Source: Natrinema salinisoli (GTDB taxonomy: Archaea; Halobacteriota; Halobacteria; Halobacteriales; Natrialbaceae). From it: a DNA stretch of 64,000 nt. The notes under the pieces were generated by a model. The model had not been told where the DNA came from. It saw only the letters and a program-made list of their open reading frames with translations, and did no database searches. Position numbers and translations under genes: made by a program. Below are positions 1-64,000 of the stretch, piece after piece (position 1 is the stretch's first letter; each line of letters starts with the position of its first letter). The DNA lies in assembly GCF_020405205.1 (NCBI RefSeq), contig NZ_CP084469.1:1798001-1862000 (forward strand), given 5' to 3'.

Positions 1-84
1 GAGTCTGGTGCCCTCGTGGTCGAAACCGACGACGGCCGGGTGACCGTTTCGGCGGGCGACTGCGAGCACCTGCGTCCCGTCTGA
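1..84 (+). CDS. birA: C-terminal end of a probable biotin-protein ligase (partial)
   Basis: The window opens inside this gene. The frame from base 1 encodes the last 27 residues and stops with TGA at 82-84. The tail ends in VSAGDCEHLRPV, which I recognise as the C-terminal beta domain ending of haloarchaeal BirA proteins, where a small SH3-like barrel follows the catalytic domain. BirA attaches biotin to carboxylase subunits and, when it carries an N-terminal HTH, represses biotin genes. Neither the catalytic domain nor an HTH can be seen here. The biotin importer at 14.6-16.7 kb fits the assignment. Confidence is limited by the short fragment. Confidence 0.55.
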   Translation, partial: ESGALVVETDDGRVTVSAGDCEHLRPV

Positions 85-261
85 CTGGTATCGCCTCCGG
101 TCTGATCGAAAACCGTTTTTCCGAATTCGCGGGCGGCCCGTGATCCGCAGGGCCGTTCCTCACGGCGACGATACGCCGTATCCCGGGTGTCCGAGACGAC
201 GAGCGCGTCACCGATCACGACTGCGAGACCCTGCTGGCGTAGCGATGGCGGAGCGCCGCTC

Positions 262-642
262 TCAGACGCCGAGCAGGATCGAGGCGGCGGCCGCGGCGAC
301 GACCCACCCCGCGCCCGTCCAGGACACCACGAAAAACGCCTCGCGAGCGCTGGCTTCCGTCCACCCGGCGCTCACGTCGAGGCGGTCCTGCATCCCCTCG
401 ATGGTCCGTCCGAGGCCGACCGCCGTCGACCACGCGGTGACGCCGAACCCGAGGACGAGCGCCCCGAGCGCGAACGCCGTGTCGGTCGCGCCTCGCGCCG
501 ACCAGACCGTCAGAAGCCCCAGCGAGACGGCCGCCCCGAGCACGGCTCCGACGGCAACCCAACGAGTGGCGGCGGTCACGAGTCGACTGATTCGCTCGAG
601 CCAGGTCGTCGAGACGGCGACGGTGCGATCAGTCGACGGCAT
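262..642 (-). CDS. small haloarchaeal membrane protein at the end of the peptide-transporter operon
   Basis: A 126-residue protein with three hydrophobic segments at about 28-48, 55-77 and 105-125 and a short soluble loop between the second and third. It resembles haloarchaea-specific membrane proteins found next to peptide ABC permeases; I know no biochemical function for it. The start codon lies inside the end of the upstream permease gene (14-base overlap), so it is almost certainly co-transcribed and translationally coupled. It could be an accessory or regulatory subunit of the transporter, but that rests on position alone. Confidence 0.75.
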   Translation of the reverse strand: MPSTDRTVAVSTTWLERISRLVTAATRWVAVGAVLGAAVSLGLLTVWSARGATDTAFALGALVLGFGVTAWSTAVGLGRTIEGMQDRLDVSAGWTEASAREAFFVVSWTGAGWVVAAAAASILLGV

Positions 643-1546
643 CTCGCATACGTGGATCGAGGGCGTCTCGCATCCCGTCGCCGAGGAGGTTGAATCCGAG
701 GACGGTGAGTGCGAGGAACAGGCCAGGGAAGAACGACCACCACCACGACCCCGAGAACAGGCCGCGCTCGACCCCCTCGGCGAGCATCATTCCCCACGAC
801 GGGTCGCCGGGGCTCGCACCGAACCCGAGGAACGACAGCGCCGCGATGTCGATGATCGCCAGCCCGTAGTTCAGCGTCGACTGGACGGTGATCGGTGCCA
901 GACAGTTCGGCAGGACGTGGCGAATCAACAGCCGCGGATCGGTCGCGCCGAGCGCGCGCGTCGCTTCGATGTACTCGTCCTCGAGCACTTTCAGCGCCGC
1001 GCCGCGGACGACCCGGGCGAACCGCGGCGTGTAGACGAGGGTGAGCGCGGCGACCGCGCGCCACAGTCCGAGCGACTCGGGGAAGACGGTGACGAGCGCG
1101 AGCGCCAGCAACAGCGACGGGAACGAGAGGAGCACGTCCATCGTCCGCATGATCACGTTGTCCGTGAGGTCGCCGTAGTACGCCGCGACGATACCGGCGG
1201 CGATGCCGAGGACCGTGGACGCGAGGACCGTCGCGGTCCCGAACTTCAGTGCGTACCACGCGCCGTACAGGACGCGCGGGAAGATGTCGCGGGCCTGTCC
1301 GTCCGTCCCGAACCAGAACGCGGCGCTCGGTCCCGCCTCGGTCGGGTTGGACCCGAACTGGGTGGCGACGATGGCGCCGAGATCGTACGCGACTCGAGCG
1401 TAGACGGCGACGAGAACCATTCCGGCGATGATACTGAGCCCGATGACGGCGATGCGGTTCGACAGCAGCTCCGTGAGGAACGGGCTGGCGCGGATGCGTT
1501 CGGCGATGCTGCGCTCGACGTCCGTAGATTTCGTTTTCGTGCTCAT
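629..1546 (-). CDS. dppC: peptide/nickel-type ABC transporter permease (DppC-like)
   Basis: A 305-residue integral membrane permease of the DppC/OppC group. It has an N-terminal extension, a first membrane segment near residues 32-52, a periplasm-type loop, then five more segments. The cytoplasmic EAA loop that docks on the ATPase is visible as EATRALGATDPRLL about two thirds along. The ATG overlaps the stop of the upstream permease in an ATGA arrangement (1543-1546), which fixes the start; the frame stays open upstream but without support. It pairs with DppB to form the channel that receives peptides from the lipoprotein at 2609-4249. Confidence 0.93.
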   Translation of the reverse strand: MSTKTKSTDVERSIAERIRASPFLTELLSNRIAVIGLSIIAGMVLVAVYARVAYDLGAIVATQFGSNPTEAGPSAAFWFGTDGQARDIFPRVLYGAWYALKFGTATVLASTVLGIAAGIVAAYYGDLTDNVIMRTMDVLLSFPSLLLALALVTVFPESLGLWRAVAALTLVYTPRFARVVRGAALKVLEDEYIEATRALGATDPRLLIRHVLPNCLAPITVQSTLNYGLAIIDIAALSFLGFGASPGDPSWGMMLAEGVERGLFSGSWWWSFFPGLFLALTVLGFNLLGDGMRDALDPRMRDAVD

Positions 1547-2556
1547 TGTTCGATCCGTGGATCGAGGATGGAGTACGTAATGTCGACGAAGAGGTTCACT
1601 AACGTGTACATGAACGCGAAGACGAGGACGGTCGCCTGCACGACCGGGTAGTCGCTCTGGTTGATGGCGGAGACGAGCAGCGTCCCGATCCCGTTGATCT
1701 CGAAGACGGTCTCGGTCAGCACGGTGCCGCCGAGCATCGAACCGAACTGAATCCCGATGATCGTAATAACGGGAATGAACGCGTTTCGGAGTCCGTGTTT
1801 CATGATCGTCGTCTTCGCGCCCTGCCCTTTCGCGCGGGCCGTCCGCATGTAGTCCTGTCTGACGACTTCCAGCATCGACGATCGCATCATCCGGGAGATG
1901 AAGGCCATCGAGTAGACGCCGAGCACGACGACGGGCATGAACAGGTGTCGAACCGCGGACTGAAACGCCGCCATGTCTCCGGCGAGCAGGGTGTCGACGA
2001 GGATGAATCCGGTCCTCGAGTCGATGAAGTGTGAGGAGCCGATCCGACCGCTCGTCGGGAGGACGCCCAGGATCTGTGCGAACAGCAGTATGAGGAGCGG
2101 CCCGCTCCAGTAGATCGGGATGCTGATGCCAGTGAGCGCCCCGATTCGGGAGAAGTGATCGGTTAGCGTATCCTTCTTGACGGCACTCAGGATGCCGAGC
2201 GGGAGCCCGAACAGCAGGCCCGCGATCTGCCCGAGAATGGCGAGTTCGATCGTGATGGGGAGTCGGTCGGCGAGGATCGCGCTGACGTCGGTCCCGCGCC
2301 GGACCTGATAGGACTCCCCGAACTCGAGCGTCGCAGTGTCCCGGAGGAATCGGACGTACTGTTGCCACAACGGGTCGTCGAGGCCGAGGTCGCGTCGAAC
2401 CTGATCGATGAACTCCTGACTCGCGCGGTCGCCCGCGATGGCTATCGCAGGGTCGCCCGGCGAGAGGTGGAGGATAGCGAAGACCACTGTCGCCACTCCG
2501 AACAGCACCGGGCCGAGCAACAGCAGGCGTTTGGCCACGAACCGCTTTGATATCAT
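1543..2556 (-). CDS. dppB: peptide/nickel-type ABC transporter permease (DppB-like)
   Basis: A 337-residue permease of the DppB/OppB group, a normal length for the family. The first membrane segment is at about 8-30, followed by the LSPGDPA-type conserved motif after that helix, a long extracytoplasmic loop, and five further segments. The EAA loop appears as RTARAKGQGAKTTIMKHGLR near residues 235-255. It lies 52 bases downstream of the substrate-binding protein gene and overlaps dppC by four bases, so these form one minus-strand transcription unit. Confidence 0.95.
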   Translation of the reverse strand: MISKRFVAKRLLLLGPVLFGVATVVFAILHLSPGDPAIAIAGDRASQEFIDQVRRDLGLDDPLWQQYVRFLRDTATLEFGESYQVRRGTDVSAILADRLPITIELAILGQIAGLLFGLPLGILSAVKKDTLTDHFSRIGALTGISIPIYWSGPLLILLFAQILGVLPTSGRIGSSHFIDSRTGFILVDTLLAGDMAAFQSAVRHLFMPVVVLGVYSMAFISRMMRSSMLEVVRQDYMRTARAKGQGAKTTIMKHGLRNAFIPVITIIGIQFGSMLGGTVLTETVFEINGIGTLLVSAINQSDYPVVQATVLVFAFMYTLVNLFVDITYSILDPRIEQ

Positions 2557-2608
2557 TATTCGAAGGTGGAAATTCGAGATCCAAATACCGTTCTATCTTT
2601 TCGAGACG

Positions 2609-4249
2609 TTACTCGACGTCGACCAGGTGGAGGTGCGGGCCACCGATGGCGGAGACGGTGTAGTTGCTAACCCTGTTGTGGACGCCGCGGATCTCGTCGG
2701 CGTAGTCGATGTAGACCCACGGTGCCTCGTCGTGGGCGATCTGTGCCGCCTCGGCATAGATACTGGCACGTTCGTCCTCATCTGCCGTCCGCTGGGCCTC
2801 CTCAACGAGGTCCATGTACTCCTGGTTGGCCCACGCGCTTCGGTTGGACGTATTGAAGCCGTCCGTGCCCCAGTCGACCCAATCCTGTCCGTCGGGAGAC
2901 TCCACCTGCGGGTGGAGGAGGACGTAGTAGAAGTTGTCCGGGTCGGCGTTGTCCGTGTACCAGCCGGCCAGGGACGCGTCGTGTTTCCCCTCGGAGGTGT
3001 AGGTGAGGTAGTCCGAGAACTGCCGCTCGTCGATGGTGACATCGATGCCGATCTCCTCGAGGTTCGTCCGGATGGTCTCCGCCGTCGGAAGCGGCGCTGG
3101 GTTGTAGCCACGGGCGTTCTGGAAGGTCGTCAGTTCGAACGAGAAGCCGTCACTGTATTCGGTTTCGTCCAGCAGAGACTGGGCCTCCTCCGGGTCGTAA
3201 GCGTACGGACTGAGATCGTCGTTGTGTCCGAAGAGAGCCGGCGGACACGGCTGGTCGGCCTGCTCCGCGATACCGGAGTAGACCTCGTTGACGATCGATT
3301 CGGTATCGATGGCGTGACTGATCGCTTGCCGGACCCGGGCGTCACGGAACGCCTCCACGCGGGACATGTTGAACGACATATACCCGATGTTGATACCCTG
3401 TCCGGATTCGATTGCGACGCCGTCTTCCTCCTCGACGGAATCGATATTGGTCGGTGCGAGGTTGTCGATGATTTCGAGTTCTCCTTCGACGAGGGCCTGC
3501 GTGCGCGTGGAGTTCTGTCCGCGCTCGATGAACAGGAGCTCGTCCACGTTCGGGCCGTCGCCCCAGTAGTTGTCGTTGGGAGTGAGCAGGATGCGGCCGT
3601 TCGAGTCGTCGAGTTCTTCGAGCTGGAACGGGCCAGTGCCGTTGGCATCCGAATTGAAGTCGAGATCGCCCTCGATGCCGTCCTGCGGAAGGACGACGGC
3701 GGCGAACATCGCGAGGTTGCGAAGGAACGGCGCGTACGGCTGCGTGAGCGTGACGTTCAGCGTGTAGTCGCCGTCGGCCGAGACGGAGTCGATCCAGTTA
3801 CCGAGCGTGAACGGCCCGTACGCGGACGCGTCCTCGAAGTAGTACTCGTACTCCTCGTCGACGAACCGCCGGTAGGTCGCGACGAAGTCGTCCGCGGTGA
3901 AGTCGGTGCCGTCGTCGAACTGCGCGTCCTCGCGGAGCTCGAGCGTGACCTCTTCGCCGTCCATCGACCAGTCGGTCGCGAGGCTCTCGGTGATGGTCGC
4001 CTCGCCGGGCTGGAAGTCGATGAGGCCGTCGTAAATCTGGTTCGTGACCTTCGCGACTTCGCCGCTGGTCGTGTTCTGCGGGTCGAGCGTGTCCGAGTGC
4101 GAGCTGCGACCGTACCGGAGCGTGCTGCCGCCGCCACCGCTACCGCCGAGGCATCCGGAAACGGAACTGGCTGCCGTTGCGACGACGGTGGCACTGCCAG
4201 CGGATTTCAGGAAACTGCGCCTGGAAACCGCACTGTCATTATCGTTCAT
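2609..4249 (-). CDS. dppA: extracellular peptide-binding lipoprotein of the ABC transporter (SBP_bac_5 family)
   Basis: A 546-residue family-5 solute-binding protein. The N-terminus carries a twin-arginine signal (RRSFLKS, residues 10-16) followed by a hydrophobic stretch and a lipobox-like SGC at residue 33, so it is probably exported folded by Tat and lipid-anchored, as usual in haloarchaea. The mature part starts with a Gly/Ser linker and then reads like DppA/OppA (RYGRSSHSDTLDPQNT, WVYIDYADEIRGVHNRV near the end). I chose the ATG at 4249 over a longer open frame because the Tat signal starts there and a TATA-like element lies about 25 bases upstream. The exact peptide ligand cannot be told. 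Confidence 0.93.
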   Translation of the reverse strand: MNDNDSAVSRRSFLKSAGSATVVATAASSVSGCLGGSGGGGSTLRYGRSSHSDTLDPQNTTSGEVAKVTNQIYDGLIDFQPGEATITESLATDWSMDGEEVTLELREDAQFDDGTDFTADDFVATYRRFVDEEYEYYFEDASAYGPFTLGNWIDSVSADGDYTLNVTLTQPYAPFLRNLAMFAAVVLPQDGIEGDLDFNSDANGTGPFQLEELDDSNGRILLTPNDNYWGDGPNVDELLFIERGQNSTRTQALVEGELEIIDNLAPTNIDSVEEEDGVAIESGQGINIGYMSFNMSRVEAFRDARVRQAISHAIDTESIVNEVYSGIAEQADQPCPPALFGHNDDLSPYAYDPEEAQSLLDETEYSDGFSFELTTFQNARGYNPAPLPTAETIRTNLEEIGIDVTIDERQFSDYLTYTSEGKHDASLAGWYTDNADPDNFYYVLLHPQVESPDGQDWVDWGTDGFNTSNRSAWANQEYMDLVEEAQRTADEDERASIYAEAAQIAHDEAPWVYIDYADEIRGVHNRVSNYTVSAIGGPHLHLVDVE

Positions 4250-4269
4250 AGGACTATCGCTTTCGCCAA

Positions 4270-4279
4270 CATAAATAAT
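4270..4279 (-). promoter_or_regulatory. TATA-like promoter element of the peptide-binding lipoprotein gene
   Basis: On the minus strand the sequence reads TATTATTTATG, with its centre roughly 25 bases upstream of the ATG at 4249. This is the usual haloarchaeal spacing for a promoter giving a leaderless or nearly leaderless mRNA. It suggests that the lipoprotein and permeases can be transcribed separately from the ATPase gene upstream. Confidence 0.5.
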
Positions 4280-4486
4280 ACTATCGGACGAGATATTGAG
4301 AAGGACGGCAGTTGACCGGGCAGTATGGTTCCGATCACATCGTCTCGGGGCGGAATGGTGCTGAAACCTTCGGAAACGCGACCGGAAACGGCGTCGATTC
4401 ACACCGACGGCGGCCTGCGCTGATTTGCCGGCATTCCTGACTCACTGGCGTCCGGTCGATCGATGCGCCGTCGCGCGCTCGTCCGC

Positions 4487-7213
4487 CTACTCGGCGTTCG
4501 TGGTGATGTGGCAGGCGGACGGGTGATCGCCGTCACCGAGTGACGGGTCCGTTCGCTCGCAGACGCTCTCGAACGCGTCCGCGAGGACCTCCTCGGCGGC
4601 GTCCCAGTCGCCGTCCTCGAGGTGGCGGTAGGACTCATCGACGGCCTCGCGAGCGCGACCCGACAGCGGTCCGTCGAAGAACTGCGCGTCGAGCCCGGCG
4701 GCGAGGTCGCTGCCGCCGTCCGCGACCGCGCGAGCTTCCGTCGCGTCGCCGGTGGCCTCCTCTCTGACCGCCTCGAGATCGATGTCGCGGGATTCCACGC
4801 GCTGTCGGTAGAACATGACCTCGCGGTAGCGCTCCTGATCGATGTCCAGCTCTTCGGGCGGGATAATCGACGGGCACCGCGTCCGGAAGTGACAGCCCGA
4901 GGGCGGATCGATCGGGGATGGCACGTCACCCTTCAGGATGGTTCGGTCGGCGGTGTCCGCGAAGGGGTCCGGCTCGGGAATCGCCGACAGTAACGCGTTC
5001 GTATAGGGGTGTTTCGGATCCGCAAACAGTTCGTCGGTGTCCGCGACCTCGACGATTTCGCCGAGGTACATCACTGCGACGCGATCCGAGATATGGCGAA
5101 CGACCGAGAGGTCGTGGGCGATGAACAGGTACGTCAGCCCGAACTCGTCTTGGAGGTCCTCCATGAGGTTGATGATTTGGGCCTGCACGGAGACGTCAAG
5201 GGCCGACACCGGCTCGTCCGCGACGATGAAGTCCGGGTCCACCGCGAGGGCGCGGGCGATGCCGACGCGCTGGCGCTGCCCGCCGGAGAGTTCGTGGGGG
5301 TAGCGGCCGTACTGGCTCTCGTCGAGGCCGACCTCCTCGAGGAGCTCGAGAACCCGCTGCCGGTGGTTCCCCTGCGCGAGGTCGTGAATCTTCAGCGGCT
5401 CCATGATGGTCTGCCCGACGGTCATCCGGGGATCGAGACTCGACATCGGGTCCTGAAACACCATCTGCATGTCCTTGCGCTTTTCTCGGAGTTCCGTCTT
5501 CGAGAGCTCCCCGAGGTCCTCACCGGCGAAGACCACCGTGCCGTCCGTCGGCGGGTTGAGATGGAGGATGGCGCGACCGGCAGTCGACTTGCCGCAGCCG
5601 GACTCGCCGACCAGCCCGAGCGTCTCGCCCTCGTGAACGTCGAAACTCACGCCGTCGACGGCCTTCACGCTCGGCTGCTCGCCGACGAATCGGTCGAGAA
5701 TCCCGTCCTCCTGTTCGTAGTACTTCCGCATCCCGTCGATCTCGACGATCGGGTCGCCGACCTCGTGCTCCCGGTCGACCGCCACGCCCTCGCTGCCGTA
5801 CTCCGCCTCGTCGAAGGACTCGAGGACGCATTTCGATCGGTGATTGACGTCCTCCGGCCCGTGCTGGCGGAACTGAATCTCGCCGTCGCGACACTCGGAC
5901 CGGGCCCACGGACACCGGTCCGCGAAGTGGCACCCGTCCGGCATGTCGATGAGGTCGGGGACGTTGCCCTCGATGGGCGTCAGTCGGTCTTTCTCCTCCG
6001 TCGGAATGGACTCGAGGAGCGTGTACGTGTAGGGATGGCTCGGATTGTCGAAGATCTCCTCCACGGGACCCTCCTCGACGATTTCTCCGGCGTACATCAC
6101 CGCGACCCGATCGCAGGTTTCCGCGACCACGCCGAGGTCGTGGGTGATCATCAGCACCGACATCCCGAACTCCTCCTGGAGGTCGTCGATGAGGTCGAGT
6201 ATCTGGGCCTGAATAGTCACGTCGAGGGCGGTCGTCGGCTCGTCGGCGATGAGGAGGCTCGGCCGACAGGCGAGCGCGATGGCGATGAGCACGCGCTGGC
6301 GCATGCCGCCGGAGAACTCGTGGGGATACTCCTCGAGCCGCGTGGTCGCCTCCGGAATTCCGACCTCCGTGAGGATCTCGACGACGTCTTCCACGACTTC
6401 CTCGTCGTGCTCGCGGCCGCCGATTTTCGGGAGGATTTCCCGGACGGCGTTCAGCCACGTGTCCCGTTTCCGTTCGCCGTACCGGTGGAGTCGGAGGGAT
6501 TCTGCGACCTGCTCGCCGACGGTCACGGCCGGGTTCAGGGACGTCATCGGATCCTGAAAGATCATCCCCATCTCGCTGCCGCGGACCTTCCGCATCGCTT
6601 CTTCCGGTGCGGCCGTCAGGTCCACGACGCCGTTTTCGATGGCGATCGATTCGACGTCCCACTCGCCCTCGAATCGCTCTCGCGCGGCCTCGTCGAGATA
6701 GACGAACCCGTCGTCGGCGTCTGCCAGTGCGTCCGCCAACGCGTCCGCGACCACGAGCGGGGTTACTCCGTCGTCGAGTCGGTCGGCCGCGTCCCGGAGC
6801 GCCGACTCGAGGGCTGCGGGATCGTCGTGATCGGCGAGGTCGGCGGCCATGCCCCGTAACTCGGTCGTGGCCGAGCCGACCCCGTCGCCAGCGCGGAGGT
6901 CCGCGGTGACCTCCTGAATTGCGTCCACGAGTTCGAATGGGTATGAAGCGACGGCACCGTCGAATTCGGCCGCGAGATCCGCGGCGAGCTCTGCGCTTCG
7001 TACGGACACGCGCCCGTCGACGATGTCGCCGGGGTCGTCCACGAGGTCCATTGCTGAGAGTGCGGTCACGCTCTTGCCGGACCCGGACTCGCCGACCAGA
7101 CCGACGGTCTCGCCCTCCTCGATAGTGAGGTCGATACCGTCGACGGCTTTCACTGCACCGCGGGTCGTGTCGAACTGCGTGCGGAGCCCGGAGAGGGACA
7201 GGAAGTCGGTCAC
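4487..7213 (-). CDS. fused two-domain peptide ABC transporter ATPase (DppD-DppF fusion)
   Basis: A 908-residue protein with two complete nucleotide-binding domains. NBD1: Walker A GESGSGKS at about 41-48, Q-loop near [12 protein letters not shown] (217-228), signature FSGGMRQRV, Walker [12 protein letters not shown]2: Walker A GESGCGKS, signature [15 protein letters not shown], Walker [13 protein letters not shown]. Each is followed by the Cys-rich oligopeptide-ATPase tail ([18 protein letters not shown]) that may bind an Fe-S cluster. NBD1 carries an unusual insertion of about 125 residues (roughly 71-196) between Walker A and the Q-loop, and the protein ends with about 110 extra acidic helical residues. 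The start is a GTG at 7213, with a TATA-like TATTTTATG about 30 bases upstream. It should energise the permeases downstream. Confidence 0.93.
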
Positions 7214-7294
7214 CGGCGACAGTTCTCGCCGCAGTCATAAAATACCTTACGTGACTTGAGAACATTTATCTCCGGCGGTGCACGGGGTGGTGAC

Positions 7295-7789
7295 ATGAGC
7301 GAGAATCCACCAGACGGCACATCGAGCGGTGATCCGGCGCAGTCTGGATGGCAGTCCGTCATCGACGACATGGCGGCGACTGCCGACGAGTACCGCGAGC
7401 GCGGCTGGACGGCTCTCGAACTCCACCCCGGAGACTCCGTACTCGTGGACTCCGAGACGCGCACGGGCCTCGACGTGGTCCTCCCAGGGCCCGAGTACGA
7501 GGACCTCGAATCGCTGACCGAAGACTGTGCATTCACGGACGTAGACGTGTTCCGCGCGGAGACGGCCAGCATGATCTACCTCCTTGTCGTCGAGACGGAT
7601 CCGGACAGCGAGACGGCCGTCCTCGTTCCCGCCTACTACGACCCCGGATCCGGCCAGTCGAAAGTCGAGTCCATCCGGTCGGACGGTGACTTCCGATTGT
7701 TCTGCAGACGCCTCGACGACGATTACGTCGAGTTCGTCCACGACCACGTCGCCCCGTTCCTTCCCGAAGCGATGCAGGGCGACAGGTAG
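7295..7789 (+). CDS. conserved haloarchaeal protein of unknown function
   Basis: A 164-residue acidic soluble protein without signal or membrane segments. It begins with a flexible Pro/Gly/Ser stretch, then a compact alpha/beta-looking domain (WQSVIDDMAATADEYRERGW, RTGLDVVLPGPEYEDLE, VDVFRAETASMIYLL). I recognise it as a haloarchaea-specific family with no assigned function. The ATG at 7295 was chosen because an AT-rich TATA-like AACATTTATC lies about 28 bases upstream; the open frame reaches further up without support. It is divergent from the ABC ATPase gene, and the two promoters sit in the 81-base gap between them. Confidence 0.8.
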   Translation: MSENPPDGTSSGDPAQSGWQSVIDDMAATADEYRERGWTALELHPGDSVLVDSETRTGLDVVLPGPEYEDLESLTEDCAFTDVDVFRAETASMIYLLVVETDPDSETAVLVPAYYDPGSGQSKVESIRSDGDFRLFCRRLDDDYVEFVHDHVAPFLPEAMQGDR

Positions 7790-7961
7790 GTGTCAACGGC
7801 CGATCCGCCCACCGTGTCGCGACCGGTCGTCTCTCCGCCGAGTCGATCGGACCGATATCCCGCGATTGCATGTTCTCGGCACGTACTACCCGGGAACCCG
7901 ACGCGTAGACTCCGGTAGCAACAGCTTCCTACCGCTTCTCTAACAGCCGAACTCGATTCCG

Positions 7962-8438
7962 TCACTCGGCCGCGAGCTGTCGTTCGTCGGACCGGTCGTC
8001 GACCTCGTCGGGATCGACTTGGACCGTCAGCACGGGCACCGAGGCCCGTCGAACGACTCGCTCCGTGACGCTGCCGAGCAACAGCCGATCGATCCCGCCG
8101 CGGCCGTGCGTTCCCATTACGATCAGATCGCACTCGGTCGGATCGGCCTCCTCGACGATGACCTGACTCGGCGACCCCTCGAGGACCTCCGTATCGACCG
8201 TCACATCGTCCGGTGCGAGCTCCTCGACCCGGGCGACCGCCGATCGACCCTCCTCGCGAAGCGCATCGCCGACGCCTTCCAGCGCGGCCTCCATCGGGAG
8301 CCCGCCGTAGCCGGCGGCGTTGACCACGTAGAGCGCACGGATCGTCGCGTTGTGCATGCGCGCAAGATCGAAGGCGTATTCGAGTGCGCGTTCGACTTCC
8401 CGCGAGCCGTCGGTCGGGACGAGGATGCAGTCGTACAT
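7962..8438 (-). CDS. UspA-family universal stress protein
   Basis: A 158-residue single-domain UspA protein. The N-terminal strand reads CILVPTDGSREVERALEYAF, and the nucleotide-binding G-2x-G-9x-G(S/T) signature is present as GTHGRGGIDRLLLGSVTER, so ATP/AMP binding is expected. Haloarchaea have dozens of such proteins in stress adaptation, and the partner or signal here is not evident. The ATG at 8438 is preferred to a 57-codon longer frame because homology starts there and a TATA-like CATATAG lies about 32 bases upstream (8468-8474). Confidence 0.92.
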   Translation of the reverse strand: MYDCILVPTDGSREVERALEYAFDLARMHNATIRALYVVNAAGYGGLPMEAALEGVGDALREEGRSAVARVEELAPDDVTVDTEVLEGSPSQVIVEEADPTECDLIVMGTHGRGGIDRLLLGSVTERVVRRASVPVLTVQVDPDEVDDRSDERQLAAE

Positions 8439-8626
8439 TGCGATACGTGTTACCATACATCGAACAGCTATATGAGCGTTTTCCAGACGCGAGAGACCGT
8501 CAATCGGAATGACGGTTTCCCGGGGCGATCCACTGGCACCAGCCCGTCGAGACGGAGAGTCAGAGCTGCCGAGTTCCGGGACGGAGAGGGGAAACGCTGA
8601 TACAGCCACCGGCCCAACCGGCGGCC

Positions 8627-9088
8627 ATGAGCGACAACCCGTGGACGGACCGGATCGTCGGGGAGCGAATGACCGTCGATCAGGAGTTCGCGACGCGAAT
8701 CGAGGGATCGGAATTTTCCAACCAGCAGTGGAGTCTGATCATGACCGCCACGGAGTTCGAGATCGAACATCCCGACGACCCCGACCGGGCGCGGATCGTC
8801 GCCAACACGGACAAGATCGACGGGATCATCCCCGAACTCGAGAACGTGGACGCCGGCATGGGAGCGATGGCCGGACAGGGAGGGGGCGGCGGCTCGAACT
8901 CCTCGGGCGGCGGGGTTTTCGACTCGATCATGGGGGCACTCGGCATGGGCGGAAGCAGCGGCCCCTCCGAGAAAGACCAGCGCGAGGCGGCCGAACGGCT
9001 CACGCAGGAGTACGCGGACGAACTCCAGTCTCACCTCGAGTCGAAGGGGAAGTGGGAGACGGTCCGGCGGACCGCTGGCGACGACTGA
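8627..9088 (+). CDS. haloarchaeal DUF5799-type protein with Gly-rich linker
   Basis: A 153-residue acidic protein. An N-terminal part (about 1-80) begins MSDNPWTDRIVGERMTVDQE and contains the phrase IMTATEFEIEHP. A glycine/serine-rich linker at about 84-115 is flanked by Met-Gly repeats, and a C-terminal helix ends in LESKGKWETVRRT. I recognise the N-terminal part as the DUF5799 family of haloarchaea, which has no known function. No signal peptide or membrane segment is visible. It is monocistronic, with short intergenic gaps. Confidence 0.85.
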   Translation: MSDNPWTDRIVGERMTVDQEFATRIEGSEFSNQQWSLIMTATEFEIEHPDDPDRARIVANTDKIDGIIPELENVDAGMGAMAGQGGGGGSNSSGGGVFDSIMGALGMGGSSGPSEKDQREAAERLTQEYADELQSHLESKGKWETVRRTAGDD

Positions 9089-9094
9089 GAGGAT

Positions 9095-9238
9095 TCAGTC
9101 GCCGGCGTGAAAGAGCGTGTACTCGCTCGTTTCGTAGATGTTGATGAGCTCGGTGACGAGCTCGTCGTAGGATTCGTCCTCGACGCGCAGTGCATCCAGC
9201 CGCTCGATCGTTGCTTCCTCGAGTTCGACGGATGGCAT
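9095..9238 (-). CDS. 47-residue antitoxin-like haloarchaeal protein
   Basis: A short gene encoding 47 residues from ATG at 9238 to TGA at 9095. It starts MPSVELEEATIERLDALRV and contains a DESYDELVTELINIYE helix pair. The pattern (short beta strand, then two helices with a D-E-S-Y-D-E-L-V turn) is that of a VapB/ribbon-helix-helix-like DNA-binding family widespread in haloarchaea. No toxin gene adjoins it, so it is more likely a small regulator than half of a toxin-antitoxin pair. It is convergent with the gene at 8627-9088, with only six bases between them. Confidence 0.7.
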   Translation of the reverse strand: MPSVELEEATIERLDALRVEDESYDELVTELINIYETSEYTLFHAGD

Positions 9239-9362
9239 ACTTGATAGTACGTCGCCGATCAGCAAAAGCACCACGGGGGGTTCGTCCCGACGTGATCCGG
9301 CGGCGAGCGCTCACCCGGTGCAAGCCACAGCATCTTTACGGACGGTTCCCGACCGTAGGAGT

Positions 9363-9653
9363 ATGTCCGACGAAGTCCAGACGACGACGTTCTCGATCAG
9401 CTCCGAAGACGGCGCGACCGACGACATCACGATTCCCTCCGGCCTCGTCGACCTCGTCGCCGAGGGCGACCAGACCGACGCCGAAACGGTCGGCGACGTC
9501 ATGCTGCTGTCCTTTGCCAGCCGCGCACACCACATCGTCCACCACGGCGAGGACGCCGACGAGGAACTCGAGGCTCAGGAAGAGCAAGTGATGGATCTCT
9601 TCGAGGAGCGCTTCGGCGTCACGTTCGGCGAAGCGACCGGCCACCAGCACTGA
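9363..9653 (+). CDS. small acidic haloarchaeal protein of unknown function
   Basis: A 96-residue very acidic protein from the ATG at 9363. An N-terminal beta segment (TTTFSISSEDGATDDITIPS) is followed by helices with clustered histidines in the middle (ASRAHHIVHHGEDADEE) and a final GEATGHQH. The His pairs could bind a metal, but no family signature proves it. It belongs to a conserved haloarchaeal set without assigned function. The longer upstream open frame starts inside the preceding spacer and is not favoured. Confidence 0.75.
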   Translation: MSDEVQTTTFSISSEDGATDDITIPSGLVDLVAEGDQTDAETVGDVMLLSFASRAHHIVHHGEDADEELEAQEEQVMDLFEERFGVTFGEATGHQH

Positions 9654-9761
9654 CGACCGCGGCGCACCGATACGGCCAGAATTTTTCGTCGCCGATCCAC
9701 CGAGCGAGAGCACGGAACGCGAACCGGCGAGCGACCGGCACCCTCAGTGCATCGGTACCGG

Positions 9762-12700
9762 TTATTCACCAGCGCCACCGGGCGTCTCAACTGGTGGCGA
9801 TTCGCCGTTTTCGTCGGCCGCACCTGACTGATTAGGCTGTTCGGGCTGTTCGGGCTGTTCAGGCTGTTCGGTTCCCTCTGGTTGTTCAGGTTGTTCGGGC
9901 TGTTCGGGCTGTTCAGGTTCCTCAGGTTGTTCCGGCTGGTCTGGATCTTCGAGTGACGGTTCCGGACCGGCGTTGCCATCGCTCCCTGTCGCTTCCGCTG
10001 GTGTCGCCTCGACCGTCACCGTGGCCTGATCGTCGTCAGTCGCGACCGTATGCGTCGACGTGCCCTCCGGCAATGTCGACGAAAACGGGATCTCAGCCGA
10101 TTGCCCGCCCGCGAGCGATACGGTGGACTGGGCGACGGCCTGCTCGTCGACGCTGTAGGTCACCGTCTGCGTTCCCTCGAGATCCCCCTGATTCTCGACG
10201 ATCGCGGTCACCGGAACCTCCTCGCCGGCTACCCCGGATTCGGGAGCCGAGACATCAGTAACCGCGAACTCGGCGGGCTCCCCGCTTTCCTCGATCGTGA
10301 CGGTCGTCTCGACCGTCTCGGTTTCGGTCGCCACCTCGAGCGGGTAGTCGCCGGGCTCGAGAGCGGCAGTTTCGAACGCGAACGAAACGGTCTGGGTCTC
10401 GCCGGCCTCGAGCGTGACCGATTCCGAGCCGACGGTTTCGTCGCCGATCGCGAGCGCGACGGTCTGGGTTCCCGCCTCGCCGCCGAGGTTCTGGACTTCC
10501 GTCGCGACCTCGAGCTGGTCTCCCCGTTCTACCGGACTGGTGACCTCGGTGATCGAAACGCCGAACGCAGCAGGCTCGGACGGCTCGATCTCGCCGGCCG
10601 GCGGCGTCGCCGCGGTCACCGGGTCATCGTAGCCGTAGTTCGCGAATTCGACCTGCCAGACCAGCCGTTCGGCGTCGCTTTCGGGCGTCCACTCGACGGT
10701 GAACGTGTTTTCGCCCGGCTCGAGTTCGTTCGGGGGCCCGTCCGTCGTCGTCCCGTCGACGAACTGACTGTTTCCGGCCATCGTCGCATTGTTCGGGTTC
10801 TCGTACCCGAACGTCACGTCGATGCCGTCCTCGGTTGGCGTCGTTTCCACGACCGAAAGCGACGGCAGGTCCGGTCGGGCCGCATCGTCGCACGCCTGCG
10901 CCGAGGGGTTGCCGTAGTCGATTCCAGCGAAGGGAATCGCTTCCGGCGAACTGATCCCGGAGATGTACGTGCCGAATGTGCCGTAGTCGGGCACCTCGAC
11001 GAATACCTCGTCATCCTCGGTCGTCACGTTCCGCTCGTCGCCGATTTCGAAGACGATCGTACCGGTAAACGGTGCCTCAACGTCGTCGCCAGCGGTGACG
11101 AAATCTTCGATGATGGTGTTCCCGAACCCGGCCTGATCGTAGAACCCGGTGCTCGCCGCGACCTGGTCCCCTTCCTCGAGCGACGCGGTGACGACCGCGC
11201 GCGAGCAGCTCGTGAATTCGACGTCGAAGTCCTCGACGTCGCCGTCGACCGCGTACGCGACGCTATCCGTTTCGAGGGACGTCCCGTCTTCGGCCGCGAC
11301 GACCGCGACCTCGAGCGTCGCGTTCTCCGCGAGCGGCGGCTCGAGGTCGAACTCCGTCGGCCCGATCGTTTCGTTGGCCGCGAACGTCTCGCTGACCGCG
11401 AGCTGGGTGCCGTTTTCGTCGGTGACGGTGATCGCGTACTCCACCGACGCGTTGGCCGACGTGACGGTGATCGTCTCGCCATCACCCGTCTGATCGGCCA
11501 CCGTGAGGTTCGCCGTCGGTTCTTCCGGATCGGGTTCCACGACCGCGTACTCGATCGAGTCGTTCGCGAGTACCGCGTCGTCCGCCGCGGCGCGAACGGA
11601 CACGTCGACGGTCGCGTTGTCTTCGAGTGGCGGCTCGAGGTCGAGGGTCTGCTCTGCGACCGTCTCGTTGGCCTCGAACGGATCACTGTCGACGCGCTCG
11701 CCGTCGTATTCGGCCGTAATGACGTACGGCACGGTGGCGCTCGCCGCTTCGATCTCGAGGGTCTCGCCCTCGCTCTCCTGATCGTCGAGCGAGAGGGTCG
11801 CCTCGGGCTCGACGGGTTCATCCGCGATGGTGTACTCGATCGTTTCGCTCGCGAGGGCAGTACCGTCTTCACCGACGACCGAAACATTGACCGAGGCGTT
11901 CTCTTCAAGCGGCGGCTCGAGGTCGAGCGAGAGGTTCGTCACCGCTTCGTCGGCCGCGAACGCGTCGCTCTCGACGGTTTCGTTGTCGTACTCGGCGGTC
12001 ACGGTGTAGGGGACGGACGCGTTCGCCTCGTCGACGATCAGCGTCTCGCCGTCACCCTCCTGATCGTCGACGGACAGCGTTCCGGTCGGCTCCGCCGGTT
12101 CGTCCGTGACCGTCACGAACGCGCCGTCGAGAACCGGTGCGCCGCTCTGACTGGCGTACGGCACGTCCTGATCCCCGTCAGACTCGGCGTACTGGAACGT
12201 CTCGTCGTCGTTCGTGTCGTGGTGGACGACCGCCACGAGTACGCCGCTCTCGTTCAGCGGCTCGTCGAGTTCGATCGTGACGTTCTCGTGCTCGCCGGCC
12301 TCGAGATAGCTCGAGACGCCTCGGACGTCGTCGGGATCGGCGTCGACGGCGACCCCCTCGTAGACGGCCACGAAACCGCCTTCGGAGAGCGAAACCTCGT
12401 CGATCGTGACCTCCTCGCCGTTCCCCTCCTGTTCTCGGAAGTCGATCGAGGCTGTCCCCTCGACCCGATCGATCGTCTCGATCCGCTGGACGACTTCCAC
12501 CTCGACGTGTTGGGTGATCACCGTCACGTCGTCGGTATCGGCTTCGATCGCGAACGCGGTCGCATCGGCCGCAGTCTCTTGGGTCAGCGTCTGAAGTTGG
12601 ATGATACCGATCCGCTGGGTCTGGACTACCTGAGCGGTCTCCGTCGCGGCAGTACGTGCCGCGATCTGGACCTGCGTCACCGTCGCTTCCTGAGACTGGA

Positions 12701-14144
12701 CGAGCGCGCCACTCGCAGCCCCGGACGCGAGGCGCTGGACCTGCGTTACGTCGACGATCTGCATCTGGGTCACCGCGCCGTCACCGGCACCGAACGCGGC
12801 CGCCTGAACCTGTTCGACGGTGACCTCCTGTCGCTGGAGCGCACTGGTAACCGCGCCCTCCGCGGCACCGGTCGCTGCGGACTGAATCTGCGTGACCGAC
12901 ACCGTCTGTCGCTGGACGAGCGCACCGCCCGCGGCCCCGTCAGCGGCGGCCTGAATTTGCTCGACGGTCGCCGCTTGACTCTGCGAAATAGCACCTTTCG
13001 CCGCACCGAAGGAGGCTTCCTGTACCTGCGTGATCGAGATTCGCTGGATCTGCACGATGGTGACGGATTGCACCTGCTTCACCGATCCCCGACTCGCACC
13101 GCGAGCCGCGGCCTGCGTCTGCTCGACCGAGACCTCCTGTTCCTGCACGAGCGCACCCTTCGCCGCCCCGGCCGCGGCTTTCTGAATCTGTTTGATCGTG
13201 GCTCGCTGGCGCTGCTCGGTTTCGACGCGCTGTTCCTGTCGGACGTCCACCCGTTGCTCCTGTTCGAGCGCAGCCCGCGTGCTCCCCTCGAGCGAGCCGG
13301 CGGCCGCACCGATCGCCGCGTGCTGTACGTGTTCGAGAGTTACCTGCTGCCGCTGTTCGATCGATATCGACTGATATTGCGTCAGGGCTCCGTAGGCCGA
13401 CCCCTGCGCGGCTTCCTGGATCTTCGAGACTTTGCCGACGTCTTTCGCGCCCGCCTCGCTCGCGGCACCCGCGGCCGCACCCGCACTCGCGACCTGTATC
13501 TGTTCGGCACTCACGCGCTGACTCTGGGCGACCGCACCGTGTGCCCCTCCCCAGGTCGCGCTCTGTAACTGGGTGGCGTTTACCGACTGGGACTGCGAGA
13601 GTCCGCCGGCCGTCGCGCCGCCGACTGCGGCCTGGAGCTGCGTCACGTTCACTGACTGTTCCTGAATCAGCGTCCCGTGGACGGCACCCTTCGTCGCCGC
13701 TTGGACCTGCTCGGCCTCGACGGTCTGGGACTGCGACACCGACTCTCGAGCGCCCTCGAGCGCCGCCGTCCGCTGTTCCTGAGTCACCTCGATACCCTGG
13801 GATTGAACGAGCGCGATTCCCTGGTCGACGCCCGTCTCGACGGCCTCCGTCTGCTCCTGGCTGACCGTCGTTTGCGTGGTAGTACCGACGTCCGCTGCGG
13901 GCGGCCCCACCTCCACCGGGTCGAATTGCGAGGCAGCCGTCGGTTCCGTGTCCACCTGAGAATCGTCTCCCTGGAGTGTGGCCGCTCCCCCGCCACCGAG
14001 TTGCGATTCGATTGACGCGTCGACATCTCCGTTATCGGGTTCTGTGACCGTCTCGGGATTGCTGCCGAGTACCGGTAGCGCGACGATACTTCCGACCATC
14101 GCGGCCGCGACCAGCACGACGATCGTAGTACGACTCGGTCTCAT
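9762..14144 (-). CDS. giant exported protein with 23-residue Gln-rich repeats, Ig-like modules and Pro-Glu-Gln tail
   Basis: A 1,460-residue protein. The Sec-type signal is at 1-28 (hydrophobic core IVVLVAAAMVGSIVALPV). Residues ~90-530 form a long array built on QIQ-A-A-x-G-A-A-x-G-A-L-x-Q-x-Q-x-V units; the QxQ pairs at 146, 169, 192 and 215 are spaced exactly 23 residues, with looser spacing later. Residues ~565-680 resemble the haloarchaeal DUF7282 domain. Three ~100-residue modules follow at ~688-985 (each with a DLEPPL motif), then a cysteine-containing region, two CARDB-like domains (~1195-1385) and a low-complexity tail of about 12 PEQ units. No PGF-CTERM or membrane anchor is visible at the C-terminus. 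It is probably secreted or S-layer associated; the function is unknown. Confidence 0.88.
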   Translation of the reverse strand: MRPSRTTIVVLVAAAMVGSIVALPVLGSNPETVTEPDNGDVDASIESQLGGGGAATLQGDDSQVDTEPTAASQFDPVEVGPPAADVGTTTQTTVSQEQTEAVETGVDQGIALVQSQGIEVTQEQRTAALEGARESVSQSQTVEAEQVQAATKGAVHGTLIQEQSVNVTQLQAAVGGATAGGLSQSQSVNATQLQSATWGGAHGAVAQSQRVSAEQIQVASAGAAAGAASEAGAKDVGKVSKIQEAAQGSAYGALTQYQSISIEQRQQVTLEHVQHAAIGAAAGSLEGSTRAALEQEQRVDVRQEQRVETEQRQRATIKQIQKAAAGAAKGALVQEQEVSVEQTQAAARGASRGSVKQVQSVTIVQIQRISITQVQEASFGAAKGAISQSQAATVEQIQAAADGAAGGALVQRQTVSVTQIQSAATGAAEGAVTSALQRQEVTVEQVQAAAFGAGDGAVTQMQIVDVTQVQRLASGAASGALVQSQEATVTQVQIAARTAATETAQVVQTQRIGIIQLQTLTQETAADATAFAIEADTDDVTVITQHVEVEVVQRIETIDRVEGTASIDFREQEGNGEEVTIDEVSLSEGGFVAVYEGVAVDADPDDVRGVSSYLEAGEHENVTIELDEPLNESGVLVAVVHHDTNDDETFQYAESDGDQDVPYASQSGAPVLDGAFVTVTDEPAEPTGTLSVDDQEGDGETLIVDEANASVPYTVTAEYDNETVESDAFAADEAVTNLSLDLEPPLEENASVNVSVVGEDGTALASETIEYTIADEPVEPEATLSLDDQESEGETLEIEAASATVPYVITAEYDGERVDSDPFEANETVAEQTLDLEPPLEDNATVDVSVRAAADDAVLANDSIEYAVVEPDPEEPTANLTVADQTGDGETITVTSANASVEYAITVTDENGTQLAVSETFAANETIGPTEFDLEPPLAENATLEVAVVAAEDGTSLETDSVAYAVDGDVEDFDVEFTSCSRAVVTASLEEGDQVAASTGFYDQAGFGNTIIEDFVTAGDDVEAPFTGTIVFEIGDERNVTTEDDEVFVEVPDYGTFGTYISGISSPEAIPFAGIDYGNPSAQACDDAARPDLPSLSVVETTPTEDGIDVTFGYENPNNATMAGNSQFVDGTTTDGPPNELEPGENTFTVEWTPESDAERLVWQVEFANYGYDDPVTAATPPAGEIEPSEPAAFGVSITEVTSPVERGDQLEVATEVQNLGGEAGTQTVALAIGDETVGSESVTLEAGETQTVSFAFETAALEPGDYPLEVATETETVETTVTIEESGEPAEFAVTDVSAPESGVAGEEVPVTAIVENQGDLEGTQTVTYSVDEQAVAQSTVSLAGGQSAEIPFSSTLPEGTSTHTVATDDDQATVTVEATPAEATGSDGNAGPEPSLEDPDQPEQPEEPEQPEQPEQPEQPEGTEQPEQPEQPEQPNQSGAADENGESPPVETPGGAGE

Positions 14145-14582
14145 CGGACGATGCCTCCCGCCTCTGTACCCGTCGAATCCGTCGCTCCGGTTGCCATACC
14201 AGACCGTTTCCGAACACTTCGTCCGTCACGCACCCACTCTCCGGATACCCACCGCCGGTCTCCTCCCCGGAGCCCTGATTTCGCCTCGTTGTACCTCGAA
14301 CTGCCACCCTTCACACTACGGAATCGCATTTTCCCACACGGGGCGGAATCGGTCTATAAGATCGCCGGTCGTTTCAGTTACCGATCCGAGACAATACGTC
14401 CTTACTCCGCCCGTTCGACGAGGTGCAACCGTAGACGACCTGAAGAAGCCCCGAAAGTACGATTACCAACAATCAGACCGGTGTCGAGACTGTCCTCGAC
14501 GCTGGAAGGAATCACACTGTTTCGTCCCGAACTCGAGAGTGTCGACGCGAGCGATCCCACTTCGGAAAACATGTCAATAGCA
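14145..14582. other. intergenic region between the giant surface protein and bioY
   Basis: No convincing gene is present. The part next to 14144 should hold the promoter of the minus-strand surface protein, but I could not identify a clear TATA box for it. A TCTATAAGATC stretch at about 14351-14361 is the most TATA-like sequence. The bioY control region starts at about 14583 and is listed separately. Confidence 0.5.
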
Positions 14583-14630
14583 GTGATGTATATCTCGGAA
14601 ACCGAAGTCTTCATTCCGGTTTACGAACGA
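14583..14630 (+). promoter_or_regulatory. bioY promoter with a BirA-type operator
   Basis: A TATA-like TGTATATC lies at 14587-14594. Directly after it is the inverted repeat AAACC (14599-14603), 14 bases, then GGTTTAC (14618-14624). The known BirA operator consensus is TTGTAAACC, 14-15 bases, GGTTTACAA. The half-site core and the spacing fit, and the right half matches eight of nine positions; the left half is weaker outside AAACC. The predicted transcription start falls inside the repeat, so a bound repressor would block initiation. The ATG of bioY is at 14639. Confidence 0.65.
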
Positions 14631-14638
14631 CAGGGTCT

Positions 14639-15226
14639 ATGGCAACAGAGCAAAATTCCGTCGATCCCGTCGACGATACCGTCGTTCGGCAGTTCGCTCG
14701 AGCCGCACTGCTCGCGGCACTGATCGGCGCGACGGCAGCGGTGTCGATTCCCATACCGTTTTCGCCGGCACCGATCACGTTACAGGTACTGTTCATCTTC
14801 CTCGCCGGACTCGTCCTCGGCCCGGTCTGGGGGTTCGTTTCGCTCGTGCTCTACCTCGCCGCGGGGGCCGTCGGCGTCCCGGTGTTCGCCGGCTTGAGGG
14901 GAGGTTTCGGGGTTCTCCTCGGGAATTCGGGCGGCTATCTCTGGTCGTATCCGATCGCCGCGGCCCTGATCGGCTTCATCGTCCACCGCGGCACGGAACT
15001 CCGGGATCTCACTGCGGTTTGGCTCCCGGTCATCGTCGGTGCACTCATCGCAGGGACGATCGTCATCTACGGCATGGGGACGGCGTACATGGCCTGGCTG
15101 CTCGAGCTGGGTGCCTGGGAAGCCCTCAACCTCGGTGCGTTCCCGTTCATTCCCGGGGAGATTCTCAAGATGCTCGCCGCAATCGTCATCGTCAGATCCA
15201 GCGGACTCACCCCGGTTCGATCCTAA
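14639..15226 (+). CDS. bioY: biotin transporter substrate-binding subunit (ECF S component)
   Basis: A 195-residue membrane protein of the BioY family, about the usual length, with six hydrophobic segments from about residue 22 to the end. Recognisable stretches are ITLQVLFIFLAGLVLGP and GGFGVLLGNSGGYLWSYP, the latter matching the conserved GGxxxLxxPTGGYLxGF-like region that lines the biotin site. It binds biotin with high affinity and works with the ATPase and the EcfT protein that follow. It is first in the bioY-bioM-bioN operon (13-base gap to bioM) and is preceded by the BirA-like operator. Confidence 0.95.
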   Translation: MATEQNSVDPVDDTVVRQFARAALLAALIGATAAVSIPIPFSPAPITLQVLFIFLAGLVLGPVWGFVSLVLYLAAGAVGVPVFAGLRGGFGVLLGNSGGYLWSYPIAAALIGFIVHRGTELRDLTAVWLPVIVGALIAGTIVIYGMGTAYMAWLLELGAWEALNLGAFPFIPGEILKMLAAIVIVRSSGLTPVRS

Positions 15227-15239
15227 CGCCACCGAGACG

Positions 15240-15944
15240 ATGATCGAGTTCCAGTCGGTCTCCCACGCCTTCGACGACGTCGCCGTCCTCGAGGACGTTT
15301 CGCTATCACTCGAGGACGGCGAGTTCGTCCTGCTCGCGGGGGCCAACGGTAGCGGGAAGACGACGCTGTTGCGCCACTGCAACGGGCTGTTGACCCCCGA
15401 TTCCGGCGACGTGCTCGTCGACGGCACACTCGTCGCGGACGACCTGATCGCCGCCCGCTCGAGCGTCGGGATGGTGTTCCAGCACCCGCGCGACCAGTTC
15501 GTCGCCGCAACTGTCGGTGCGGACGTCGCCTTCGGTCCCGAAAACCTCGGGCTGGCGCGCGAGGAGATCGAGCGCCGCGTCGACGCGGCGCTCGAGGCGG
15601 TGAACATGGCCGGTCGGGAGGACGACCGAATCGACACCCTCTCGGGGGGCGAGCAGTCCCGCGTAGCGATCGCGGGCGCGCTCGCGATGGAACCCACGCA
15701 TCTCGTCCTCGACGAACCCTTCACCGGGCTCGACGAACCCGCGCGCCGCTCGGTCCTCGAGCGACTCGAGTCCCTCTCGGCCGACGGAACCGGGATCCTC
15801 CTCGCGACCCACGACCTACGTGACGTAACCGATCTCGCAGATCGCGTGATCGCCATGCGAGACGGGCGCGTCACCGTCGACGGACCGCCTGAGCACGCAT
15901 TGATCGAACTCGACGGGCTCGAGATCCGCGTTCCGGAGCCGTGA
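15240..15944 (+). CDS. bioM: biotin ECF transporter ATPase
   Basis: A 234-residue ABC ATPase of the CbiO/EcfA group. Walker A is GANGSGKTT at about 33-41, the Q-loop MVFQHPRDQF, the signature LSGGEQSRVAIAGALA, Walker B LVLDEPF, and the switch histidine is in LATHDL. It ends shortly after the D-loop region, as single-domain EcfA proteins do. The ATG at 15240 follows bioY by 13 bases; a longer out-of-context frame upstream overlaps bioY and is rejected. It provides the energy for biotin uptake, with the single ATPase probably acting as a homodimer. Confidence 0.95.
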   Translation: MIEFQSVSHAFDDVAVLEDVSLSLEDGEFVLLAGANGSGKTTLLRHCNGLLTPDSGDVLVDGTLVADDLIAARSSVGMVFQHPRDQFVAATVGADVAFGPENLGLAREEIERRVDAALEAVNMAGREDDRIDTLSGGEQSRVAIAGALAMEPTHLVLDEPFTGLDEPARRSVLERLESLSADGTGILLATHDLRDVTDLADRVIAMRDGRVTVDGPPEHALIELDGLEIRVPEP

Positions 15945-15993
15945 TCTGGATGGTTTCGCGACTACCGCTACTAGGGCACGTGGGAGGGAAAGA

Positions 15994-16698
15994 GTGCTGA
16001 CGTTCGAGCCCGACGAGACGCTCGCACACCGACTCGACCCCCGGAGCAAGCTGGCGGTCCAGATCGGGTTCGCCGCGACCGCCCTCGCACACCCGACGCC
16101 GCGAGCGCTGATCGTTCTCTCCGTCCTGACGGGACTCCTGCTGGCGGCAGCGAGCGTGTCGCTCCGTCGCACGCTCGTCGCCTACCGCTTCGCGCTGGTC
16201 ATCCTCGTTCTCGCACCGATACTGTCGGGTCTCACCCTCGGCCCGCCCTGGTTCGATCGACCGGCCGCCGTCACGTCGGGGCTGGCGAGCTACCGCGTCC
16301 TGCTCATCCTGCTCGTCAGCGCGGCCTACGTCAGATCGACCCCGGTGCGTGCGTCTCGAGCGGCGATCCAGCGGACGATTCCCGGAAAACCGGGACAGAT
16401 ACTCGGCACGGGTATCGCGCTCGTCTTTCGATTCCTTCCCGTGCTGCAGAGCGATCTCCGGACGATCCGCGAGGCGATGGCCGCCCGTCTGGGGACCGAA
16501 CGCAGCGCGATCGATCGCGCCAGCACGATCGGAACGCTCGGCATGACGCGCGCGTTCGACCGCGCCGATCGGCTCTCGCTCGCACTCCAGGCGCGGTGCT
16601 TCGCGTGGAATCCCACGCTTCCACCGCTTCGGTTCTCTCGTATGGATTACCCCGCGCTCGTCCTCGCCATCGGACTAGCGCTCTCCGCCTTCTACTAG
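15994..16698 (+). CDS. bioN: biotin ECF transporter transmembrane coupling protein (EcfT)
   Basis: A 234-residue CbiQ/EcfT-family membrane protein. It has the typical start LDPRSKLAVQIGF, four to five hydrophobic segments, and the cytoplasmic coupling helices. In place of the usual two Ala-Arg-Gly motifs it shows AARLG (in REAMAARLG) and QARCF, both keeping the key Ala-Arg. The start is a GTG at 15994 with a GGGAGGG ribosome-binding site 6-12 bases upstream, which decides the start. It sits 49 bases after bioM and completes the BioMNY importer. Confidence 0.93.
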   Translation: MLTFEPDETLAHRLDPRSKLAVQIGFAATALAHPTPRALIVLSVLTGLLLAAASVSLRRTLVAYRFALVILVLAPILSGLTLGPPWFDRPAAVTSGLASYRVLLILLVSAAYVRSTPVRASRAAIQRTIPGKPGQILGTGIALVFRFLPVLQSDLRTIREAMAARLGTERSAIDRASTIGTLGMTRAFDRADRLSLALQARCFAWNPTLPPLRFSRMDYPALVLAIGLALSAFY

Positions 16699-16720
16699 CC
16701 GCCAACCGCGTTCGAGCGCC

Positions 16721-17107
16721 TTACTCGGTTTCGAACTCGACCGTCTCGATCTCCCCGATACGTTCTTCGACCGACGTCGCGACTGACTCGACGCGCTCGA
16801 CGTCCCCGATCTCCCCGACGATCTCGACTGCGGCCGGAATCGCCCGGAAATCCGTCATGCGTGCCCCGTCGAACTCCGCGTGTGACCGATCGTGACTGCG
16901 GCTCTCCATCCGCTCGAGCCGGGCGACGCCGTCCCCGTCGACGTCGAACCGGAACCACGGCGCACCGTAGGTGACCTGTTTCTTCCCGACGCTGGTCTCG
17001 TGCGTCGTCTCGTAGGAGAGTCGAAGCTCGACGGCCTCGAGTCGTCCAGCGTGGTCGTACGACGCCGACACGTCCTCGACGGTTACCACCAGCTCCCTGT
17101 CCGTCAT
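16721..17107 (-). CDS. conserved haloarchaeal hypothetical protein
   Basis: A 128-residue acidic soluble protein from ATG at 17107. It is predicted mostly beta in the first half (LVVTVEDVSASYDHAGRLEA, GAPWFRFDVDGDGVARLERM) and helical at the end (VERVESVATSVEERIGEIE). I recognise no catalytic motif and assign no function. It is convergent with bioN, 22 bases away. The open frame continues above the chosen ATG, but the sequence there is not protein-like. Confidence 0.65.
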   Translation of the reverse strand: MTDRELVVTVEDVSASYDHAGRLEAVELRLSYETTHETSVGKKQVTYGAPWFRFDVDGDGVARLERMESRSHDRSHAEFDGARMTDFRAIPAAVEIVGEIGDVERVESVATSVEERIGEIETVEFETE

Positions 17108-17815
17108 GGCAGTCGGATACGTCCGACGGGTCAAAACAGTTGGCATCCCTAGAATTACCCGCGTAGAACTGCGTCGAAACCGTCTTGAGAAACGAGGTCC
17201 GTCCGAGCACCTGTCATACTGCAGGTCCGCTCCGAGGGATATCCGTGGGTCCACACCCCCTCCAGAGAAGAACCTGTCAGGTGTCGCTCGGCAGGCTGCG
17301 ATCTACGAGCCGTTCGTTCCCGGGATCACTCACTCCCGTCCGATCCGAAATAGGCGCTTTCGGCTGCTCGAGAGAGTCAGGTCCGGATCGACTCGAGCGG
17401 TAAGTCGCCCAATTCTATATCGCGGTTATTGATTTATTAGATGGGTTTGGGACACGCGGAGTGAAGGCGGATCGGACTCGAGCGGTTCGTGGGTGTACTG
17501 AAGCAGGGTCAGCTGTCGGAACCTCGGCGTGGCGATTACGAACCGGTAGAAAACGGTATCACGGGCGAAGTATCGGCTACCCAACGTCCCATCGCGGATC
17601 GAAGACGAGTGCTGATTCCTGCCACGAGTACAGTCGTGGGTTTCTGATGGTGACAGACCAGCGCTCGTCACAGATTGGCATCCCACGGTGTCCCCGGTCG
17701 GATGTCCGGGATTCAAGCCGAACCAGCGGCCCCCGACTCGGACCGCGGCTTTGGAGAGTTGCCCGAGACTCGGTATCTCACGTTACGGACAGATATCACG
17801 CACGCTTACGAAATG

Positions 17816-17846
17816 CATCCACGGCTGAAGCTGTGGGCTTTCTCCC
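17816..17846. mobile_element. hairpin resembling the end of an IS200/IS605-family element (relic)
   Basis: The sequence reads CCACGGCTGAAGCTGTGG followed by GCTTTCTCCC. A near-perfect stem with a GAA-type loop and that tail is what I associate with the terminal hairpin of haloarchaeal IS200/IS605/IS1341 elements. No transposase reading frame is recognisable beside it, so at most it is a remnant. Confidence 0.3.
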
Positions 17847-18613
17847 TGCGATCTCTGTAAAACAATATGATTCGAACCATCGCCGTAGCAATCCCCTCGC
17901 TCGGTACGTCCCAGGGGAAGTTGCCACCCGATGAGTGGCCGTCGAACCGGGGGGTCGAGGCGGTAATCAGCCGATCCTCGCCTCCGGTTCGTTCCCGAAC
18001 AATCCCCCGACCCGACATTCTACTTGCCAGTACAGAGATGGTGAAGCGGAATTCGACTCTCACTATTTCTTGACGAATTCACCATCTCAGAGAGCATCGG
18101 TGATTGCGGTTTTGATGCTTCATCCACAGGGCCATGAGACGGAGACATCCCTTCCGCGAAATGGATATCGTGTTCGGAGTCAATTTATTGGCAATTTTTC
18201 AAGGGGGAAGAGGCGAGGTCGATTCTATGAGGACGCTCGACCGGTTTCACCCTCCAGTACTATAGTCTGAGGTAAAGAATTTTATCTCATTCAATAGGAC
18301 CACATTCGTCCGAGTTCCGATAATCGCAGTACAGCGGCACGTGTCCCTCATAATTTCTGTACTCAAACTATACAATAATATCCAATATAGTAAGCATTCT
18401 AATATGAATTTCACGAACCCGTATTCTATAATTAGGACGTCGACCCCGCCTCTGAGTGGATTGTATATACGATTAACAAATTCACCCCTGTGTTTCTGTC
18501 CAACACTGGGCCATCCCGTCGTTACTGATCCCACTGTTCTTTCACTACATAGCCGTTCACCGAAGGGAAGTCTTCAGTCGCAGTTGGCTTCGCTCGTGAC
18601 GAAACCGCAGAAG

Positions 18614-18635
18614 AGACAGTGAAAGGATTTGAATC
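18614..18635 (+). repeat. degenerate fragment of the tRNA-Thr 3' end (copy 1)
   Basis: Reads GACAGTGAAAGGATTTGAATC, a mutated version of the 22-base 3' end of the minus-strand tRNA-Thr at 18866-18887. A degenerate inverted partner (CAATCCAAATACG) follows about 20 bases later, giving the same hairpin plan as the better preserved copy at 18764-18834. Confidence 0.45.
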
Positions 18636-18763
18636 ACGGTCGCAGCGAAGCAGCTTCCCAATCCAAATACGCCAGTCGCTCGTTCACACCTCACGTCCGT
18701 TCACCGAAGCGGTAAGCCGCTTCGAGCCGTTGCTCACTCCGTTCGTGACGACGGCACAGAAAG

Positions 18764-18834
18764 AGCCGGTGGAGGGATTTGAACCACGGTCGCAGCAAAG
18801 CTGCTCCCTGATTCAAATCCTCTCCGGCTTGCTT
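18764..18834. repeat. inverted pair of tRNA-Thr 3'-end fragments
   Basis: Bases 18764-18785 are identical over 22 bases to 18866-18887, the T-arm and acceptor end of the tRNA. Bases 18810-18834 contain the same segment inverted (GATTCAAATCC then CTCCGGCTTGCTT). Between them is a small GCAGC-AAA-GCTGC hairpin. tRNA 3' ends are the standard attachment sites of archaeal integrases, so the fragments probably record past integration events, though inverted copies are not the simple expectation. Confidence 0.55.
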
Positions 18835-18865
18835 CGCTCCTCACGTGATGTTCGTCGCAAAAGCA

Positions 18866-18939
18866 AGCCGGTGGAGGGATTTGAACCCTCGACCTAATCC
18901 TTACGAAGGATTCGCTCTGCCAGTCTGAGCTACACCGGC
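18866..18939 (-). tRNA. tRNA-Thr (anticodon CGT)
   Basis: A 74-base cloverleaf. The acceptor stem is GCCGGTG/CACCGGC with discriminator T; the D arm contains AGCTCAGACTGGCAGAGC; the anticodon stem AATCC/GGATT encloses the loop TTCGTAA (anticodon CGT, reading ACG); the T arm is GAGGGTTCAAATCCCTC. There is no intron and no encoded CCA. It lies on the minus strand upstream of the decayed region. Confidence 0.95.
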
Positions 18940-19082
18940 ACGCTCGTTTCACTCGCGTCCCGTGCATCGACGACGTCCGTCGTCTCAACACCGGCGCGCG
19001 CATTCATTCCTAGGGCCGATATCGTCCATAAGGGTTGCGAATCGATCCGGTCGTGTGAAGACGTTGCGCGACGACCGCGCAA

Positions 19083-20126
19083 TTACCTCTCGAGTCGCAC
19101 GTCCAGACAGACGTTCAGCTCGTGGGGCGCGTACGAGCGGACCGTGTGCCGGGTGTTCACCGTGACGTCGTACTCGGACTCCGCGACCGCCCGGATTGCC
19201 CGTTCACCAGGGCCGAAGGGGTCGTCTTCGTGCTGAATATCGTAGTAGTGGAGGGTGCAGTCGTCGCCGGCCAGGGTGACGGCCGACTCGAGGAACTCGT
19301 CGGCGCTGTGGGGGAGGTTCATCACGATCCGGTCGGCCCAGTCCTCGTAGTCGATCGCGACGTCGCGGACGTCGTCGTTGATCGCGGTTACCCGGTCTTC
19401 GACCCCGTTTCGGCGCGCGTTCTCGCGGAGATACTCGATCGCGTCGGGATTGATGTCCACCCCGACACACTCCGCACCGCGTTTCGCAAAGGGAATCACG
19501 AAGGGTCCGACGCCGGCGAACATGTCGAAGGCGTGCTCGCCACCGGCTCTCGGGCCCTGCCCGTTCGCCGTTTCCGAGGCGCACTGCGCCTCGCTTCCGA
19601 CCTGTTGGGCCACCCGATGGCGCTCGGTCGCGAGCCGCGGCGAGAAGTAGACTTCCGCGAGGTCCAGCAGGAACTCGCAACCGTACTCGCGGTGGACGAC
19701 CTCCGTGTCCTCTCCCGCGAGCAGCTCCCAGTCGCGGACTCGCGTCTCACCTTTGACCTTCGAGGCCTTGTTCAGCACCGTCTCCACGGGAAGATCCGAC
19801 TCGAGAATCGCATCCGTGATCGCTCGCGCGCGCTCGGGGTCGTCCTCGTCGATGAGGGCGGCCTTGCCGAGCCGCTCGTACGTGGGGTCGAACGCGAGCA
19901 GATCTGCGGGCATCGTCTGTCTTTCGCGTTCGGGAACCGTTCGAGAGACGATGTCGACGTTGCCATCGAAGGCCTCACGGGCGGCCTCGGGAGCGGTGAC
20001 TGGGATGTAGAGCCAGTTGTCCTCGACGGAAATCTCGTACCCGTCGTCGATCAGATCCGCGTCGGCGAGCGTGGAACGCGTCGCTTCGCCCTGTTCCGGC
20101 GCGACGCGGACGCACGGCACTTCCAT
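19083..20126 (-). CDS. trm5: tRNA (guanine37-N1)-methyltransferase, archaeal Trm5 type
   Basis: A 347-residue class I SAM-dependent methyltransferase. The N-terminal domain contains DLLAFDPTYERLGKAALID and the RNA-binding region; the SAM motif is DMFAGVGPFVIPFAKRG near residue 199; motif IV is NLPHSADEFL, the Trm5 type rather than TYW2. The C-terminus VRSYAPHELNVCLDV is typical. It methylates G37 next to the anticodon and so prevents frameshifting. Residues about 177-197 (SEAQCASETANGQGPRAGG) are an unusual insertion just before the SAM motif, encoded by a hairpin-forming sequence (see findings). Confidence 0.92.
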   Translation of the reverse strand: MEVPCVRVAPEQGEATRSTLADADLIDDGYEISVEDNWLYIPVTAPEAAREAFDGNVDIVSRTVPERERQTMPADLLAFDPTYERLGKAALIDEDDPERARAITDAILESDLPVETVLNKASKVKGETRVRDWELLAGEDTEVVHREYGCEFLLDLAEVYFSPRLATERHRVAQQVGSEAQCASETANGQGPRAGGEHAFDMFAGVGPFVIPFAKRGAECVGVDINPDAIEYLRENARRNGVEDRVTAINDDVRDVAIDYEDWADRIVMNLPHSADEFLESAVTLAGDDCTLHYYDIQHEDDPFGPGERAIRAVAESEYDVTVNTRHTVRSYAPHELNVCLDVRLER

Positions 20127-20636
20127 ATCCGAACTGGCCGGCGAATCGCCGTAACGCTGACGTTTCGTCGATCGTGTTCGTGGCCGATTCCAGTTATAAA
20201 CTAATTAGTGCTATACCAAATGCGCCGTTCCGAACACGACTGATCGAAGATCGAGTGGAGTCTCCGTGGAACGGGTCCGCCAATTCGAACGACCGACAGC
20301 AAAGAGTGCCGTCGTCGTGATGCGAATGGGGCACCACCAAGTCAGGATCGATTTCTGCACCCCAGGGCACGGCTGCCGAGTACTTCGAGGCGGTGGTTCC
20401 ACTGTCAGTCGTCGCTCTGGTTGGCCAGTTCGCCACACCGACGGCCCCGGTTATTCGCCACGCGAGAGGGAGGGAGAGTCGCTTCCTCCCCATTACGGGC
20501 CGACACGAGCGGCAGTACTCGAAGGGGCCCCCTCGAGCGAGAGTCGATCCCCGGTATAGTCTTCCGTACTACGTACTACAGAAAATATCAGAATTTCATC
20601 AATTTATCCCCCTTCGACGCGTTGATCGAATGCAGA
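20127..20636. other. intergenic region between trm5 and the HMA gene
   Basis: Contains the divergent promoters of trm5 and the metal-binding protein but no convincing gene. An AT-rich GTTATAAACTAATTAG lies at 20193-20208. A TATA-like AATTTATC at 20601-20608 lies about 32 bases upstream of the ATG at 20637. The rest shows nothing I can name. Confidence 0.5.
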
Positions 20637-20840
20637 ATGGACGAATATACGCTCGAGGTTCCAGATATGACGTGTGAGGGGTGTGAAATAGTTATTTCCG
20701 GTGCAGTGACTGTTATTCCCGGCGTCGGCACGGTCGACGCCGATTCGTCGACCGGTCGCGTGACGATTCACGGAGATCCGTCGGCGAAACGTCGAGTGCG
20801 AGCCGCTATCGAGAAGGCCGGGTACGACGTCCGCGACTAA
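20637..20840 (+). CDS. heavy-metal-associated (HMA) domain metallochaperone
   Basis: A 67-residue stand-alone HMA domain. The metal-binding motif is MTCEGC at about residues 11-16, followed by a helix, VPGV-like turn (VIPGVGTVDAD) and the C-terminal EKAGYDV motif, so the ferredoxin-like fold is complete. Such proteins carry Cu(I) or Zn(II) to transporters or regulators. The ATG at 20637 is chosen because the domain starts there and a TATA-like box is 32 bases upstream. It is followed 106 bases later by a DUF2182 membrane protein on the same strand. Confidence 0.93.
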   Translation: MDEYTLEVPDMTCEGCEIVISGAVTVIPGVGTVDADSSTGRVTIHGDPSAKRRVRAAIEKAGYDVRD

Positions 20841-20946
20841 TGAGGGTCGACTCCGACTCGGCTATCCGTCGAGAGACATCACCGAACCGACCGAACACTC
20901 GACCGCTGTCGGTACTCCGTCGCGCTCTCGAGCGAGTGAGCATCGA

Positions 20947-21792
20947 ATGAGTACTTCGCTCAGGTCAGCGATCGAACGAACCGCTGCTCTCGCTCCGAAT
21001 ACCGTCGATCGAACGACTGCGGTCGTCACAGCGATGCTCGGGCTCGACGCAATCTGGTGGCTGGTACTGTACGACGGGTCCGTCCCGATGCCCGGAATGC
21101 AGTGGCTGCTGATGGACGCTGCCATCCCGATGGCAGTACCCGGGGCGATGGAACGAGCCACGTTCCACGTCGGAACGCTCGAGGCGATCGTCGGTTACAC
21201 CGTCATGTGGGGCGTGATGATGTGGGCGATGATGCAACCGGCGATGACTCGGTTCACCCGGGAGTACGCCACGGCCTATCGGGGATCGGCCGTCGGTGCG
21301 GCACGGGCGCTGGCATCGTTCCTCGTCGGGTACTACGCCGTCTGGATGGCCTCGGCCTGTATCCCGCTCCTGTACGAAGCGGTTCTCCCGGGCGGTATCT
21401 ACGGTGTGACCCGTGAATACACCAATCTCGTCATCGGTGGAGCCCTCGTTCTCACCGGGCTCTACCAGCTTTCGGGGTTCAAACGGTCGCTCTTGCGGAC
21501 GTGTTGTGCTACGGTCCCGCCGCATCTGGACGGGGTTCTTCGCGGAGTAAGGGAAGGACTGTATCACGGGGTCCGCTGTGTCCTGACCTCTTTCGGGATC
21601 TTCTTCCTGGTGATGATCTTCGTCGGCGAGATGAACCTCGTCTGGATGGTCGCACTGACAGGCGTCGTTACGATAGAACGCCTGCCGCCCTGGGGCGAGG
21701 AACTCGCCGTTGGGACGGGTCTCGTCTCGCTCGTTTCCGGTCTGCTAGTGCTGGTGGTCCAGCCGACTCTCCCGCTCGCGTTCACCATCTAA
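20947..21792 (+). CDS. DUF2182 predicted metal-binding integral membrane protein
   Basis: A 281-residue membrane protein with about six to seven hydrophobic segments. It has the family hallmarks: a Met-rich helix (VMWGVMMWAMMQPAM, around residues 88-102), a YQLSGFKRSLLRTCC stretch and the pair GLYHGVRCV / GEMNLVWM. The conserved Met, Cys and Lys residues led to its description as metal-binding (COG5486). The biochemical role is not established. The neighbouring HMA metallochaperone on the same strand supports a part in copper or other soft-metal handling, but that is inference. Confidence 0.9.
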   Translation: MSTSLRSAIERTAALAPNTVDRTTAVVTAMLGLDAIWWLVLYDGSVPMPGMQWLLMDAAIPMAVPGAMERATFHVGTLEAIVGYTVMWGVMMWAMMQPAMTRFTREYATAYRGSAVGAARALASFLVGYYAVWMASACIPLLYEAVLPGGIYGVTREYTNLVIGGALVLTGLYQLSGFKRSLLRTCCATVPPHLDGVLRGVREGLYHGVRCVLTSFGIFFLVMIFVGEMNLVWMVALTGVVTIERLPPWGEELAVGTGLVSLVSGLLVLVVQPTLPLAFTI

Positions 21793-21890
21793 GAGATCGC
21801 CGCATCCGCGGCCACCGTGAGCTGCGAGAACCGTCGAGGAGCGTCGCCGTCGGGACCATTTTTAATCCGACGCCCGTACCGCCCGTCGAG

Positions 21891-22316
21891 ATGAGTACGC
21901 GAACCCGTCTCACAACCGTCGAAACGGTTCACGAAGATCGGTCGTGGCTGTTCACGATTCGAGATGAGTACGGCGAACCCGACGAGGTAGTTCTCGTTCC
22001 CTGTGAGGATAGCGTCGAAGCGTGGATCAATCGCTGTACCCACGAGGCGCAGCGGTTCGATACGGGACGCGGGGTCGCGATGCGGGACGACCAGCTCATC
22101 TGCCCGAAACACGGATCGATGTTCGACGCCTGCTCGGGCTACTGTGACAACGGCGAGGCAGCCGATACGACGCTGCCGTCCGTCGAGATCAGCGTCGAGG
22201 ACGGCGTCGTCTACCTGACCGACGACGACGCGACTTTCGCCCACGCGGGCGGGATCGACGACGGGAACGATGAGGACGACGACGGTCCCTCGTCGACGTC
22301 GCATATCGGCTTCTGA
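21891..22316 (+). CDS. Rieske-type [2Fe-2S] protein
   Basis: A 141-residue soluble protein carrying one Rieske domain. The ligand pairs are CTH (C-x-H, around residue 49) and CPKHG (C-x-x-H, around residue 84), in the spacing of Rieske ferredoxin-like proteins. There is no membrane anchor or Tat signal, so it is a cytoplasmic ferredoxin-like electron carrier or oxygenase accessory rather than a bc1 subunit. The C-terminus is a long Asp/Gly-rich tail. The start is the ATG at 21891, with a TTTTTAATCC element about 25 bases upstream. Confidence 0.9.
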
Positions 22317-22396
22317 TCGGGCCCGCTCTCGACCGAGGACGACTGCAGCCACGGTGTCTGACGAGGTATTTTTACGGTTCACTTCGGGATCACCAC

Positions 22397-22786
22397 ATGG
22401 ACAGACAGACCGTCTCGAGCGGGACCGAGTGGGAACCGAACGTCGGCTACTCCCGCGCTATCCGCGCTGGCTCGCAGGTACACGTCTCGGGAACGACGGC
22501 GACCGACGAGGACGGGTCTGTCGTCGCGCCCGGAGATCCGTACGCACAGGCCGTTCGAGCGCTCGAGATAATCGAGGACGCGCTCGAGGAGGCGGGAGCG
22601 ACGCTCGCTGACGTCGTCCGAACGCGTATCTACGTAACCGACATCGAGGACTGGGAAGCGGTCGGGGAGGCCCACGGCGAGTTCTTCGCGGACGTTCGCC
22701 CGGCGTGTAGCATGGTCGAGGTACAGCGGTTGATCGATCCCGAGCACCTGGTCGAGGTCGAGGCGGTCGCAATCGTCGACGACTAG
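22397..22786 (+). CDS. RidA family (YjgF/YER057c/UK114) protein
   Basis: A 129-residue RidA-fold protein. It has the conserved [15 protein letters not shown] start of the beta sheet, a helix with [29 protein letters not shown], and the closing RPACSMVEV segment whose Arg normally binds the substrate carboxylate. Classical RidA hydrolyses reactive enamine/imine intermediates made by PLP enzymes such as threonine dehydratase. This divergent subgroup may act on other substrates. It is monocistronic. Confidence 0.9.
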
Positions 22787-22858
22787 CAAACGGGTCCGAA
22801 CGCCGGGGGCGTGAATCGTCTCGAAAGGGTATTCCGAGTGCTGGCAGTACGACCGCCT

Positions 22859-23632
22859 ATGCTCACCTTCATCGGCCTCGGTCTCTACGACGAGCGCTCG
22901 ATCACCGTCGAGGGCCAGGAGGCGCTCCGGGCGGCCGACCGCGTCTACGCCGAGTTCTACACCAGCAAGCTGATCGGGACGACGATCGACGACCTCGAGT
23001 CCTTCCACGGTTCCGAGATCGAAGTCCGTGACCGTGCGGGCGTCGAACAACATCCCGAGGATATGCTCGAGGCTGCCGAGACGGAGGACGTGGTCTTCCT
23101 GACGGCGGGTGATACGATGATCTCGACGACGCACGTCGACCTCCGGCTGCGGGCCCACGACCGCGGGATCGAGACGCGCGTGATCCACGGCGTCACCGCC
23201 CAGACGGCCACCAGCGCGCTGACCGGGTTGCAGAACTACCGGTTCGGAAAAGCGACGACACTACCGTTCCCCTACGCCACCGGCGCCGACGGCCTCCCCG
23301 CGAGCGTGACCGAGACGATCGACGACAACCGCGCCGACGGGCTACACACGGTCGTCTACCTGGATATCAAAGCCGACCGCGAGGAGTACATGACCGCCGA
23401 CGTCGGTGCCGAGTTGCTCGCCGAGGAGTATCCCGATCTCGTGGGCGTCGTCGTCGCCCGCGCGGGCAGTCCAGACCCGCTCGTTGAGGCTGGGACGATG
23501 TCGGAACTGGCAGACCGGGACTTTGGCGACCCGCTCCACCTGCTCGTCGTTCCGGGCGAGTGTCACCTGCTCGAGGCCGACGCACTCGTCGAGTTGGCTG
23601 GGGCGGATCGTGACGCGCTCGATATTGATTGA
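22859..23632 (+). CDS. dph5: diphthine synthase
   Basis: A 257-residue Dph5/DphB, the normal length. It begins MLTFIGLGLYDERSITVEG, with the SAM-binding loop AGDTMISTTHVDLR near 81-94 and the family stretch GKATTLPFPYAT. It trimethylates the modified histidine of elongation factor aEF2 on the way to diphthamide. The ATG at 22859 is chosen because the family's conserved N-terminus starts there; a 16-codon upstream extension is not conserved-looking. Confidence 0.95.
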   Translation: MLTFIGLGLYDERSITVEGQEALRAADRVYAEFYTSKLIGTTIDDLESFHGSEIEVRDRAGVEQHPEDMLEAAETEDVVFLTAGDTMISTTHVDLRLRAHDRGIETRVIHGVTAQTATSALTGLQNYRFGKATTLPFPYATGADGLPASVTETIDDNRADGLHTVVYLDIKADREEYMTADVGAELLAEEYPDLVGVVVARAGSPDPLVEAGTMSELADRDFGDPLHLLVVPGECHLLEADALVELAGADRDALDID

Positions 23633-23804
23633 CACCGAACGAGATCTGTTGCGAGCTCGATACCGTCGATCGAGGGCGATTCCTCGCTGAACGGCCGACG
23701 GACCGCTTCCCGACCTCCACTTGCGACGTTTGACCGTGGAGGAGCACACTTCGATCGGAACAAGGGGCCGGCATATTTACGATCCGAGTGGGAAACAGTG
23801 GCCT

Positions 23805-24638
23805 ATGAGCGGTCGGGAGGTCACTGACGGGTCGACCGACCCGGACGGTTCGGAGACGGCGAGCGGTGAAACCGATCTCGACCGGGAGACCATCGAGCTG
23901 GCCCGCGAGGAGCTGCGGACGACGTTCGAGTATCAGGTCGCTCGAATTCAGGAGATAGACGAGAAGGCGATCGAGATCCTGAAGGCGAACCTCCTGTTGA
24001 TCGGCCTCGTCGTCACCGGCGGTTCGATCGTCGTTCAGACCGAACTCGACGTCGTCCCCTTCGTCAATCTCTTTACCGTCATCAGCGCGCTCCTCCTGTT
24101 GGTTTCGACGGGGCTCGCCGGGGTGACGTACACGGCTTCGAACCTCAGAGGGGGTATCGACGGCGATGCGGTCGACGTCGCGCTCGCGACGGCTCGAGCC
24201 GACCCCGCGGCCGACGGGGACCGGTTCGAGGTGCGACTGCTACGGAGCTACGGAGAGTGGATCGAGTACAACGCGCGGGTGACGGCCGTCAACGACATGT
24301 TCGCGACGGTTACCGTCCTCATGGTGATCGCCGCCTTCGTCTACGTCGTCGCCGGGATCGGCATCGGTGTGCTCAGCCCATCGATGTCAGTCTCGGTTGC
24401 CGCCTTTCTCGTCCTCTCGATCGTACTGACATGGCTCGGCGGCTTCGCATACTACATGGATCACCTCGGAGCGAGCGACGAGCACTGGGAGGGCACGTTC
24501 GACGGCGTCAGGATCTCGAAGGGCGTGACCCGGAAACGCGGGCTGTCGACGCTTCGGGCGATGCGCAGCGAAGGTACGACCGACGAGATGGAGGAGGAGC
24601 GGGACGACGCGGCTTCGATTCGAAACGCGAACTCCTAA
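23805..24638 (+). CDS. haloarchaeal four-helix membrane protein of unknown function
   Basis: A 277-residue protein. An acidic N-terminus (about 1-40) is followed by a charged helix (RTTFEYQVARIQEIDEKA), then membrane segments at about 62-80, 87-113, 168-194 and 203-228, and a soluble C-terminal tail. The helix-before-TM-pair layout recalls membrane-associated effector proteins of the SLATT type, but the similarity is only in plan. No nuclease or reverse transcriptase neighbour supports such a role. The start is ATG 23805. Confidence 0.7.
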   Translation: MSGREVTDGSTDPDGSETASGETDLDRETIELAREELRTTFEYQVARIQEIDEKAIEILKANLLLIGLVVTGGSIVVQTELDVVPFVNLFTVISALLLLVSTGLAGVTYTASNLRGGIDGDAVDVALATARADPAADGDRFEVRLLRSYGEWIEYNARVTAVNDMFATVTVLMVIAAFVYVVAGIGIGVLSPSMSVSVAAFLVLSIVLTWLGGFAYYMDHLGASDEHWEGTFDGVRISKGVTRKRGLSTLRAMRSEGTTDEMEEERDDAASIRNANS

Positions 24639-24676
24639 CGGAACCCTCGGAACGCGGCGATATCACCGCGGGGTCT

Positions 24677-25762
24677 TCAGCCGCGCAGGACGGACTCGAG
24701 CCGATCCAGAAAATCGCCAGGCACCTCGAGATGCGGTGTGTGCCCCGTGTTCCCGAAGACGACTTCCACGAACTCGCCGCCGCGGTCGGCGTAGGTCTCG
24801 AGGACTGCGCGGGTCTGGTCGACCATCGGCTGGGGCGGGAAGACATCTTCGCCGGGCCAGTCCGGGAGTTCGCCCATGCGACCGAGCGTTCCGAGATCGA
24901 ACAGCGAGGCGTTCGAGACGATCTGGTCCGAATCGCCGCGGATCCACAACACGGGCGGTTTGTCGTCGGGATCGATGTCGGTGATCGTCGCGAGGTCGCA
25001 GTATTTCGGCGAGATCGCGTTGTTCACTCCGCGTTCGCCCGGGGCGACGCCGGGCCAGTTGTCGCTGGGTTTCGAGGAACCCGGGTAGTTCCCCTCGCCG
25101 GTCGCCGTATCGATCATCCCCGTCAGATACGACTCCTCGCGGTCGTCGTCGAACTCGTGGGTCGGATCGACGTAGTAGGTTCGGAGCACCTTCCGCGGCG
25201 ACGTCTCGCCCTCCTCGCTCCGGTCGTGATCCGCGAGGCCCGCGACGAACGCGTCGTTGCCGATCCCGCCGCCGGAGCCAGCGTAGTCGTCGAAACAGGC
25301 CGTTCCCTCCGTGTCTTTCGTTCCGCCGAAGCCGTACGGCGAGAGCGGGTTGACGAGCACCAGATCGGCCACGTCTCCTGGGTGATCGATCGCGTACCGC
25401 ATCGCGACCCCGCCGCCGTTCGACCAGCCCACGAGAACGAGCGGCGTCTCGAGGTCGAGCTCCGTCACCAGTTTGTGAATATCGGCCTCGAAATCGCCGA
25501 GCCCGTTCGTGGCGTCGACCGATTTCGTCTCCGAATCCCCGTACCCCCGGAGGTCGGGCGCGATCGCGCGGTGACGAGCCGGCAACTCGGCCAGCACGTC
25601 CTCGAAGAACCGCGAGGAAGAGACGTTGCCGTGGAGGAAAACGATCGTCCGACCGTCCTCGTCGGCCCGACCGCTTCCGCCCGACTCGAGGTAGTGGGTC
25701 TCGAGGCGGTCGGTGTCGACGGTTCGCGAGTCGACCCCGGCGAGGGTGTCGTCTCGGGTCAT
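24677..25762 (-). CDS. alpha/beta hydrolase
   Basis: A 361-residue alpha/beta-hydrolase-fold enzyme. The oxyanion-hole region is FLHGNVSSSRFF, the strand-loop APDLRGYGDSE follows, and the nucleophile elbow is GWSNGGG (Ser at about 116). The catalytic His is in GNTGHTPHLE near the C-terminus; the acid is probably in WIRGDSDQIV. The cap is large (residues ~150-270, Asp/Gly-rich). The substrate is unknown; esterases, haloalkane dehalogenase-like and C-C hydrolases share this plan. It follows the MFS gene by 86 bases on the same strand. Confidence 0.9.
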   Translation of the reverse strand: MTRDDTLAGVDSRTVDTDRLETHYLESGGSGRADEDGRTIVFLHGNVSSSRFFEDVLAELPARHRAIAPDLRGYGDSETKSVDATNGLGDFEADIHKLVTELDLETPLVLVGWSNGGGVAMRYAIDHPGDVADLVLVNPLSPYGFGGTKDTEGTACFDDYAGSGGGIGNDAFVAGLADHDRSEEGETSPRKVLRTYYVDPTHEFDDDREESYLTGMIDTATGEGNYPGSSKPSDNWPGVAPGERGVNNAISPKYCDLATITDIDPDDKPPVLWIRGDSDQIVSNASLFDLGTLGRMGELPDWPGEDVFPPQPMVDQTRAVLETYADRGGEFVEVVFGNTGHTPHLEVPGDFLDRLESVLRG

Positions 25763-25848
25763 GGCCGCCGGTACGACGGCTCCCGTGATAACTCTCGGGC
25801 CGGTACCTGATCTCCGAGCAGCTCGGACGAAACGACGACGGTCACCCG

Positions 25849-27108
25849 TCAGTCGTCCGCCGTGACGCCGTCCCGGGGCCGACGTCCGGAATGGCGACGG
25901 AGCGCCCCGCCGACGAGAGCGGCGACCGCGGCACAGGCAGCGACGACGGCGAACAGCGCCGCGGGGGTCGATCGCGTCAGGATGAGACCGGCCAGCGACG
26001 ATCCGATCGCACCGACGCCGAAGATCGCCGTGTACGTGTAGCCGAAGGAGAGTCCCCTGGCGTCGGCCGGCGCGTAGGTCGAAATCGCCTCCTGATTGAT
26101 CGGCGCGATCATGAAAACGAGGAATCCGAGGATTCCCGCGACGACCAACAGCGGGGCGAGGCCCGCGTTCGTCGACGGAACGAACGCGAGCGCGACGACG
26201 ACCAGTGCGGCGTAGCCGCCCACCAGCACGGTCTCGAGTCGTGCGCGATCGACGAGCTTGCCACCCACGTACTGGCCGATCCCGCCGACGAGCAGGAGTC
26301 CCGAGTAGACGTACTGGCTGGGCTCGAACGAGCGGCCGGCGAGCGGGACGGGATCGAACAGCGGCAGGTCGGCCAGGATGTCCGGCAGGAAGGTGAACGT
26401 CGCCCGGTAGTAGACGCCGTAGAGGATGCCGATCGCGAAGACGAGACCGAAACCGACGGTGAACAGCCGCCGCGAACTGGTGAGAAACGTCGCGAGACTG
26501 CGCGGTCCCTCCCGATCGGTGGCGGCGACGTCCGCACCGCGAGCCGAACTCCCCGCGGTCTCGTCGAACTCGAGTCGCGCCCCGACGACCACCGCGAGGA
26601 GAACCGGCACCAGGAGCGCGGCGGCGACGGCTCGCCAACCGACGAACGCCAACAGCACCGCCGCGAGCAGCGGACCGGTCGCGACCCCGACGTTGCCCGC
26701 AGCGCCGTGGTACGCGAACGCGGTGCCCCGTTCTTTCGTTCCGCGGCTGAGCAGGGCCAGCCCAGCGGGATGATAGAGGCTCGCCGCCGCCCCCCACAGC
26801 ACCAATCCGATCGTCAGGACGGCGACGTTCGGGGCACCTGCGACGACCGCGAAGGCTGCGCCCATACCGAGCAGACAGACGAGAATGAGTCGCTTGGAAC
26901 TGTACCGGTCGGCGAGTAGCCCGCTCGGGAGCGCGCCGACGCCGATCAGTGCGTAGCTCGCGCCCACCACGGCTCCGAGAAACGCGGTCGTCGTCGAGAA
27001 CGCCTCGAGCCAGCTGACGACGAAAATTGGGATCACCAGCTCGTAGGTGTGGAACATCGCGTGGCCGAGCATGGCGAACGCCGTTACGGCTCTGTCGTTG
27101 CGGTCCAT
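25849..27108 (-). CDS. major facilitator superfamily transporter
   Basis: A 419-residue MFS protein with twelve predicted membrane segments. The loop 2-3 signature is recognisable in GLLADRYSSKRLIL, and the central loop (about residues 195-215) is polar with an acidic stretch. The start at ATG 27108 (MDRNDRAVTAFAMLGHAMF) is preferred to a 13-codon longer frame. The substrate cannot be told from sequence. It lies between leuB (80 bases upstream) and the hydrolase gene on the same strand. Confidence 0.92.
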   Translation of the reverse strand: MDRNDRAVTAFAMLGHAMFHTYELVIPIFVVSWLEAFSTTTAFLGAVVGASYALIGVGALPSGLLADRYSSKRLILVCLLGMGAAFAVVAGAPNVAVLTIGLVLWGAAASLYHPAGLALLSRGTKERGTAFAYHGAAGNVGVATGPLLAAVLLAFVGWRAVAAALLVPVLLAVVVGARLEFDETAGSSARGADVAATDREGPRSLATFLTSSRRLFTVGFGLVFAIGILYGVYYRATFTFLPDILADLPLFDPVPLAGRSFEPSQYVYSGLLLVGGIGQYVGGKLVDRARLETVLVGGYAALVVVALAFVPSTNAGLAPLLVVAGILGFLVFMIAPINQEAISTYAPADARGLSFGYTYTAIFGVGAIGSSLAGLILTRSTPAALFAVVAACAAVAALVGGALRRHSGRRPRDGVTADD

Positions 27109-27187
27109 GGTCAGTTCAGCACGTTTACGGGACAACAGCTGTCTCAATTCCCGAACCGTCGGGGTACAGACTCGAGCGCGGTATCGC

Positions 27188-28168
27188 CTACAGCCGATCG
27201 ATGATCGCGTTCGTCACGTCTTCGGTGGACGCGTCCCCGCCCAGATCCGGCGTGCGCGGGCCGTCCTCGAGCGTCGCCTCGACGGCCTCGTGAACGTCCT
27301 CGCTCGCCTCGTCGTAGCCCAGGTACTCGAGTAGCATCGCGGCGGAGATGATCGTCGCGGCGGGGTTCGCGACCCCCTGGCCGGCGATGTCGGGCGCGGT
27401 GCCGTGAACGGGTTCGAACAGAGCGCGGTCGGGACCGATATTCGCGGACGGGAGCAGGCCCAGCCCGCCGACGAGGCCGGCCGCGAGGTCCGAGAGCACG
27501 TCGCCAGCGAGATTGGGGCAGACGATCACGTCGAACTGCTCGGGGTCGAGACAGACCCGCGTCGCGAAGGCGTCCATCAGCACTTCGTCGGTCTCGACGC
27601 CGTTGTCGTCGGCGACCCGCTTGACCGTATCACGGAAGAGGCCGTCCGTCTCGCGCATCACGTTGGCTTTGTGAACGATCGAGAAACCGTCGTGTTCGTC
27701 GCCGGCGACGTAGTCGCAGGCGAAGTCGGCGAGCCGTTCGGAGGCCGACTCCGTGACGACGCGGGTCAGCGTCGAGACGTCCTGCGTCAGTCGGTCCTCG
27801 TGGCCCGCGTAGACGCCTTCCGTGTTCTCCCGGAGGAAGATCAGATCCGTCTCGGGTCGGACGGCGTCGACGCCCGGATACGCCTTCGCCGGACGAACGT
27901 TGACGAACGAATCGACCGCCGTCCGCAGCGGCAGGATGACGTCCGCGGCCGTCTCGCCGGCCGCACCGAACAGCGTCGCGTCCGCCGATGCTGCCAGGTC
28001 GTAGGTATCCTGGGGCAGCGCCTCGCCGGTCTCCGCTTTGACCGCATCGCCGGCGTCCGCCTCGACGAACTCGAAGTCGATGTCGAGGGCCTCGAGAACG
28101 TCGACCGCAGCGGGTGTCACTTCCTGCCCGATCCCGTCGCCCGGAATAACGGCGATTTCGTGAGTCAT
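27188..28168 (-). CDS. leuB: 3-isopropylmalate dehydrogenase
   Basis: A 326-residue isopropylmalate/isocitrate dehydrogenase family protein. It starts [21 protein letters not shown], has the substrate-binding [10 protein letters not shown] and the metal/NAD region [21 protein letters not shown], and [16 protein letters not shown] near the end. It oxidatively decarboxylates 3-isopropylmalate in leucine synthesis. Related short enzymes serve as homoisocitrate dehydrogenases, but a leu cluster on the same strand 5.4 kb upstream supports LeuB. The separation from leuD by an accessory island is unusual. Confidence 0.93.
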
Positions 28169-28293
28169 GCCCGTACATCGACGTGGGGGTGAAAAGAGGG
28201 TATCGATACCGGCGCTGAGAGGTCTGTCGCTGGTGGGGTGACTCGACCGTCAGCTATCGGTCTCGAGTCGGGGTACGCCGCGCCGGCCGGGGA

Positions 28294-29208
28294 TCAGGGA
28301 CTTCCGACGCCCGTGGAGAACCCAACCGCATCGGCGATCGCGCGCCGCTTGAGCAAGGCGAAGCCGACGGCGACCAGCCCGAAGCCGGCGACGGTGAGCA
28401 GCCCGATCGTCTCGTCGAGCAGGAAGACACTCGCGACCGTCGCCACGATCGGCACCAGGTAGCCGATCAGCGCCGCCTCGAACGCGCCGTGTTCCTCGAG
28501 CACCCGGAAGTAGATCAGGAACGCGATGGCGGTCGCGAAGACTCCGAGGTAGAGCAGGGCGCCGATCGAGACGGGACCGATCATATCGGCGGTCGGCAAC
28601 TCGTTGGTTCCGAGGCTGACGGTGTGCAAGACGAGCCCGCCGACGAGCATCGACCAGCCGACCAGCGGCAGCCGGTCGATGGTCGGGCCGGCCCGCTGGA
28701 TCAGAACGCCGCCGAGGGCGACGCTGCAAACCTGTCCGACGATGAGCAATCGAGCGCCGGTCCCGCCGGCGAGGAGGTTCCCGGGATCGGGCTGGATCAC
28801 GAGGCCGACGCCCAGAAAGCCGATCGCCGCGCCGACGGCCCCCAGCGGAGAGAGCCGCTCGCCCAGCAGCGGGATCGCCCACAGCGCGGTGACGATCGGG
28901 ACCAGCCCCTGCAAGATGGCAGCGACGCCGCTCGGGACCGTCTGCTGGCCGAGAAAGAGGAGGCCGTTGCCGGCGATGAGGAATACGCCGCCGCCCGCGA
29001 TAGCCGCCAGATCGTTTCGCGCGGTCGGCCGCCAGTCGTCGACCGTGAGGGCCGCCGCGGTCAGCAACAGGACCGCCGCGATGTCGTACCGGGCGGCCGC
29101 GAAGAGCAGCGGGGGGAGGTGCTCGAGACCGACCGAAATCGCGGGGAACGAGAACCCCCACAGGACGGCGAGCAGCAGGAAGAGCCCCGCATCGAGGTAT
29201 CGAGACAT
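28294..29208 (-). CDS. EamA/DMT-superfamily transporter
   Basis: A 304-residue membrane protein of the drug/metabolite transporter superfamily with ten hydrophobic segments arranged as two EamA repeats. Recognisable motifs are LLAVLWGFSFPAISVGLE in the first helix and GVLIQRAGPTIDRLPLVGW at the start of the second half. Such carriers export amino acids or metabolites; the substrate here is unknown. It lies upstream of leuB on the same strand with a 125-base gap. Export of branched-chain amino acids is a speculative possibility from context only. Confidence 0.9.
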   Translation of the reverse strand: MSRYLDAGLFLLLAVLWGFSFPAISVGLEHLPPLLFAAARYDIAAVLLLTAAALTVDDWRPTARNDLAAIAGGGVFLIAGNGLLFLGQQTVPSGVAAILQGLVPIVTALWAIPLLGERLSPLGAVGAAIGFLGVGLVIQPDPGNLLAGGTGARLLIVGQVCSVALGGVLIQRAGPTIDRLPLVGWSMLVGGLVLHTVSLGTNELPTADMIGPVSIGALLYLGVFATAIAFLIYFRVLEEHGAFEAALIGYLVPIVATVASVFLLDETIGLLTVAGFGLVAVGFALLKRRAIADAVGFSTGVGSP

Positions 29209-29423
29209 ACCCGTACTTGGGGTGTGTTTCCGAAGTATCTCGCGATTTCGAGGCGGCCCGCCGGTACTGCATGGGAGCGGACGACCCCAGCCGAGACGCC
29301 ACTATCGCGGACACGGACGACGGTCACTGTGCCCGAAAAATCACTGCCTCGGATGGGGCTCTGACACTGTGTAAACCCGACTCGAGGGAAACGGGTAGTC
29401 GTCCGGCGATTCAGACAGACCCG

Positions 29424-29642
29424 TTACTGAGCCCCGTTGATCACCGTCACCTCGTCGGGATCGGGGCCGAGTTCGATGCGGTAGTCGCCGTACGCGAAGC
29501 GAACAGAGACGTTCCCGTTCGACTCGAGGACGGCGGTCAGCGCCTCGGGATCGACGGCGTCGTACAGCGGCGGCAAGGCCGATCGATCGCAGCCCTCACG
29601 GGCCGCGATACGTCTCAGTGCCGTGGCGAGTGCTGGATGCAT
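29424..29642 (-). CDS. HalOD1 output-domain protein
   Basis: A 72-residue stand-alone HalOD1-like domain. An N-terminal helix pair is followed by LPPLYDAVDPEALTAVLE and the beta hairpin VSVRFAYGDYRIEL. HalOD1 domains occur in haloarchaeal signalling proteins and as free small proteins; their molecular role is not established. The ATG at 29642 lies inside the 3' end of the zinc-ribbon gene on the same strand (47-base overlap), so the two are probably one operon. Confidence 0.8.
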   Translation of the reverse strand: MHPALATALRRIAAREGCDRSALPPLYDAVDPEALTAVLESNGNVSVRFAYGDYRIELGPDPDEVTVINGAQ

Positions 29643-29775
29643 GGTGATCGATAGGGAGTTCGAAGACCGTCGTCGCGAACGCCGTTCCACAGTCCGGACA
29701 CGTAGCCGGGTCGTCCGTTGTCGCGATACGGATGTCGGTACCACAGTCGCAGTGGATGGTAATTCTCGAGACCAT
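29596..29775 (-). CDS. small zinc-ribbon protein
   Basis: A 59-residue protein with four cysteines in a CDC ... CPDC arrangement (residues 9-11 and 26-29), a probable zinc ribbon, followed by a His-rich tail. A GTG 30 codons upstream (29865) would add a hydrophobic, signal-like segment; I prefer the ATG at 29775 because zinc ribbons are normally cytoplasmic, but the longer form is possible. It overlaps the HalOD1 gene by 47 bases. Confidence 0.6.
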   Translation of the reverse strand: MVSRITIHCDCGTDIRIATTDDPATCPDCGTAFATTVFELPIDHHASSTRHGTETYRGP

Positions 29776-29867
29776 GTGTTGTTCGGTTGCAGGCCCCGAC
29801 ACAGCGAAACACAATCCAACGAGCGCGCCAGTCGCAGCTGCGATTAGTTGGCGGGACGTCGGCACAT

Positions 29868-30410
29868 CTTTATTTCGCCGATGTCAATGGTGGATTGCTC
29901 CCGCTACGCGGGGGCGGTAGTTGAGCCGGAGTGTTTGGGTGATGCTGATCACTCCGGCTCGGCGCACTTTCGTGCGCATCTGTGCGTTACGGAACCAACC
30001 CTAAAGAACGTTAGGATATTGACTTGTTGGGCCAGAATCGTCGTTCCGGGGATGTGAGTTTCTACGAGCGGAATGCGCAATGTGCCTACAGAGGATATCC
30101 ATCCCTGAACTATCGATATTCCATTTTCTCGAGTCTGTATAGGAGGGAACGAACGAGACGATGCTTGAGCGATACGTACAGGGCGAGCAGTTATGGGAAC
30201 ATACCTCAATATCTCCGTGAATTGTCAACATTGACTTGCTGAATATAGAGGATGGATTTAGCATGGGATGTCCGATGAGTTCTGCCTTTTGGTACCGACC
30301 CAACAGCTATGTCCAATACGTACCACCATCATTGCTGGTCGAGTGAGGTAATCAACGCATCTCGGGGAAGTCACTACGAAACCGTATCTTGGCAAGCAAA
30401 ATCGGAGTAA
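29868..30410. other. AT-rich intergenic stretch at the left side of the accessory island
   Basis: No convincing gene. It contains a three-hairpin cluster at 29900-29977 (separate entry) and a small CCTAA/TTAGG hairpin at about 30001-30016. Composition drops to clearly AT-richer than the leu genes on either side. The remaining frames are short and not haloarchaeal in composition. Confidence 0.5.
29900..29977. repeat. cluster of three consecutive hairpins
   Basis: Hairpin 1 is CCCGC-TAC-GCGGG (29900-29912). Hairpin 2 has perfect 11-base arms GAGCCGGAGTG (29923-29933) and CACTCCGGCTC (29950-29960) around a 16-base loop. Hairpin 3 is GCGCAC-TTTC-GTGCGC (29962-29977). A TATA-like CTTTATTTCG lies just before it. 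It may be a transposon end or a structured RNA; no homologous gene adjoins it. Confidence 0.6.
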
Positions 30411-30752
30411 TTAGCTATCTTCTGGTTGCTCGATGACTCTGGCGATCGTAACGAGTGCGTCAATCTCTGGGGAGGTGCCTTCTACTTGAATAACTCCCTG
30501 TTCGGGCTGGTACTGAACGAATTCAACTTCAGCCGTTTTTGGTAGGTGGCGGTGCTGGAGCTCGACCTTCAGGGCATCAACTCCCTCCAGAACATTCTGT
30601 GTTGGTGGATCGTCTTCCCAAGTTCGAATAGTTTCAGCAAGTTTATCTACCGACACTGGGCCGCTTTGTTCGTGTAGATAGTAGAGGACGTATCTCCGTC
30701 GTTCATCACTGAGGAGATCGAAAACAGTATCTAACGTGTTCACTGGTAACAA
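30411..30752 (-). CDS. winged-helix transcriptional regulator (DUF7344 type)
   Basis: A 113-residue protein with the haloarchaeal winged-helix signature: LDTVFDLLSDERRRYVLYYL as helix 1, then VSVDKLAETI, and LKVELQHRHLPKT as the recognition helix, followed by a wing and a C-terminal strand-helix. DUF7344 proteins are predicted DNA-binding regulators. No ATG is available: the start is a TTG at 30752 or, better, the GTG at 30743 (V4). It is isolated within the AT-rich island. Confidence 0.8.
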   Translation of the reverse strand: MLPVNTLDTVFDLLSDERRRYVLYYLHEQSGPVSVDKLAETIRTWEDDPPTQNVLEGVDALKVELQHRHLPKTAEVEFVQYQPEQGVIQVEGTSPEIDALVTIARVIEQPEDS

Positions 30753-31059
30753 TACGCATTCTGTAGGTTTAAACCCGCTGTCTGCTATTAAACACGATAG
30801 ATCGTAACTAACGTCATCAGACAGTTTACGGATTCCTGATGAACCACGATTCCATCTCTATTAGCCGTGCTGCATTCGCGCTGTGTATGCAGCACGCTCG
30901 CAGAAACCTACCCAGATTCTGTTAGAAGTCACATGCTGACTACAGAGAATGAGTTCAGCAATACGGCTTCGTTTGTTTCGCGCTGAAGCCAATGAACCAG
31001 CCGATCAGTAAACCTGCTTACTGCGCACATTCAATATCGACATCTCGGGAGTTTCCTGT
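30753..31059. other. intergenic stretch upstream of the duplicated locus
   Basis: Contains the 29-base palindrome at 30867-30895 and the start of the tandem duplication at about 30933. No gene is visible. Confidence 0.5.
30867..30895. repeat. 29-base palindromic dispersed repeat, left copy
   Basis: GTGCTGCAT and ATGCAGCAC form perfect 9-base arms around an 11-base loop. A diverged copy lies in the same orientation at 33229-33257, with about 25 of 29 positions equal. The two copies flank the whole tandem duplication. Confidence 0.65.
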
Positions 31060-32003
31060 TGTAATATAGTCTGATGGACACTTTCTACTATTGTTTCCTC
31101 ATCAGTTATTTCGACTGTTTCTTCCCCTTTTCCCCATCTTTTCTCTCGCGTCCCCACCATCCTCTTCTTCTTCTTCGATCATTTCACCAGTCTCCTCATC
31201 GTCGTCTCGTAGCGTCCCGCCTACTTCATCGCCACCTTCTTCGACAGCTTCAGCTGTCTCCTCACCACTTTCTTCGACCATCTCGCCGGCTTCCTCACTA
31301 CCTTCTTCGAGCTTCTTGCCCGCCTCTTCGAGAATTTCACCCGCCCCTTTGAGCATCTCAGCTGCCTCTTCACCACTTTCTTCGACCATCTCACCGATCT
31401 GTTTACTTCCCCCTTCGATCTGATCGCTGACTCCCTCGCTGGACTTTCTAATTTGATTGGCGACGTTCTCCGTCGTCCCCTCCGTCTTTTCTGCTACTTT
31501 TTGACCACCCTTCTGGGCTTGATCAGCCGCACCGTGGGTCATTCCCCACGTACGACTTTTGATCGTGTCAGTGACTCCATGACTCTGCTTTGAGGAGGTA
31601 TCTCTCTCAGAACGGACCTTTTCGCTTACTGAATCAAACCAATCTCGGAGTACGTAACCAAGGCCGATGAGAGTGGTACCTGAATTAGACGGGAACGAGA
31701 TCTCGCCTTCTCAGTAGTCATTCTCTCTTCATCGCTGGTCGCCACTTCCTCCTCGATCCTCCTTTGCTCTTCGTGTCTGGTCGTTCGCCCGTGTAGAGGG
31801 GTCGTGTCTGGCTTACTTGACATCAATTAATATAATTGCTCCCTACAGAGAGTAAGCTTCGGCCAGCACCAGCAAGTTGAAAAATTCCGGCTGAATTGTT
31901 ATTATTCTTTAAATAGTATGTGGTGATAATAGAAGATATGGAGTGCATACGAGAGATAAACGCGCGTTCATTTGGTAGAAGACTGTCCGGTGAACAGGGG
32001 ACT
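30933..32003. repeat. left copy of a ~1.1-kb tandem duplication
   Basis: This copy aligns with about 32050-33145 over the whole hendecad-repeat gene and both flanks. Shared flank phrases include ATATCGACATCTCGGGAGTT, CTTCGGCCAGCACCAGCAAG and GGTAGAAGACTGTCCGGT. The copies have diverged by many substitutions and several indels, so the event is not recent. Confidence 0.8.
31060..31823 (-). pseudogene. frameshifted copy of the hendecad-repeat membrane protein
   Basis: This locus aligns with the intact gene at 32167-32961. From ATG 31823 the frame reads MSSKPDTTPLHGR and continues to RLIQVP, where one base is missing relative to the intact copy (about 31665-31680). The frame then runs out at GLIQ and is lost for the membrane segment. 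The rest continues in another frame from MTHGAADQAQKGGQK (31542) through shorter 11-residue repeats to about 31102, where a two-base deletion replaces the conserved EIVEMTDEER ending with NSRNN and a stop. With two independent indels it is most simply a decayed paralog. The 146-codon downstream part could still be translated. Confidence 0.75.
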
Positions 32004-32166
32004 CAGATAACGACCAGCCAGTGAACTAACTACAGTCTAACAGGAACACCGTGCTGAACGTAGAAGATGCGTTCAACACAGAGGCTTCGATTGTTTCGCG
32101 TCAACGACGAGGACAACTGCTCACCTACTTACTGCGAACATTCGATATCGACATCTCGGGAGTTTC
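31824..32166. other. spacer between the two duplicated copies
   Basis: AT-rich, without a gene. It holds the upstream flank of the left copy (to about 32003) and the downstream flank of the right copy (from about 32050). Confidence 0.55.
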
Positions 32167-33145
32167 CTATTTTGATAGAGTCTGACGGATGAGTTCTACT
32201 ATTCTTTCCTCATCAGTCATTTCGACTATTTCTTTCCCGCCGTCCCCCATCTTTTCTCTCGTGTCCCCACCATCGTCTTCCCCTTCTTCGCGCATTTCGC
32301 CAGTCTCCTCATCGCCTTCTCGGCGTGTCCCGTCTACTTCATCGCCGCCTTTTTCGACCATCTCAGCTGTCTCCTCACCACGCTCTTCAAGCATCTCTCC
32401 TGCCTCTTCACCTCTTTCTTCGACCATCTCGCCGGTCTCCTCACCCACCTCTTCGACCATCTCACCCGCCTCTTCACCTCTTTCTTCGACCATCTCGCCG
32501 GTCTCCTCACCCGCTTCTTCAACCATCTCACCGATCTGTTTACTTCCCTCTTCGATCTGATCGCCGAGCCCCTCGCTGGACTCTCTAATTCGGTTGGCCA
32601 CATTCTCCGTCGTCCCCTCCGTCTTTTCTGCTACTTTTTGACCGCCCTTTTGGACTTGATCAGCCGCACCGTGGGTCATCCCCCACGTACGACTTTTGAT
32701 CGTGTTAGCGACTCCGTAACCCTGCTTTGAGGAGCCATCCCCGTCAGAATTGAGCTTTTCGCTTACCGAATCAAACCAATCTCGGAGCACGTAACCAAGG
32801 CCGATAAGTGTGACTACTTCGATTAGACGGGGACTAGATTTCCCCTTCTCAGTAGTCTTTTTCTCCTCATCGCTGGTCGCCATTTCCTCCTCGCTCCTGC
32901 TTCCCTCTTCGTGTCCGGTCATTCCCCCGTATGGAGGGGTCATGTCTGGCTTATTTGACATCAAGTAATATCACTGGCACCTACAGACAGTAGACTTCGG
33001 CCAGCACCAGCAAGTCGAAAAAATGGCGGCTGGATTGTTATTCTCCAAACAGTATGTAGGGAATGATAGAAGGTATAGAGCGCATACGAGAGACAAACGC
33101 GTGTGTTCACTTGGTAGAAGACTGTCCGGTCTGAACGGGGGACCG
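32050..33145. repeat. right copy of the ~1.1-kb tandem duplication
   Basis: Counterpart of 30933-32003, in the same orientation. This copy keeps the open reading frame and has more 11-residue repeat units than the left one. Confidence 0.8.
32167..32961 (-). CDS. membrane-anchored acidic protein with tandem 11-residue repeats (LEA/hendecad-like)
   Basis: A 264-residue protein, very rich in Glu, Gly and Met. A hydrophilic N-terminus (about 1-45) is followed by one short hydrophobic segment (LIEVVTLIGLGYVLRDWF, ~46-63), a linker, a KxxEKTEGTTENVANRIRE stretch, and then six consecutive 11-residue repeats of the type GEMVEERGEEA (about 144-209). It ends EIVEMTDEERIVELIRQTL. Eleven-residue repeats with this polar/nonpolar pattern form right-handed hendecad helices or LEA-like amphipathic helices that lie on membranes or protect against desiccation. 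The function here is unknown. The start is ATG 32961. Confidence 0.8.
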   Translation of the reverse strand: MSNKPDMTPPYGGMTGHEEGSRSEEEMATSDEEKKTTEKGKSSPRLIEVVTLIGLGYVLRDWFDSVSEKLNSDGDGSSKQGYGVANTIKSRTWGMTHGAADQVQKGGQKVAEKTEGTTENVANRIRESSEGLGDQIEEGSKQIGEMVEEAGEETGEMVEERGEEAGEMVEEVGEETGEMVEERGEEAGEMLEERGEETAEMVEKGGDEVDGTRREGDEETGEMREEGEDDGGDTREKMGDGGKEIVEMTDEERIVELIRQTLSK

Positions 33146-33573
33146 ACGTACCGCTGGTTGGCCAATTAGTGAGCAGAACACGCTATGCATTGACCATTCA
33201 CTCTTCCATATTGATTGCTTCTCAGCTCGTGCCACATTCGCGCCCTGTATTCAGCACAACTCCCCAGACATCATCTGAAGGTGATAGAAATTCCGGTGCT
33301 CACTTCGCAGATGAGATCACCGAGGAAATTCACAGATTTCCTCTCCATAGCACTCTAGAACGTAAGAATACATCCACACGGAGTCCCAGATTACGAAACT
33401 CGAGGTCTCGTATCTCATCACGAACACGATTCGACCGTGTTCAGATCGTCGCTGTCGACGTCACGGTGGCTACTTCGCTCGAGCCACCCCGAGAAAAGAC
33501 GATCCTAGTCCACTCGAGTCGACTAGAATGCGTATCGATCAAAAACCGCACTCGAGCGGGTCGAAGAATCAGG
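32962..33573. other. right edge of the accessory island
   Basis: About 600 bases without a credible gene. It holds the end of the tandem duplication (to about 33145) and the 33229-33257 palindrome. From about 33450 onward the composition returns to GC-rich, before leuD. Confidence 0.55.
33229..33257. repeat. 29-base palindromic dispersed repeat, right copy
   Basis: Reads GTGCCACAT, TCGCGCCCTGT, ATTCAGCAC: a degenerate version of 30867-30895 in the same orientation, on the other side of the tandem duplication. Confidence 0.55.
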
Positions 33574-34209
33574 CTATTCGGCGTCGGGAATCGCCGCGTC
33601 GTCGACGTAGGGCAGTTCTCGAGCCTTGTCGCGGACCGCGCCGGCGTTGGACTTCATCAGCGCCGTCGTGTCCCAGACGCCGTCGACGAGGGCCTTGCGC
33701 TGGGCGTCGTCGACGGTGACGTCGATCGTCGTGTCGCCGTAGGTCACTTCTTCGGCCTCGACGTCGATGTCGATCTCGCCGTCGGGGTTCTCGTCGACCC
33801 AGTCTTGCAGGGCCTCGATCGTCTCGCTGTCGGCCGTGACGGTCGGGATGCCGAGCGCCAGACAGTTGCCCGCGAAGATCTCGGCGAAGCTCTCGCCGAT
33901 GATCGCGTCGATTCCCCAACGCATCAGCGCCTGGGGCGCGTGCTCGCGGGAGGAGCCACAGCCGAAGTTCGAGTTGACGACCAGTACCGAGGAGTCCTGA
34001 TAGCGTTCCTCGTTGAAGGGGTGCTCCTTCTGGTTATCGTCGTCGTCGAACCGCAGATCGAAGAACGCGAACTCGCCCAGTCCGTCGAAGGTGACGACCT
34101 TCATGAACCGCGCCGGGATGATCTGGTCGGTGTCGATGTCGTTGCCGCGGATCGGGACGCCCGAGCCGGCGACGTAGTTGACTTCCGGAATCTCGACTTC
34201 GTCCGTCAC
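33574..34209 (-). CDS. leuD: 3-isopropylmalate dehydratase small subunit
   Basis: A 211-residue LeuD swivel-domain protein. It has the family start [20 protein letters not shown] and the conserved [18 protein letters not shown], which positions the substrate, then GNCLALGIP. It associates with LeuC to isomerise 2-isopropylmalate to 3-isopropylmalate. The ATG overlaps the stop of leuC by four bases. It is the last gene of the leuA-to-leuD cluster; the leuB expected next in the pathway is 5.4 kb further on. Confidence 0.96.
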
Positions 34210-35627
34210 GCGAGGTTCACCTCCTTCAGGTCGCGCACGTCAGAGACTTCGCCGGTAATCGCTGCGGCCGCGACCATTCGGGGGCTCATCAGCACGGTCC
34301 GCCCATCCTTCGATCCCTGCCGGCCGACGAAGTTCCGGTTCGAAGAGGAGGCACAGGCCTCGTCGCCCTCGAGCTGGTCCTCGTTCATGCCGAGACACAT
34401 CGAACAGCCGGCGTTGCGCCACTCGAAGCCGGCCTCCTCGAAGGTGTCCTTGAGGCCTTCCTCCTCGGCGGCTTTCTGGACGCGCTGGCTACCGGGGACG
34501 ACCATCGCGCGGACGTCGTCGTCGACTTCCCGTCCCTCGACGATCCGGGCGGCGCGTCGCAGATCCGGCAGGCGGGCGTTCGTACAGGAGCCGAGGAAGG
34601 CCACGTCGATATCGTAGCCCTCCATCGTCTCGCCGGGCTCGACGCGCATGTGTTCCTGTGCGCGTCGAGCGGTGTCCTGCTTCTCTTTCGGAAGGGACTC
34701 CGGCTCCGGGATCGGATCGGAGATGCCGATCCCCTGCCCGGGCGTGGTCCCCCAGGTGACGACCGGCTCGAGCTCGTTCGCGTCGATGTGGACGACGTCG
34801 TCGTATTCGGCGTCCGCGTCGGAGCGAATGGACTCCCAGTACGGCTTGAGTTCGTCGAACTTCTCCGGGTTCTCCTGGAAGTAGTCCGTCTCCTTCATCC
34901 ACTCGTAGGTAGTCTCGTCGGGGTTGACGTAGCCCGCGCGAGCGCCGCCCTCGATGGACATGTTACAGATCGACATCCGCCCTTCCATGCCGAGGTCCTC
35001 GATGGCCTCGCCGGCGTACTCGTAGACGTAGCCGACGCCGCCTTCCGTTCCGAGCCGGCGGATGATCTCGAGGATGACGTCCTTCGCTTCGACGCCGTCG
35101 CCGAGTTCGCCGTCGACCTGGATCTTGCGGACCTTCTGTTTCTCCATGGCGACGGTGCCCGTCGCGAGCACGTCGCGGATCTGGGAGGTCCCGATGCCGA
35201 AGGCGAGCGCGCCGAAGGCACCGTGGGTCGAGGTGTGGGAGTCCCCGCAGACGATCGTCTTGCCGGGCTGGGTGATCCCCTGCTCCGGTCCGATGACGTG
35301 GACGATCCCCTGATCGCCCGTCGTCGGGTCCGAGAAGTCGATGCCCGCCTCGCGGACGTTCTCCTCGAGTTCGGCCATCATCTCCTCGGCCGCGTCCTCT
35401 TTGTAGGGACGGGACTGATCGGCCGTCGGGACGATGTGGTCGACCGTCGCGTGGGTCAGCTTCGGGAAGGCGACCTCGAGGTCGCGCTCGCGGAGCATGC
35501 CGAAGGCCTGCGGGCTGGTCACCTCGTGGATGAGGTGGAGGCCGACGAACAGCTGGTCCTGTCCGGTCGGCAGCGTGGTGACTTTGTGTCGATCCCAGAC
35601 CTTGTCGTACAGTGTGCCCGTGCTCAT
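34206..35627 (-). CDS. leuC: 3-isopropylmalate dehydratase large subunit
   Basis: A 473-residue aconitase-family catalytic subunit. The cluster-binding cysteines are visible in [32 protein letters not shown] and [17 protein letters not shown]-type residues of other aconitases are replaced by the LeuC pattern. The [4Fe-4S] cluster carries out the dehydration/hydration step in leucine synthesis. It overlaps the upstream small gene and the downstream leuD by four bases each, so the three are translationally coupled. Confidence 0.96.
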
Positions 35628-35908
35628 TCCTCTACTACCGTGTCGCTATCGGAGCGTCGTCCGTGTTCGGTTCCCCGCTCGAAGACGCGGTTCGCGTCGT
35701 CGGCTTCCTTCGGCGGCGTGTGATCGACGTCGCGCATCGTCCCTTCGGTATCGGTGCTCTCGGTCTCGTCGGCCGCGGTCGCCTCCGGTTCGCCCCCGTC
35801 GGCGGCGACGATCGGTCCGCGATTGAACAGCCGGCCGGCCGTTTCCCCGGTGTAGGGATTGGTGTGGCTGACGTCAGCCATCGTGTCTGTGTTGTCGTTT
35901 TCTGTCAT
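35624..35908 (-). CDS. small acidic protein embedded between ilvC and leuC
   Basis: A 94-residue acidic, probably disordered protein. It contains two imperfectly similar segments, one around [20 protein letters not shown] and one around [20 protein letters not shown], suggesting an internal duplication. It overlaps leuC by four bases and lies 10 bases after ilvC, so it is a genuine operon member. I recall similar small proteins at this place in other haloarchaeal clusters but know no function. It might start at an internal ATG (MADVSHTN). Confidence 0.75.
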
Positions 35909-35918
35909 GGGTTCGTCC

Positions 35919-36974
35919 TCAGTCGTCCGCTTGCACTTCGACGGATTCGCTTTCGTCTTCCGTCTCGTCCTCCTCGGCCCACGCGAACAGGTCGCGCAGT
36001 CGTTCGCCGACCTCCTCGATCTCGTGGTTCTTCTCGGCCTGCCGAAGCTGGTTGTAGCTCGGGCGACCCGCCTGGTTCTCGAGGATCCACTCGCGCGTGA
36101 ACTCGCCGTTCTGAATCTCCTCGAGCGTCTCCTCCATGTTCTCCCGGACGTTCTCGTCGACGATGCGGTCGCCCCGGCTCAGCCCGCCGTATTCGGCGGT
36201 GTCGGAGACGGAGTCCCACATCTCGGCGTGGCCGCCTTCGTACATCAGATCGACGATCAGCTTGAGCTCGTTGAGACACTCGAAGTAGGCGATCTCCGGC
36301 GAGTAGCCGGCGTCGACGAGCGTCTCGTAGCCGTGCTTGACCAGCGAGGTGACGCCGCCACAGAGGACGGCCTGCTCGCCGAAGAGGTCGGACTCGACCT
36401 CCTCCTGGAAGGTCGTCTCGATGACGCCCGCACGGGTACAGCCGATTCCCTTCGCGTACGCGAGGGCGCGTTCGTCCGCGTCGCCCGTCGTGTCCTGGTA
36501 GACGGCCAGCAGACCCGGCGTCCCCTCGTCGTTCTCGTAGTTCCGGCGGACGAGGTGGCCCGGACTCTTGGGCGCGACCATCGTCACGTCGACGTCCTCC
36601 GGGGGCTCGATCTGGGCGTAGTGGATGTTCAGCCCGTGGGCGAACTGCAGCGTGTCGCCGGCCTCGAGGTTGGGCTCGATGGCGTTCTCGTAGACGTCCG
36701 CCTGCACGGTGTCGGGCACGAGCACGGAGACGTAGGACGCCTGGGAAACCGCGTCGGCCGGCGTCGTGACCGTCAGCCCGTCCGCTTCGGCGGCCGATCG
36801 CGAGGACGATCCCTCGCGAAGGCCGACGACCACGTCGACCCCGCTCTCGTGGAGGTTCAGCGCGTGGGCGTGGCCCTGGCTCCCGTAGCCGAGGACGGCC
36901 ACGGTGTCGTCGTCGAGCGTCGATACGTCCGCATCGTCGTCGTAATAAATGTCGGTGGTGAATTCGTCAGTCAT
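35919..36974 (-). CDS. ilvC: ketol-acid reductoisomerase
   Basis: A 351-residue class I KARI. The Rossmann motif is [13 protein letters not shown]; the NADPH loop [14 protein letters not shown] has Arg and Ser residues for the phosphate. The catalytic domain shows [25 protein letters not shown] (metal-binding Asp/Glu) and [19 protein letters not shown]. It converts acetolactate to dihydroxyisovalerate. The ATG at 36974 overlaps the end of ilvN by eight bases and is preferred to a TTG three codons upstream. Confidence 0.96.
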
Positions 36975-37629
36975 CGTCAGCAACCTGTGAGTGGTGTCGC
37001 TCGTGGTTCGCCTCGTCGGCGGACTGTGCCGTCGAACTGGCCGCGGTCTGGTCGGTCCCGCGGGCCAGCGCCGTCGTCCCCGTCCGGGAGATCTCCCGAA
37101 CGCCGAACTGGCTGAAGGTGTCGATCGCGGCCTCGATCTTCTGGCGCGCGCCGGTCACTTCGATCGTCGCCGTCTCCGGACTCGAGTCGACGGTCTTGCC
37201 GTCGTACATGTCCGCGACGGCGGCGACCTGATCGGGGCGCTCGGCGTTGACCTTGATCAGCGCGAGTTCCCGGCGCATCGCGTCGGGCTCGAGCTCGCGC
37301 ACGGAGATGACCGCCACGAGCTTTCGGAGTTGTTTCTCGACCTGATCGATCCCCGGATCGGGTTCCTCGACGACGATCGTGATTCGCGCGCGATCCTCGT
37401 CTTCCGTGGGGCCGACGGTCAGGCTCTCGATGTTGAACTGTCGCCGCGAGAACAGTCCCGAGACGTCCGAGAGCACGCCGGGTTCGTGTTCGACCAGCGC
37501 CGAGATGACGGTGCGTCGGGGCTCGTGGGTCGCTTCGACCTCGGGGTCGATGCGAATGCCCTGCTTGTTGCGCCGTCCCGCGGGGGTCGGTCGCTCCTCG
37601 GGTTCGGGGCCATCGAGTCCGCGCTTCAT
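36967..37629 (-). CDS. ilvN: acetolactate synthase regulatory subunit
   Basis: A 220-residue small subunit. The ACT domain begins [21 protein letters not shown] and contains [16 protein letters not shown], which binds the feedback amino acid valine; the C-terminal half ([24 protein letters not shown]) activates IlvB. It has a basic N-terminal extension of about 40 residues and an acidic/His-rich tail. The ATG at 37629 is chosen because GAGG lies seven to ten bases upstream; the GTG three codons earlier is too close to it. The ribosome-binding region lies in an inverted-repeat element (37631-37700). Confidence 0.95.
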
Positions 37630-37630
37630 G

Positions 37631-37700
37631 CGAAACACCTCGTGGTTCGCTGAACGTAGTGAAGCGAAGCTCGAGACGGCGAAGCCGTCTCGGTGTTTCG
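37631..37700 (-). promoter_or_regulatory. structured element overlapping the ilvN ribosome-binding region
   Basis: Outer arms CGAAACAC (37631-37638) and GTGTTTCG (37693-37700) enclose two inner hairpins. One is a perfect 9-base stem CGAGACGGC-GAA-GCCGTCTCG (37672-37692); the other is a shorter TTCGCT/AGCGAA pair. On the mRNA the 3' outer arm is GTGTTTCG, directly between the GAGG Shine-Dalgarno sequence and the ilvN ATG, so folding would hide the start region. It fills most of the 100-base ilvB-ilvN gap. Confidence 0.6.
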
Positions 37701-37729
37701 GTTGCAGTCGGACGCGGTTTGTCCAACGG

Positions 37730-39544
37730 TCATAATTGATCCTCCGCCAGCGCGAACTGGCCGTTGTCGCCGCCGCTCGGCACCATCGGGTAGACGTTCG
37801 CGTCGGGATCGATGTGGACGTCGATCACAGAGGGGCCGTCGTACGCGACGGCTTCCTCGATCGTGTCGGCGACCTCGTCGTAGTCGTCGATCCGGAACCC
37901 GCGCGCGCCGAAGGCCTCGGCGAGCTTGTCGAACTCGGGCATCCAGTCGTAGTCCGACGCGGAGTGACGGCCGTCGAAGAAGGCGTCCTGCCACTGTCGG
38001 ACCATGCCGATGTACTCGTTGTTGAGCACGGCGACGGTGATGTCGAGATTCTCGCGAACGGCGACCGACAGGCCCTGGAGCGTCATCAGGAACGAGCCGT
38101 CGCCGTCGACGCAGATGACTTCCTGATCGTCGTCGGCCGCGAGCCGCGCGCCGATCGCCGAGGGCAGTCCGTAGCCCATCGCGCCGAGGCCGTGACTCGA
38201 GACCCAGGTGCGAGGCTCGGTGTAGGTCCAGTACTGGCAGGCCCACATCTGGTGTTGGCCGACGCCGGTCGTGACGATCGCGCGGTCGCTCGTGGCTTCG
38301 TCGAGCGCCTCGACGACGAATTCGGGTTGAACCGGCTCGTCCTCGGGCGCGTCGTAGGCCATCGAGTAGTCGGATTTCCACTGCTGGCACTGCGCGCGCC
38401 ACTTCTTCGCTTCGGGCGAGGTGTCGACGGCCTCGCTCAGCTGCTCGACGACGGTTTCGGCGTCCCCGACCAGCGGGTAGTCAGCGTGGATGTTCTTCGA
38501 GATCTCCGCGGGGTCGATGTCGACGTGGATGACCTCCGCGTCGGGCGCGAAGGTCTCGATGCCGCCGGTGAGGCGGTCGTCGAATCGCGTTCCGATCCCG
38601 ATCAGGGTGTCACAGTGGGTGATTGCCATGTTGGCGTACCCGGTGCCGTGCATCCCCGCCATCTCGAGGGACAGCTCGTGATCCTCGGGGAACGAGCCGA
38701 GCCCGGGCATCGTCGTGATGACCGGGATCTCGTGTTCGATGGCGAACTCGCGGCAGGCCTCGCTGGCCTCGCCCTTGATAACGCCGCCGCCGAGCATCAA
38801 CACCGGCCGGGCGGCGTTTTCGATTCGCTCGGCCGCGGCATCGACGATCTCCGGGTCGGCCCGTTCCTGCACCTCGTAGGTGTCGGGCACCTTCGGAGCG
38901 TCAGGCTCTCGGTCCGTCTCGCCCTTGGTGATGTCTTTCGGCAGATCGACCAGGGTCGGCCCCGGTCGGCCCTCGCCGGCGAGCGCGAACGCCTCGCTGA
39001 CGTCGCTGCCGACGGTGTCCGAGTCGCTCGCGAACGTGTTGTCCTTCGTGATCGGCGTCGTGACGCCGGTGGTGTCGGTCTCCTGGAAGGCGTCGTTCCC
39101 GACGAACTCCGTCGGGACCTGGCCGGTCAGCGCGACCATCGGATCCGAGTCCATGTCTGCGTCCGCGATGCCGGTGACCAGGTTGGTCGCGCCCGGCCCC
39201 GACGTCGCGAGGCAGACGCCCGGCTCGCCGGAAACGATGCCGTAGGCGTCGGCCGCGTGGGCCGCGCCCTGTTCGTGGGCCATCGTCACGTGGCGGATGT
39301 CCGAGTCGTACAGCGCGTCGTAGACGGGCATGATCGCTCCGCCCTGCACGCCGAAAGCGTACTCGACGCCCGCGTTCTCGAGTGCTCGGACGACCGACTC
39401 GGCACCCGAAGTGACGGGTTCCGGTCCCTCGGACTCGGTCTCCGCGGCGTCCTCGGTGGCCGCGTCGGGCGCGGCGCTGTCGGTAATTTGGTCGTCGTCC
39501 TGTTCCTCTTCCGCTGGCGGAACCTTCGCTGCGCGTTCGCTCAT
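37730..39544 (-). CDS. ilvB: acetolactate synthase catalytic subunit
   Basis: A 604-residue ThDP enzyme. A ~45-residue acidic, Ala-rich N-terminal extension precedes the domain that starts TSGAESVVRALENAGVEYAFG. The catalytic Glu lies in MAHEQGAAHAADAYG, SGPGATNLVTGIADA follows, and the C-terminal ThDP-Mg motif runs from VDGDGSFLM to NNEYIGMVRQWQ. It condenses two pyruvates to acetolactate (valine/leucine) or pyruvate and 2-ketobutyrate (isoleucine). It is upstream of ilvN and downstream of leuA, with gaps of 100 and 323 bases respectively. Confidence 0.96.
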   Translation of the reverse strand: MSERAAKVPPAEEEQDDDQITDSAAPDAATEDAAETESEGPEPVTSGAESVVRALENAGVEYAFGVQGGAIMPVYDALYDSDIRHVTMAHEQGAAHAADAYGIVSGEPGVCLATSGPGATNLVTGIADADMDSDPMVALTGQVPTEFVGNDAFQETDTTGVTTPITKDNTFASDSDTVGSDVSEAFALAGEGRPGPTLVDLPKDITKGETDREPDAPKVPDTYEVQERADPEIVDAAAERIENAARPVLMLGGGVIKGEASEACREFAIEHEIPVITTMPGLGSFPEDHELSLEMAGMHGTGYANMAITHCDTLIGIGTRFDDRLTGGIETFAPDAEVIHVDIDPAEISKNIHADYPLVGDAETVVEQLSEAVDTSPEAKKWRAQCQQWKSDYSMAYDAPEDEPVQPEFVVEALDEATSDRAIVTTGVGQHQMWACQYWTYTEPRTWVSSHGLGAMGYGLPSAIGARLAADDDQEVICVDGDGSFLMTLQGLSVAVRENLDITVAVLNNEYIGMVRQWQDAFFDGRHSASDYDWMPEFDKLAEAFGARGFRIDDYDEVADTIEEAVAYDGPSVIDVHIDPDANVYPMVPSGGDNGQFALAEDQL

Positions 39545-39867
39545 TGGCTATCTCCCGCCGTTTGCTGGCGATCGAGTGGTGTACGGTAGTGTGTCATCTG
39601 GTGGATCGGTGATCGCTCGAAGAACGATGCAATTCGGGTCCGACGGCTACGAAGTACTGAGAGTGGGGCTAGAACGCCCCTACAATACGAATCGGAGCGA
39701 GCGCGCTGTTGCCGACCGTGCGAACGCGAGCCGACAGTGGAGCGCGGACCGTCATTATTGGTAGTGTAGCTCCCTCGAGGATCATAATCCTTACGAGTCG
39801 CGCGGTCCCGAGCGCCCGAGTGCGATAGGCGGTGCTCGCGGACGGGAGCAAACGGGGAGGACATCCC
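39545..39867 (-). other. leuA-ilvB intergenic region with a possible leader ORF and hairpin
   Basis: On the minus strand a 38-codon frame runs from ATG at 39785 to TAG at 39669 (starting MILEGATLPIMTV, ending PIRIVGAF). About 12 of 38 residues are Ile, Leu or Val. The stop codon lies in the loop of a perfect GGGGC/GCCCC hairpin (39665-39680). No T-tract follows the hairpin. It could be an attenuation-like leader of ilvB or merely spacer; there is no comparative support within this window. Confidence 0.3.
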
Positions 39868-41163
39868 TCAGATCCGCACCTCCTCCTCCTCGTGCTGACG
39901 CTCGATATCAGCTTCCTCGGCGAAACGCTCGAGGTCGTCGACCGTGACCCGGCGCTTCTCGGCCCCGTAGTCTTTGACGCGGCGGGTGACTGCCCGGACC
40001 TGGTCGTCCGTTGGCTCGAAGCCGCGCTCGACGAGTCGCTCGCGGACCGAGTGCGTTCCGGTGTGTTTCCCCATGACCAGTCGGCGTTCGGCACCGACCA
40101 TCTCGGGAGTCATGACGCCGGGTTCGAAGGTGTCGGAGTTCTCGATGACGCCGGCGGCGTGGATGCCGCTCTCGTGTGAGAAGGCGTTGGCACCGACGAC
40201 GGGCTTGTTGCCCGGCGTGTCCATGCCGCTTTTCTCCTCGACGAGGTTCGAGAGCTCGGTGATGCGCGTCGTGTCGATACCGGTATCGCACTGGTAGAGC
40301 GACTCGATGGCCATCACGTACTCCTCGTAGGCGGCGTTGCCGGCGCGCTCGCCGATCGAGTTGACCGACACCTGCGCCTGCGCTGCGCCCGCTTCGACGC
40401 CGGCCAGCGCGTTGGCGGTGGCCAGCCCGAAGTCGTCGTGGGTGTGGACGTCGACCCGCGCGTCGGTGTGGGCACAGACCTTCTCGATCATGGCCCGGAA
40501 TCGGGTCGGCGTCGCGACGCCGCAGGTGTCGGGAATGTTGATCCAGTCGGTTCCCGCCTCGGTGACCGCTTCGATCACGTCGATCAGGAACGCCTCGTCG
40601 GTTCGCGTCGCATCCATCGGCGAGAACATACAGGTCACGCCGGCGTCTTTGATGCGCTCGACCGACTCGACTGCGCGCTGTACGACTTCCTCCCGGGTGG
40701 CGTGCATCGAATCCTCGATCTGGACGTCGCTGGTGCTGACGAACGTGTGAACCATCTCGACGCCGGAATCGAGGGCCGCCTCGATGTCACCGTCGACGAC
40801 GCGGGCTAACCCGCAGGTCGTCGAACTGGTGGACGAAGCGATATCACGAACGGCCTCGAACTCCGCGTCGGAGTTGACGGGGAACCCGGCCTCGATGACG
40901 TGGGTTCCCATCTCGTCCAGAACGGACGCGATCTGCCGTTTGTCGTCGTAGGAAAACGATGTGCCGGGCGACTGTTCGCCGTCCCGGAGGGTCGTATCGA
41001 AGACACGTGCTGACTCTATTTCGTCAGTGGAATCTAACGTGCCCTGGAAGAACTCGACCCCCCTGACTGTTGTCAGAGGATGGGCTGTCTTGTGAAGACA
41101 TTGTATCTGAACCCGAGGTGCGACGTTATATATAAACCTATCGCTGTGGGCGGTACTGTTCAT
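39868..41163 (-). CDS. leuA: 2-isopropylmalate synthase / LeuA-family acyltransferase (start uncertain)
   Basis: Up to 431 residues. The HMGL-like TIM barrel begins ARVFDTTLRDGEQSPGTSFS and has the metal-binding VDVHTHDDFGLATANAL and the family signature SVNSIGERAGNAAYEEYV; the LeuA linker GANAFSHESGIHAAG follows. The chain ends about 50 residues later, so the ~130-residue leucine-binding regulatory domain of full LeuA is missing. Short LeuA-family proteins can be isopropylmalate or citramalate synthases; the leu-ilv cluster favours the former. The ATG at 41163 is upstream of a TATA box that lies inside the frame, so the real start is open (see findings). Confidence 0.88.
   Translation of the reverse strand: MNSTAHSDRFIYNVAPRVQIQCLHKTAHPLTTVRGVEFFQGTLDSTDEIESARVFDTTLRDGEQSPGTSFSYDDKRQIASVLDEMGTHVIEAGFPVNSDAEFEAVRDIASSTSSTTCGLARVVDGDIEAALDSGVEMVHTFVSTSDVQIEDSMHATREEVVQRAVESVERIKDAGVTCMFSPMDATRTDEAFLIDVIEAVTEAGTDWINIPDTCGVATPTRFRAMIEKVCAHTDARVDVHTHDDFGLATANALAGVEAGAAQAQVSVNSIGERAGNAAYEEYVMAIESLYQCDTGIDTTRITELSNLVEEKSGMDTPGNKPVVGANAFSHESGIHAAGVIENSDTFEPGVMTPEMVGAERRLVMGKHTGTHSVRERLVERGFEPTDDQVRAVTRRVKDYGAEKRRVTVDDLERFAEEADIERQHEEEEVRI
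41129..41141 (-). promoter_or_regulatory. TATA box of the leuA-ilv operon
   Basis: On the minus strand the sequence reads GGTTTATATATAACG, a near-consensus haloarchaeal TATA box. Its centre is about 29 bases before an ATG (41104-41106) that is out of frame with leuA. The box lies within the longest leuA frame (residues encoding FIYN). Confidence 0.6.
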
Positions 41164-41616
41164 CGTTTGCTACTGTCACGATTGGTCGTATCGATAGAAA
41201 ACCGCAAGACAGCAACGGCATATTATTCGACAGTATATCCTAATATTGTCTAGGATTCGTCGAGCGATCGGTTCGATGATCGACGATCCGACGCGAAGAA
41301 CCGGCGATTCGGTCCCCATCGGCTCGCTCGAGCGCTGGCGCGCGGTCGTCGATCGACGTTCGGTCACTGCGGACGGCTCTCGAGCGATCGAAATTCGATA
41401 TTCGCTTGGTATCGCGAATTTATTGGATACGCGTCCATTGCTCGCGGTTGGATCGCACGGACCGACGCGAGGGCGGAACGGAGTCGACGATATCGACACT
41501 GCCGCGACTCACGATAGTCACGACGAGCGCTCAGTCGGTCGACCGGGTGGAAGCCGATCGGACGATGCGAGTACGTGTGTCAGCATTTTATACGCGGTCG
41601 TGGTACGACGGTGCGC
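41164..41616. other. divergent spacer between leuA and the ferritin-like gene
   Basis: Nothing here reads as a gene. A TATA box, TTTTATA at 41586-41592, lies about 28 bases upstream of the ATG of the ferritin-like gene. An inverted repeat AAATTCG (41391-41397) and CGAATTT (41415-41421) lies about 200 bases upstream of that ATG. The leuA side is AT-rich. Confidence 0.5.
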
Positions 41617-42072
41617 ATGACGACCGACGAGATCACAGACCTGCTGACCGGCGCGTACATCGACGAACTCGAGACCGTGATGAACTACCAGACCAACGCG
41701 ATCGTCCTCGACGGAATCCACGCCGAGGAGGTCAAAACGAGCCTCGAGGAGGACATCCAGGAGGAACTCGACCACGCGCGGATGCTCGGCGAGCGCCTGA
41801 AGCAACTCGACGAATCGCCGCCGGGCTCGGAGTCCTTCGAGGCCAACCAGCACAGCCTCCAGCCGCCCGAAGACACGACCGACGTCCAGTCGGTCATCGA
41901 GGGGGTCCTCGAGGCCGAAGAGGACGCCATCGAGACCTACCGGTCGCTGATCGAGGCCGCGACCGAGGCGAACGATCCCGTCACGGAGGACGTGGCGGTG
42001 ACGATCCTCGCGGACGAGGAGGCTCACCGGACCGAGTTCCGCGGGTTCCAGAAGGAGTTCCCGATGGACTGA
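41617..42072 (+). CDS. ferritin-like diiron-domain protein
   Basis: A 151-residue all-helical protein with the four-helix ferritin-like pattern. Metal-ligand candidates are in ELETVMNYQ (helix 1), EELDHARML (helix 2, E-x-x-H), EEDAIETYR (helix 3) and DEEAHRTEF (helix 4, E-x-x-H), the order found in rubrerythrin/bacterioferritin-type diiron sites. It probably stores iron or consumes peroxide. The ATG at 41617 is supported by a TATA box 28 bases upstream, and the mRNA is probably leaderless. Confidence 0.9.
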   Translation: MTTDEITDLLTGAYIDELETVMNYQTNAIVLDGIHAEEVKTSLEEDIQEELDHARMLGERLKQLDESPPGSESFEANQHSLQPPEDTTDVQSVIEGVLEAEEDAIETYRSLIEAATEANDPVTEDVAVTILADEEAHRTEFRGFQKEFPMD

Positions 42073-42248
42073 GTAGTCTGAATTCGCAGTTTCCGCGAGC
42101 GAACGAATGCGCGGCGCTTCGAGCCGCGAGTCTGTTAGCAGGCGGGTCAAGGAATAGCATCCGCGAGCGAACGGAGTGAGCGAGCGGGCCGACGACCGAT
42201 GTGGAAGGCGCTCGGAGAGCGCCTGAAACGGAGGGAAGAGTGCTTTTG
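42073..42248. other. spacer with short direct repeats
   Basis: After the ferritin-like gene, CCGCGAGCGAACG occurs at about 42094-42106 and again at about 42160-42172, part of a common haloarchaeal GAGCGAACG-type dispersed motif. No gene is visible. Confidence 0.45.
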
Positions 42249-42363
42249 ATCAACCTTTTGCCGAGTGCGGTCGCGAAGCGACCGCACGTGGTTCGAGACG
42301 CCTTTGGCGTCTCGTCATCACGAGAGAGCGGAGCTCTCTCGAACGACAGCGCAAAAGGTTGAT
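42249..42363. repeat. four-stem cloverleaf-like palindromic element
   Basis: Perfect 13-base outer arms ATCAACCTTTTGC (42249-42261) and GCAAAAGGTTGAT (42351-42363) enclose three perfect hairpins. These are GTGCGGTCGC-GAA-GCGACCGCAC (42265-42287), CGAGACGCC-TTT-GGCGTCTCG (42294-42314) and CGAGAGAGC-GGA-GCTCTCTCG (42321-42341). The plan is a four-way junction like a tRNA, but there are no tRNA sequence motifs. It lies 38 bases before the next gene's ATG. Confidence 0.85.
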
Positions 42364-42401
42364 GCCGAACGTTTTTCTCGTCCCGGTTCGACCCACCCGG
42401 T

Positions 42402-42692
42402 ATGAGCGACTTCGACCTCGACCTTCGGGCCGTCGAGGAACACATCGACGACGAACTCGAGCTCGAAGGGAGCATCATCCTCGGCGTATTGGACGGAGAA
42501 ACACCGGCCGACGAGTGGCTCGAAGCGATCTCGAAGGGGAACGTGCTGGTACTTTGTGTTGAGGGCGATGTCAACGAGCTGGCTGCCGGATTCGCACGGG
42601 ATGTCAGGGAAGCGGACGGAAACCTCGTCCACTTCCGGGGCTTTCTGCTCGTGACGCCGCCGGGCGTAGACGTGAATACGGACCGGCTGTGA
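42402..42692 (+). CDS. DUF5779 haloarchaeal protein
   Basis: A 96-residue protein. It begins MSDFDLDLRAVEEHIDDELE and continues with SIILGVLDGETPADEWLEAI, GNVLVLCVEGDVNELAAGFA and HFRGFLLVTPPGV, an alternating alpha/beta pattern. I recognise it as the DUF5779 family found across haloarchaea, of unknown function. It is cytoplasmic by absence of signals. The cloverleaf element ends 38 bases upstream of its ATG and could affect its transcription or translation. Confidence 0.88.
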   Translation: MSDFDLDLRAVEEHIDDELELEGSIILGVLDGETPADEWLEAISKGNVLVLCVEGDVNELAAGFARDVREADGNLVHFRGFLLVTPPGVDVNTDRL

Positions 42693-42768
42693 CGACGGAC
42701 GGAAAGCGAGTAACGCGGTTCGGCGGTGACGCGGTACCCGCTCGGTGCCGTCGAAGCGGTTGTGTTTT

Positions 42769-42785
42769 TCCCACTAAACGTGGGA
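42769..42785 (+). promoter_or_regulatory. palindrome immediately upstream of the AbrB-type gene
   Basis: TCCCAC-TAAAC-GTGGGA, a perfect 6-base inverted repeat ending two bases before the ATG at 42788. It is placed where an autoregulatory DNA-binding protein would block initiation. Confidence 0.4.
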
Positions 42786-42787
42786 TC

Positions 42788-43024
42788 ATGGTCACGGTCG
42801 ATTCGAAAGGGCGAGTCGTTCTCCCGAAAGAGGTACGGAATCGCCTCGGGATCGCGCCGGGAACCGAAGTCGAAATCCGCGAGGAGAACGGAAAGACGGT
42901 CGTCGAACCGGAAGACGATCCCGGCCGGATCGTCGACGATCTCGAACGGCTCGACGGAGTGGCTACCGAAATAGTGCTCTCCGGCGGAGAGGTCGAAACG
43001 CTGAACGAGTATCTGGGTTACTGA
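42788..43024 (+). CDS. AbrB/MazE-type (SpoVT-AbrB) DNA-binding protein
   Basis: A 78-residue protein with a clear swapped-hairpin SpoVT-AbrB domain: VTVDSKGRVVLPKEVRNRLG, GIAPGTEVEIREENGKTVVEP. A helical C-terminal tail (DLERLDGVATEIVL) resembles the toxin-binding part of VapB/MazE antitoxins. No PIN or MazF toxin gene follows; the next gene is convergent. It is therefore an orphan antitoxin or a stand-alone regulator. A perfect palindrome lies directly before the ATG. Confidence 0.88.
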   Translation: MVTVDSKGRVVLPKEVRNRLGIAPGTEVEIREENGKTVVEPEDDPGRIVDDLERLDGVATEIVLSGGEVETLNEYLGY

Positions 43025-43153
43025 TTTCGACCGTCCGTCTCCCGAGGCGACCCGTCTGGTGTAATTCACGTACCGCCGTGCGGTTCGGTCCACGAATTCG
43101 GGCTTCCTTCTCCACTCTCGTCCCTGTCCGACGTGGCACTCATACCGGCGAAT

Positions 43154-43840
43154 TCATCCCTCGGTGAACGTCAGAAAGTGACCGTCCGGATCGCGAACGA
43201 CGACTTCCTCGTCACTCTCCCGCTCGAGTGATCGGACCCGATCGCGCACCGCTTCAAGCGCCGCTCCGGGATCGGCCGTCTCGAATCCCAGGTCGACGTG
43301 GACGCCGCCGCGGGCGTCGGCGATGCCCAGATGTGGTTCCCAGAGCTCGAGGGCCATCGGTCCGTGGAGCCGAATCCGCTTGCGGCTATTACCCTCGTCG
43401 ACCGTCTCGAAACCCAGATCCTCGTAGAACTCCCGTGCACGGTCGAGGTCTTCGACCTCGAGAACGACTTCGAAGATCCCATCGATTCCCGGGCCGGCGA
43501 CGTCCTGCTGGCCGAGTTCGACGCAGTTCCCGTCGGGGTCGTACAGGTACAGCGATCGCGCGGGACCGAACTGCGCTTCCTCGAGATCGTACTCGCGACT
43601 GAGTCGGTCCCACCAGTCCTCGTACTCGGATTCGGGAATCGAAAACGCGTAATGAGTATGCAATCCCCCGCGCGGAAAGCCGTCGGGGCGGCGGAGCAGG
43701 AGGTCAGTCTCGCCGGCCTCGAAAGCGAGTTCGTCGGCCCCGCGTTCGCGGACGGTCAGTCCCAGCCGCTCCTCGTAGAACTCCCGCGCCGGCTCGAGGT
43801 ACTTGGCCTCGAGCGCGAGCCAGGCTAACCCGGTTAGCAT
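43154..43840 (-). CDS. glyoxalase/VOC-superfamily protein with two modules
   Basis: A 228-residue VOC-fold protein made of two halves, each with paired beta-alpha-beta modules. The first starts LTGLAWLALEAKYLEPAREFYEERLGL and ends LYLYDPDGNCVEL. The second starts GIFEVVLEVEDLDRAREFYEDLGF and ends VVRDPDGHFLTF. Candidate metal ligands are the first-strand His/Glu and the Glu in NCVELG. Substrate is open: glyoxalase, ring-cleavage dioxygenase and antibiotic-resistance proteins share the fold. The ATG 43840 is chosen at the start of the domain. Confidence 0.9.
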   Translation of the reverse strand: MLTGLAWLALEAKYLEPAREFYEERLGLTVRERGADELAFEAGETDLLLRRPDGFPRGGLHTHYAFSIPESEYEDWWDRLSREYDLEEAQFGPARSLYLYDPDGNCVELGQQDVAGPGIDGIFEVVLEVEDLDRAREFYEDLGFETVDEGNSRKRIRLHGPMALELWEPHLGIADARGGVHVDLGFETADPGAALEAVRDRVRSLERESDEEVVVRDPDGHFLTFTEG

Positions 43841-43980
43841 ATGGGAACGTACGCGAAGCGGGTGCATAGAAGCGTCGCCGAGGACGCCGCCGGAGGAATT
43901 GATCGCACAGCGGTCGATAGTCCATGCGCCGGTCCGCTACAACGCCCAACCACCGACGCGCCGTTCACCCACGCTTATGG

Positions 43981-43997
43981 GGTTACATTACGTAACC
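43981..43997. promoter_or_regulatory. GGTTAC-N5-GTAACC palindrome at a probable promoter
   Basis: GGTTAC (43981-43986), ATTAC, GTAACC (43992-43997): a perfect 6-base inverted repeat ending seven bases before the ATG at 44004. Its place suggests an operator for a dimeric regulator. Confidence 0.4.
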
Positions 43998-44003
43998 GTC
44001 TGT

Positions 44004-44687
44004 ATGAGTTCACGTGCCGACGAGCGGCCAAGTGATTTCGAGGAGATCGACCGATTCGACGGCGGCGTCGGCTGGATCGCCTATCCGGACGAGACGATGC
44101 GACGCGCCAGTCACGCCCTCGAGATCGACGGCGACGTCTGGGTGTTCGATCCCGTGGATGCAGCGGGAATCGACGAGCTCTTCGCGGAGTTCGGCGACGT
44201 CGCCGGCGTCGTCGTCATGCTCGATCGACACAAGCGCGACGCCGCCGCCATCGCGGATCGCCACGACGTTCCGGTGTACATCCCCGAGTTCTTCGAGGGA
44301 GTCAGCGAGGACCTCGACGCGGCGGTCGCCCGCTTCAGCGACGAGCTCTCCGACACCGGACTTCAGGCGTTTCCCGTGATCGACAACCGCTTCTGGCAGG
44401 AAGTCGCGCTCTACAACCCCGCCGACGGAACGCTCATCGTCCCCGAAACCGTCGGCGCGGTCGACTACTTCTTGGCCGGCGGCGAGACGCTCGGCGTCCA
44501 TCCAATGTTGCGGCTGAATCCGCCCCGAAAACCGCTCCGCGGCGTCGCTCCGGAACGGGTGCTCGTCGGTCACGGACCAGGTGTCATGGCAGATGCATCG
44601 CGAGCACTCGAGGACGCACTCGCCGGCTCCCGCAAGCGAACCCCGCGACTGTACGCGGAGATGGCCCGGGGCCTGCTCCCGGTCTGA
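44004..44687 (+). CDS. haloarchaeal protein with a degenerate metallo-hydrolase-like plan, function unknown
   Basis: A 227-residue soluble protein. It contains FDPVDAAGIDELFAEFGDVAGVVVMLDRHKRDAAAIADRHDVPVYIP, a stretch whose order (strand, LDRHKRDA, then VPVYIPE) resembles the HxHxDH region of metallo-beta-lactamase folds with most ligands lost. Later parts (GTLIVPETVGAVDYFL, VLVGHGPGV) also fit that fold. I therefore call it a divergent or inactive MBL-like protein at low certainty. A palindrome lies just before the ATG. Confidence 0.65.
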   Translation: MSSRADERPSDFEEIDRFDGGVGWIAYPDETMRRASHALEIDGDVWVFDPVDAAGIDELFAEFGDVAGVVVMLDRHKRDAAAIADRHDVPVYIPEFFEGVSEDLDAAVARFSDELSDTGLQAFPVIDNRFWQEVALYNPADGTLIVPETVGAVDYFLAGGETLGVHPMLRLNPPRKPLRGVAPERVLVGHGPGVMADASRALEDALAGSRKRTPRLYAEMARGLLPV

Positions 44688-44761
44688 CGAGACGACCGCC
44701 TCGATTCGGATCCGACTACAGTGGGCATACATCTAACTGCTAGCCACCCCAAACCACTCCT

Positions 44762-45184
44762 GTGGTCTACGTAACCCGCGGACTCGTCGACGTCCTACTG
44801 GACCTGGCCAGCGATGCCGACCCGAGCGACGTGACGACCGGCGTCTCCGTCACTCCCGCGAGCGAACTCGAGGGTGCGGATGGCCTCCCCCCTGAAACAC
44901 CGGTCTTTACCGACTTCTTTCTCCCCGATCCGGGCAACTCCGTCAACGCGGTCTTCGGCGTCGATCTGTCCACGCCGGCCGGGCAGACGCAGGGACGGTT
45001 CGTCTCTCACCCCGTCGGCGAACTCGAAGTGACGCGGCGGGACGATCTGGCACAGGTCGTGTTCGTCGCGGTCCCGCCGTGGACGGTCGGAGAGGACACC
45101 TTCGCCGCGTTCGATCGAAGCGGCGAGCGCCAGCCGCTCGAGATCGTCGACGCGTCGCCGCCGGGCCAGTCGCTGTCGGACTGA
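44762..45184 (+). CDS. conserved haloarchaeal hypothetical protein
   Basis: A 140-residue protein starting with GTG at 44762. It reads MVYVTRGLVDVLLDLASDADP followed by beta-rich stretches (VFTDFFLPDPGNSVNAVFGVDL, RFVSHPVGELEVTRRDDLAQVV). The pattern recalls JAB/MPN-like domains in strand order, but the metal-binding HxH...D motif is not seen. It is conserved-looking, cytoplasmic and of unknown function. It is convergent with the RHH gene, 32 bases away. Confidence 0.75.
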   Translation: MVYVTRGLVDVLLDLASDADPSDVTTGVSVTPASELEGADGLPPETPVFTDFFLPDPGNSVNAVFGVDLSTPAGQTQGRFVSHPVGELEVTRRDDLAQVVFVAVPPWTVGEDTFAAFDRSGERQPLEIVDASPPGQSLSD

Positions 45185-45216
45185 ACCGACCGATATCGAG
45201 GCGGGCGACGGGTCAC

Positions 45217-45426
45217 CTACTCGAGGTAGCCCAGGCCGCGGAGCTGTTCGGTGATCTCTTCGAACTCCGCTTCGGTGAGTTCCCCTTCCTTCTGGTGCTG
45301 GATGACGATGCTCCGGAGCAGAAATCGGACGAGGTCGCTCGTGCTCTGGAAGCTCGTCCCCTCGATGGTTTCGTCGACGCGATCCGCGAGGTCCTTCGGG
45401 ATCGATACGGTGGTGTACTCGGTCAT
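45217..45426 (-). CDS. ribbon-helix-helix (CopG/Arc-like) DNA-binding protein
   Basis: A 69-residue protein with an N-terminal RHH domain: beta strand EYTTVSIPKDLADRVDE, helix, then TSFQSTSDLVRFLLRSIV. The rest is an acidic helix ending in QLRGLGYLE. RHH dimers insert the strand pair into the DNA major groove. No toxin partner adjoins it. The ATG at 45426 is chosen because the strand begins there. Confidence 0.88.
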   Translation of the reverse strand: MTEYTTVSIPKDLADRVDETIEGTSFQSTSDLVRFLLRSIVIQHQKEGELTEAEFEEITEQLRGLGYLE

Positions 45427-45624
45427 ATGCCACACTCCGTCGCGGTCCTCAAAGGAGTGTCGACGGGGCGACGGCTCGCCCCCGCGTTCGATAACGTGCT
45501 CGAGTCCGGTGTTCGATACACGGCCGTAGTCTCAGCGGACAAAACGTCCGTGTTCCCAGCGGTCACCACACGTTGCCGATCGATCCGTGCAACGATCGTG
45601 AATACTCGTCCGCCTCCACAGCCA

Positions 45625-45633
45625 TTTTTATAT
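45625..45633 (+). promoter_or_regulatory. TATA box of the gene at 45654
   Basis: TTTTTATAT, centred about 25 bases before the ATG at 45654, the usual place for a leaderless haloarchaeal transcript. Confidence 0.55.
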
Positions 45634-45653
45634 CCGGCTCCGTAGCGAGAGGT

Positions 45654-45983
45654 ATGGGAGTCCGGCCACCATCGAGCGGAGACGACGAGGAACCCGACAG
45701 CATCGAGTTCGGTATCGCTGCCGTCGACGCCCATCTCAAGAAGTCCGACCTCTCCTTTCCGGCCACGAAAGACGACGTCAGGGCCGAGATCGGCCACGAA
45801 CGCATCCCGTACGACGTCCACGGAAACGAGGTCCCGCTGGGCGAGATGCTCGCCGAAGTCCCGACCGAGCAGTTCGATTCTCGGCAGGAACTGTTGAACG
45901 CACTCCACCAGCCTTTCGAGGAGTACCGTCGGAACAACTCGAACGGCGTCGTCGCGCAGGTTCGCGCACTGTTACCCTTCTGA
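45654..45983 (+). CDS. conserved haloarchaeal hypothetical protein
   Basis: A 109-residue soluble protein. After an acidic start it reads DSIEFGIAAVDAHLKKSDLSF, then RAEIGHERIPYDVHGNEVPLG and a C-terminal DSRQELLNALHQPFEEYRR. The strand-helix-DPYD-like layout resembles small DUF5789-type haloarchaeal proteins, but I cannot confirm the family. No catalytic motif is visible. The TATA box 25 bases upstream supports the start. Confidence 0.7.
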   Translation: MGVRPPSSGDDEEPDSIEFGIAAVDAHLKKSDLSFPATKDDVRAEIGHERIPYDVHGNEVPLGEMLAEVPTEQFDSRQELLNALHQPFEEYRRNNSNGVVAQVRALLPF

Positions 45984-46088
45984 AGTCGACTTCTGGCGAC
46001 TGTCCGCTGTTCGGTCCAGTCGATACCCGTTTCCGACTCGTTCGACCAGGCTCGCATCAGCGGGTTCTCGAGCCGCGCGCGAGCGATG

Positions 46089-47096
46089 TCACTCGTTTCG
46101 GTCGTCTCGAGCGATCCGCTCGAGGCGGCGACGCTGCTCGCGGTGTAACGTGACGAGCATATCCGAGAGGACGCCGAACATGAGCAGTTGGACGCCCAGC
46201 AGGATCGAAGCCGCCGAGGCGAGAGCCATGACTTCGTGACTCTGATGGTACTGAACCCACTCCCAGAGGACGTACATTGCGATGAGACTCCCCGAGAGGA
46301 TGCCGGTCACGCCGAGACTGCCGAAATAAAAGAGGGGATTGTTCGTCTTTGCCAGCGAGTACAGCGCGAGCAGGATCGTTCCGCCGTCTTTGACCGGGTG
46401 GAGGTTCGTCTCCGACTCGTCGGGTCGCGCGCTGTAACTGACCGGGACGACCGTGGTTTCGACGCCGTGTTTGACGCATTCGACTGCGAGTTCGGTTTCG
46501 ATCGTGAACCCGTCCGAGTCGAGCGAGAGCCGTTTGAACGACTCCACGGTAAACGCCCGGTAGCCCGACAGAATGTCCTCGTAATTCGCCCCGTGAACGA
46601 ACCCGAACGCGCGATTTATCATCCGGTTCCCGAAGCCGTTCAGGGCTCGCATCGCATCGTCGTCCATCTCGGCGAATCGATTGCCGATCACGTGTTCGTA
46701 CCCGCGAGAGAGCGGTTCGAGCATCGTGTCGGCGTCTGCGGGATCGTAGGTTCCGTCGCCGTCGAGCATCAAGACGTACGGGACGGTGATGTACTCGAGC
46801 GCTTCCCGGACCGCCTGGCCCTTGCCGTCACCGGACTGGACCAGCACGTCCGCGCCGTGGTCGCGAGCGATCTCACGGGTCCCGTCGGTCGAATCACCGT
46901 CGACGACGACGACGTTCGTGTATCCCTCGTCGTAGAAGCCCTCGATCACGTCGGCGATCGTGGCCGCCTCGTTGAGCGTCGGGATGAGAACGCAGACGTC
47001 GTCGGGCGAGATTTCGTCGGTCTCCTCCGAGACGGCGATCGTCTCTCCGCCATCCGAGAGACCGCTCGAGGCCGTGCGAACCGCATCGTCTTCCAT
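46089..47096 (-). CDS. aglJ: dolichol-phosphate glycosyltransferase AglJ (GT2)
   Basis: A 335-residue GT2 enzyme. The catalytic domain starts VCVLIPTLNEAATIADVIEGF with VVDGDSTDGTRE; the metal-binding DxD-type motif is MLDGDGTYDP; ILSGYRAFT and the acceptor-site region follow. Two hydrophobic segments near residues 250-315 anchor it to the membrane. In Haloferax, AglJ adds the first hexose to dolichol phosphate for S-layer glycoprotein N-glycosylation. It lies 95 bases after aglM on the same strand, at the left end of the glycosylation locus. Confidence 0.9.
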   Translation of the reverse strand: MEDDAVRTASSGLSDGGETIAVSEETDEISPDDVCVLIPTLNEAATIADVIEGFYDEGYTNVVVVDGDSTDGTREIARDHGADVLVQSGDGKGQAVREALEYITVPYVLMLDGDGTYDPADADTMLEPLSRGYEHVIGNRFAEMDDDAMRALNGFGNRMINRAFGFVHGANYEDILSGYRAFTVESFKRLSLDSDGFTIETELAVECVKHGVETTVVPVSYSARPDESETNLHPVKDGGTILLALYSLAKTNNPLFYFGSLGVTGILSGSLIAMYVLWEWVQYHQSHEVMALASAASILLGVQLLMFGVLSDMLVTLHREQRRRLERIARDDRNE

Positions 47097-47191
47097 CGGG
47101 CACTACTCCCCCACCGAACTGCAAAAGGCTACTGATTGACCGGTGGTGGGAGTTTGCGACACCGGTCCGTCCACCGTGAGTCGGTCGATCG

Positions 47192-48481
47192 CTACCAGGT
47201 CAGTCCCTCGTAGACCTCGAGGGCGTCCTCGTCGACATCGATCCGTCGACCGTCGACCAGGACCCGACGGGCCATGCCGTCGAACGAGAGCTCGTTGAAC
47301 TCCGGCCAGTCGGTCGCGACGACTGCGCCGTCCGCGCCCTCGAGCGCGGCCTCGGCGGAGTCGGCGTACTCGATGTCGGGATAGTCGGGCCGCACGTTCT
47401 CGATCGCGACCGGATCGAAGGCGACGACGTCCGCACCGCGATCCGTCAGGTGATCGATCACGTCGAGCGCGCGCGACTTGCGGACGTCGTCGGTGCCGGG
47501 CTTGAACGACAGTCCGAGGACCGCGATTCGGGCCCCCTCGAGGGTGACGTGGTCCTCGAGCAGGTCGACGAGCCGTCGTGGCTGGGCGTCGTTGACGGTA
47601 ACCGCCGCGTCGAGGAGTGCCGGTTCGTACTCTTGATCGCGAGCCCCGGCCCGCAGGGCGTTGACGTCTTTGGGGAAACACGAGCCCCCCCATCCGAGGC
47701 CCGACCGCATGAATCGCTCCGAGATCCGATCGTCGAGACCGACCGCCTCGAGTACCTCGTACGCGTCCGCGTCGTACTCCTTCGCGATGTTGCCCAGTTC
47801 GTTGACCAGCGAGACTTTCGACGCGAGGAAGGCGTTGTTCGCGTATTTGATGAGTTCGGCCTCGCGAACGTCGGTCTCGACGAGATCCGTTTCCTCGCGA
47901 TCCAGGATCGGCGCGTACAGTTCGCGGAGCGTCTCGGCCGCCCCGTCGCTCGACGTTCCGAGGACGATCTTGTCCGGCCCGAGGAAATCATCGACCGCGG
48001 TCCCCATCCGGAGGAATTCCGGATTCATCGCGATCTCGAGCCCGTCGCCGATCGCGGTTCCGGATTCCGCCTCGAGGATCGGGCCGACGACGTCCTCGGT
48101 CGTGCCGGGCAGGACCGTACTCTTGACGACCACGAGGTGCTCGCCGTCCTTGTCGGCGAGCGCGCGGCCGAGCGATTCCGCGCCGGCCTGCATGATCGCG
48201 AGGTCGAGGCTGCCGTCCTCGGATTGAGGCGTCGGCAGACAGAGGAAAGTGACGTCCGTCTCGCGAACGGCGTCGTAGTCCGTCGTCGCACGGAGATTCG
48301 AGCCGGCGTGGTCGGCGATTCGTTCCGCGAGACCCGACTCGTGGATCGGAGCCTCGCCGGCGTTTATCGCCTCGACGATGTCCTCGTCGATTTCGATGTT
48401 GATCACGTTGTGGCCGATATCCGCGAGACAGGCGGCGACGGTGGTGCCGACGTAGCCGCTGCCGACGATGGAGACGTTCAT
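47192..48481 (-). CDS. aglM: UDP-glucose 6-dehydrogenase AglM
   Basis: A 429-residue nucleotide-sugar dehydrogenase. The NAD motif is SIVGSGYVGTTVAACLADIG; the substrate-binding ATTDYDAVRETDVTFLCLPTP and the catalytic-Cys loop SGLGWGGSCFPKDVNAL are intact; LGLSFKPGTDDVRKS is near the C-terminus. It makes UDP-glucuronic acid, the sugar donor for several positions of the haloarchaeal N-glycan. It sits between aglF and aglJ, all on the minus strand. Confidence 0.94.
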   Translation of the reverse strand: MNVSIVGSGYVGTTVAACLADIGHNVINIEIDEDIVEAINAGEAPIHESGLAERIADHAGSNLRATTDYDAVRETDVTFLCLPTPQSEDGSLDLAIMQAGAESLGRALADKDGEHLVVVKSTVLPGTTEDVVGPILEAESGTAIGDGLEIAMNPEFLRMGTAVDDFLGPDKIVLGTSSDGAAETLRELYAPILDREETDLVETDVREAELIKYANNAFLASKVSLVNELGNIAKEYDADAYEVLEAVGLDDRISERFMRSGLGWGGSCFPKDVNALRAGARDQEYEPALLDAAVTVNDAQPRRLVDLLEDHVTLEGARIAVLGLSFKPGTDDVRKSRALDVIDHLTDRGADVVAFDPVAIENVRPDYPDIEYADSAEAALEGADGAVVATDWPEFNELSFDGMARRVLVDGRRIDVDEDALEVYEGLTW

Positions 48482-48576
48482 AGAATTTGCAAGGGAGGGT
48501 GGTGATTAGTCCCTTTTGGGTTTCCGTCGAGTCAGTGGCCAGTTCGAGAACCGGCCCGTCGATCGAGGGATAGTCG

Positions 48577-49311
48577 CTACTGTTCGACCGGCTCGGGCTC
48601 TTTCTCGGTGAGTCGCTCCTCGGCGCGGTCCCTGTCCTCGGGGTAGCCGACGTCGATACGCCAGCCGTCCATCCGGATCGCGTCAATGGTGCGGCCCGAC
48701 TGAATGAGCAGATCGATCGCGTCCGGCAGTTCGTACTCGCCGCGCTCCGACGGCTGAACGAGGTGACAGGCGTGGAAAATCTCGGGCGTGAACGTATAGA
48801 ACCCGGTCATAACGAGGTTCGACGGTGGATCCTCCGGTTTCTCCATCACTTCGACGATCTCGCCGTACTCGTTGGTGTCGAGAACGCCGTACCTCGAGGC
48901 TTCATCGTAGGGAACTTCTTCGACGAGAAATGCGGCGTCGGCGCGCTCTTCTCGCTGGCGGTTGATCACGTCGCCGAGGTTCGCCCGGAAGACGTTGTCG
49001 CCCAGCATGAGCATGAAGTCGTCGTCGATGTGTGGCTCCGCCTGGAGGATGGCGTGAGCGAGCCCGAGTTGTTCGCGCTGATGAGCGTAGGTGATCGGGA
49101 CGCCCTCGTACTCGTCCCCGTAGCGTTCGATGATCTTCTCTTTCATGTAGCCGACGACGAGAACGAACTCGGTCGCACCGATCTCGATGAGGTTATCCAT
49201 GACGTCCTCGATGAGCGGTTTGCCGTCGACTTCGACGAGGACCTTCGGCTTGTCTTCGGTGAGCGGCCGGAGGCGGGTTCCCTTCCCCGCTGCTAAAACT
49301 ACTGCTTGCAT
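48577..49311 (-). CDS. aglF: glucose-1-phosphate nucleotidylyltransferase AglF
   Basis: A 244-residue sugar nucleotidyltransferase. The N-terminus MQAVVLAAGKGTRLRPLTEDKP carries the GxGTRL-K nucleotide-binding signature; the metal-binding MLGDNVF, EKPEDPPSN and GFYTFTPEIF follow. AglF in Haloferax is a UTP-glucose-1-phosphate uridylyltransferase-type enzyme that feeds AglM. The start at ATG 49311 follows a TATA-like AGTATTTG about 30 bases upstream; a 27-codon longer frame lacks support. Confidence 0.92.
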   Translation of the reverse strand: MQAVVLAAGKGTRLRPLTEDKPKVLVEVDGKPLIEDVMDNLIEIGATEFVLVVGYMKEKIIERYGDEYEGVPITYAHQREQLGLAHAILQAEPHIDDDFMLMLGDNVFRANLGDVINRQREERADAAFLVEEVPYDEASRYGVLDTNEYGEIVEVMEKPEDPPSNLVMTGFYTFTPEIFHACHLVQPSERGEYELPDAIDLLIQSGRTIDAIRMDGWRIDVGYPEDRDRAEERLTEKEPEPVEQ

Positions 49312-49484
49312 AGACAGCCAGTCGAACGAGCGGGACAAATACTTTGGGTGACGGCGGTGGCTGCGTTCGGCTGCACTAGACTCAGCGTTCAACGACTATC
49401 GAGTGTCGCTACCCTATATATGATGTGGAGTCGAGCGATAAGTTTCAGTAGCTGAACTGATACCAGACTCAGTTATCAATTCAA

Positions 49485-50939
49485 TCACGCGCTCGAGAGG
49501 AGCGGGAGGTCGAACGGCATATTCTGGTCGACGGCTGTCCGGAACTCCATCGAGATTGCCAATAGCACAGCAAAGTAGACGCCGGCGCCGAGTATGACGA
49601 GTATCCCAACCGTTGCGACGTTGTGATTGAGCAGTCCATAGGTAGATTCCGCCCGCAATCCGGTATATACCACGCCACCCATGAGGACGGCGGCGAACCA
49701 CTGTTTAGCGATTTCTCTCGTTGGAACCTCGAAGTCGATAATTGCGTCCACTTGGTAGTACGCTAGCACGAGACTGGCCGCGACCGAGGCCGCCGTCGCC
49801 ACCGCAGCGCCAATCCATCCGTACAGATAGATCAACGCGATGTTGAGTGCGATGTTTGTACCGACAAAGACAAGATTGACCTGAAAGGCGAGGTCGGGAC
49901 GGTCGATTGCGTTGAGCGTGTTCAATAACTGGTTCTGGTAGCCCATGAGGAGGTTCGCGACGATTAGCACTGTCAGGACGGTTGCCCCCTTCGGAAACTC
50001 CGGGCCGTAGATCCGGAGGATGCGCTCGCCGAGCAGCGCCCCGCCGAACAGCCCGGGGATCAGAAAGAGCCCGCCGAACGAGAGGGACTGCTCGACGATT
50101 CGTGCGACTGCCTGCGAGTCTTTCTCGGCCGAGAGAGAACTCATCTCGGGAAACAGGGTCGAACTGAGCGCGCCGCTGAAGAGAATGAGAAACTCCGCGA
50201 TGTTCCACGCTGCCGCGTAGACGCCAATCAACCCCGAGGAGACGAACACCCCGAGGACGATAATGTCGGTGTAGCTAAACATCTGGGATTGGAGACTCCC
50301 GAGCCAGGAGAACTTCGCGAAGTCAACGAGTCGCTGGAAGTGCCGTCGTTCGGGCCGGGAAAGATCAGGCAGGTTTCGCGCGATAAAGTAGCCACCGATG
50401 ACGACTACGAGGCCGAACCCCACGATGTGGCCCACGAACAGCCCGGCCGTACCCGCGCTGGCGGCGACCAGCGCGATCTGAAACAGCGCTCGGGTACCGG
50501 TCCGTACGGGCGACAGAACGCCGCTTACGTGGACCAGATGTAATCCGACGAGGAGGGCGTTGACGAGACTCTTGAGGAGGACGATTAGCAGGATCACCAC
50601 GATGTATCCCGTGGCGGGATAGCCGACGTAGGCCGTGATATAGGATCGAAATAACAGGAGCCCACAAGTTATCAGGATGAACAGACCGAGGATGATCGTC
50701 GCTCCGGCGAGAGCGTACGCGCCCCGTTCTTCCCCTTCGGAAATCCGCTTGGATATCGCGCCCGAAAGGCCGACTTTCCCTACGATGGCCAGCCACGAGA
50801 CAAGCCCGAGGACGACGTGATAAACGCCGAGCGGGCCCGGACCGAGCATTCGAGCGATGTAGATGGTCGCCAGAAAGCCAAGTGCCGACGCGAAGAGCTT
50901 CGATAAAAAGTATATGATAGAGGTTTGGCCGAGACGCAT
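49485..50939 (-). CDS. aglR: polysaccharide/dolichol-oligosaccharide flippase (AglR/Wzx-like)
   Basis: A 484-residue membrane protein with about 14 hydrophobic segments, of the MATE-like MVF/Wzx superfamily. It starts RLGQTSIIYFLSKLFASALGF and has the conserved ARMLGPGPLGVYHV loop and LFPEMSSLSAEKD. By analogy with AglR it should help move the charged dolichol-phosphate or lipid-linked glycan to the outer face of the membrane. The ATG at 50939 is preferred to a TTG nine codons upstream. Confidence 0.9.
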   Translation of the reverse strand: MRLGQTSIIYFLSKLFASALGFLATIYIARMLGPGPLGVYHVVLGLVSWLAIVGKVGLSGAISKRISEGEERGAYALAGATIILGLFILITCGLLLFRSYITAYVGYPATGYIVVILLIVLLKSLVNALLVGLHLVHVSGVLSPVRTGTRALFQIALVAASAGTAGLFVGHIVGFGLVVVIGGYFIARNLPDLSRPERRHFQRLVDFAKFSWLGSLQSQMFSYTDIIVLGVFVSSGLIGVYAAAWNIAEFLILFSGALSSTLFPEMSSLSAEKDSQAVARIVEQSLSFGGLFLIPGLFGGALLGERILRIYGPEFPKGATVLTVLIVANLLMGYQNQLLNTLNAIDRPDLAFQVNLVFVGTNIALNIALIYLYGWIGAAVATAASVAASLVLAYYQVDAIIDFEVPTREIAKQWFAAVLMGGVVYTGLRAESTYGLLNHNVATVGILVILGAGVYFAVLLAISMEFRTAVDQNMPFDLPLLSSA

Positions 50940-51137
50940 GTGTAAGTCACTGAGAGGGGACGTCAATTCGACCTATCTGAGTATAGATTCTTCGTTCCAT
51001 CGGTTCGTGCCGAAAACGCTGGGGTTCCAATCACCTGTTCGGAACGAGTCCGGACGCCGAGCGCGCTAGGCTTGATCCTTCGGTGCGTCGTCTCTCTCGT
51101 CATTTCGTCGTGTGGCGACGGCTGTCGATCCACTCAC

Positions 51138-52085
51138 TTAGTCCGCGTATCCCAGCGCTTCGAGTCGATCCGTGATCTCGTCGTCGTCAAGAGTGTTTTC
51201 CGATTCGATCGGCTCCGAACTGCGGATCTTTCGGCGTTCGTCCGAATCAACGACCAACCATGGGACTTCACGGAGCGTCGGCGTACTGAATCCTTCCATG
51301 TGGCCCCATACCCGGCTCGTGAACGGGAAGACGCGTTCACCGAGCATCTCCCCGTGATCCGCGGTTACGACGGACTTTCCGGAAACCTCGCCGAGTAGTT
51401 CTTCGGTGTGGTCTAGCACTATCTCGAGACTCTCAGCGTATGCGTCACGTATCTCTTGAAACGTCACGTCTCGCTGTTTGACTGCGCCCCAGATCTGAAT
51501 ACCATCCTCATGTTGACCGTACCCTTGTAGATCCAGTCGACGCCGTAATTCGTCCGCCGTCTCCCCGAGGTAGGGACGATGGGGCTGCATGAAGTGAACG
51601 ATGAGTCGCTTGTCGGGATACTGCTCGTGGGCCTCGATCGCTGCGCTGACAATATCATCTGGCTGGACCGTTCCGATGTCCTCATCCCATCGGTTGGCGT
51701 GCAGGTGGTCGATATGATAGAACGTATCCTCATCGAGGTCGGTCGAAAACGGGTTCGCCGTCACGTAAACCGTATCGTGAAACTCCTCGGTAGCGAAGTT
51801 TTCCCGCATGAAATCCCAGCTTTTCTTCCCCTTGGAAGATGCTTTATAAAGATCCCCATCGATCGTGTTTAGACGGTCAAAATAGTCGTACCGACACGCA
51901 TCGAGAATGACGAGATTGTCCCAGTCTTCGTCCATCACATCGAGCCCCCCCTCGTATTTTCGATCAGTGTATCTCCCGTATCCCTTATGCACTGGCCAAC
52001 TAGCTAATCGAAGTGCCTCTCGACCGATCAGAACCGGGTTTCGTACCGCCCGTTTCAAATTCTCCAGTGTGTAGTGATTATTCAT
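51138..52085 (-). CDS. alkaline-phosphatase-superfamily (sulfatase-like) protein 1
   Basis: A 315-residue soluble enzyme of the sulfatase/phosphatase fold. The metal-site strand is NLVILDACRYDYF, the central motif is HFMQPHRPYLGE, and the second metal site is TADHGEMLGE with GHMEG following. The formylglycine motif C-x-P-S-R of true sulfatases is not present; the segment where it would lie reads SSKGKKSWDFMR. It is therefore probably a phosphatase, phosphotransferase or other ester hydrolase. It ends ITDRLEALGYAD, an ending shared by the other two copies in this locus. Confidence 0.88.
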   Translation of the reverse strand: MNNHYTLENLKRAVRNPVLIGREALRLASWPVHKGYGRYTDRKYEGGLDVMDEDWDNLVILDACRYDYFDRLNTIDGDLYKASSKGKKSWDFMRENFATEEFHDTVYVTANPFSTDLDEDTFYHIDHLHANRWDEDIGTVQPDDIVSAAIEAHEQYPDKRLIVHFMQPHRPYLGETADELRRRLDLQGYGQHEDGIQIWGAVKQRDVTFQEIRDAYAESLEIVLDHTEELLGEVSGKSVVTADHGEMLGERVFPFTSRVWGHMEGFSTPTLREVPWLVVDSDERRKIRSSEPIESENTLDDDEITDRLEALGYAD

Positions 52086-52191
52086 ACTACTGGTACGTAT
52101 CTACAGGTATATAGGTAGAACGCCCTCCCAATCAAGATACTTTCGTCCTTCCGTCGTCATCGGCTTGTGGCTACCAGTCGGTCGCACGACG

Positions 52192-53346
52192 TTACTGATC
52201 GTGTATCTCCTGAATCGTCTCCGCTAGTGCCGCAGTATCGACGACGATGTCAGTCGACTCCGCCTGACAGTACATCGGCTCATACGACACGCCGAGCGTC
52301 GCTGCCAACTTCCGGTAGGGCTGTTTGATCTTGTCACCGAACAGCTCCACGAGGGTACAGTCGGTAGCGAAGAGAATGTCGGTAAGGCCGGCCCCGTGCG
52401 GTCCGACGATGATATCGGCGTCAGCGAACAACCGAGCGTTCTGCTCGAGGGTCCGCTCCTCCAACCGATAGCACGAGAACCCAAACCGGGACAATGCGTT
52501 CATTACTTCGTCCTCATTTACTACACGGCGTTCGACAGCGTTAGCCCGCGAAACGTAAACGTTGTCGCCGCTTTCCGGCGTCGTTTCAGGCACATGTTCA
52601 AGCACCTCGCGGCGGAGCCACTCGAAGTCCGTGGCCCGTGGCTCCGGGAACGAGGGGAGGACGAGCTGGCAAACATCGTATGCTGACTTTGTCGCGTGTT
52701 CGATCCGCGACTGGGGCCACTCGAGCAACTCAAGCGTCTCGTCGACAAACGGCGGCGCGTCCCGCGGCACGAGGAGCGTTACGCGCTCATCAGTCGCGTC
52801 CTCAAACGCCCGGACGTAGCGGACCTTCGGGACCGTCTCGACGATCCAGTGATAATAATTCGGATATCGAGGAATAAGTGGTGCAGCACTCTGTAGGGAC
52901 CCCACACTCCTCCGAGAACCGCCTTGAGGTGAGCCCCACAGCAGACCACGGAGCTGGGCATCACCGTAGAAGAGCTGTCTGGAGAGCATCGCCATCATCG
53001 CTTGCTGGGCTCGGTCCGGCGCGGCAGCGCTTTCCTCAAGTATCTCGAATCGCGAAGTCAGTGCCAGTCCGGTTTCCGAGAGGATACGCCCGCCGTCCAG
53101 GAGGGAGACGAAGGGAACGTCCCCTTCTTCGGTGGCTCCCGGAACCGTGATGGTTTCGCTCGCGATCGACTTGAGGGCGTCCCGGGAGACGGACCGGACG
53201 AAACCGCGCTCGACGAGCGGATCGAGGACCGGCCGACCGAGTCGTTTCCGCGTCAGCAGGTCGCCGGCAGCGACGATCGATTCCTTGATCCCGTCGGCCG
53301 CGAGCTTCCGTTTTAGCTTTCGAGAGGCGAATTCTGTCGATATCAT
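52192..53346 (-). CDS. GT61-family (DUF563) glycosyltransferase
   Basis: A 384-residue protein of the GT61 family. The hallmarks are YYHWIVETVPKVRYVRAF in the middle and the C-terminal GPHGAGLTDILFATDCTLVE. Family members are EGF-type O-GlcNAc, xylosyl or arabinosyl transferases and capsule glycosyltransferases; the donor here is unknown. No membrane segment is visible, so it should act at the cytoplasmic face. The ATG 53346 (MISTEFASRKLKRK) is preferred to a much longer upstream frame that overlaps the sulfatase-like gene. Confidence 0.87.
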   Translation of the reverse strand: MISTEFASRKLKRKLAADGIKESIVAAGDLLTRKRLGRPVLDPLVERGFVRSVSRDALKSIASETITVPGATEEGDVPFVSLLDGGRILSETGLALTSRFEILEESAAAPDRAQQAMMAMLSRQLFYGDAQLRGLLWGSPQGGSRRSVGSLQSAAPLIPRYPNYYHWIVETVPKVRYVRAFEDATDERVTLLVPRDAPPFVDETLELLEWPQSRIEHATKSAYDVCQLVLPSFPEPRATDFEWLRREVLEHVPETTPESGDNVYVSRANAVERRVVNEDEVMNALSRFGFSCYRLEERTLEQNARLFADADIIVGPHGAGLTDILFATDCTLVELFGDKIKQPYRKLAATLGVSYEPMYCQAESTDIVVDTAALAETIQEIHDQ

Positions 53347-53416
53347 GTTCTTATAAGCGAGTCCACTGCCGGTCCTAGCGGCGACAATCGACGTCGGCTC
53401 TGGGCGAGGCATCCTC

Positions 53417-54358
53417 TCATCGATACCCCAGCGCCTCGAGCCGCTCGTCGACAGTTTCCTCGGAGACGCTCTCTTGATCGACCGGCGGCTCCGGTCGCAC
53501 TTCTCTGCGGGTGTCGCCGTCGACGACGAACCAAGGGACCTTGACCAGTTCCTCGGCGTGGACGCCGTAGGGATGGCCGTACTTCCGACGACTCGGTATC
53601 GGTGACAGCCGTTCCCCGACGAGGTTGCCATGATCGGCCGTGATCACCGACTTCCCATCGAGCGTTTCGAGCAGGTCTGTGACCTCGGCAAGCACGACGT
53701 CGAGGTTCTCCGTGTACGCCTCCCAGACCGTCTCTAGGTCCACATCGGCGGTGCCATCGCGAAGCTGGGCCCAGATCCCCGGTTCCTCCTTAACGTCGTG
53801 GTCCATTGTCCACCCGCCGCCGGCCATGTTACGACCGAGTTCGCCAATGAATGGCGTGTGTGGCTGCATAAAATGTATGATGAGCCGCTTGCTCGGAAAC
53901 TTCGATGCCGCGTCTCGAGCTGCGTTCGCAACCGTATCAGGTCGAACCGTCTGTAGCTCGTGATCCCATTCCGACAGACAGTCTACTACGGCGTGGAACG
54001 TCCCTTGATCGAGGTCGAGACGGGGAATGAAAGGGTTCGCGTTGACGTACACCGTATCATGGCATGTTTTGGAATGAAAATTCCGTTCGAGAAACTCCTC
54101 ACTGCTGGAACCGAGCGAGATTCGTGATTCGAGCCTCCCGTCAAACGATACGCGATCAGCGAACATATCGTACCTGCAGGCGTCTAGGATGAGTATGTTA
54201 TCCCAATCCTCGTCTATCACGTTCGTTCCCGGCCCGTACCTCGACCGGAAGATGAGATTGTTACACTCGATTGGCAGGTATCTGATTGCACTTTTTGTCG
54301 TCTGTATCAGCCCTCCGCTCGAGTAGTTCTCCATAGCTTTGCGGAGATGGTGACGCAT
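53417..54358 (-). CDS. alkaline-phosphatase-superfamily (sulfatase-like) protein 2
   Basis: A 313-residue paralog of the protein at 51138-52085. The same motifs occur in the same order: NILILDACRYDMF, HFMQPHTPFIGE, TADHGNLVGE, GHPYGVHAEELVKVPW. It has SSSEEFLERNF in place of a C-x-P-S-R motif, and ends VDERLEALGYR. TADHGN replaces the usual TADHGE. It lies 70 bases upstream of the GT61 gene on the same strand, and both probably modify the same surface glycan. Confidence 0.88.
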   Translation of the reverse strand: MRHHLRKAMENYSSGGLIQTTKSAIRYLPIECNNLIFRSRYGPGTNVIDEDWDNILILDACRYDMFADRVSFDGRLESRISLGSSSEEFLERNFHSKTCHDTVYVNANPFIPRLDLDQGTFHAVVDCLSEWDHELQTVRPDTVANAARDAASKFPSKRLIIHFMQPHTPFIGELGRNMAGGGWTMDHDVKEEPGIWAQLRDGTADVDLETVWEAYTENLDVVLAEVTDLLETLDGKSVITADHGNLVGERLSPIPSRRKYGHPYGVHAEELVKVPWFVVDGDTRREVRPEPPVDQESVSEETVDERLEALGYR

Positions 54359-54532
54359 AGTATGTCTGAATCAGGTCTGGAATAATAACGCTCTGATTCG
54401 ACGTGATCGAAGCGGTCGTTGTTCGGTCGGATCCGGTTCGAAAGCGGAGACACACTCTGTTTCGCATCTCGTTTCCTAATCACAAATTTAATAATCTGAG
54501 CCGACTTCGGCGTTTTTAGCGGCCTTTCACCG

Positions 54533-55558
54533 ATGTTTAGGCATGATATCAACTGGAGCAATATGCAGAAGGCCATTAAATACCCGCGACAGGCTATCGA
54601 CGATACGTTGATAGAGGCTCTCGTTCGCACTCCGTCGACGTATCTCAACACGAAGACGACCATCGGGACCAACGTCTTTTCTCGGGACTGGGATATCCTG
54701 ATCCTGCTCGATACGTGTCGGGTTGATGCGCTCGAAGCGGTGGCTCCCGAGTACGACTTCCTGTCCGACGTCGGGTCCATCCGGTCCGTTGGGGGTCGAT
54801 CCCCCGAGTGGATTGCAAAGACATTCGAAGAACGGTACGAAGAGACGATACGGAACACGGCCTATCTCTCCGCGAACGTCTTTTCAAAACAGATACTGGC
54901 GGATCGCCATCACGAATCGGCCTCATTGAGCGACAACACGCTAAGTTACAGGCTTCTAGAAAGATTGCCGACGGTAGACGTCGACACGATCGGTCGGTTC
55001 GAGTACCTCTACCAGTACGAACCGGTCGGTGAAGACGGACCGCGGGGACACAAGGAGGGCGGAACACCGCCACGGTACGTGACCGATCGCGGAATCGCGG
55101 TGAATCGCAATTACGATTACGATCGAATTATTCTCCACTATCTTCAGCCGCATCCACCATATTTTGCGAACGCGCTCCGCGAGGGCCGGGATCTTGACCA
55201 ACACGAGCACGACTGGTGGGGGTTTCTCGGTGAGACCGGCGATTTCGAGACGATCTGGAACACGTATCTGGACGAATTGCGATTCGTCCTCGACGAAGTG
55301 GAATTGTTACTGGAGAACGTTGACGCCGAGATGGTCGCCATCTCTGCCGACCACGGTGAGTCCTTCGGTGAGTACTGGGAGTACGGTCACAAGACAGGGA
55401 GCCTCAATCCAACCGTTCGGACCGTCCCGTGGGTCGAAACGTCGGCCACGGATACGGGAGGCTACTCGCCGTCGATAGCTTCCCCAGTGGATTCTGGACC
55501 CGAGACGCCCGACGAGTCCGTCGAAGATCAGCTCGAAGCGCTCGGATACCGGATGTAA
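54533..55558 (+). CDS. alkaline-phosphatase-superfamily (sulfatase-like) protein 3
   Basis: A 341-residue paralog on the opposite strand. It has ILILLDTCRVDAL, HYLQPHPPYF, SADHGESFGEYWEYGHKTG, and the shared ending VEDQLEALGYRM. The first motif has Thr for Ala compared with the other two. GGRSPEWIAKTFEER lies at the position of the missing sulfatase motif. It starts with ATG 54533, 174 bases from the divergent sulfatase-like gene 2, so the two may share a control region. Confidence 0.87.
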   Translation: MFRHDINWSNMQKAIKYPRQAIDDTLIEALVRTPSTYLNTKTTIGTNVFSRDWDILILLDTCRVDALEAVAPEYDFLSDVGSIRSVGGRSPEWIAKTFEERYEETIRNTAYLSANVFSKQILADRHHESASLSDNTLSYRLLERLPTVDVDTIGRFEYLYQYEPVGEDGPRGHKEGGTPPRYVTDRGIAVNRNYDYDRIILHYLQPHPPYFANALREGRDLDQHEHDWWGFLGETGDFETIWNTYLDELRFVLDEVELLLENVDAEMVAISADHGESFGEYWEYGHKTGSLNPTVRTVPWVETSATDTGGYSPSIASPVDSGPETPDESVEDQLEALGYRM

Positions 55559-55818
55559 TCGATTGCCTACGTCGACCGGTGGTACTGAAGATGAGCATAA
55601 CGTAGCCACAGACACGGACTGAACATTTGTTCCCCTATTAAATGTTTAAGAGCCTATGAATACAATAGTAGAACGTTCGATCAGACAAAGTCTGTGACCC
55701 GCAGAAATTCAGATGATCGAACTGTCCAAGTCCTCTGCTCGACCGAACTCGACAAGCGATCCCGTACACGAGTCGGAAAACAAATATCTAAGGCCTGTTC
55801 GGAACCACAGTAGTTGCG

Positions 55819-56946
55819 ATGAAACTCGCCCTCGTCACCCCACGATACCCACCCACCCACGCCGGTGGCGGTGAAATCAGCGCACGGTTGCTTGCCGAGC
55901 AGCTCCACACTCGAGACGTTATCGATCAGGTCGTCGTCTACTCGTTCGACGGCAAGTCCACGGAGACAGTCGGGGACGTCCCAGTCGTCCGCCTCGCGGA
56001 CGTTCCTCAGTATCCCTACACTCTTCCCAATGAGATCGCTTACCGGAAACTTGCAGCTGTCGGGCTGGACTGCGACGTGATTCACGCGTACAATATGCAC
56101 CTGCATCCCGCCGTCGGACGGCTCTCCGACGCCCTCGAAATTCCCTCGATTGCGACGTTGAACGCGTACCCGCTTATCGATTGGAGCGACGTGAACGTAT
56201 CTCCCTCGATCAAGCGAAAGCTGTACGAACAGACGCTGTTACGCGTCGAGCGGCCTCGGCTGCTAGAGCACATGACGAACATCGACATGTTCCTGCCACT
56301 CAGCGGCGCGGTCGAGCAAGTCTACCGGACTCACGGGCTCGGAACTGCCGACTACGAGGTGATCCCAAACATGCTCGATCCGTCGTTCGAGGTTCCTGAG
56401 GTGGAAACCGAGGAGACCGACCAAGTGGAGTTGCTGTACGTCGGTTACCTCCGGGACTCAAAGGGAGTACAGTATCTCGTCGATGCAATGGATCACGTCC
56501 CGGAAGGGATCGAGCTGACGATCGTCGGCGACGGCCCGGAGTGGGACGCACTGACGGACCGCGCCGCAGGAACCGCCGCGTCCGACCGGATCGAATTCAC
56601 CGGCTCCGTCCCCTACGAGGAGGTCACGCGAGCGTATGCAGACGCGGATGTGTTCGTCCACCCGGGCGTCTGGCCGGAGCCGTTCGGCCGGACGATCCTG
56701 GAGGCGATGCAAGCTGGACTACCGGTCGTTGCGACGGATATCGGCGGCCCTTCGGAAACCATCCCACAGCCGGAACTTCTGGTCGAACCCAGCGACTTGT
56801 CGAGTCTGAGCGAGGGTATCGAGTACGCTGCCGCGAACCAGGACCGAATCGGCCGTGAGAACCAACGGCTCGTCGAAGATCGGTATCATCCAGATGTCGT
56901 CGTTCCACAGTTCCATGAGATCTACGAGCGAATACTCGACAACTAA
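55819..56946 (+). CDS. GT4-family glycosyltransferase
   Basis: A 375-residue GT-B enzyme. The N-terminal acceptor domain starts LALVTPRYPPTHAGGGEISARLLAEQL with the glycine-rich loop of GT4. The C-terminal donor domain begins at ELLYVGYLRDSKGVQYLVDAM and contains TIVGDGPEW, the HPGVWPEPFGRTILEAMQAGLPVVATDIGGPSE donor-binding stretch and a final helix. It should add one sugar from a nucleotide donor to a lipid-linked glycan. It is on the plus strand with the next GT4 gene 176 bases downstream. Confidence 0.93.
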   Translation: MKLALVTPRYPPTHAGGGEISARLLAEQLHTRDVIDQVVVYSFDGKSTETVGDVPVVRLADVPQYPYTLPNEIAYRKLAAVGLDCDVIHAYNMHLHPAVGRLSDALEIPSIATLNAYPLIDWSDVNVSPSIKRKLYEQTLLRVERPRLLEHMTNIDMFLPLSGAVEQVYRTHGLGTADYEVIPNMLDPSFEVPEVETEETDQVELLYVGYLRDSKGVQYLVDAMDHVPEGIELTIVGDGPEWDALTDRAAGTAASDRIEFTGSVPYEEVTRAYADADVFVHPGVWPEPFGRTILEAMQAGLPVVATDIGGPSETIPQPELLVEPSDLSSLSEGIEYAAANQDRIGRENQRLVEDRYHPDVVVPQFHEIYERILDN

Positions 56947-57122
56947 TATTGGTCCAAAAACGGACTGAGTGGTCATTTATTACTCTTTGTCCCTTATATA
57001 TACACGAACGGCCATTTAGACTTATTTCCAGCGGATGCTGACACCGAACAGGGATATTCGGTACTGTAATCTGCTGAGTTCAACCCGTGAATGATATGGG
57101 TATTGATTTATAAAACGATGTA

Positions 57123-58295
57123 ATGACTGATTTCGGATCGTCTGAGTCTGATCGAAGTCTGGCGATCGCTCATTGGGGCGAACACGCCAACGGTGGGGGT
57201 GATCGCCTTGCCTGGGAACTCACACGGATCTTCGAAGATGCACCCTTCTATGTCGGTTGGCGCGACGAATCGATCGAACCGCCCGACGTCGAGTCCGAGC
57301 AGCTCATTCAGGGCATGCTGCTGAACCGCGGTCTAGAGCGGGGCGGACTCGCACGACAGATTGCTCATCTCATTGGGTGGCAAATCGCCTCACCACTTCG
57401 AGAGTATGATGTTGTGGTCACTAGCGGGAACGAGCCGCTCTTCTACGTTGCTCCGGACGATCAGACGTGGGTCGCATATATCCATCACACGAACCGCAGA
57501 CAATCAGATCAGATCACCGAGATCGAATCTACCCGATTCGCACAATTTCAGTTGTTGTTTCATTACGCGATCCGCGTCCTGTTCGATCACAATACCCACA
57601 GACCGGACCTCTATGTCGTTAATTCCGAACTCGTAAAGCGTCGCGTCGAGCGGTACTGGGGGGTTCCGAGCGATAAAATCCGCGTCGTGTATCCGCCTGT
57701 CGACACTCACGAGTACGACCCCACTGACGAGGAGACAGGGGAGTACTACATGACCCTTTCCCGATTGGATTGGCACAAAGATATCGACGGGATCGTCACG
57801 GCGTTTAACGAGCTCGATCAAAGACTGGTCGTCGCCGGTGACGGGCCCGAGCGAGAACGTCTCGAGCGTATGGCCGACGACAACATTGAATTCCGGGGAT
57901 ACGTTGATGAGGCCGAAAAGTCCCGATTGCTTTCAGGTGCGAAGGCTTTCGTGTTCAACGGGCGAGACGAGGATTTCGGGATTGCCCCCGTCGAAGCACT
58001 GGCGGCCGGAACACCACTTCTCGGCGTCAAAGAAGGAATGACACAGTTTCAGGTTGTCGACGGCAAAAACGGCTACAGATACACTCGAACGGACGAATCC
58101 GGACCAAGTCTCACGGAGACCGTTCGACAGTTTGAGACGAACGGAGTCGAATGGTCAGCGTCGGAGATCGCCGCCTTTGCCGAACGGTTCTCCGTAGATG
58201 CGTTCCATGATGGGATGCAAACCTCAGTCGATACTGCCGTTTCGAATGCCGACGTTACTCCGGCTTGGTACGAACAATACGAATCAGGTGAGTGA
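57123..58295 (+). CDS. GT4-family glycosyltransferase
   Basis: A 390-residue GT-B enzyme of a different subgroup. The N-terminal part has IAHWGEHANGGGDRLAWELTR and YIHHTNRR; the linker VVNSELVKRRVERYWGV and VVYPPVD precede the donor domain with LSRLDWHKDIDGIVTAF, VAGDGPERERL, and FGIAPVEALAAGTPLLGVKEG. Codon use is less GC-rich than in the neighbouring agl genes, as in the adjacent spacers, consistent with a variable glycan-locus gene. The AT-rich TTTATAAAA at 57107-57115 is too close to the ATG to be its TATA box. Confidence 0.92.
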   Translation: MTDFGSSESDRSLAIAHWGEHANGGGDRLAWELTRIFEDAPFYVGWRDESIEPPDVESEQLIQGMLLNRGLERGGLARQIAHLIGWQIASPLREYDVVVTSGNEPLFYVAPDDQTWVAYIHHTNRRQSDQITEIESTRFAQFQLLFHYAIRVLFDHNTHRPDLYVVNSELVKRRVERYWGVPSDKIRVVYPPVDTHEYDPTDEETGEYYMTLSRLDWHKDIDGIVTAFNELDQRLVVAGDGPERERLERMADDNIEFRGYVDEAEKSRLLSGAKAFVFNGRDEDFGIAPVEALAAGTPLLGVKEGMTQFQVVDGKNGYRYTRTDESGPSLTETVRQFETNGVEWSASEIAAFAERFSVDAFHDGMQTSVDTAVSNADVTPAWYEQYESGE

Positions 58296-58428
58296 GTCAG
58301 ATCATAGGATGGTTGTCGATCAGGCGGAATGAATAGAAGTGACCGCAAACCGAGATCTTATTTATAAGTGGGGTGCCTTTCGTTCAAGATATCGACACTG
58401 TCAAAACCAAGCGGACAAAAAGCCAACG

Positions 58429-59388
58429 TCACGTGCTTCTCACAGCGTCGTTATCAACGGTCAGGTCCGTCTGATTCACCTCAATCAATCCGTACAGGTA
58501 GCCGAAACCGACCGCAGCGGTAAAGACGAAGATAGTCACAAGCTGTTTTACTTTCGGCATCGATGGCTTCCCAACGAGAGCCGATAGCCGGTCCGGAACG
58601 AACTCGAGCAAGAGCTGGCCCAGATACTCGTTCTTGTCACCTTTCGATTCGGGTAACAGTAGATCCATGATTCGCTTCGAGTACCCTTGCCAGAACGACC
58701 GGAAGACGAGCCATCGAAACTCCCCCCGGTAATCGAACAGCTTGTGGTGGACAACCGCATCGGTGTTGTAAATCACGCCCTTGCCGTACTCGTTTGCCAT
58801 TCGGATGCAGACCGGCGCTTCGTGGGCCTGAATGTGGCGATCCCCGTGTCGGCCCGTGTTCTCGTCGTAGCCGCCGACGTTCAAGAACACGTCCCGCCGG
58901 AACGAGATGTTGGAGCCGTACGTGTTCCGCAACTCCTCCATGTGCTCGCCCATTCCGCGTTCGTCACACCCGACGAGCCAGTAGAACTCCTCGGGGAAGA
59001 AATCGGGTTTCGTCGTCACCCAATCCGGTGCGACGTGGCCGCCAACGGCGATCGCGTCGGTCTCGTCGTACACGCGAGCGAGTTCCGCGACCCAGTCGTC
59101 CTCGGCGACGGCGTCGTCGTCGATGAACGCGACGACGTCCCCGGTCGCGATTTCGGCTCCGCGAGTTCGGCTGTACGAGATCCCCTGGTTCTCGTCGTTG
59201 CAGTGGAGGACGACGTCCTCGAGATCGCCGTAGTCTTCCTGCACGCGCTCGAAGACCGCTTCGTTGCCGTCGACGACGAGGACGATCTCGAGCGGATCGT
59301 ACGTCTGTGCCAGCACGCTCTCGACACAGTCGGAAAAGACGTCGTAGCGATCCATCGCATAGGTACAGACGACGACGGAGACCTTCAT
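58429..59388 (-). CDS. GT2-family glycosyltransferase (AglG/AglI-like)
   Basis: A 319-residue GT2 enzyme. It starts MKVSVVVCTYAMDRYDVFSDCV, with VLVVDGNE, the DxD motif AFIDDDAVAEDDW and the acceptor region GSNISFRRDVFLNVGGYDE. A C-terminal hydrophobic segment (VTIFVFTAAVGFGYLYGLIE) gives membrane attachment. Haloferax AglG and AglI, which add hexuronic acids to the growing glycan, have this layout; which position this enzyme serves cannot be told. It is divergent from aglB (172-base gap). Confidence 0.88.
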   Translation of the reverse strand: MKVSVVVCTYAMDRYDVFSDCVESVLAQTYDPLEIVLVVDGNEAVFERVQEDYGDLEDVVLHCNDENQGISYSRTRGAEIATGDVVAFIDDDAVAEDDWVAELARVYDETDAIAVGGHVAPDWVTTKPDFFPEEFYWLVGCDERGMGEHMEELRNTYGSNISFRRDVFLNVGGYDENTGRHGDRHIQAHEAPVCIRMANEYGKGVIYNTDAVVHHKLFDYRGEFRWLVFRSFWQGYSKRIMDLLLPESKGDKNEYLGQLLLEFVPDRLSALVGKPSMPKVKQLVTIFVFTAAVGFGYLYGLIEVNQTDLTVDNDAVRST

Positions 59389-59560
59389 TGGAGACGGATT
59401 TCGGTGAAGGCTGAATAAGCTTTTTCGTTCACGTGGGGTCGGTAAGACGACGTTCACGTATAAGAGATAGTCTCGCCGCCGGCCCTATTCCGTGACCGGA
59501 TATCAAATGACCACGAGTATATAACAAGACTTATTCTTGGCATCGGTCTGGTGCAACCTA

Positions 59561-62467
59561 ATGAGTACCGACACAGAGCACGTCGAGGACGGAACCGATA
59601 CGTCCGTCCTCGAGGCGTGGCGGGAATGGTATCACCTCCCGGTTCTCGGGGCCGTGATGCTGTTTATGGTCTGGTTGCGAACCCAGTCGTACGACCGGTT
59701 CGTCACTGACGATGGATCGCCCGCGCTGGCGGGAATCGACTCGTGGTATCAGTGGCGGACGATCAACTGGACGGCCGAGAACTATCCGCACACGATGCCC
59801 TACGAGGTCTGGACGGGGTTCCCGAGCGGAAGTTATGTCGGCCAGTTCGGCACGTTGTTCGACCAGCTCATCGTCACTGCGGCGATGATCGTCGGCCTCG
59901 GTTCACCCTCCGAAGAGACACTGTATGCGGTCTCACTCCTGTCTATTCCGGTTATGGCCGCGCTCGTCGCGATTCCCGTCTTCTATGCGGGCCGTCGGCT
60001 CGGCGGGACGATCGGCGGAATCGTTTCCGTACTCATCCTTGCGCTCGCGAAGGGACAGTTCCTCTCCCGGTCGACGGTCGGCCAGCTCGACCACCACGTC
60101 GGCGAGGTCCTGTTCATGGCGATCGCGGTCCTCGCGATGTTGGTCGCCGTCACCGTGGGCGAACGCGAGAAGCCAGTCTACGAACTGATCGCTGCCAAGG
60201 ACTGGGACGCCCTCCGGACGGCTGCGATCTACAGCGCCCTCGCCGGAATCGCCCTCACGCTCTACATCTGGGTCTGGCCGTCGGCGGTCCTCCTGGTCGG
60301 TATTTTCGCGATCTTCTTTACCGTCCAGCTCTGCCTCGACTACGTTCGTGGGATCTCACCGGACCACATCGCCTTCGTCGGCGCGGTGAGTCTCGGTGTG
60401 ACGGCGCTCCTGACCCTACTGCTAATGGAGCGACCGAGTAGTACGGGTTCGACGAGTTTCGGAGTCCTCCAGCCACTGGCCGCCTTCCTCGTGGCCGCCG
60501 GCTGTGTCTTCATGGCCTGGTTCGCCCGGCAGTGGAACGACCGTGACCTCGAGCGCCGATATTATCCCCTCGCGATCGGCGGGCTCATCACCGCGACCTT
60601 CCTCGTAATGTGGATCGCCCTCCCGAGCCTGTTCGATACGATCGTGGGTAACGCGACGCGTCGCATGTTGCCGTTCGGTGAAGCGACGACCGACCTCACG
60701 ATTGTCGAAGCGCAGCCGCCAGACGACTTCTTCGACCGGGCGTTCACCGAATTCGGCAGTGCGTTCTATACGATGCTCGCGGGGCTCGCCTTCCTGGCGA
60801 TCCGACCGCTGTTCGGCCGGAAGTTCCGCGCGGAACACACTCTCGTCATCGTCTGGTCGCTGATGCTCATTAGTATGGCCGCGACGCAGGTTCGGTTCAT
60901 GTATTACCTCCTGCTCGCGGTCGCGGTCGTCAACGCCGCGTTCGTCGCGGAGCTCGTGCAACTCTTCGACCTCGACCTGACTGGCAGTCTTCGATCACTC
61001 CGGCAGATAGAGACCTACCAGGTTATCGTGGTCATCCTCGTCGTCTTGCTCCTGTTCGCACCGTTGCTCCCGCCACTAGCGACGGCGACTGCGGTGGAAC
61101 GGGGCGAACAGACCGCTCCGCATTCCTCTGCGACGACGTGGGAAGAGTCAAACGAGTGGCTGCAGGGGAACACGCCCGCGCCGGGGAACTACGGTGACGC
61201 GAACAACGCCGACCAACTCGATTATTACGGGAGCTACAATCCCGCGGATAGCGACTACGAGTATCCAGACGGCGCATATGGCGTGATATCCTGGTGGGAC
61301 TACGGCCACCTGATAACGACCCAGGCCGAGCGGATCCCACACTCGAATCCGTTCCAGCAAAACGCCAAATCGTCGGCGGCGTTCCTGACCGCTGAATCCG
61401 AGCAGCGCGGTGAACTGATCCTCGATTCGATCGCGGCAGGTGAGCCCGTCGCGGATCGATCCAACGATGAACTGCAGGCGACCGTCGAGGGGAACGAAAC
61501 CGACGAGGAGATGCGGTACGTGATGATCGACAACCAGATGGCCGGCGGGAAGTTCGGCGCGATCACGCGGTGGACGGGGCCGGGGTATCAACACTACGTC
61601 ACCCCGGAAGACTACGAGCCGGGTCAGCAGATCCCGCGGGACGAAATCCGCCAGACCTTCGGTGACGTTCCCTACGACGATACGATGATGTCGTCGTTAT
61701 ACTTCGACGACGCTGCCGGGATGGAACACTACCGACTCGTCCACGAAGACGACCAGCGAACGGCGACGTACATCAGTTACGCGATCGTCGACGCGCAGAC
61801 GGATCAGGTCCTCATGAGTGAGAACGGCCAGCCGCAGGTCGGAATCAACCGGCAATTCGACCGGCGGACACAGATCCAACTCCAGCGGATCCAGCAACGC
61901 CAGGAATACGACGTCGAGGTTTTCGAGCAGCGACAGGCGGCCGCAGTCAAAACCTACGAACGCGTCGACGGTGCGACGATCGCCGGGTCCCTCGAGGACA
62001 CGACCGTCTCCGACACCGATAACGCGACGGTCGCGGCGACGGTCGAGCTCGAGACCGATTCGGGTCGGACGTTCAACTACACCCAGCGGTCCAACGTCTC
62101 GGAGGACGGGAGCTACGAGCTAACGGTCCCGTACGCGACGAACGACGATCTCGGTGTCGACGACGGGTACACGAACAGCAGCGTCGAGGCGACCGGAGAG
62201 TACGACGTCACCGTCTTCGCACCCGGTCAGCAGGGCTTCCCCGTCGCACAGTACAGCGGACAGACGGCCGTCAGCGAAACGGCGGTCGTCGAGGGAGAAA
62301 CGGTCGACGACGTTCCGCTCGAGGAAGTCGAGGAGCCGACGGCCAACGAGACCGCCGGCAACGAGAGCGGCACGGAGTCGGGCGACTCCGGATCGACGGA
62401 CGACGGAACGACCGACAACGAAACCACGGAATCGGTCGCGCCAGTCGCGGTCGAGCCGGCTCACTGA
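59561..62467 (+). CDS. aglB: oligosaccharyltransferase AglB
   Basis: A 968-residue STT3/AglB. Residues about 27-520 form ~13 membrane segments; the first external loop has the metal-binding GIDSWYQWRTINW aspartate (D of GID) and the DHH-type motif QLDHHVGEV follows. The catalytic WWDYG is at about 577-581 in the soluble C-terminal domain, which ends in an Asn/Thr/Ser- and acid-rich tail with likely N-glycosylation sequons of its own. It transfers the lipid-linked glycan to Asn-x-Ser/Thr of S-layer and other proteins outside the cell. The start is ATG 59561. Confidence 0.96.
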   Translation: MSTDTEHVEDGTDTSVLEAWREWYHLPVLGAVMLFMVWLRTQSYDRFVTDDGSPALAGIDSWYQWRTINWTAENYPHTMPYEVWTGFPSGSYVGQFGTLFDQLIVTAAMIVGLGSPSEETLYAVSLLSIPVMAALVAIPVFYAGRRLGGTIGGIVSVLILALAKGQFLSRSTVGQLDHHVGEVLFMAIAVLAMLVAVTVGEREKPVYELIAAKDWDALRTAAIYSALAGIALTLYIWVWPSAVLLVGIFAIFFTVQLCLDYVRGISPDHIAFVGAVSLGVTALLTLLLMERPSSTGSTSFGVLQPLAAFLVAAGCVFMAWFARQWNDRDLERRYYPLAIGGLITATFLVMWIALPSLFDTIVGNATRRMLPFGEATTDLTIVEAQPPDDFFDRAFTEFGSAFYTMLAGLAFLAIRPLFGRKFRAEHTLVIVWSLMLISMAATQVRFMYYLLLAVAVVNAAFVAELVQLFDLDLTGSLRSLRQIETYQVIVVILVVLLLFAPLLPPLATATAVERGEQTAPHSSATTWEESNEWLQGNTPAPGNYGDANNADQLDYYGSYNPADSDYEYPDGAYGVISWWDYGHLITTQAERIPHSNPFQQNAKSSAAFLTAESEQRGELILDSIAAGEPVADRSNDELQATVEGNETDEEMRYVMIDNQMAGGKFGAITRWTGPGYQHYVTPEDYEPGQQIPRDEIRQTFGDVPYDDTMMSSLYFDDAAGMEHYRLVHEDDQRTATYISYAIVDAQTDQVLMSENGQPQVGINRQFDRRTQIQLQRIQQRQEYDVEVFEQRQAAAVKTYERVDGATIAGSLEDTTVSDTDNATVAATVELETDSGRTFNYTQRSNVSEDGSYELTVPYATNDDLGVDDGYTNSSVEATGEYDVTVFAPGQQGFPVAQYSGQTAVSETAVVEGETVDDVPLEEVEEPTANETAGNESGTESGDSGSTDDGTTDNETTESVAPVAVEPAH

Positions 62468-62565
62468 GGCCAGAGCCGTCTATCGTCGCTCGGGCGTGTT
62501 TCGATCACCGCGACACTCAGGATGTAGCGAAGGCTTTTGATAGTATCCGGACGACGCTGTTAGCA

Positions 62566-63507
62566 ATGCGGGAGTTTCTCGCCGTCTATCTGAAGGGGTT
62601 CTCGATGGGATCGGCCGACGTCGTCCCCGGGGTCTCCGGGGCGACGATCGCACTGATCGTGGGTGTCTACGATCGATTAGTTCGCGCGATCACGGCGATC
62701 GATCCGCGCGCGTTCCGACCGGCAGTCCGTATTCACGAACCGGAAAGCAGAGCGGCGGTCCGGGCAGAGCTCGATCGGATCGACGCGACGTTTCTGCTGG
62801 CGCTCGGACTGGGAATCGGGACCGCTATCGTCGCGCTGTCGTCCGTGATGCACACTGCGGTGAGCGAGTATCCGGTTCCGACCTACGGCTTCTTTTTCGG
62901 GCTGATCGGTGCATCGGCGATCGTACTGTACGGCGACATCGAACGGTGGAGCGTGCGACGAATCGCCGTCTCGATCGTCGGAATCGTCCTCGCTGCCGCA
63001 GTAACGGGCGTGACGCAAGCCGGGACGTCGCACGGACCGGCGATGATCGTTCTGGCGGGGGGAGTGGCGGTCTGTGCGATGATACTCCCTGGCGTCTCGG
63101 GCGCGTTCTTTCTGTTGATCCTCGGTCAGTACGAGTACATGACGGGGACGGTCAGCGCGTTCGTCGACGCCTTGGTCGGGGCGCTCCGCGGCGACGGGCT
63201 CGCTCCGCTTCTCGAGCCCGGAACGACAGTTGCACTCTTCGCGGTCGGCGCGACCGTCGGACTGTTCACGATGGCACACACCGTCAGACGTGCCCTCGAG
63301 CGCTATCGGGCCACGACGCTTGCCTTTCTGGTGAGTTTGATGGTCGGTGCGCTTCGCCTCCCCGTGGTCGAGGTGACGAGCAATCTCGGGTCGTCACCGG
63401 CAGGACGCCCAGCGGTTGCCGTCGGGACCGGACTCGTCGGTGCCGGTGCCGTCTTGCTAGTCGATCGGTACACTGCTGACCTCGAGTACGAATCGTCGGA
63501 CCAGTGA
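62566..63507 (+). CDS. DUF368 membrane protein, probable polyprenyl-phosphate transporter (PopT-like)
   Basis: A 313-residue membrane protein with about eight to nine hydrophobic segments. It carries the two inverted-repeat signatures of DUF368: GFSMGSADVVPGVSGATIAL near the N-terminus and MILPGVSGAFFLLILGQYEY in the middle. Bacterial DUF368 proteins return undecaprenyl phosphate from the outer to the inner face of the membrane. The gene follows aglB by 98 bases on the same strand, and AglB releases a dolichol (pyro)phosphate on the outer face. Dolichol-phosphate recycling is the obvious inference. Confidence 0.92.
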   Translation: MREFLAVYLKGFSMGSADVVPGVSGATIALIVGVYDRLVRAITAIDPRAFRPAVRIHEPESRAAVRAELDRIDATFLLALGLGIGTAIVALSSVMHTAVSEYPVPTYGFFFGLIGASAIVLYGDIERWSVRRIAVSIVGIVLAAAVTGVTQAGTSHGPAMIVLAGGVAVCAMILPGVSGAFFLLILGQYEYMTGTVSAFVDALVGALRGDGLAPLLEPGTTVALFAVGATVGLFTMAHTVRRALERYRATTLAFLVSLMVGALRLPVVEVTSNLGSSPAGRPAVAVGTGLVGAGAVLLVDRYTADLEYESSDQ

Positions 63508-63591
63508 TCGTGGTATCACTCCGAGCGAGTTCAGGACCGGTTTGAATCTTCGTTAAGCCATAATAATTCCTATACGTAAGTATAAGATAGA

Positions 63592-63598
63592 TTTATTA
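63592..63598 (+). promoter_or_regulatory. TATA box of the small membrane peptide gene
   Basis: TTTATTA, about 30 bases before the ATG at 63625. A small inverted repeat TATAC-GTAA-GTATA (63571-63584) lies just upstream of it. Confidence 0.5.
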
Positions 63599-63624
63599 CC
63601 ATCGGAGCCATCCATTGGAATGTA

Positions 63625-63759
63625 ATGTCCGCGAAAGACAGCATGAAGGACTACCTCGCACAGCATCCTCGAATGATCGGCGCCCTGTTCACCCTGTTCG
63701 TCCTGCTCAGTCAGGCCGGATCAGTCGCAGCGGGGAGTTCGTCACAGATCGGCCCCTGA
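63625..63759 (+). CDS. 44-residue single-TM haloarchaeal peptide
   Basis: A short gene from ATG 63625 to TGA 63757-63759. It encodes a charged N-terminus (MSAKDSMKDYLAQHPRMIG), one hydrophobic helix (ALFTLFVLLSQAGSVAAG) and a short polar end. I recognise the xxHPRMIGxLFTxxxLLSQAGxxAA pattern as a haloarchaea-specific family of tiny membrane or signal-peptide-like proteins with no known function. An own TATA box lies 30 bases upstream. It is 118 bases downstream of the DUF368 gene on the same strand. Confidence 0.75.
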   Translation: MSAKDSMKDYLAQHPRMIGALFTLFVLLSQAGSVAAGSSSQIGP

Positions 63760-63923
63760 GTCAGATACGGAGACGCGACCGCTCTTTTATTCACGACAAA
63801 GCTGGTATACTACTCGGTGAGAATTGACTGCCGTCGGATATCCGTTACTGAAGCAGCCCGAAACGCAGGCCATCGTCTACCGTGACGACGAATCTGCGAC
63901 CCTCTCCGTACCCATAGGTTCAA

Positions 63924-63959
63924 CCCCCAGTGGGGGAACCCCACGGCGTTCGCCGCGGG
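63924..63959. mobile_element. pair of hairpins like the end of an IS200/IS605-family element (relic)
   Basis: CCCCC-AGT-GGGGG at 63924-63936 is followed by CCCACGGCG-TT-CGCCGCGGG at 63940-63959 (one mismatch) and GAGGCTGTCAG. The second hairpin and its tail match my memory of haloarchaeal IS1341-type right ends, which also encode the last TnpB residues (GGTPRRSPRE in this frame). No transposase body is present before it in the window; it may be a fragment or chance. Confidence 0.35.
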
Positions 63960-64000
63960 AGGCTGTCAGTCGAGTAACTGCGTCCCGATCCCGTCGTTCC

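Follow-up and report, generated by a model that had tools for sequence, protein, structure and literature searches.

The bioYMN locus and its inverted repeat

We analyzed a window of 64 kb from Natrinema salinisoli (contig C1, positions 1798001-1862000 of a 4.7-Mb genome) that contains an operon for a biotin importer of the ECF type. Three genes on the forward strand make up this operon: bioY (14639-15226), encoding the biotin-binding S component (Pfam BioY, E 3.7e-40; 93% identical to the BioY of Natrinema salsiterrestre), bioM (15240-15944), encoding the ABC ATPase of the importer (Pfam ABC_tran, E 1.5e-30), and bioN (15994-16698), encoding an EcfT-type transmembrane component (Pfam CbiQ, E 7.7e-15). 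The 3' end of birA, also on the forward strand, opens the window (1-84), and on the minus strand 5' of bioY lies an open reading frame of 1460 aa (9762-14144) with, by eye, many glutamine-rich repeats.

In front of bioY, we found the inverted repeat TCGGAAACC-GAAGTCTTCATTCC-GGTTTACGA, a predicted operator of the BirA type on the forward strand (14595-14626) that is separated from the bioY ATG at 14639 by 12 bases. Its arms (14595-14603 and 14618-14626) enclose a spacer of 14 nt, giving the form TCGGAAACC-N14-GGTTTACGA; they are complementary at 8 of 9 positions and could be extended to 10 nt at 90% in an inverted-repeat search. The core noted originally, AAACC (14599-14603) followed by exactly 14 bases and GGTTTAC (14618-14624), was present as described, but the coordinates given for the entire repeat (14596-14627) were shifted by one base. 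Upon searching the window for TCGTAAACC-N14-GGTTTACGA with at most 3 mismatches, we obtained a single match, compared to none in 100 dinucleotide shuffles. The same search of the 4.7-Mb genome returned four places (with 1, 2, 3, and 3 mismatches) and none for the reversed control, the bioY site ranking best (1 mismatch) and a site at the start of bioB second (2 mismatches). The fourth match (C1:1537765, 3 mismatches) lies inside an open reading frame and was taken as chance.

The expected conservation of the repeat upstream of bioY was observed in close and distant haloarchaea alike. BioY was present in 54 of the 61 genomes examined, and an N14 site scoring at least 14/18 (best site within 300 nt upstream) was found for 49 of the 55 bioY genes of relatives, compared to a shuffle null for these 55 genes in which 1 of 1100 sequences reached 14 and none reached 15. 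The six genes without such a site are those of G041, G043, G049, G050, G054, and G060, with G049 carrying an N13 site. A second, named collection of 80 bioY loci comprised 31 haloarchaeal loci, as judged by title, and 49 from methanogens and bacteria; here, 28 of the 31 haloarchaeal loci had a site of at least 16/18, all 28 with an N14 spacer, compared to 0 of 310 shuffles, whose scores stopped at 15. In 29 of 29 bioY genes, the distance from the first base of the site to the ATG is 44-46 nt, and across families the arms are kept while the spacers change. The length of the spacer varies in a few groups: in genus g22 (L273-L280), it is N13 at bioY in all six genomes that have the gene as well as at the sole bioB, and the N14 pattern was matched in 0 of 7 genomes, while family f9 combines N14 at bioY with N13 at bioB. 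Given this mixed case, we regard the covariation of spacer length as suggestive only. The raw tally of the spacer analysis (155 of 243 genomes) seems, judging from the sequences listed, to consist largely of coding noise, and its control was high as well.

Sites at bioB and at a biotin-carboxylase operon

Scanning 243 genomes of the order with at most 2 mismatches, we detected the N14 pattern in 152 genomes and the reversed control in 2. Among the matches listed, all 30 loci were located at either bioY (11) or bioB (19). Additional matches in G001, G114, and G222 fall within long open frames and were taken as chance; the matches in G009 and G013 have the same letters as that in G001.

Fetching bioB by homology, which finds the gene in 102 of the 243 genomes, we obtained a sample of 56 genes, all 56 of which carry the site (53 with N14 and 3 with N13) at scores of 15-18, with A, C, or T accepted at half-site position 5. 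In the shuffle null for 26 short bioB regions, 28 of 1300 sequences reached 14 and 3 reached 15. In all 75 records of a set partly selected by pattern, the bioB start codon falls on site position 22. A peak in AT content (0.88-1.0) occurs 5-9 nt 5' of the site. Because of this peak and the position of the start codon, the distance from TATA to start at bioB fits a leaderless mRNA. Upstream of bioB (L035:3-392) is the end of an open reading frame that we take, by eye, to resemble the large subunit of archaeal RuBisCO.

The site at bioB extends into the coding sequence. Its right arm, GGTTTACGA, starts on the third base of the start codon (GTG or ATG) and continues as GTT TAC GAR, which are codons 2-4. 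Codon 2 was GTT in all 56 genes fetched by homology, whereas within the gene bodies, as counted for 30 of these genes, GTT accounts for 28 of 807 valine codons. The count for codon 2 is inflated by relatedness, yet GTT stands there in eight families (f1, f4, f6, f7, f9, f10, f14, and f17). Residue 3 of BioB is Asp instead of Tyr in f9, f14, two of three f17 genes, and one of three f10 genes. In f17 and f14, GTTGAC is found in the right arm at both bioY and bioB, and BioB starts with Met-Val-Asp, with one f17 genome (G065) as an exception that has GTTCAC at bioB; f4, f6, and f7 show GTTGAC at bioY mixed with GTTTAC at bioB. The covariation of half-site position 5 (A or C) between the two genes is thus not strict, and we rejected it as proof of a common reader.

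Three genomes contain a second site of this kind (G016:C65, L235; G019:C7, L236; and G011:C73, L281), in each case followed by an open reading frame that corresponds to a truncated bioB start of 59-74 codons. Downstream of this truncated start there is a BioW gene in two of them, G011 (E 2.8e-68) and G016 (E 5e-58). The arrangement looks as if the operator had been copied together with the first bioB codons upstream of a biotin-synthesis gene, which would place another gene under BirA.

A weaker match in our own genome (C2:347135-347166; L037:1501-1532) lies on a 400-kb replicon, 81 nt before an operon encoding CT_C_D, CT_A_B, and a biotin carboxylase. A genome from another genus, G248, has a site (L370:3001-3032) 82 nt before the same type of operon, with a CT_C_D that is 91% identical. 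The two sites keep the arms and have unrelated spacers. On these two genomes, which represent two genera, we consider the biotin-carboxylase operon a probable third target. A LamB/YcsF gene is located near the carboxylase operon in our genome.

Promoter geometry at bioY

In haloarchaeal leaderless promoters, the BRE and TATA elements are positioned ~26-36 nt before the start codon. Passages of a study on haloarchaeal transcription give CGAAA as the BRE and TTWT as the TATA motif and report for H. volcanii that 72% of the protein-coding transcripts are leaderless and that 9% of the leaderless ones have native GUG starts (PMC4983044). Within the operator in front of bioY, we found a BRE-like CGAAG (14603-14607) followed by a TATA-like TCTTCAT (14608-14614), which together form a probable core promoter on the forward strand (14603-14614), 25-36 nt before the ATG. 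This assignment draws on conservation in the genus. Upon aligning 29 bioY genes of the genus on their ATG, we observed that the left arm, the spacer block with CGAAG (-36 to -32) and TNTT(G/C)AT (-31 to -25), and the right arm were nearly invariant save positions -30 and -27, with conservation also of the spacer and of the stretch down to the ATG. Across 76 distinct bioY sites (from 98 of 105 records above the score cut, partly selected by pattern), the AT content was flat at 0.26-0.45 over the 20 nt upstream and amounted to 0.82-0.99 at site positions 16, 17, 19, and 20. TCTTCAT, the TATA-like core found in the window itself, is a weak one. A promoter profile built from 34 genes of the window, whose starts were those of the longest open reading frames, was too noisy and was dropped as evidence. 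We infer that the bioY promoter is leaderless, with BRE and TATA lying between the operator arms.

The original prediction had placed the repeat between a TATA box and the bioY ATG, with BirA binding across the transcription start. In such an arrangement, the operator would still be that of BirA, and the bioY promoter would be GATGTATATC, just 5' of the repeat, with a start inside the right arm and a leader of ~22 nt. The TATA-like string does exist in the window, and bioB, with its AT peak upstream of the site, is organized in this manner. However, the region in question (-62 to -47) carries 0.05-0.86 bits per position in the 29 genus genes, the upstream flanks of the 76 sites lack an AT peak, and the spacer core is conserved instead, which makes GATGTATATC an unlikely bioY promoter. 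Hence, the earlier placement was correct as far as the letters are concerned but probably not as a promoter, and binding across the start did not hold up for bioY. The likely effect at bioY would be occlusion of BRE and TATA, with a site over the start being the geometry of bioB.

A TGTCA block at 14572-14576 (-67 to -63 from the bioY ATG), ~20 nt 5' of the operator, is also conserved in the genus (0.86-1.28 bits) and is perhaps an activator site.

BirA as the candidate reader and comparison with known systems

The complete birA gene (C1:1797146-1798084; L001:2146-3084) encodes a protein of 312 aa. Inspecting it for the N-terminal winged helix that a DNA-binding BirA should have, we found Pfam HTH_11 at residues 5-54 (E 7.1e-11), followed by the ligase and C-terminal domains (BPL_LplA_LipB, E 2.5e-18; BPL_C, E 3.9e-14), and a KWPND stretch that is invariant in 11 aligned relatives. 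A structure model, of low confidence with a mean pLDDT of 50.7, shows a helix-helix-helix-strand-strand arrangement at the N-terminus. Among 20 relatives, the 5' end of birA encodes the winged helix in 16, lacks it in three (G038, G051, and G054), and is diverged in one (G050), and in these latter four genomes the N14 pattern was found in none. BirA is missing from 15 of the 243 genomes of the order, none of which shows the N14 pattern; because the same 15 genomes also lack bioY (two of these by elimination), this contrast is confounded and not independent. Autoregulation of birA was considered but not supported, as no site with at most 3 mismatches lies near birA in its own genome and the best scores in 20 birA 5' regions were 10-13/18.

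Comparison with the bacterial consensus further points to BirA. Passages of PMC545781 give this consensus as TTGTAAACC-[N14/15]-GGTTTACAA, to which the right arm in the window is identical at 8 of 9 positions and the left arm at 7 of 9, with a spacer of 14, in line with the match in half-site and spacing that had been noted originally. Both arms deviate at position 2, as is usual in haloarchaea, and the left arm also has a deviating G at position 4. If another transcription factor read the operator and BirA just biotinylated its targets, one could understand why four genomes (G041, G043, G060, and G071) have a BirA with a winged helix and no good bioY site, three of which (G041, G060, and G071) retain the site at bioB. 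Yet, the arms fit the bacterial BirA consensus as well as sites at 22 of 49 methanogen and bacterial bioY genes, and the site is absent where BirA has no winged helix (three genomes, or four including the diverged one), so that we consider a different factor very improbable. We give practically no credence to a palindrome arisen by chance or to a conserved promoter element that no repressor reads. Such a reading would agree with the genus-wide conservation of spacer and downstream stretch, but the arms stay across families while spacers vary, and the same arms are found again, around unrelated spacers, at bioB and before the carboxylase operon.

Overall, the repeat in front of bioY is very probably a real binding site for the biotin-sensing repressor BirA, and on the sequence comparisons presented here the BirA reading is well supported. 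We assign a probability of about 0.84 to the repeat being the operator of a bifunctional biotin ligase/repressor BirA that controls bioYMN, with a straddled promoter at bioY and a covered start at bioB. By analogy with its family, BirA would dimerize on biotinoyl-AMP and repress transcription: with ample biotin, the loaded protein would pair up so that each winged helix grips one arm, at centers 23 bp apart. At bioY, where the promoter is probably leaderless, its BRE/TATA would lie between the arms, and because of this bound BirA would exclude TFB and TBP. At bioB, where the mRNA is probably leaderless, the operator would lie directly 3' of the TATA box and over the start codon, so that BirA would block the polymerase at the start. 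Since bioB would have no leader, the operator would there fix codons of an enzyme. We slightly favor the wider picture in which one repressor serves two leaderless promoters in two geometries, the bioB arm forces an otherwise rare GTT as second codon as well as Val-(Tyr/Asp) at the N-terminus, and the module looks, in some genomes, as if it had been copied before bioW.

To our knowledge, few archaeal repressor operators have a known ligand together with an essential ligase as their repressor. If the proposed mechanism is correct, haloarchaea would apply a vitamin switch of bacterial type to TBP/TFB promoters, one that is genetically testable in Haloferax or Natrinema, and would supply haloarchaeal tools with a natural promoter repressible by biotin.

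BirA operators in archaea were reportedly predicted by Rodionov, Mironov and Gelfand in 2002 (Genome Res 12:1507). Archaeal BirA operators as such have thus been in print since then, and the haloarchaeal case adds detail; what is new, as far as our searches go, is the half-site typical of haloarchaea, the pair of promoter geometries, and the reach of one arm into the bioB coding sequence. Among open papers, screened by title or abstract opening, we found no study of BirA regulation in haloarchaea. Passages of PMC3199775 state that BirA occurs in archaea and name Halobacterium as having both BPL and BirA. BioYMN is reported in Natrialba magadii (PMC3403918), with no mention of its regulation in the passages covered.

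The haloarchaeal protein resembles the Group II BirA proteins of E. coli and S. aureus (1bia, 4wf2, 8f8u, and 3rir) in possessing winged helix, ligase, and C-terminal domains in identical order, and it aligns with these bacterial repressors of known structure nearly over its full length, from residue 8-16 on (residue 16 for S. aureus). It shares SRAAxxKHIxxLR with the E. coli-type chain 8f8u, and the haloarchaeal SRAAVWKHIDGLR resembles SRAAINKHIQTLR of that chain, whereas the winged helix alone matches the PDB structures weakly (8f8u, E 0.078; 1bia, E 0.34). The operator, in turn, is like the BirA consensus operator in its palindromic 9-nt arms, its N14 spacer, its location before biotin transport and synthesis genes (bioY and bioB, as well as the biotin-carboxylase operon), and the loss of the site along with the winged helix. 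Among the methanogen and bacterial bioY loci (Clostridia, Lachnospiraceae, and Methanolobus), 22 of 49 have arms of the same type at scores of at least 16/18, compared to 1 of 490 in the null. Their spacers are N13 (12), N14 (9), or N16 (1), compared to N14 in 28 of 28 haloarchaeal sites, and the haloarchaeal half-sites are mostly TCGTAAACC, compared to TTGTAAACC in methanogens and bacteria, position 2 being C in 52 of 56 of the former and T in 39 of 44 of the latter. The haloarchaeal operator would further differ from the bacterial one in working on an archaeal core promoter that, at bioY, probably lies inside the operator itself.
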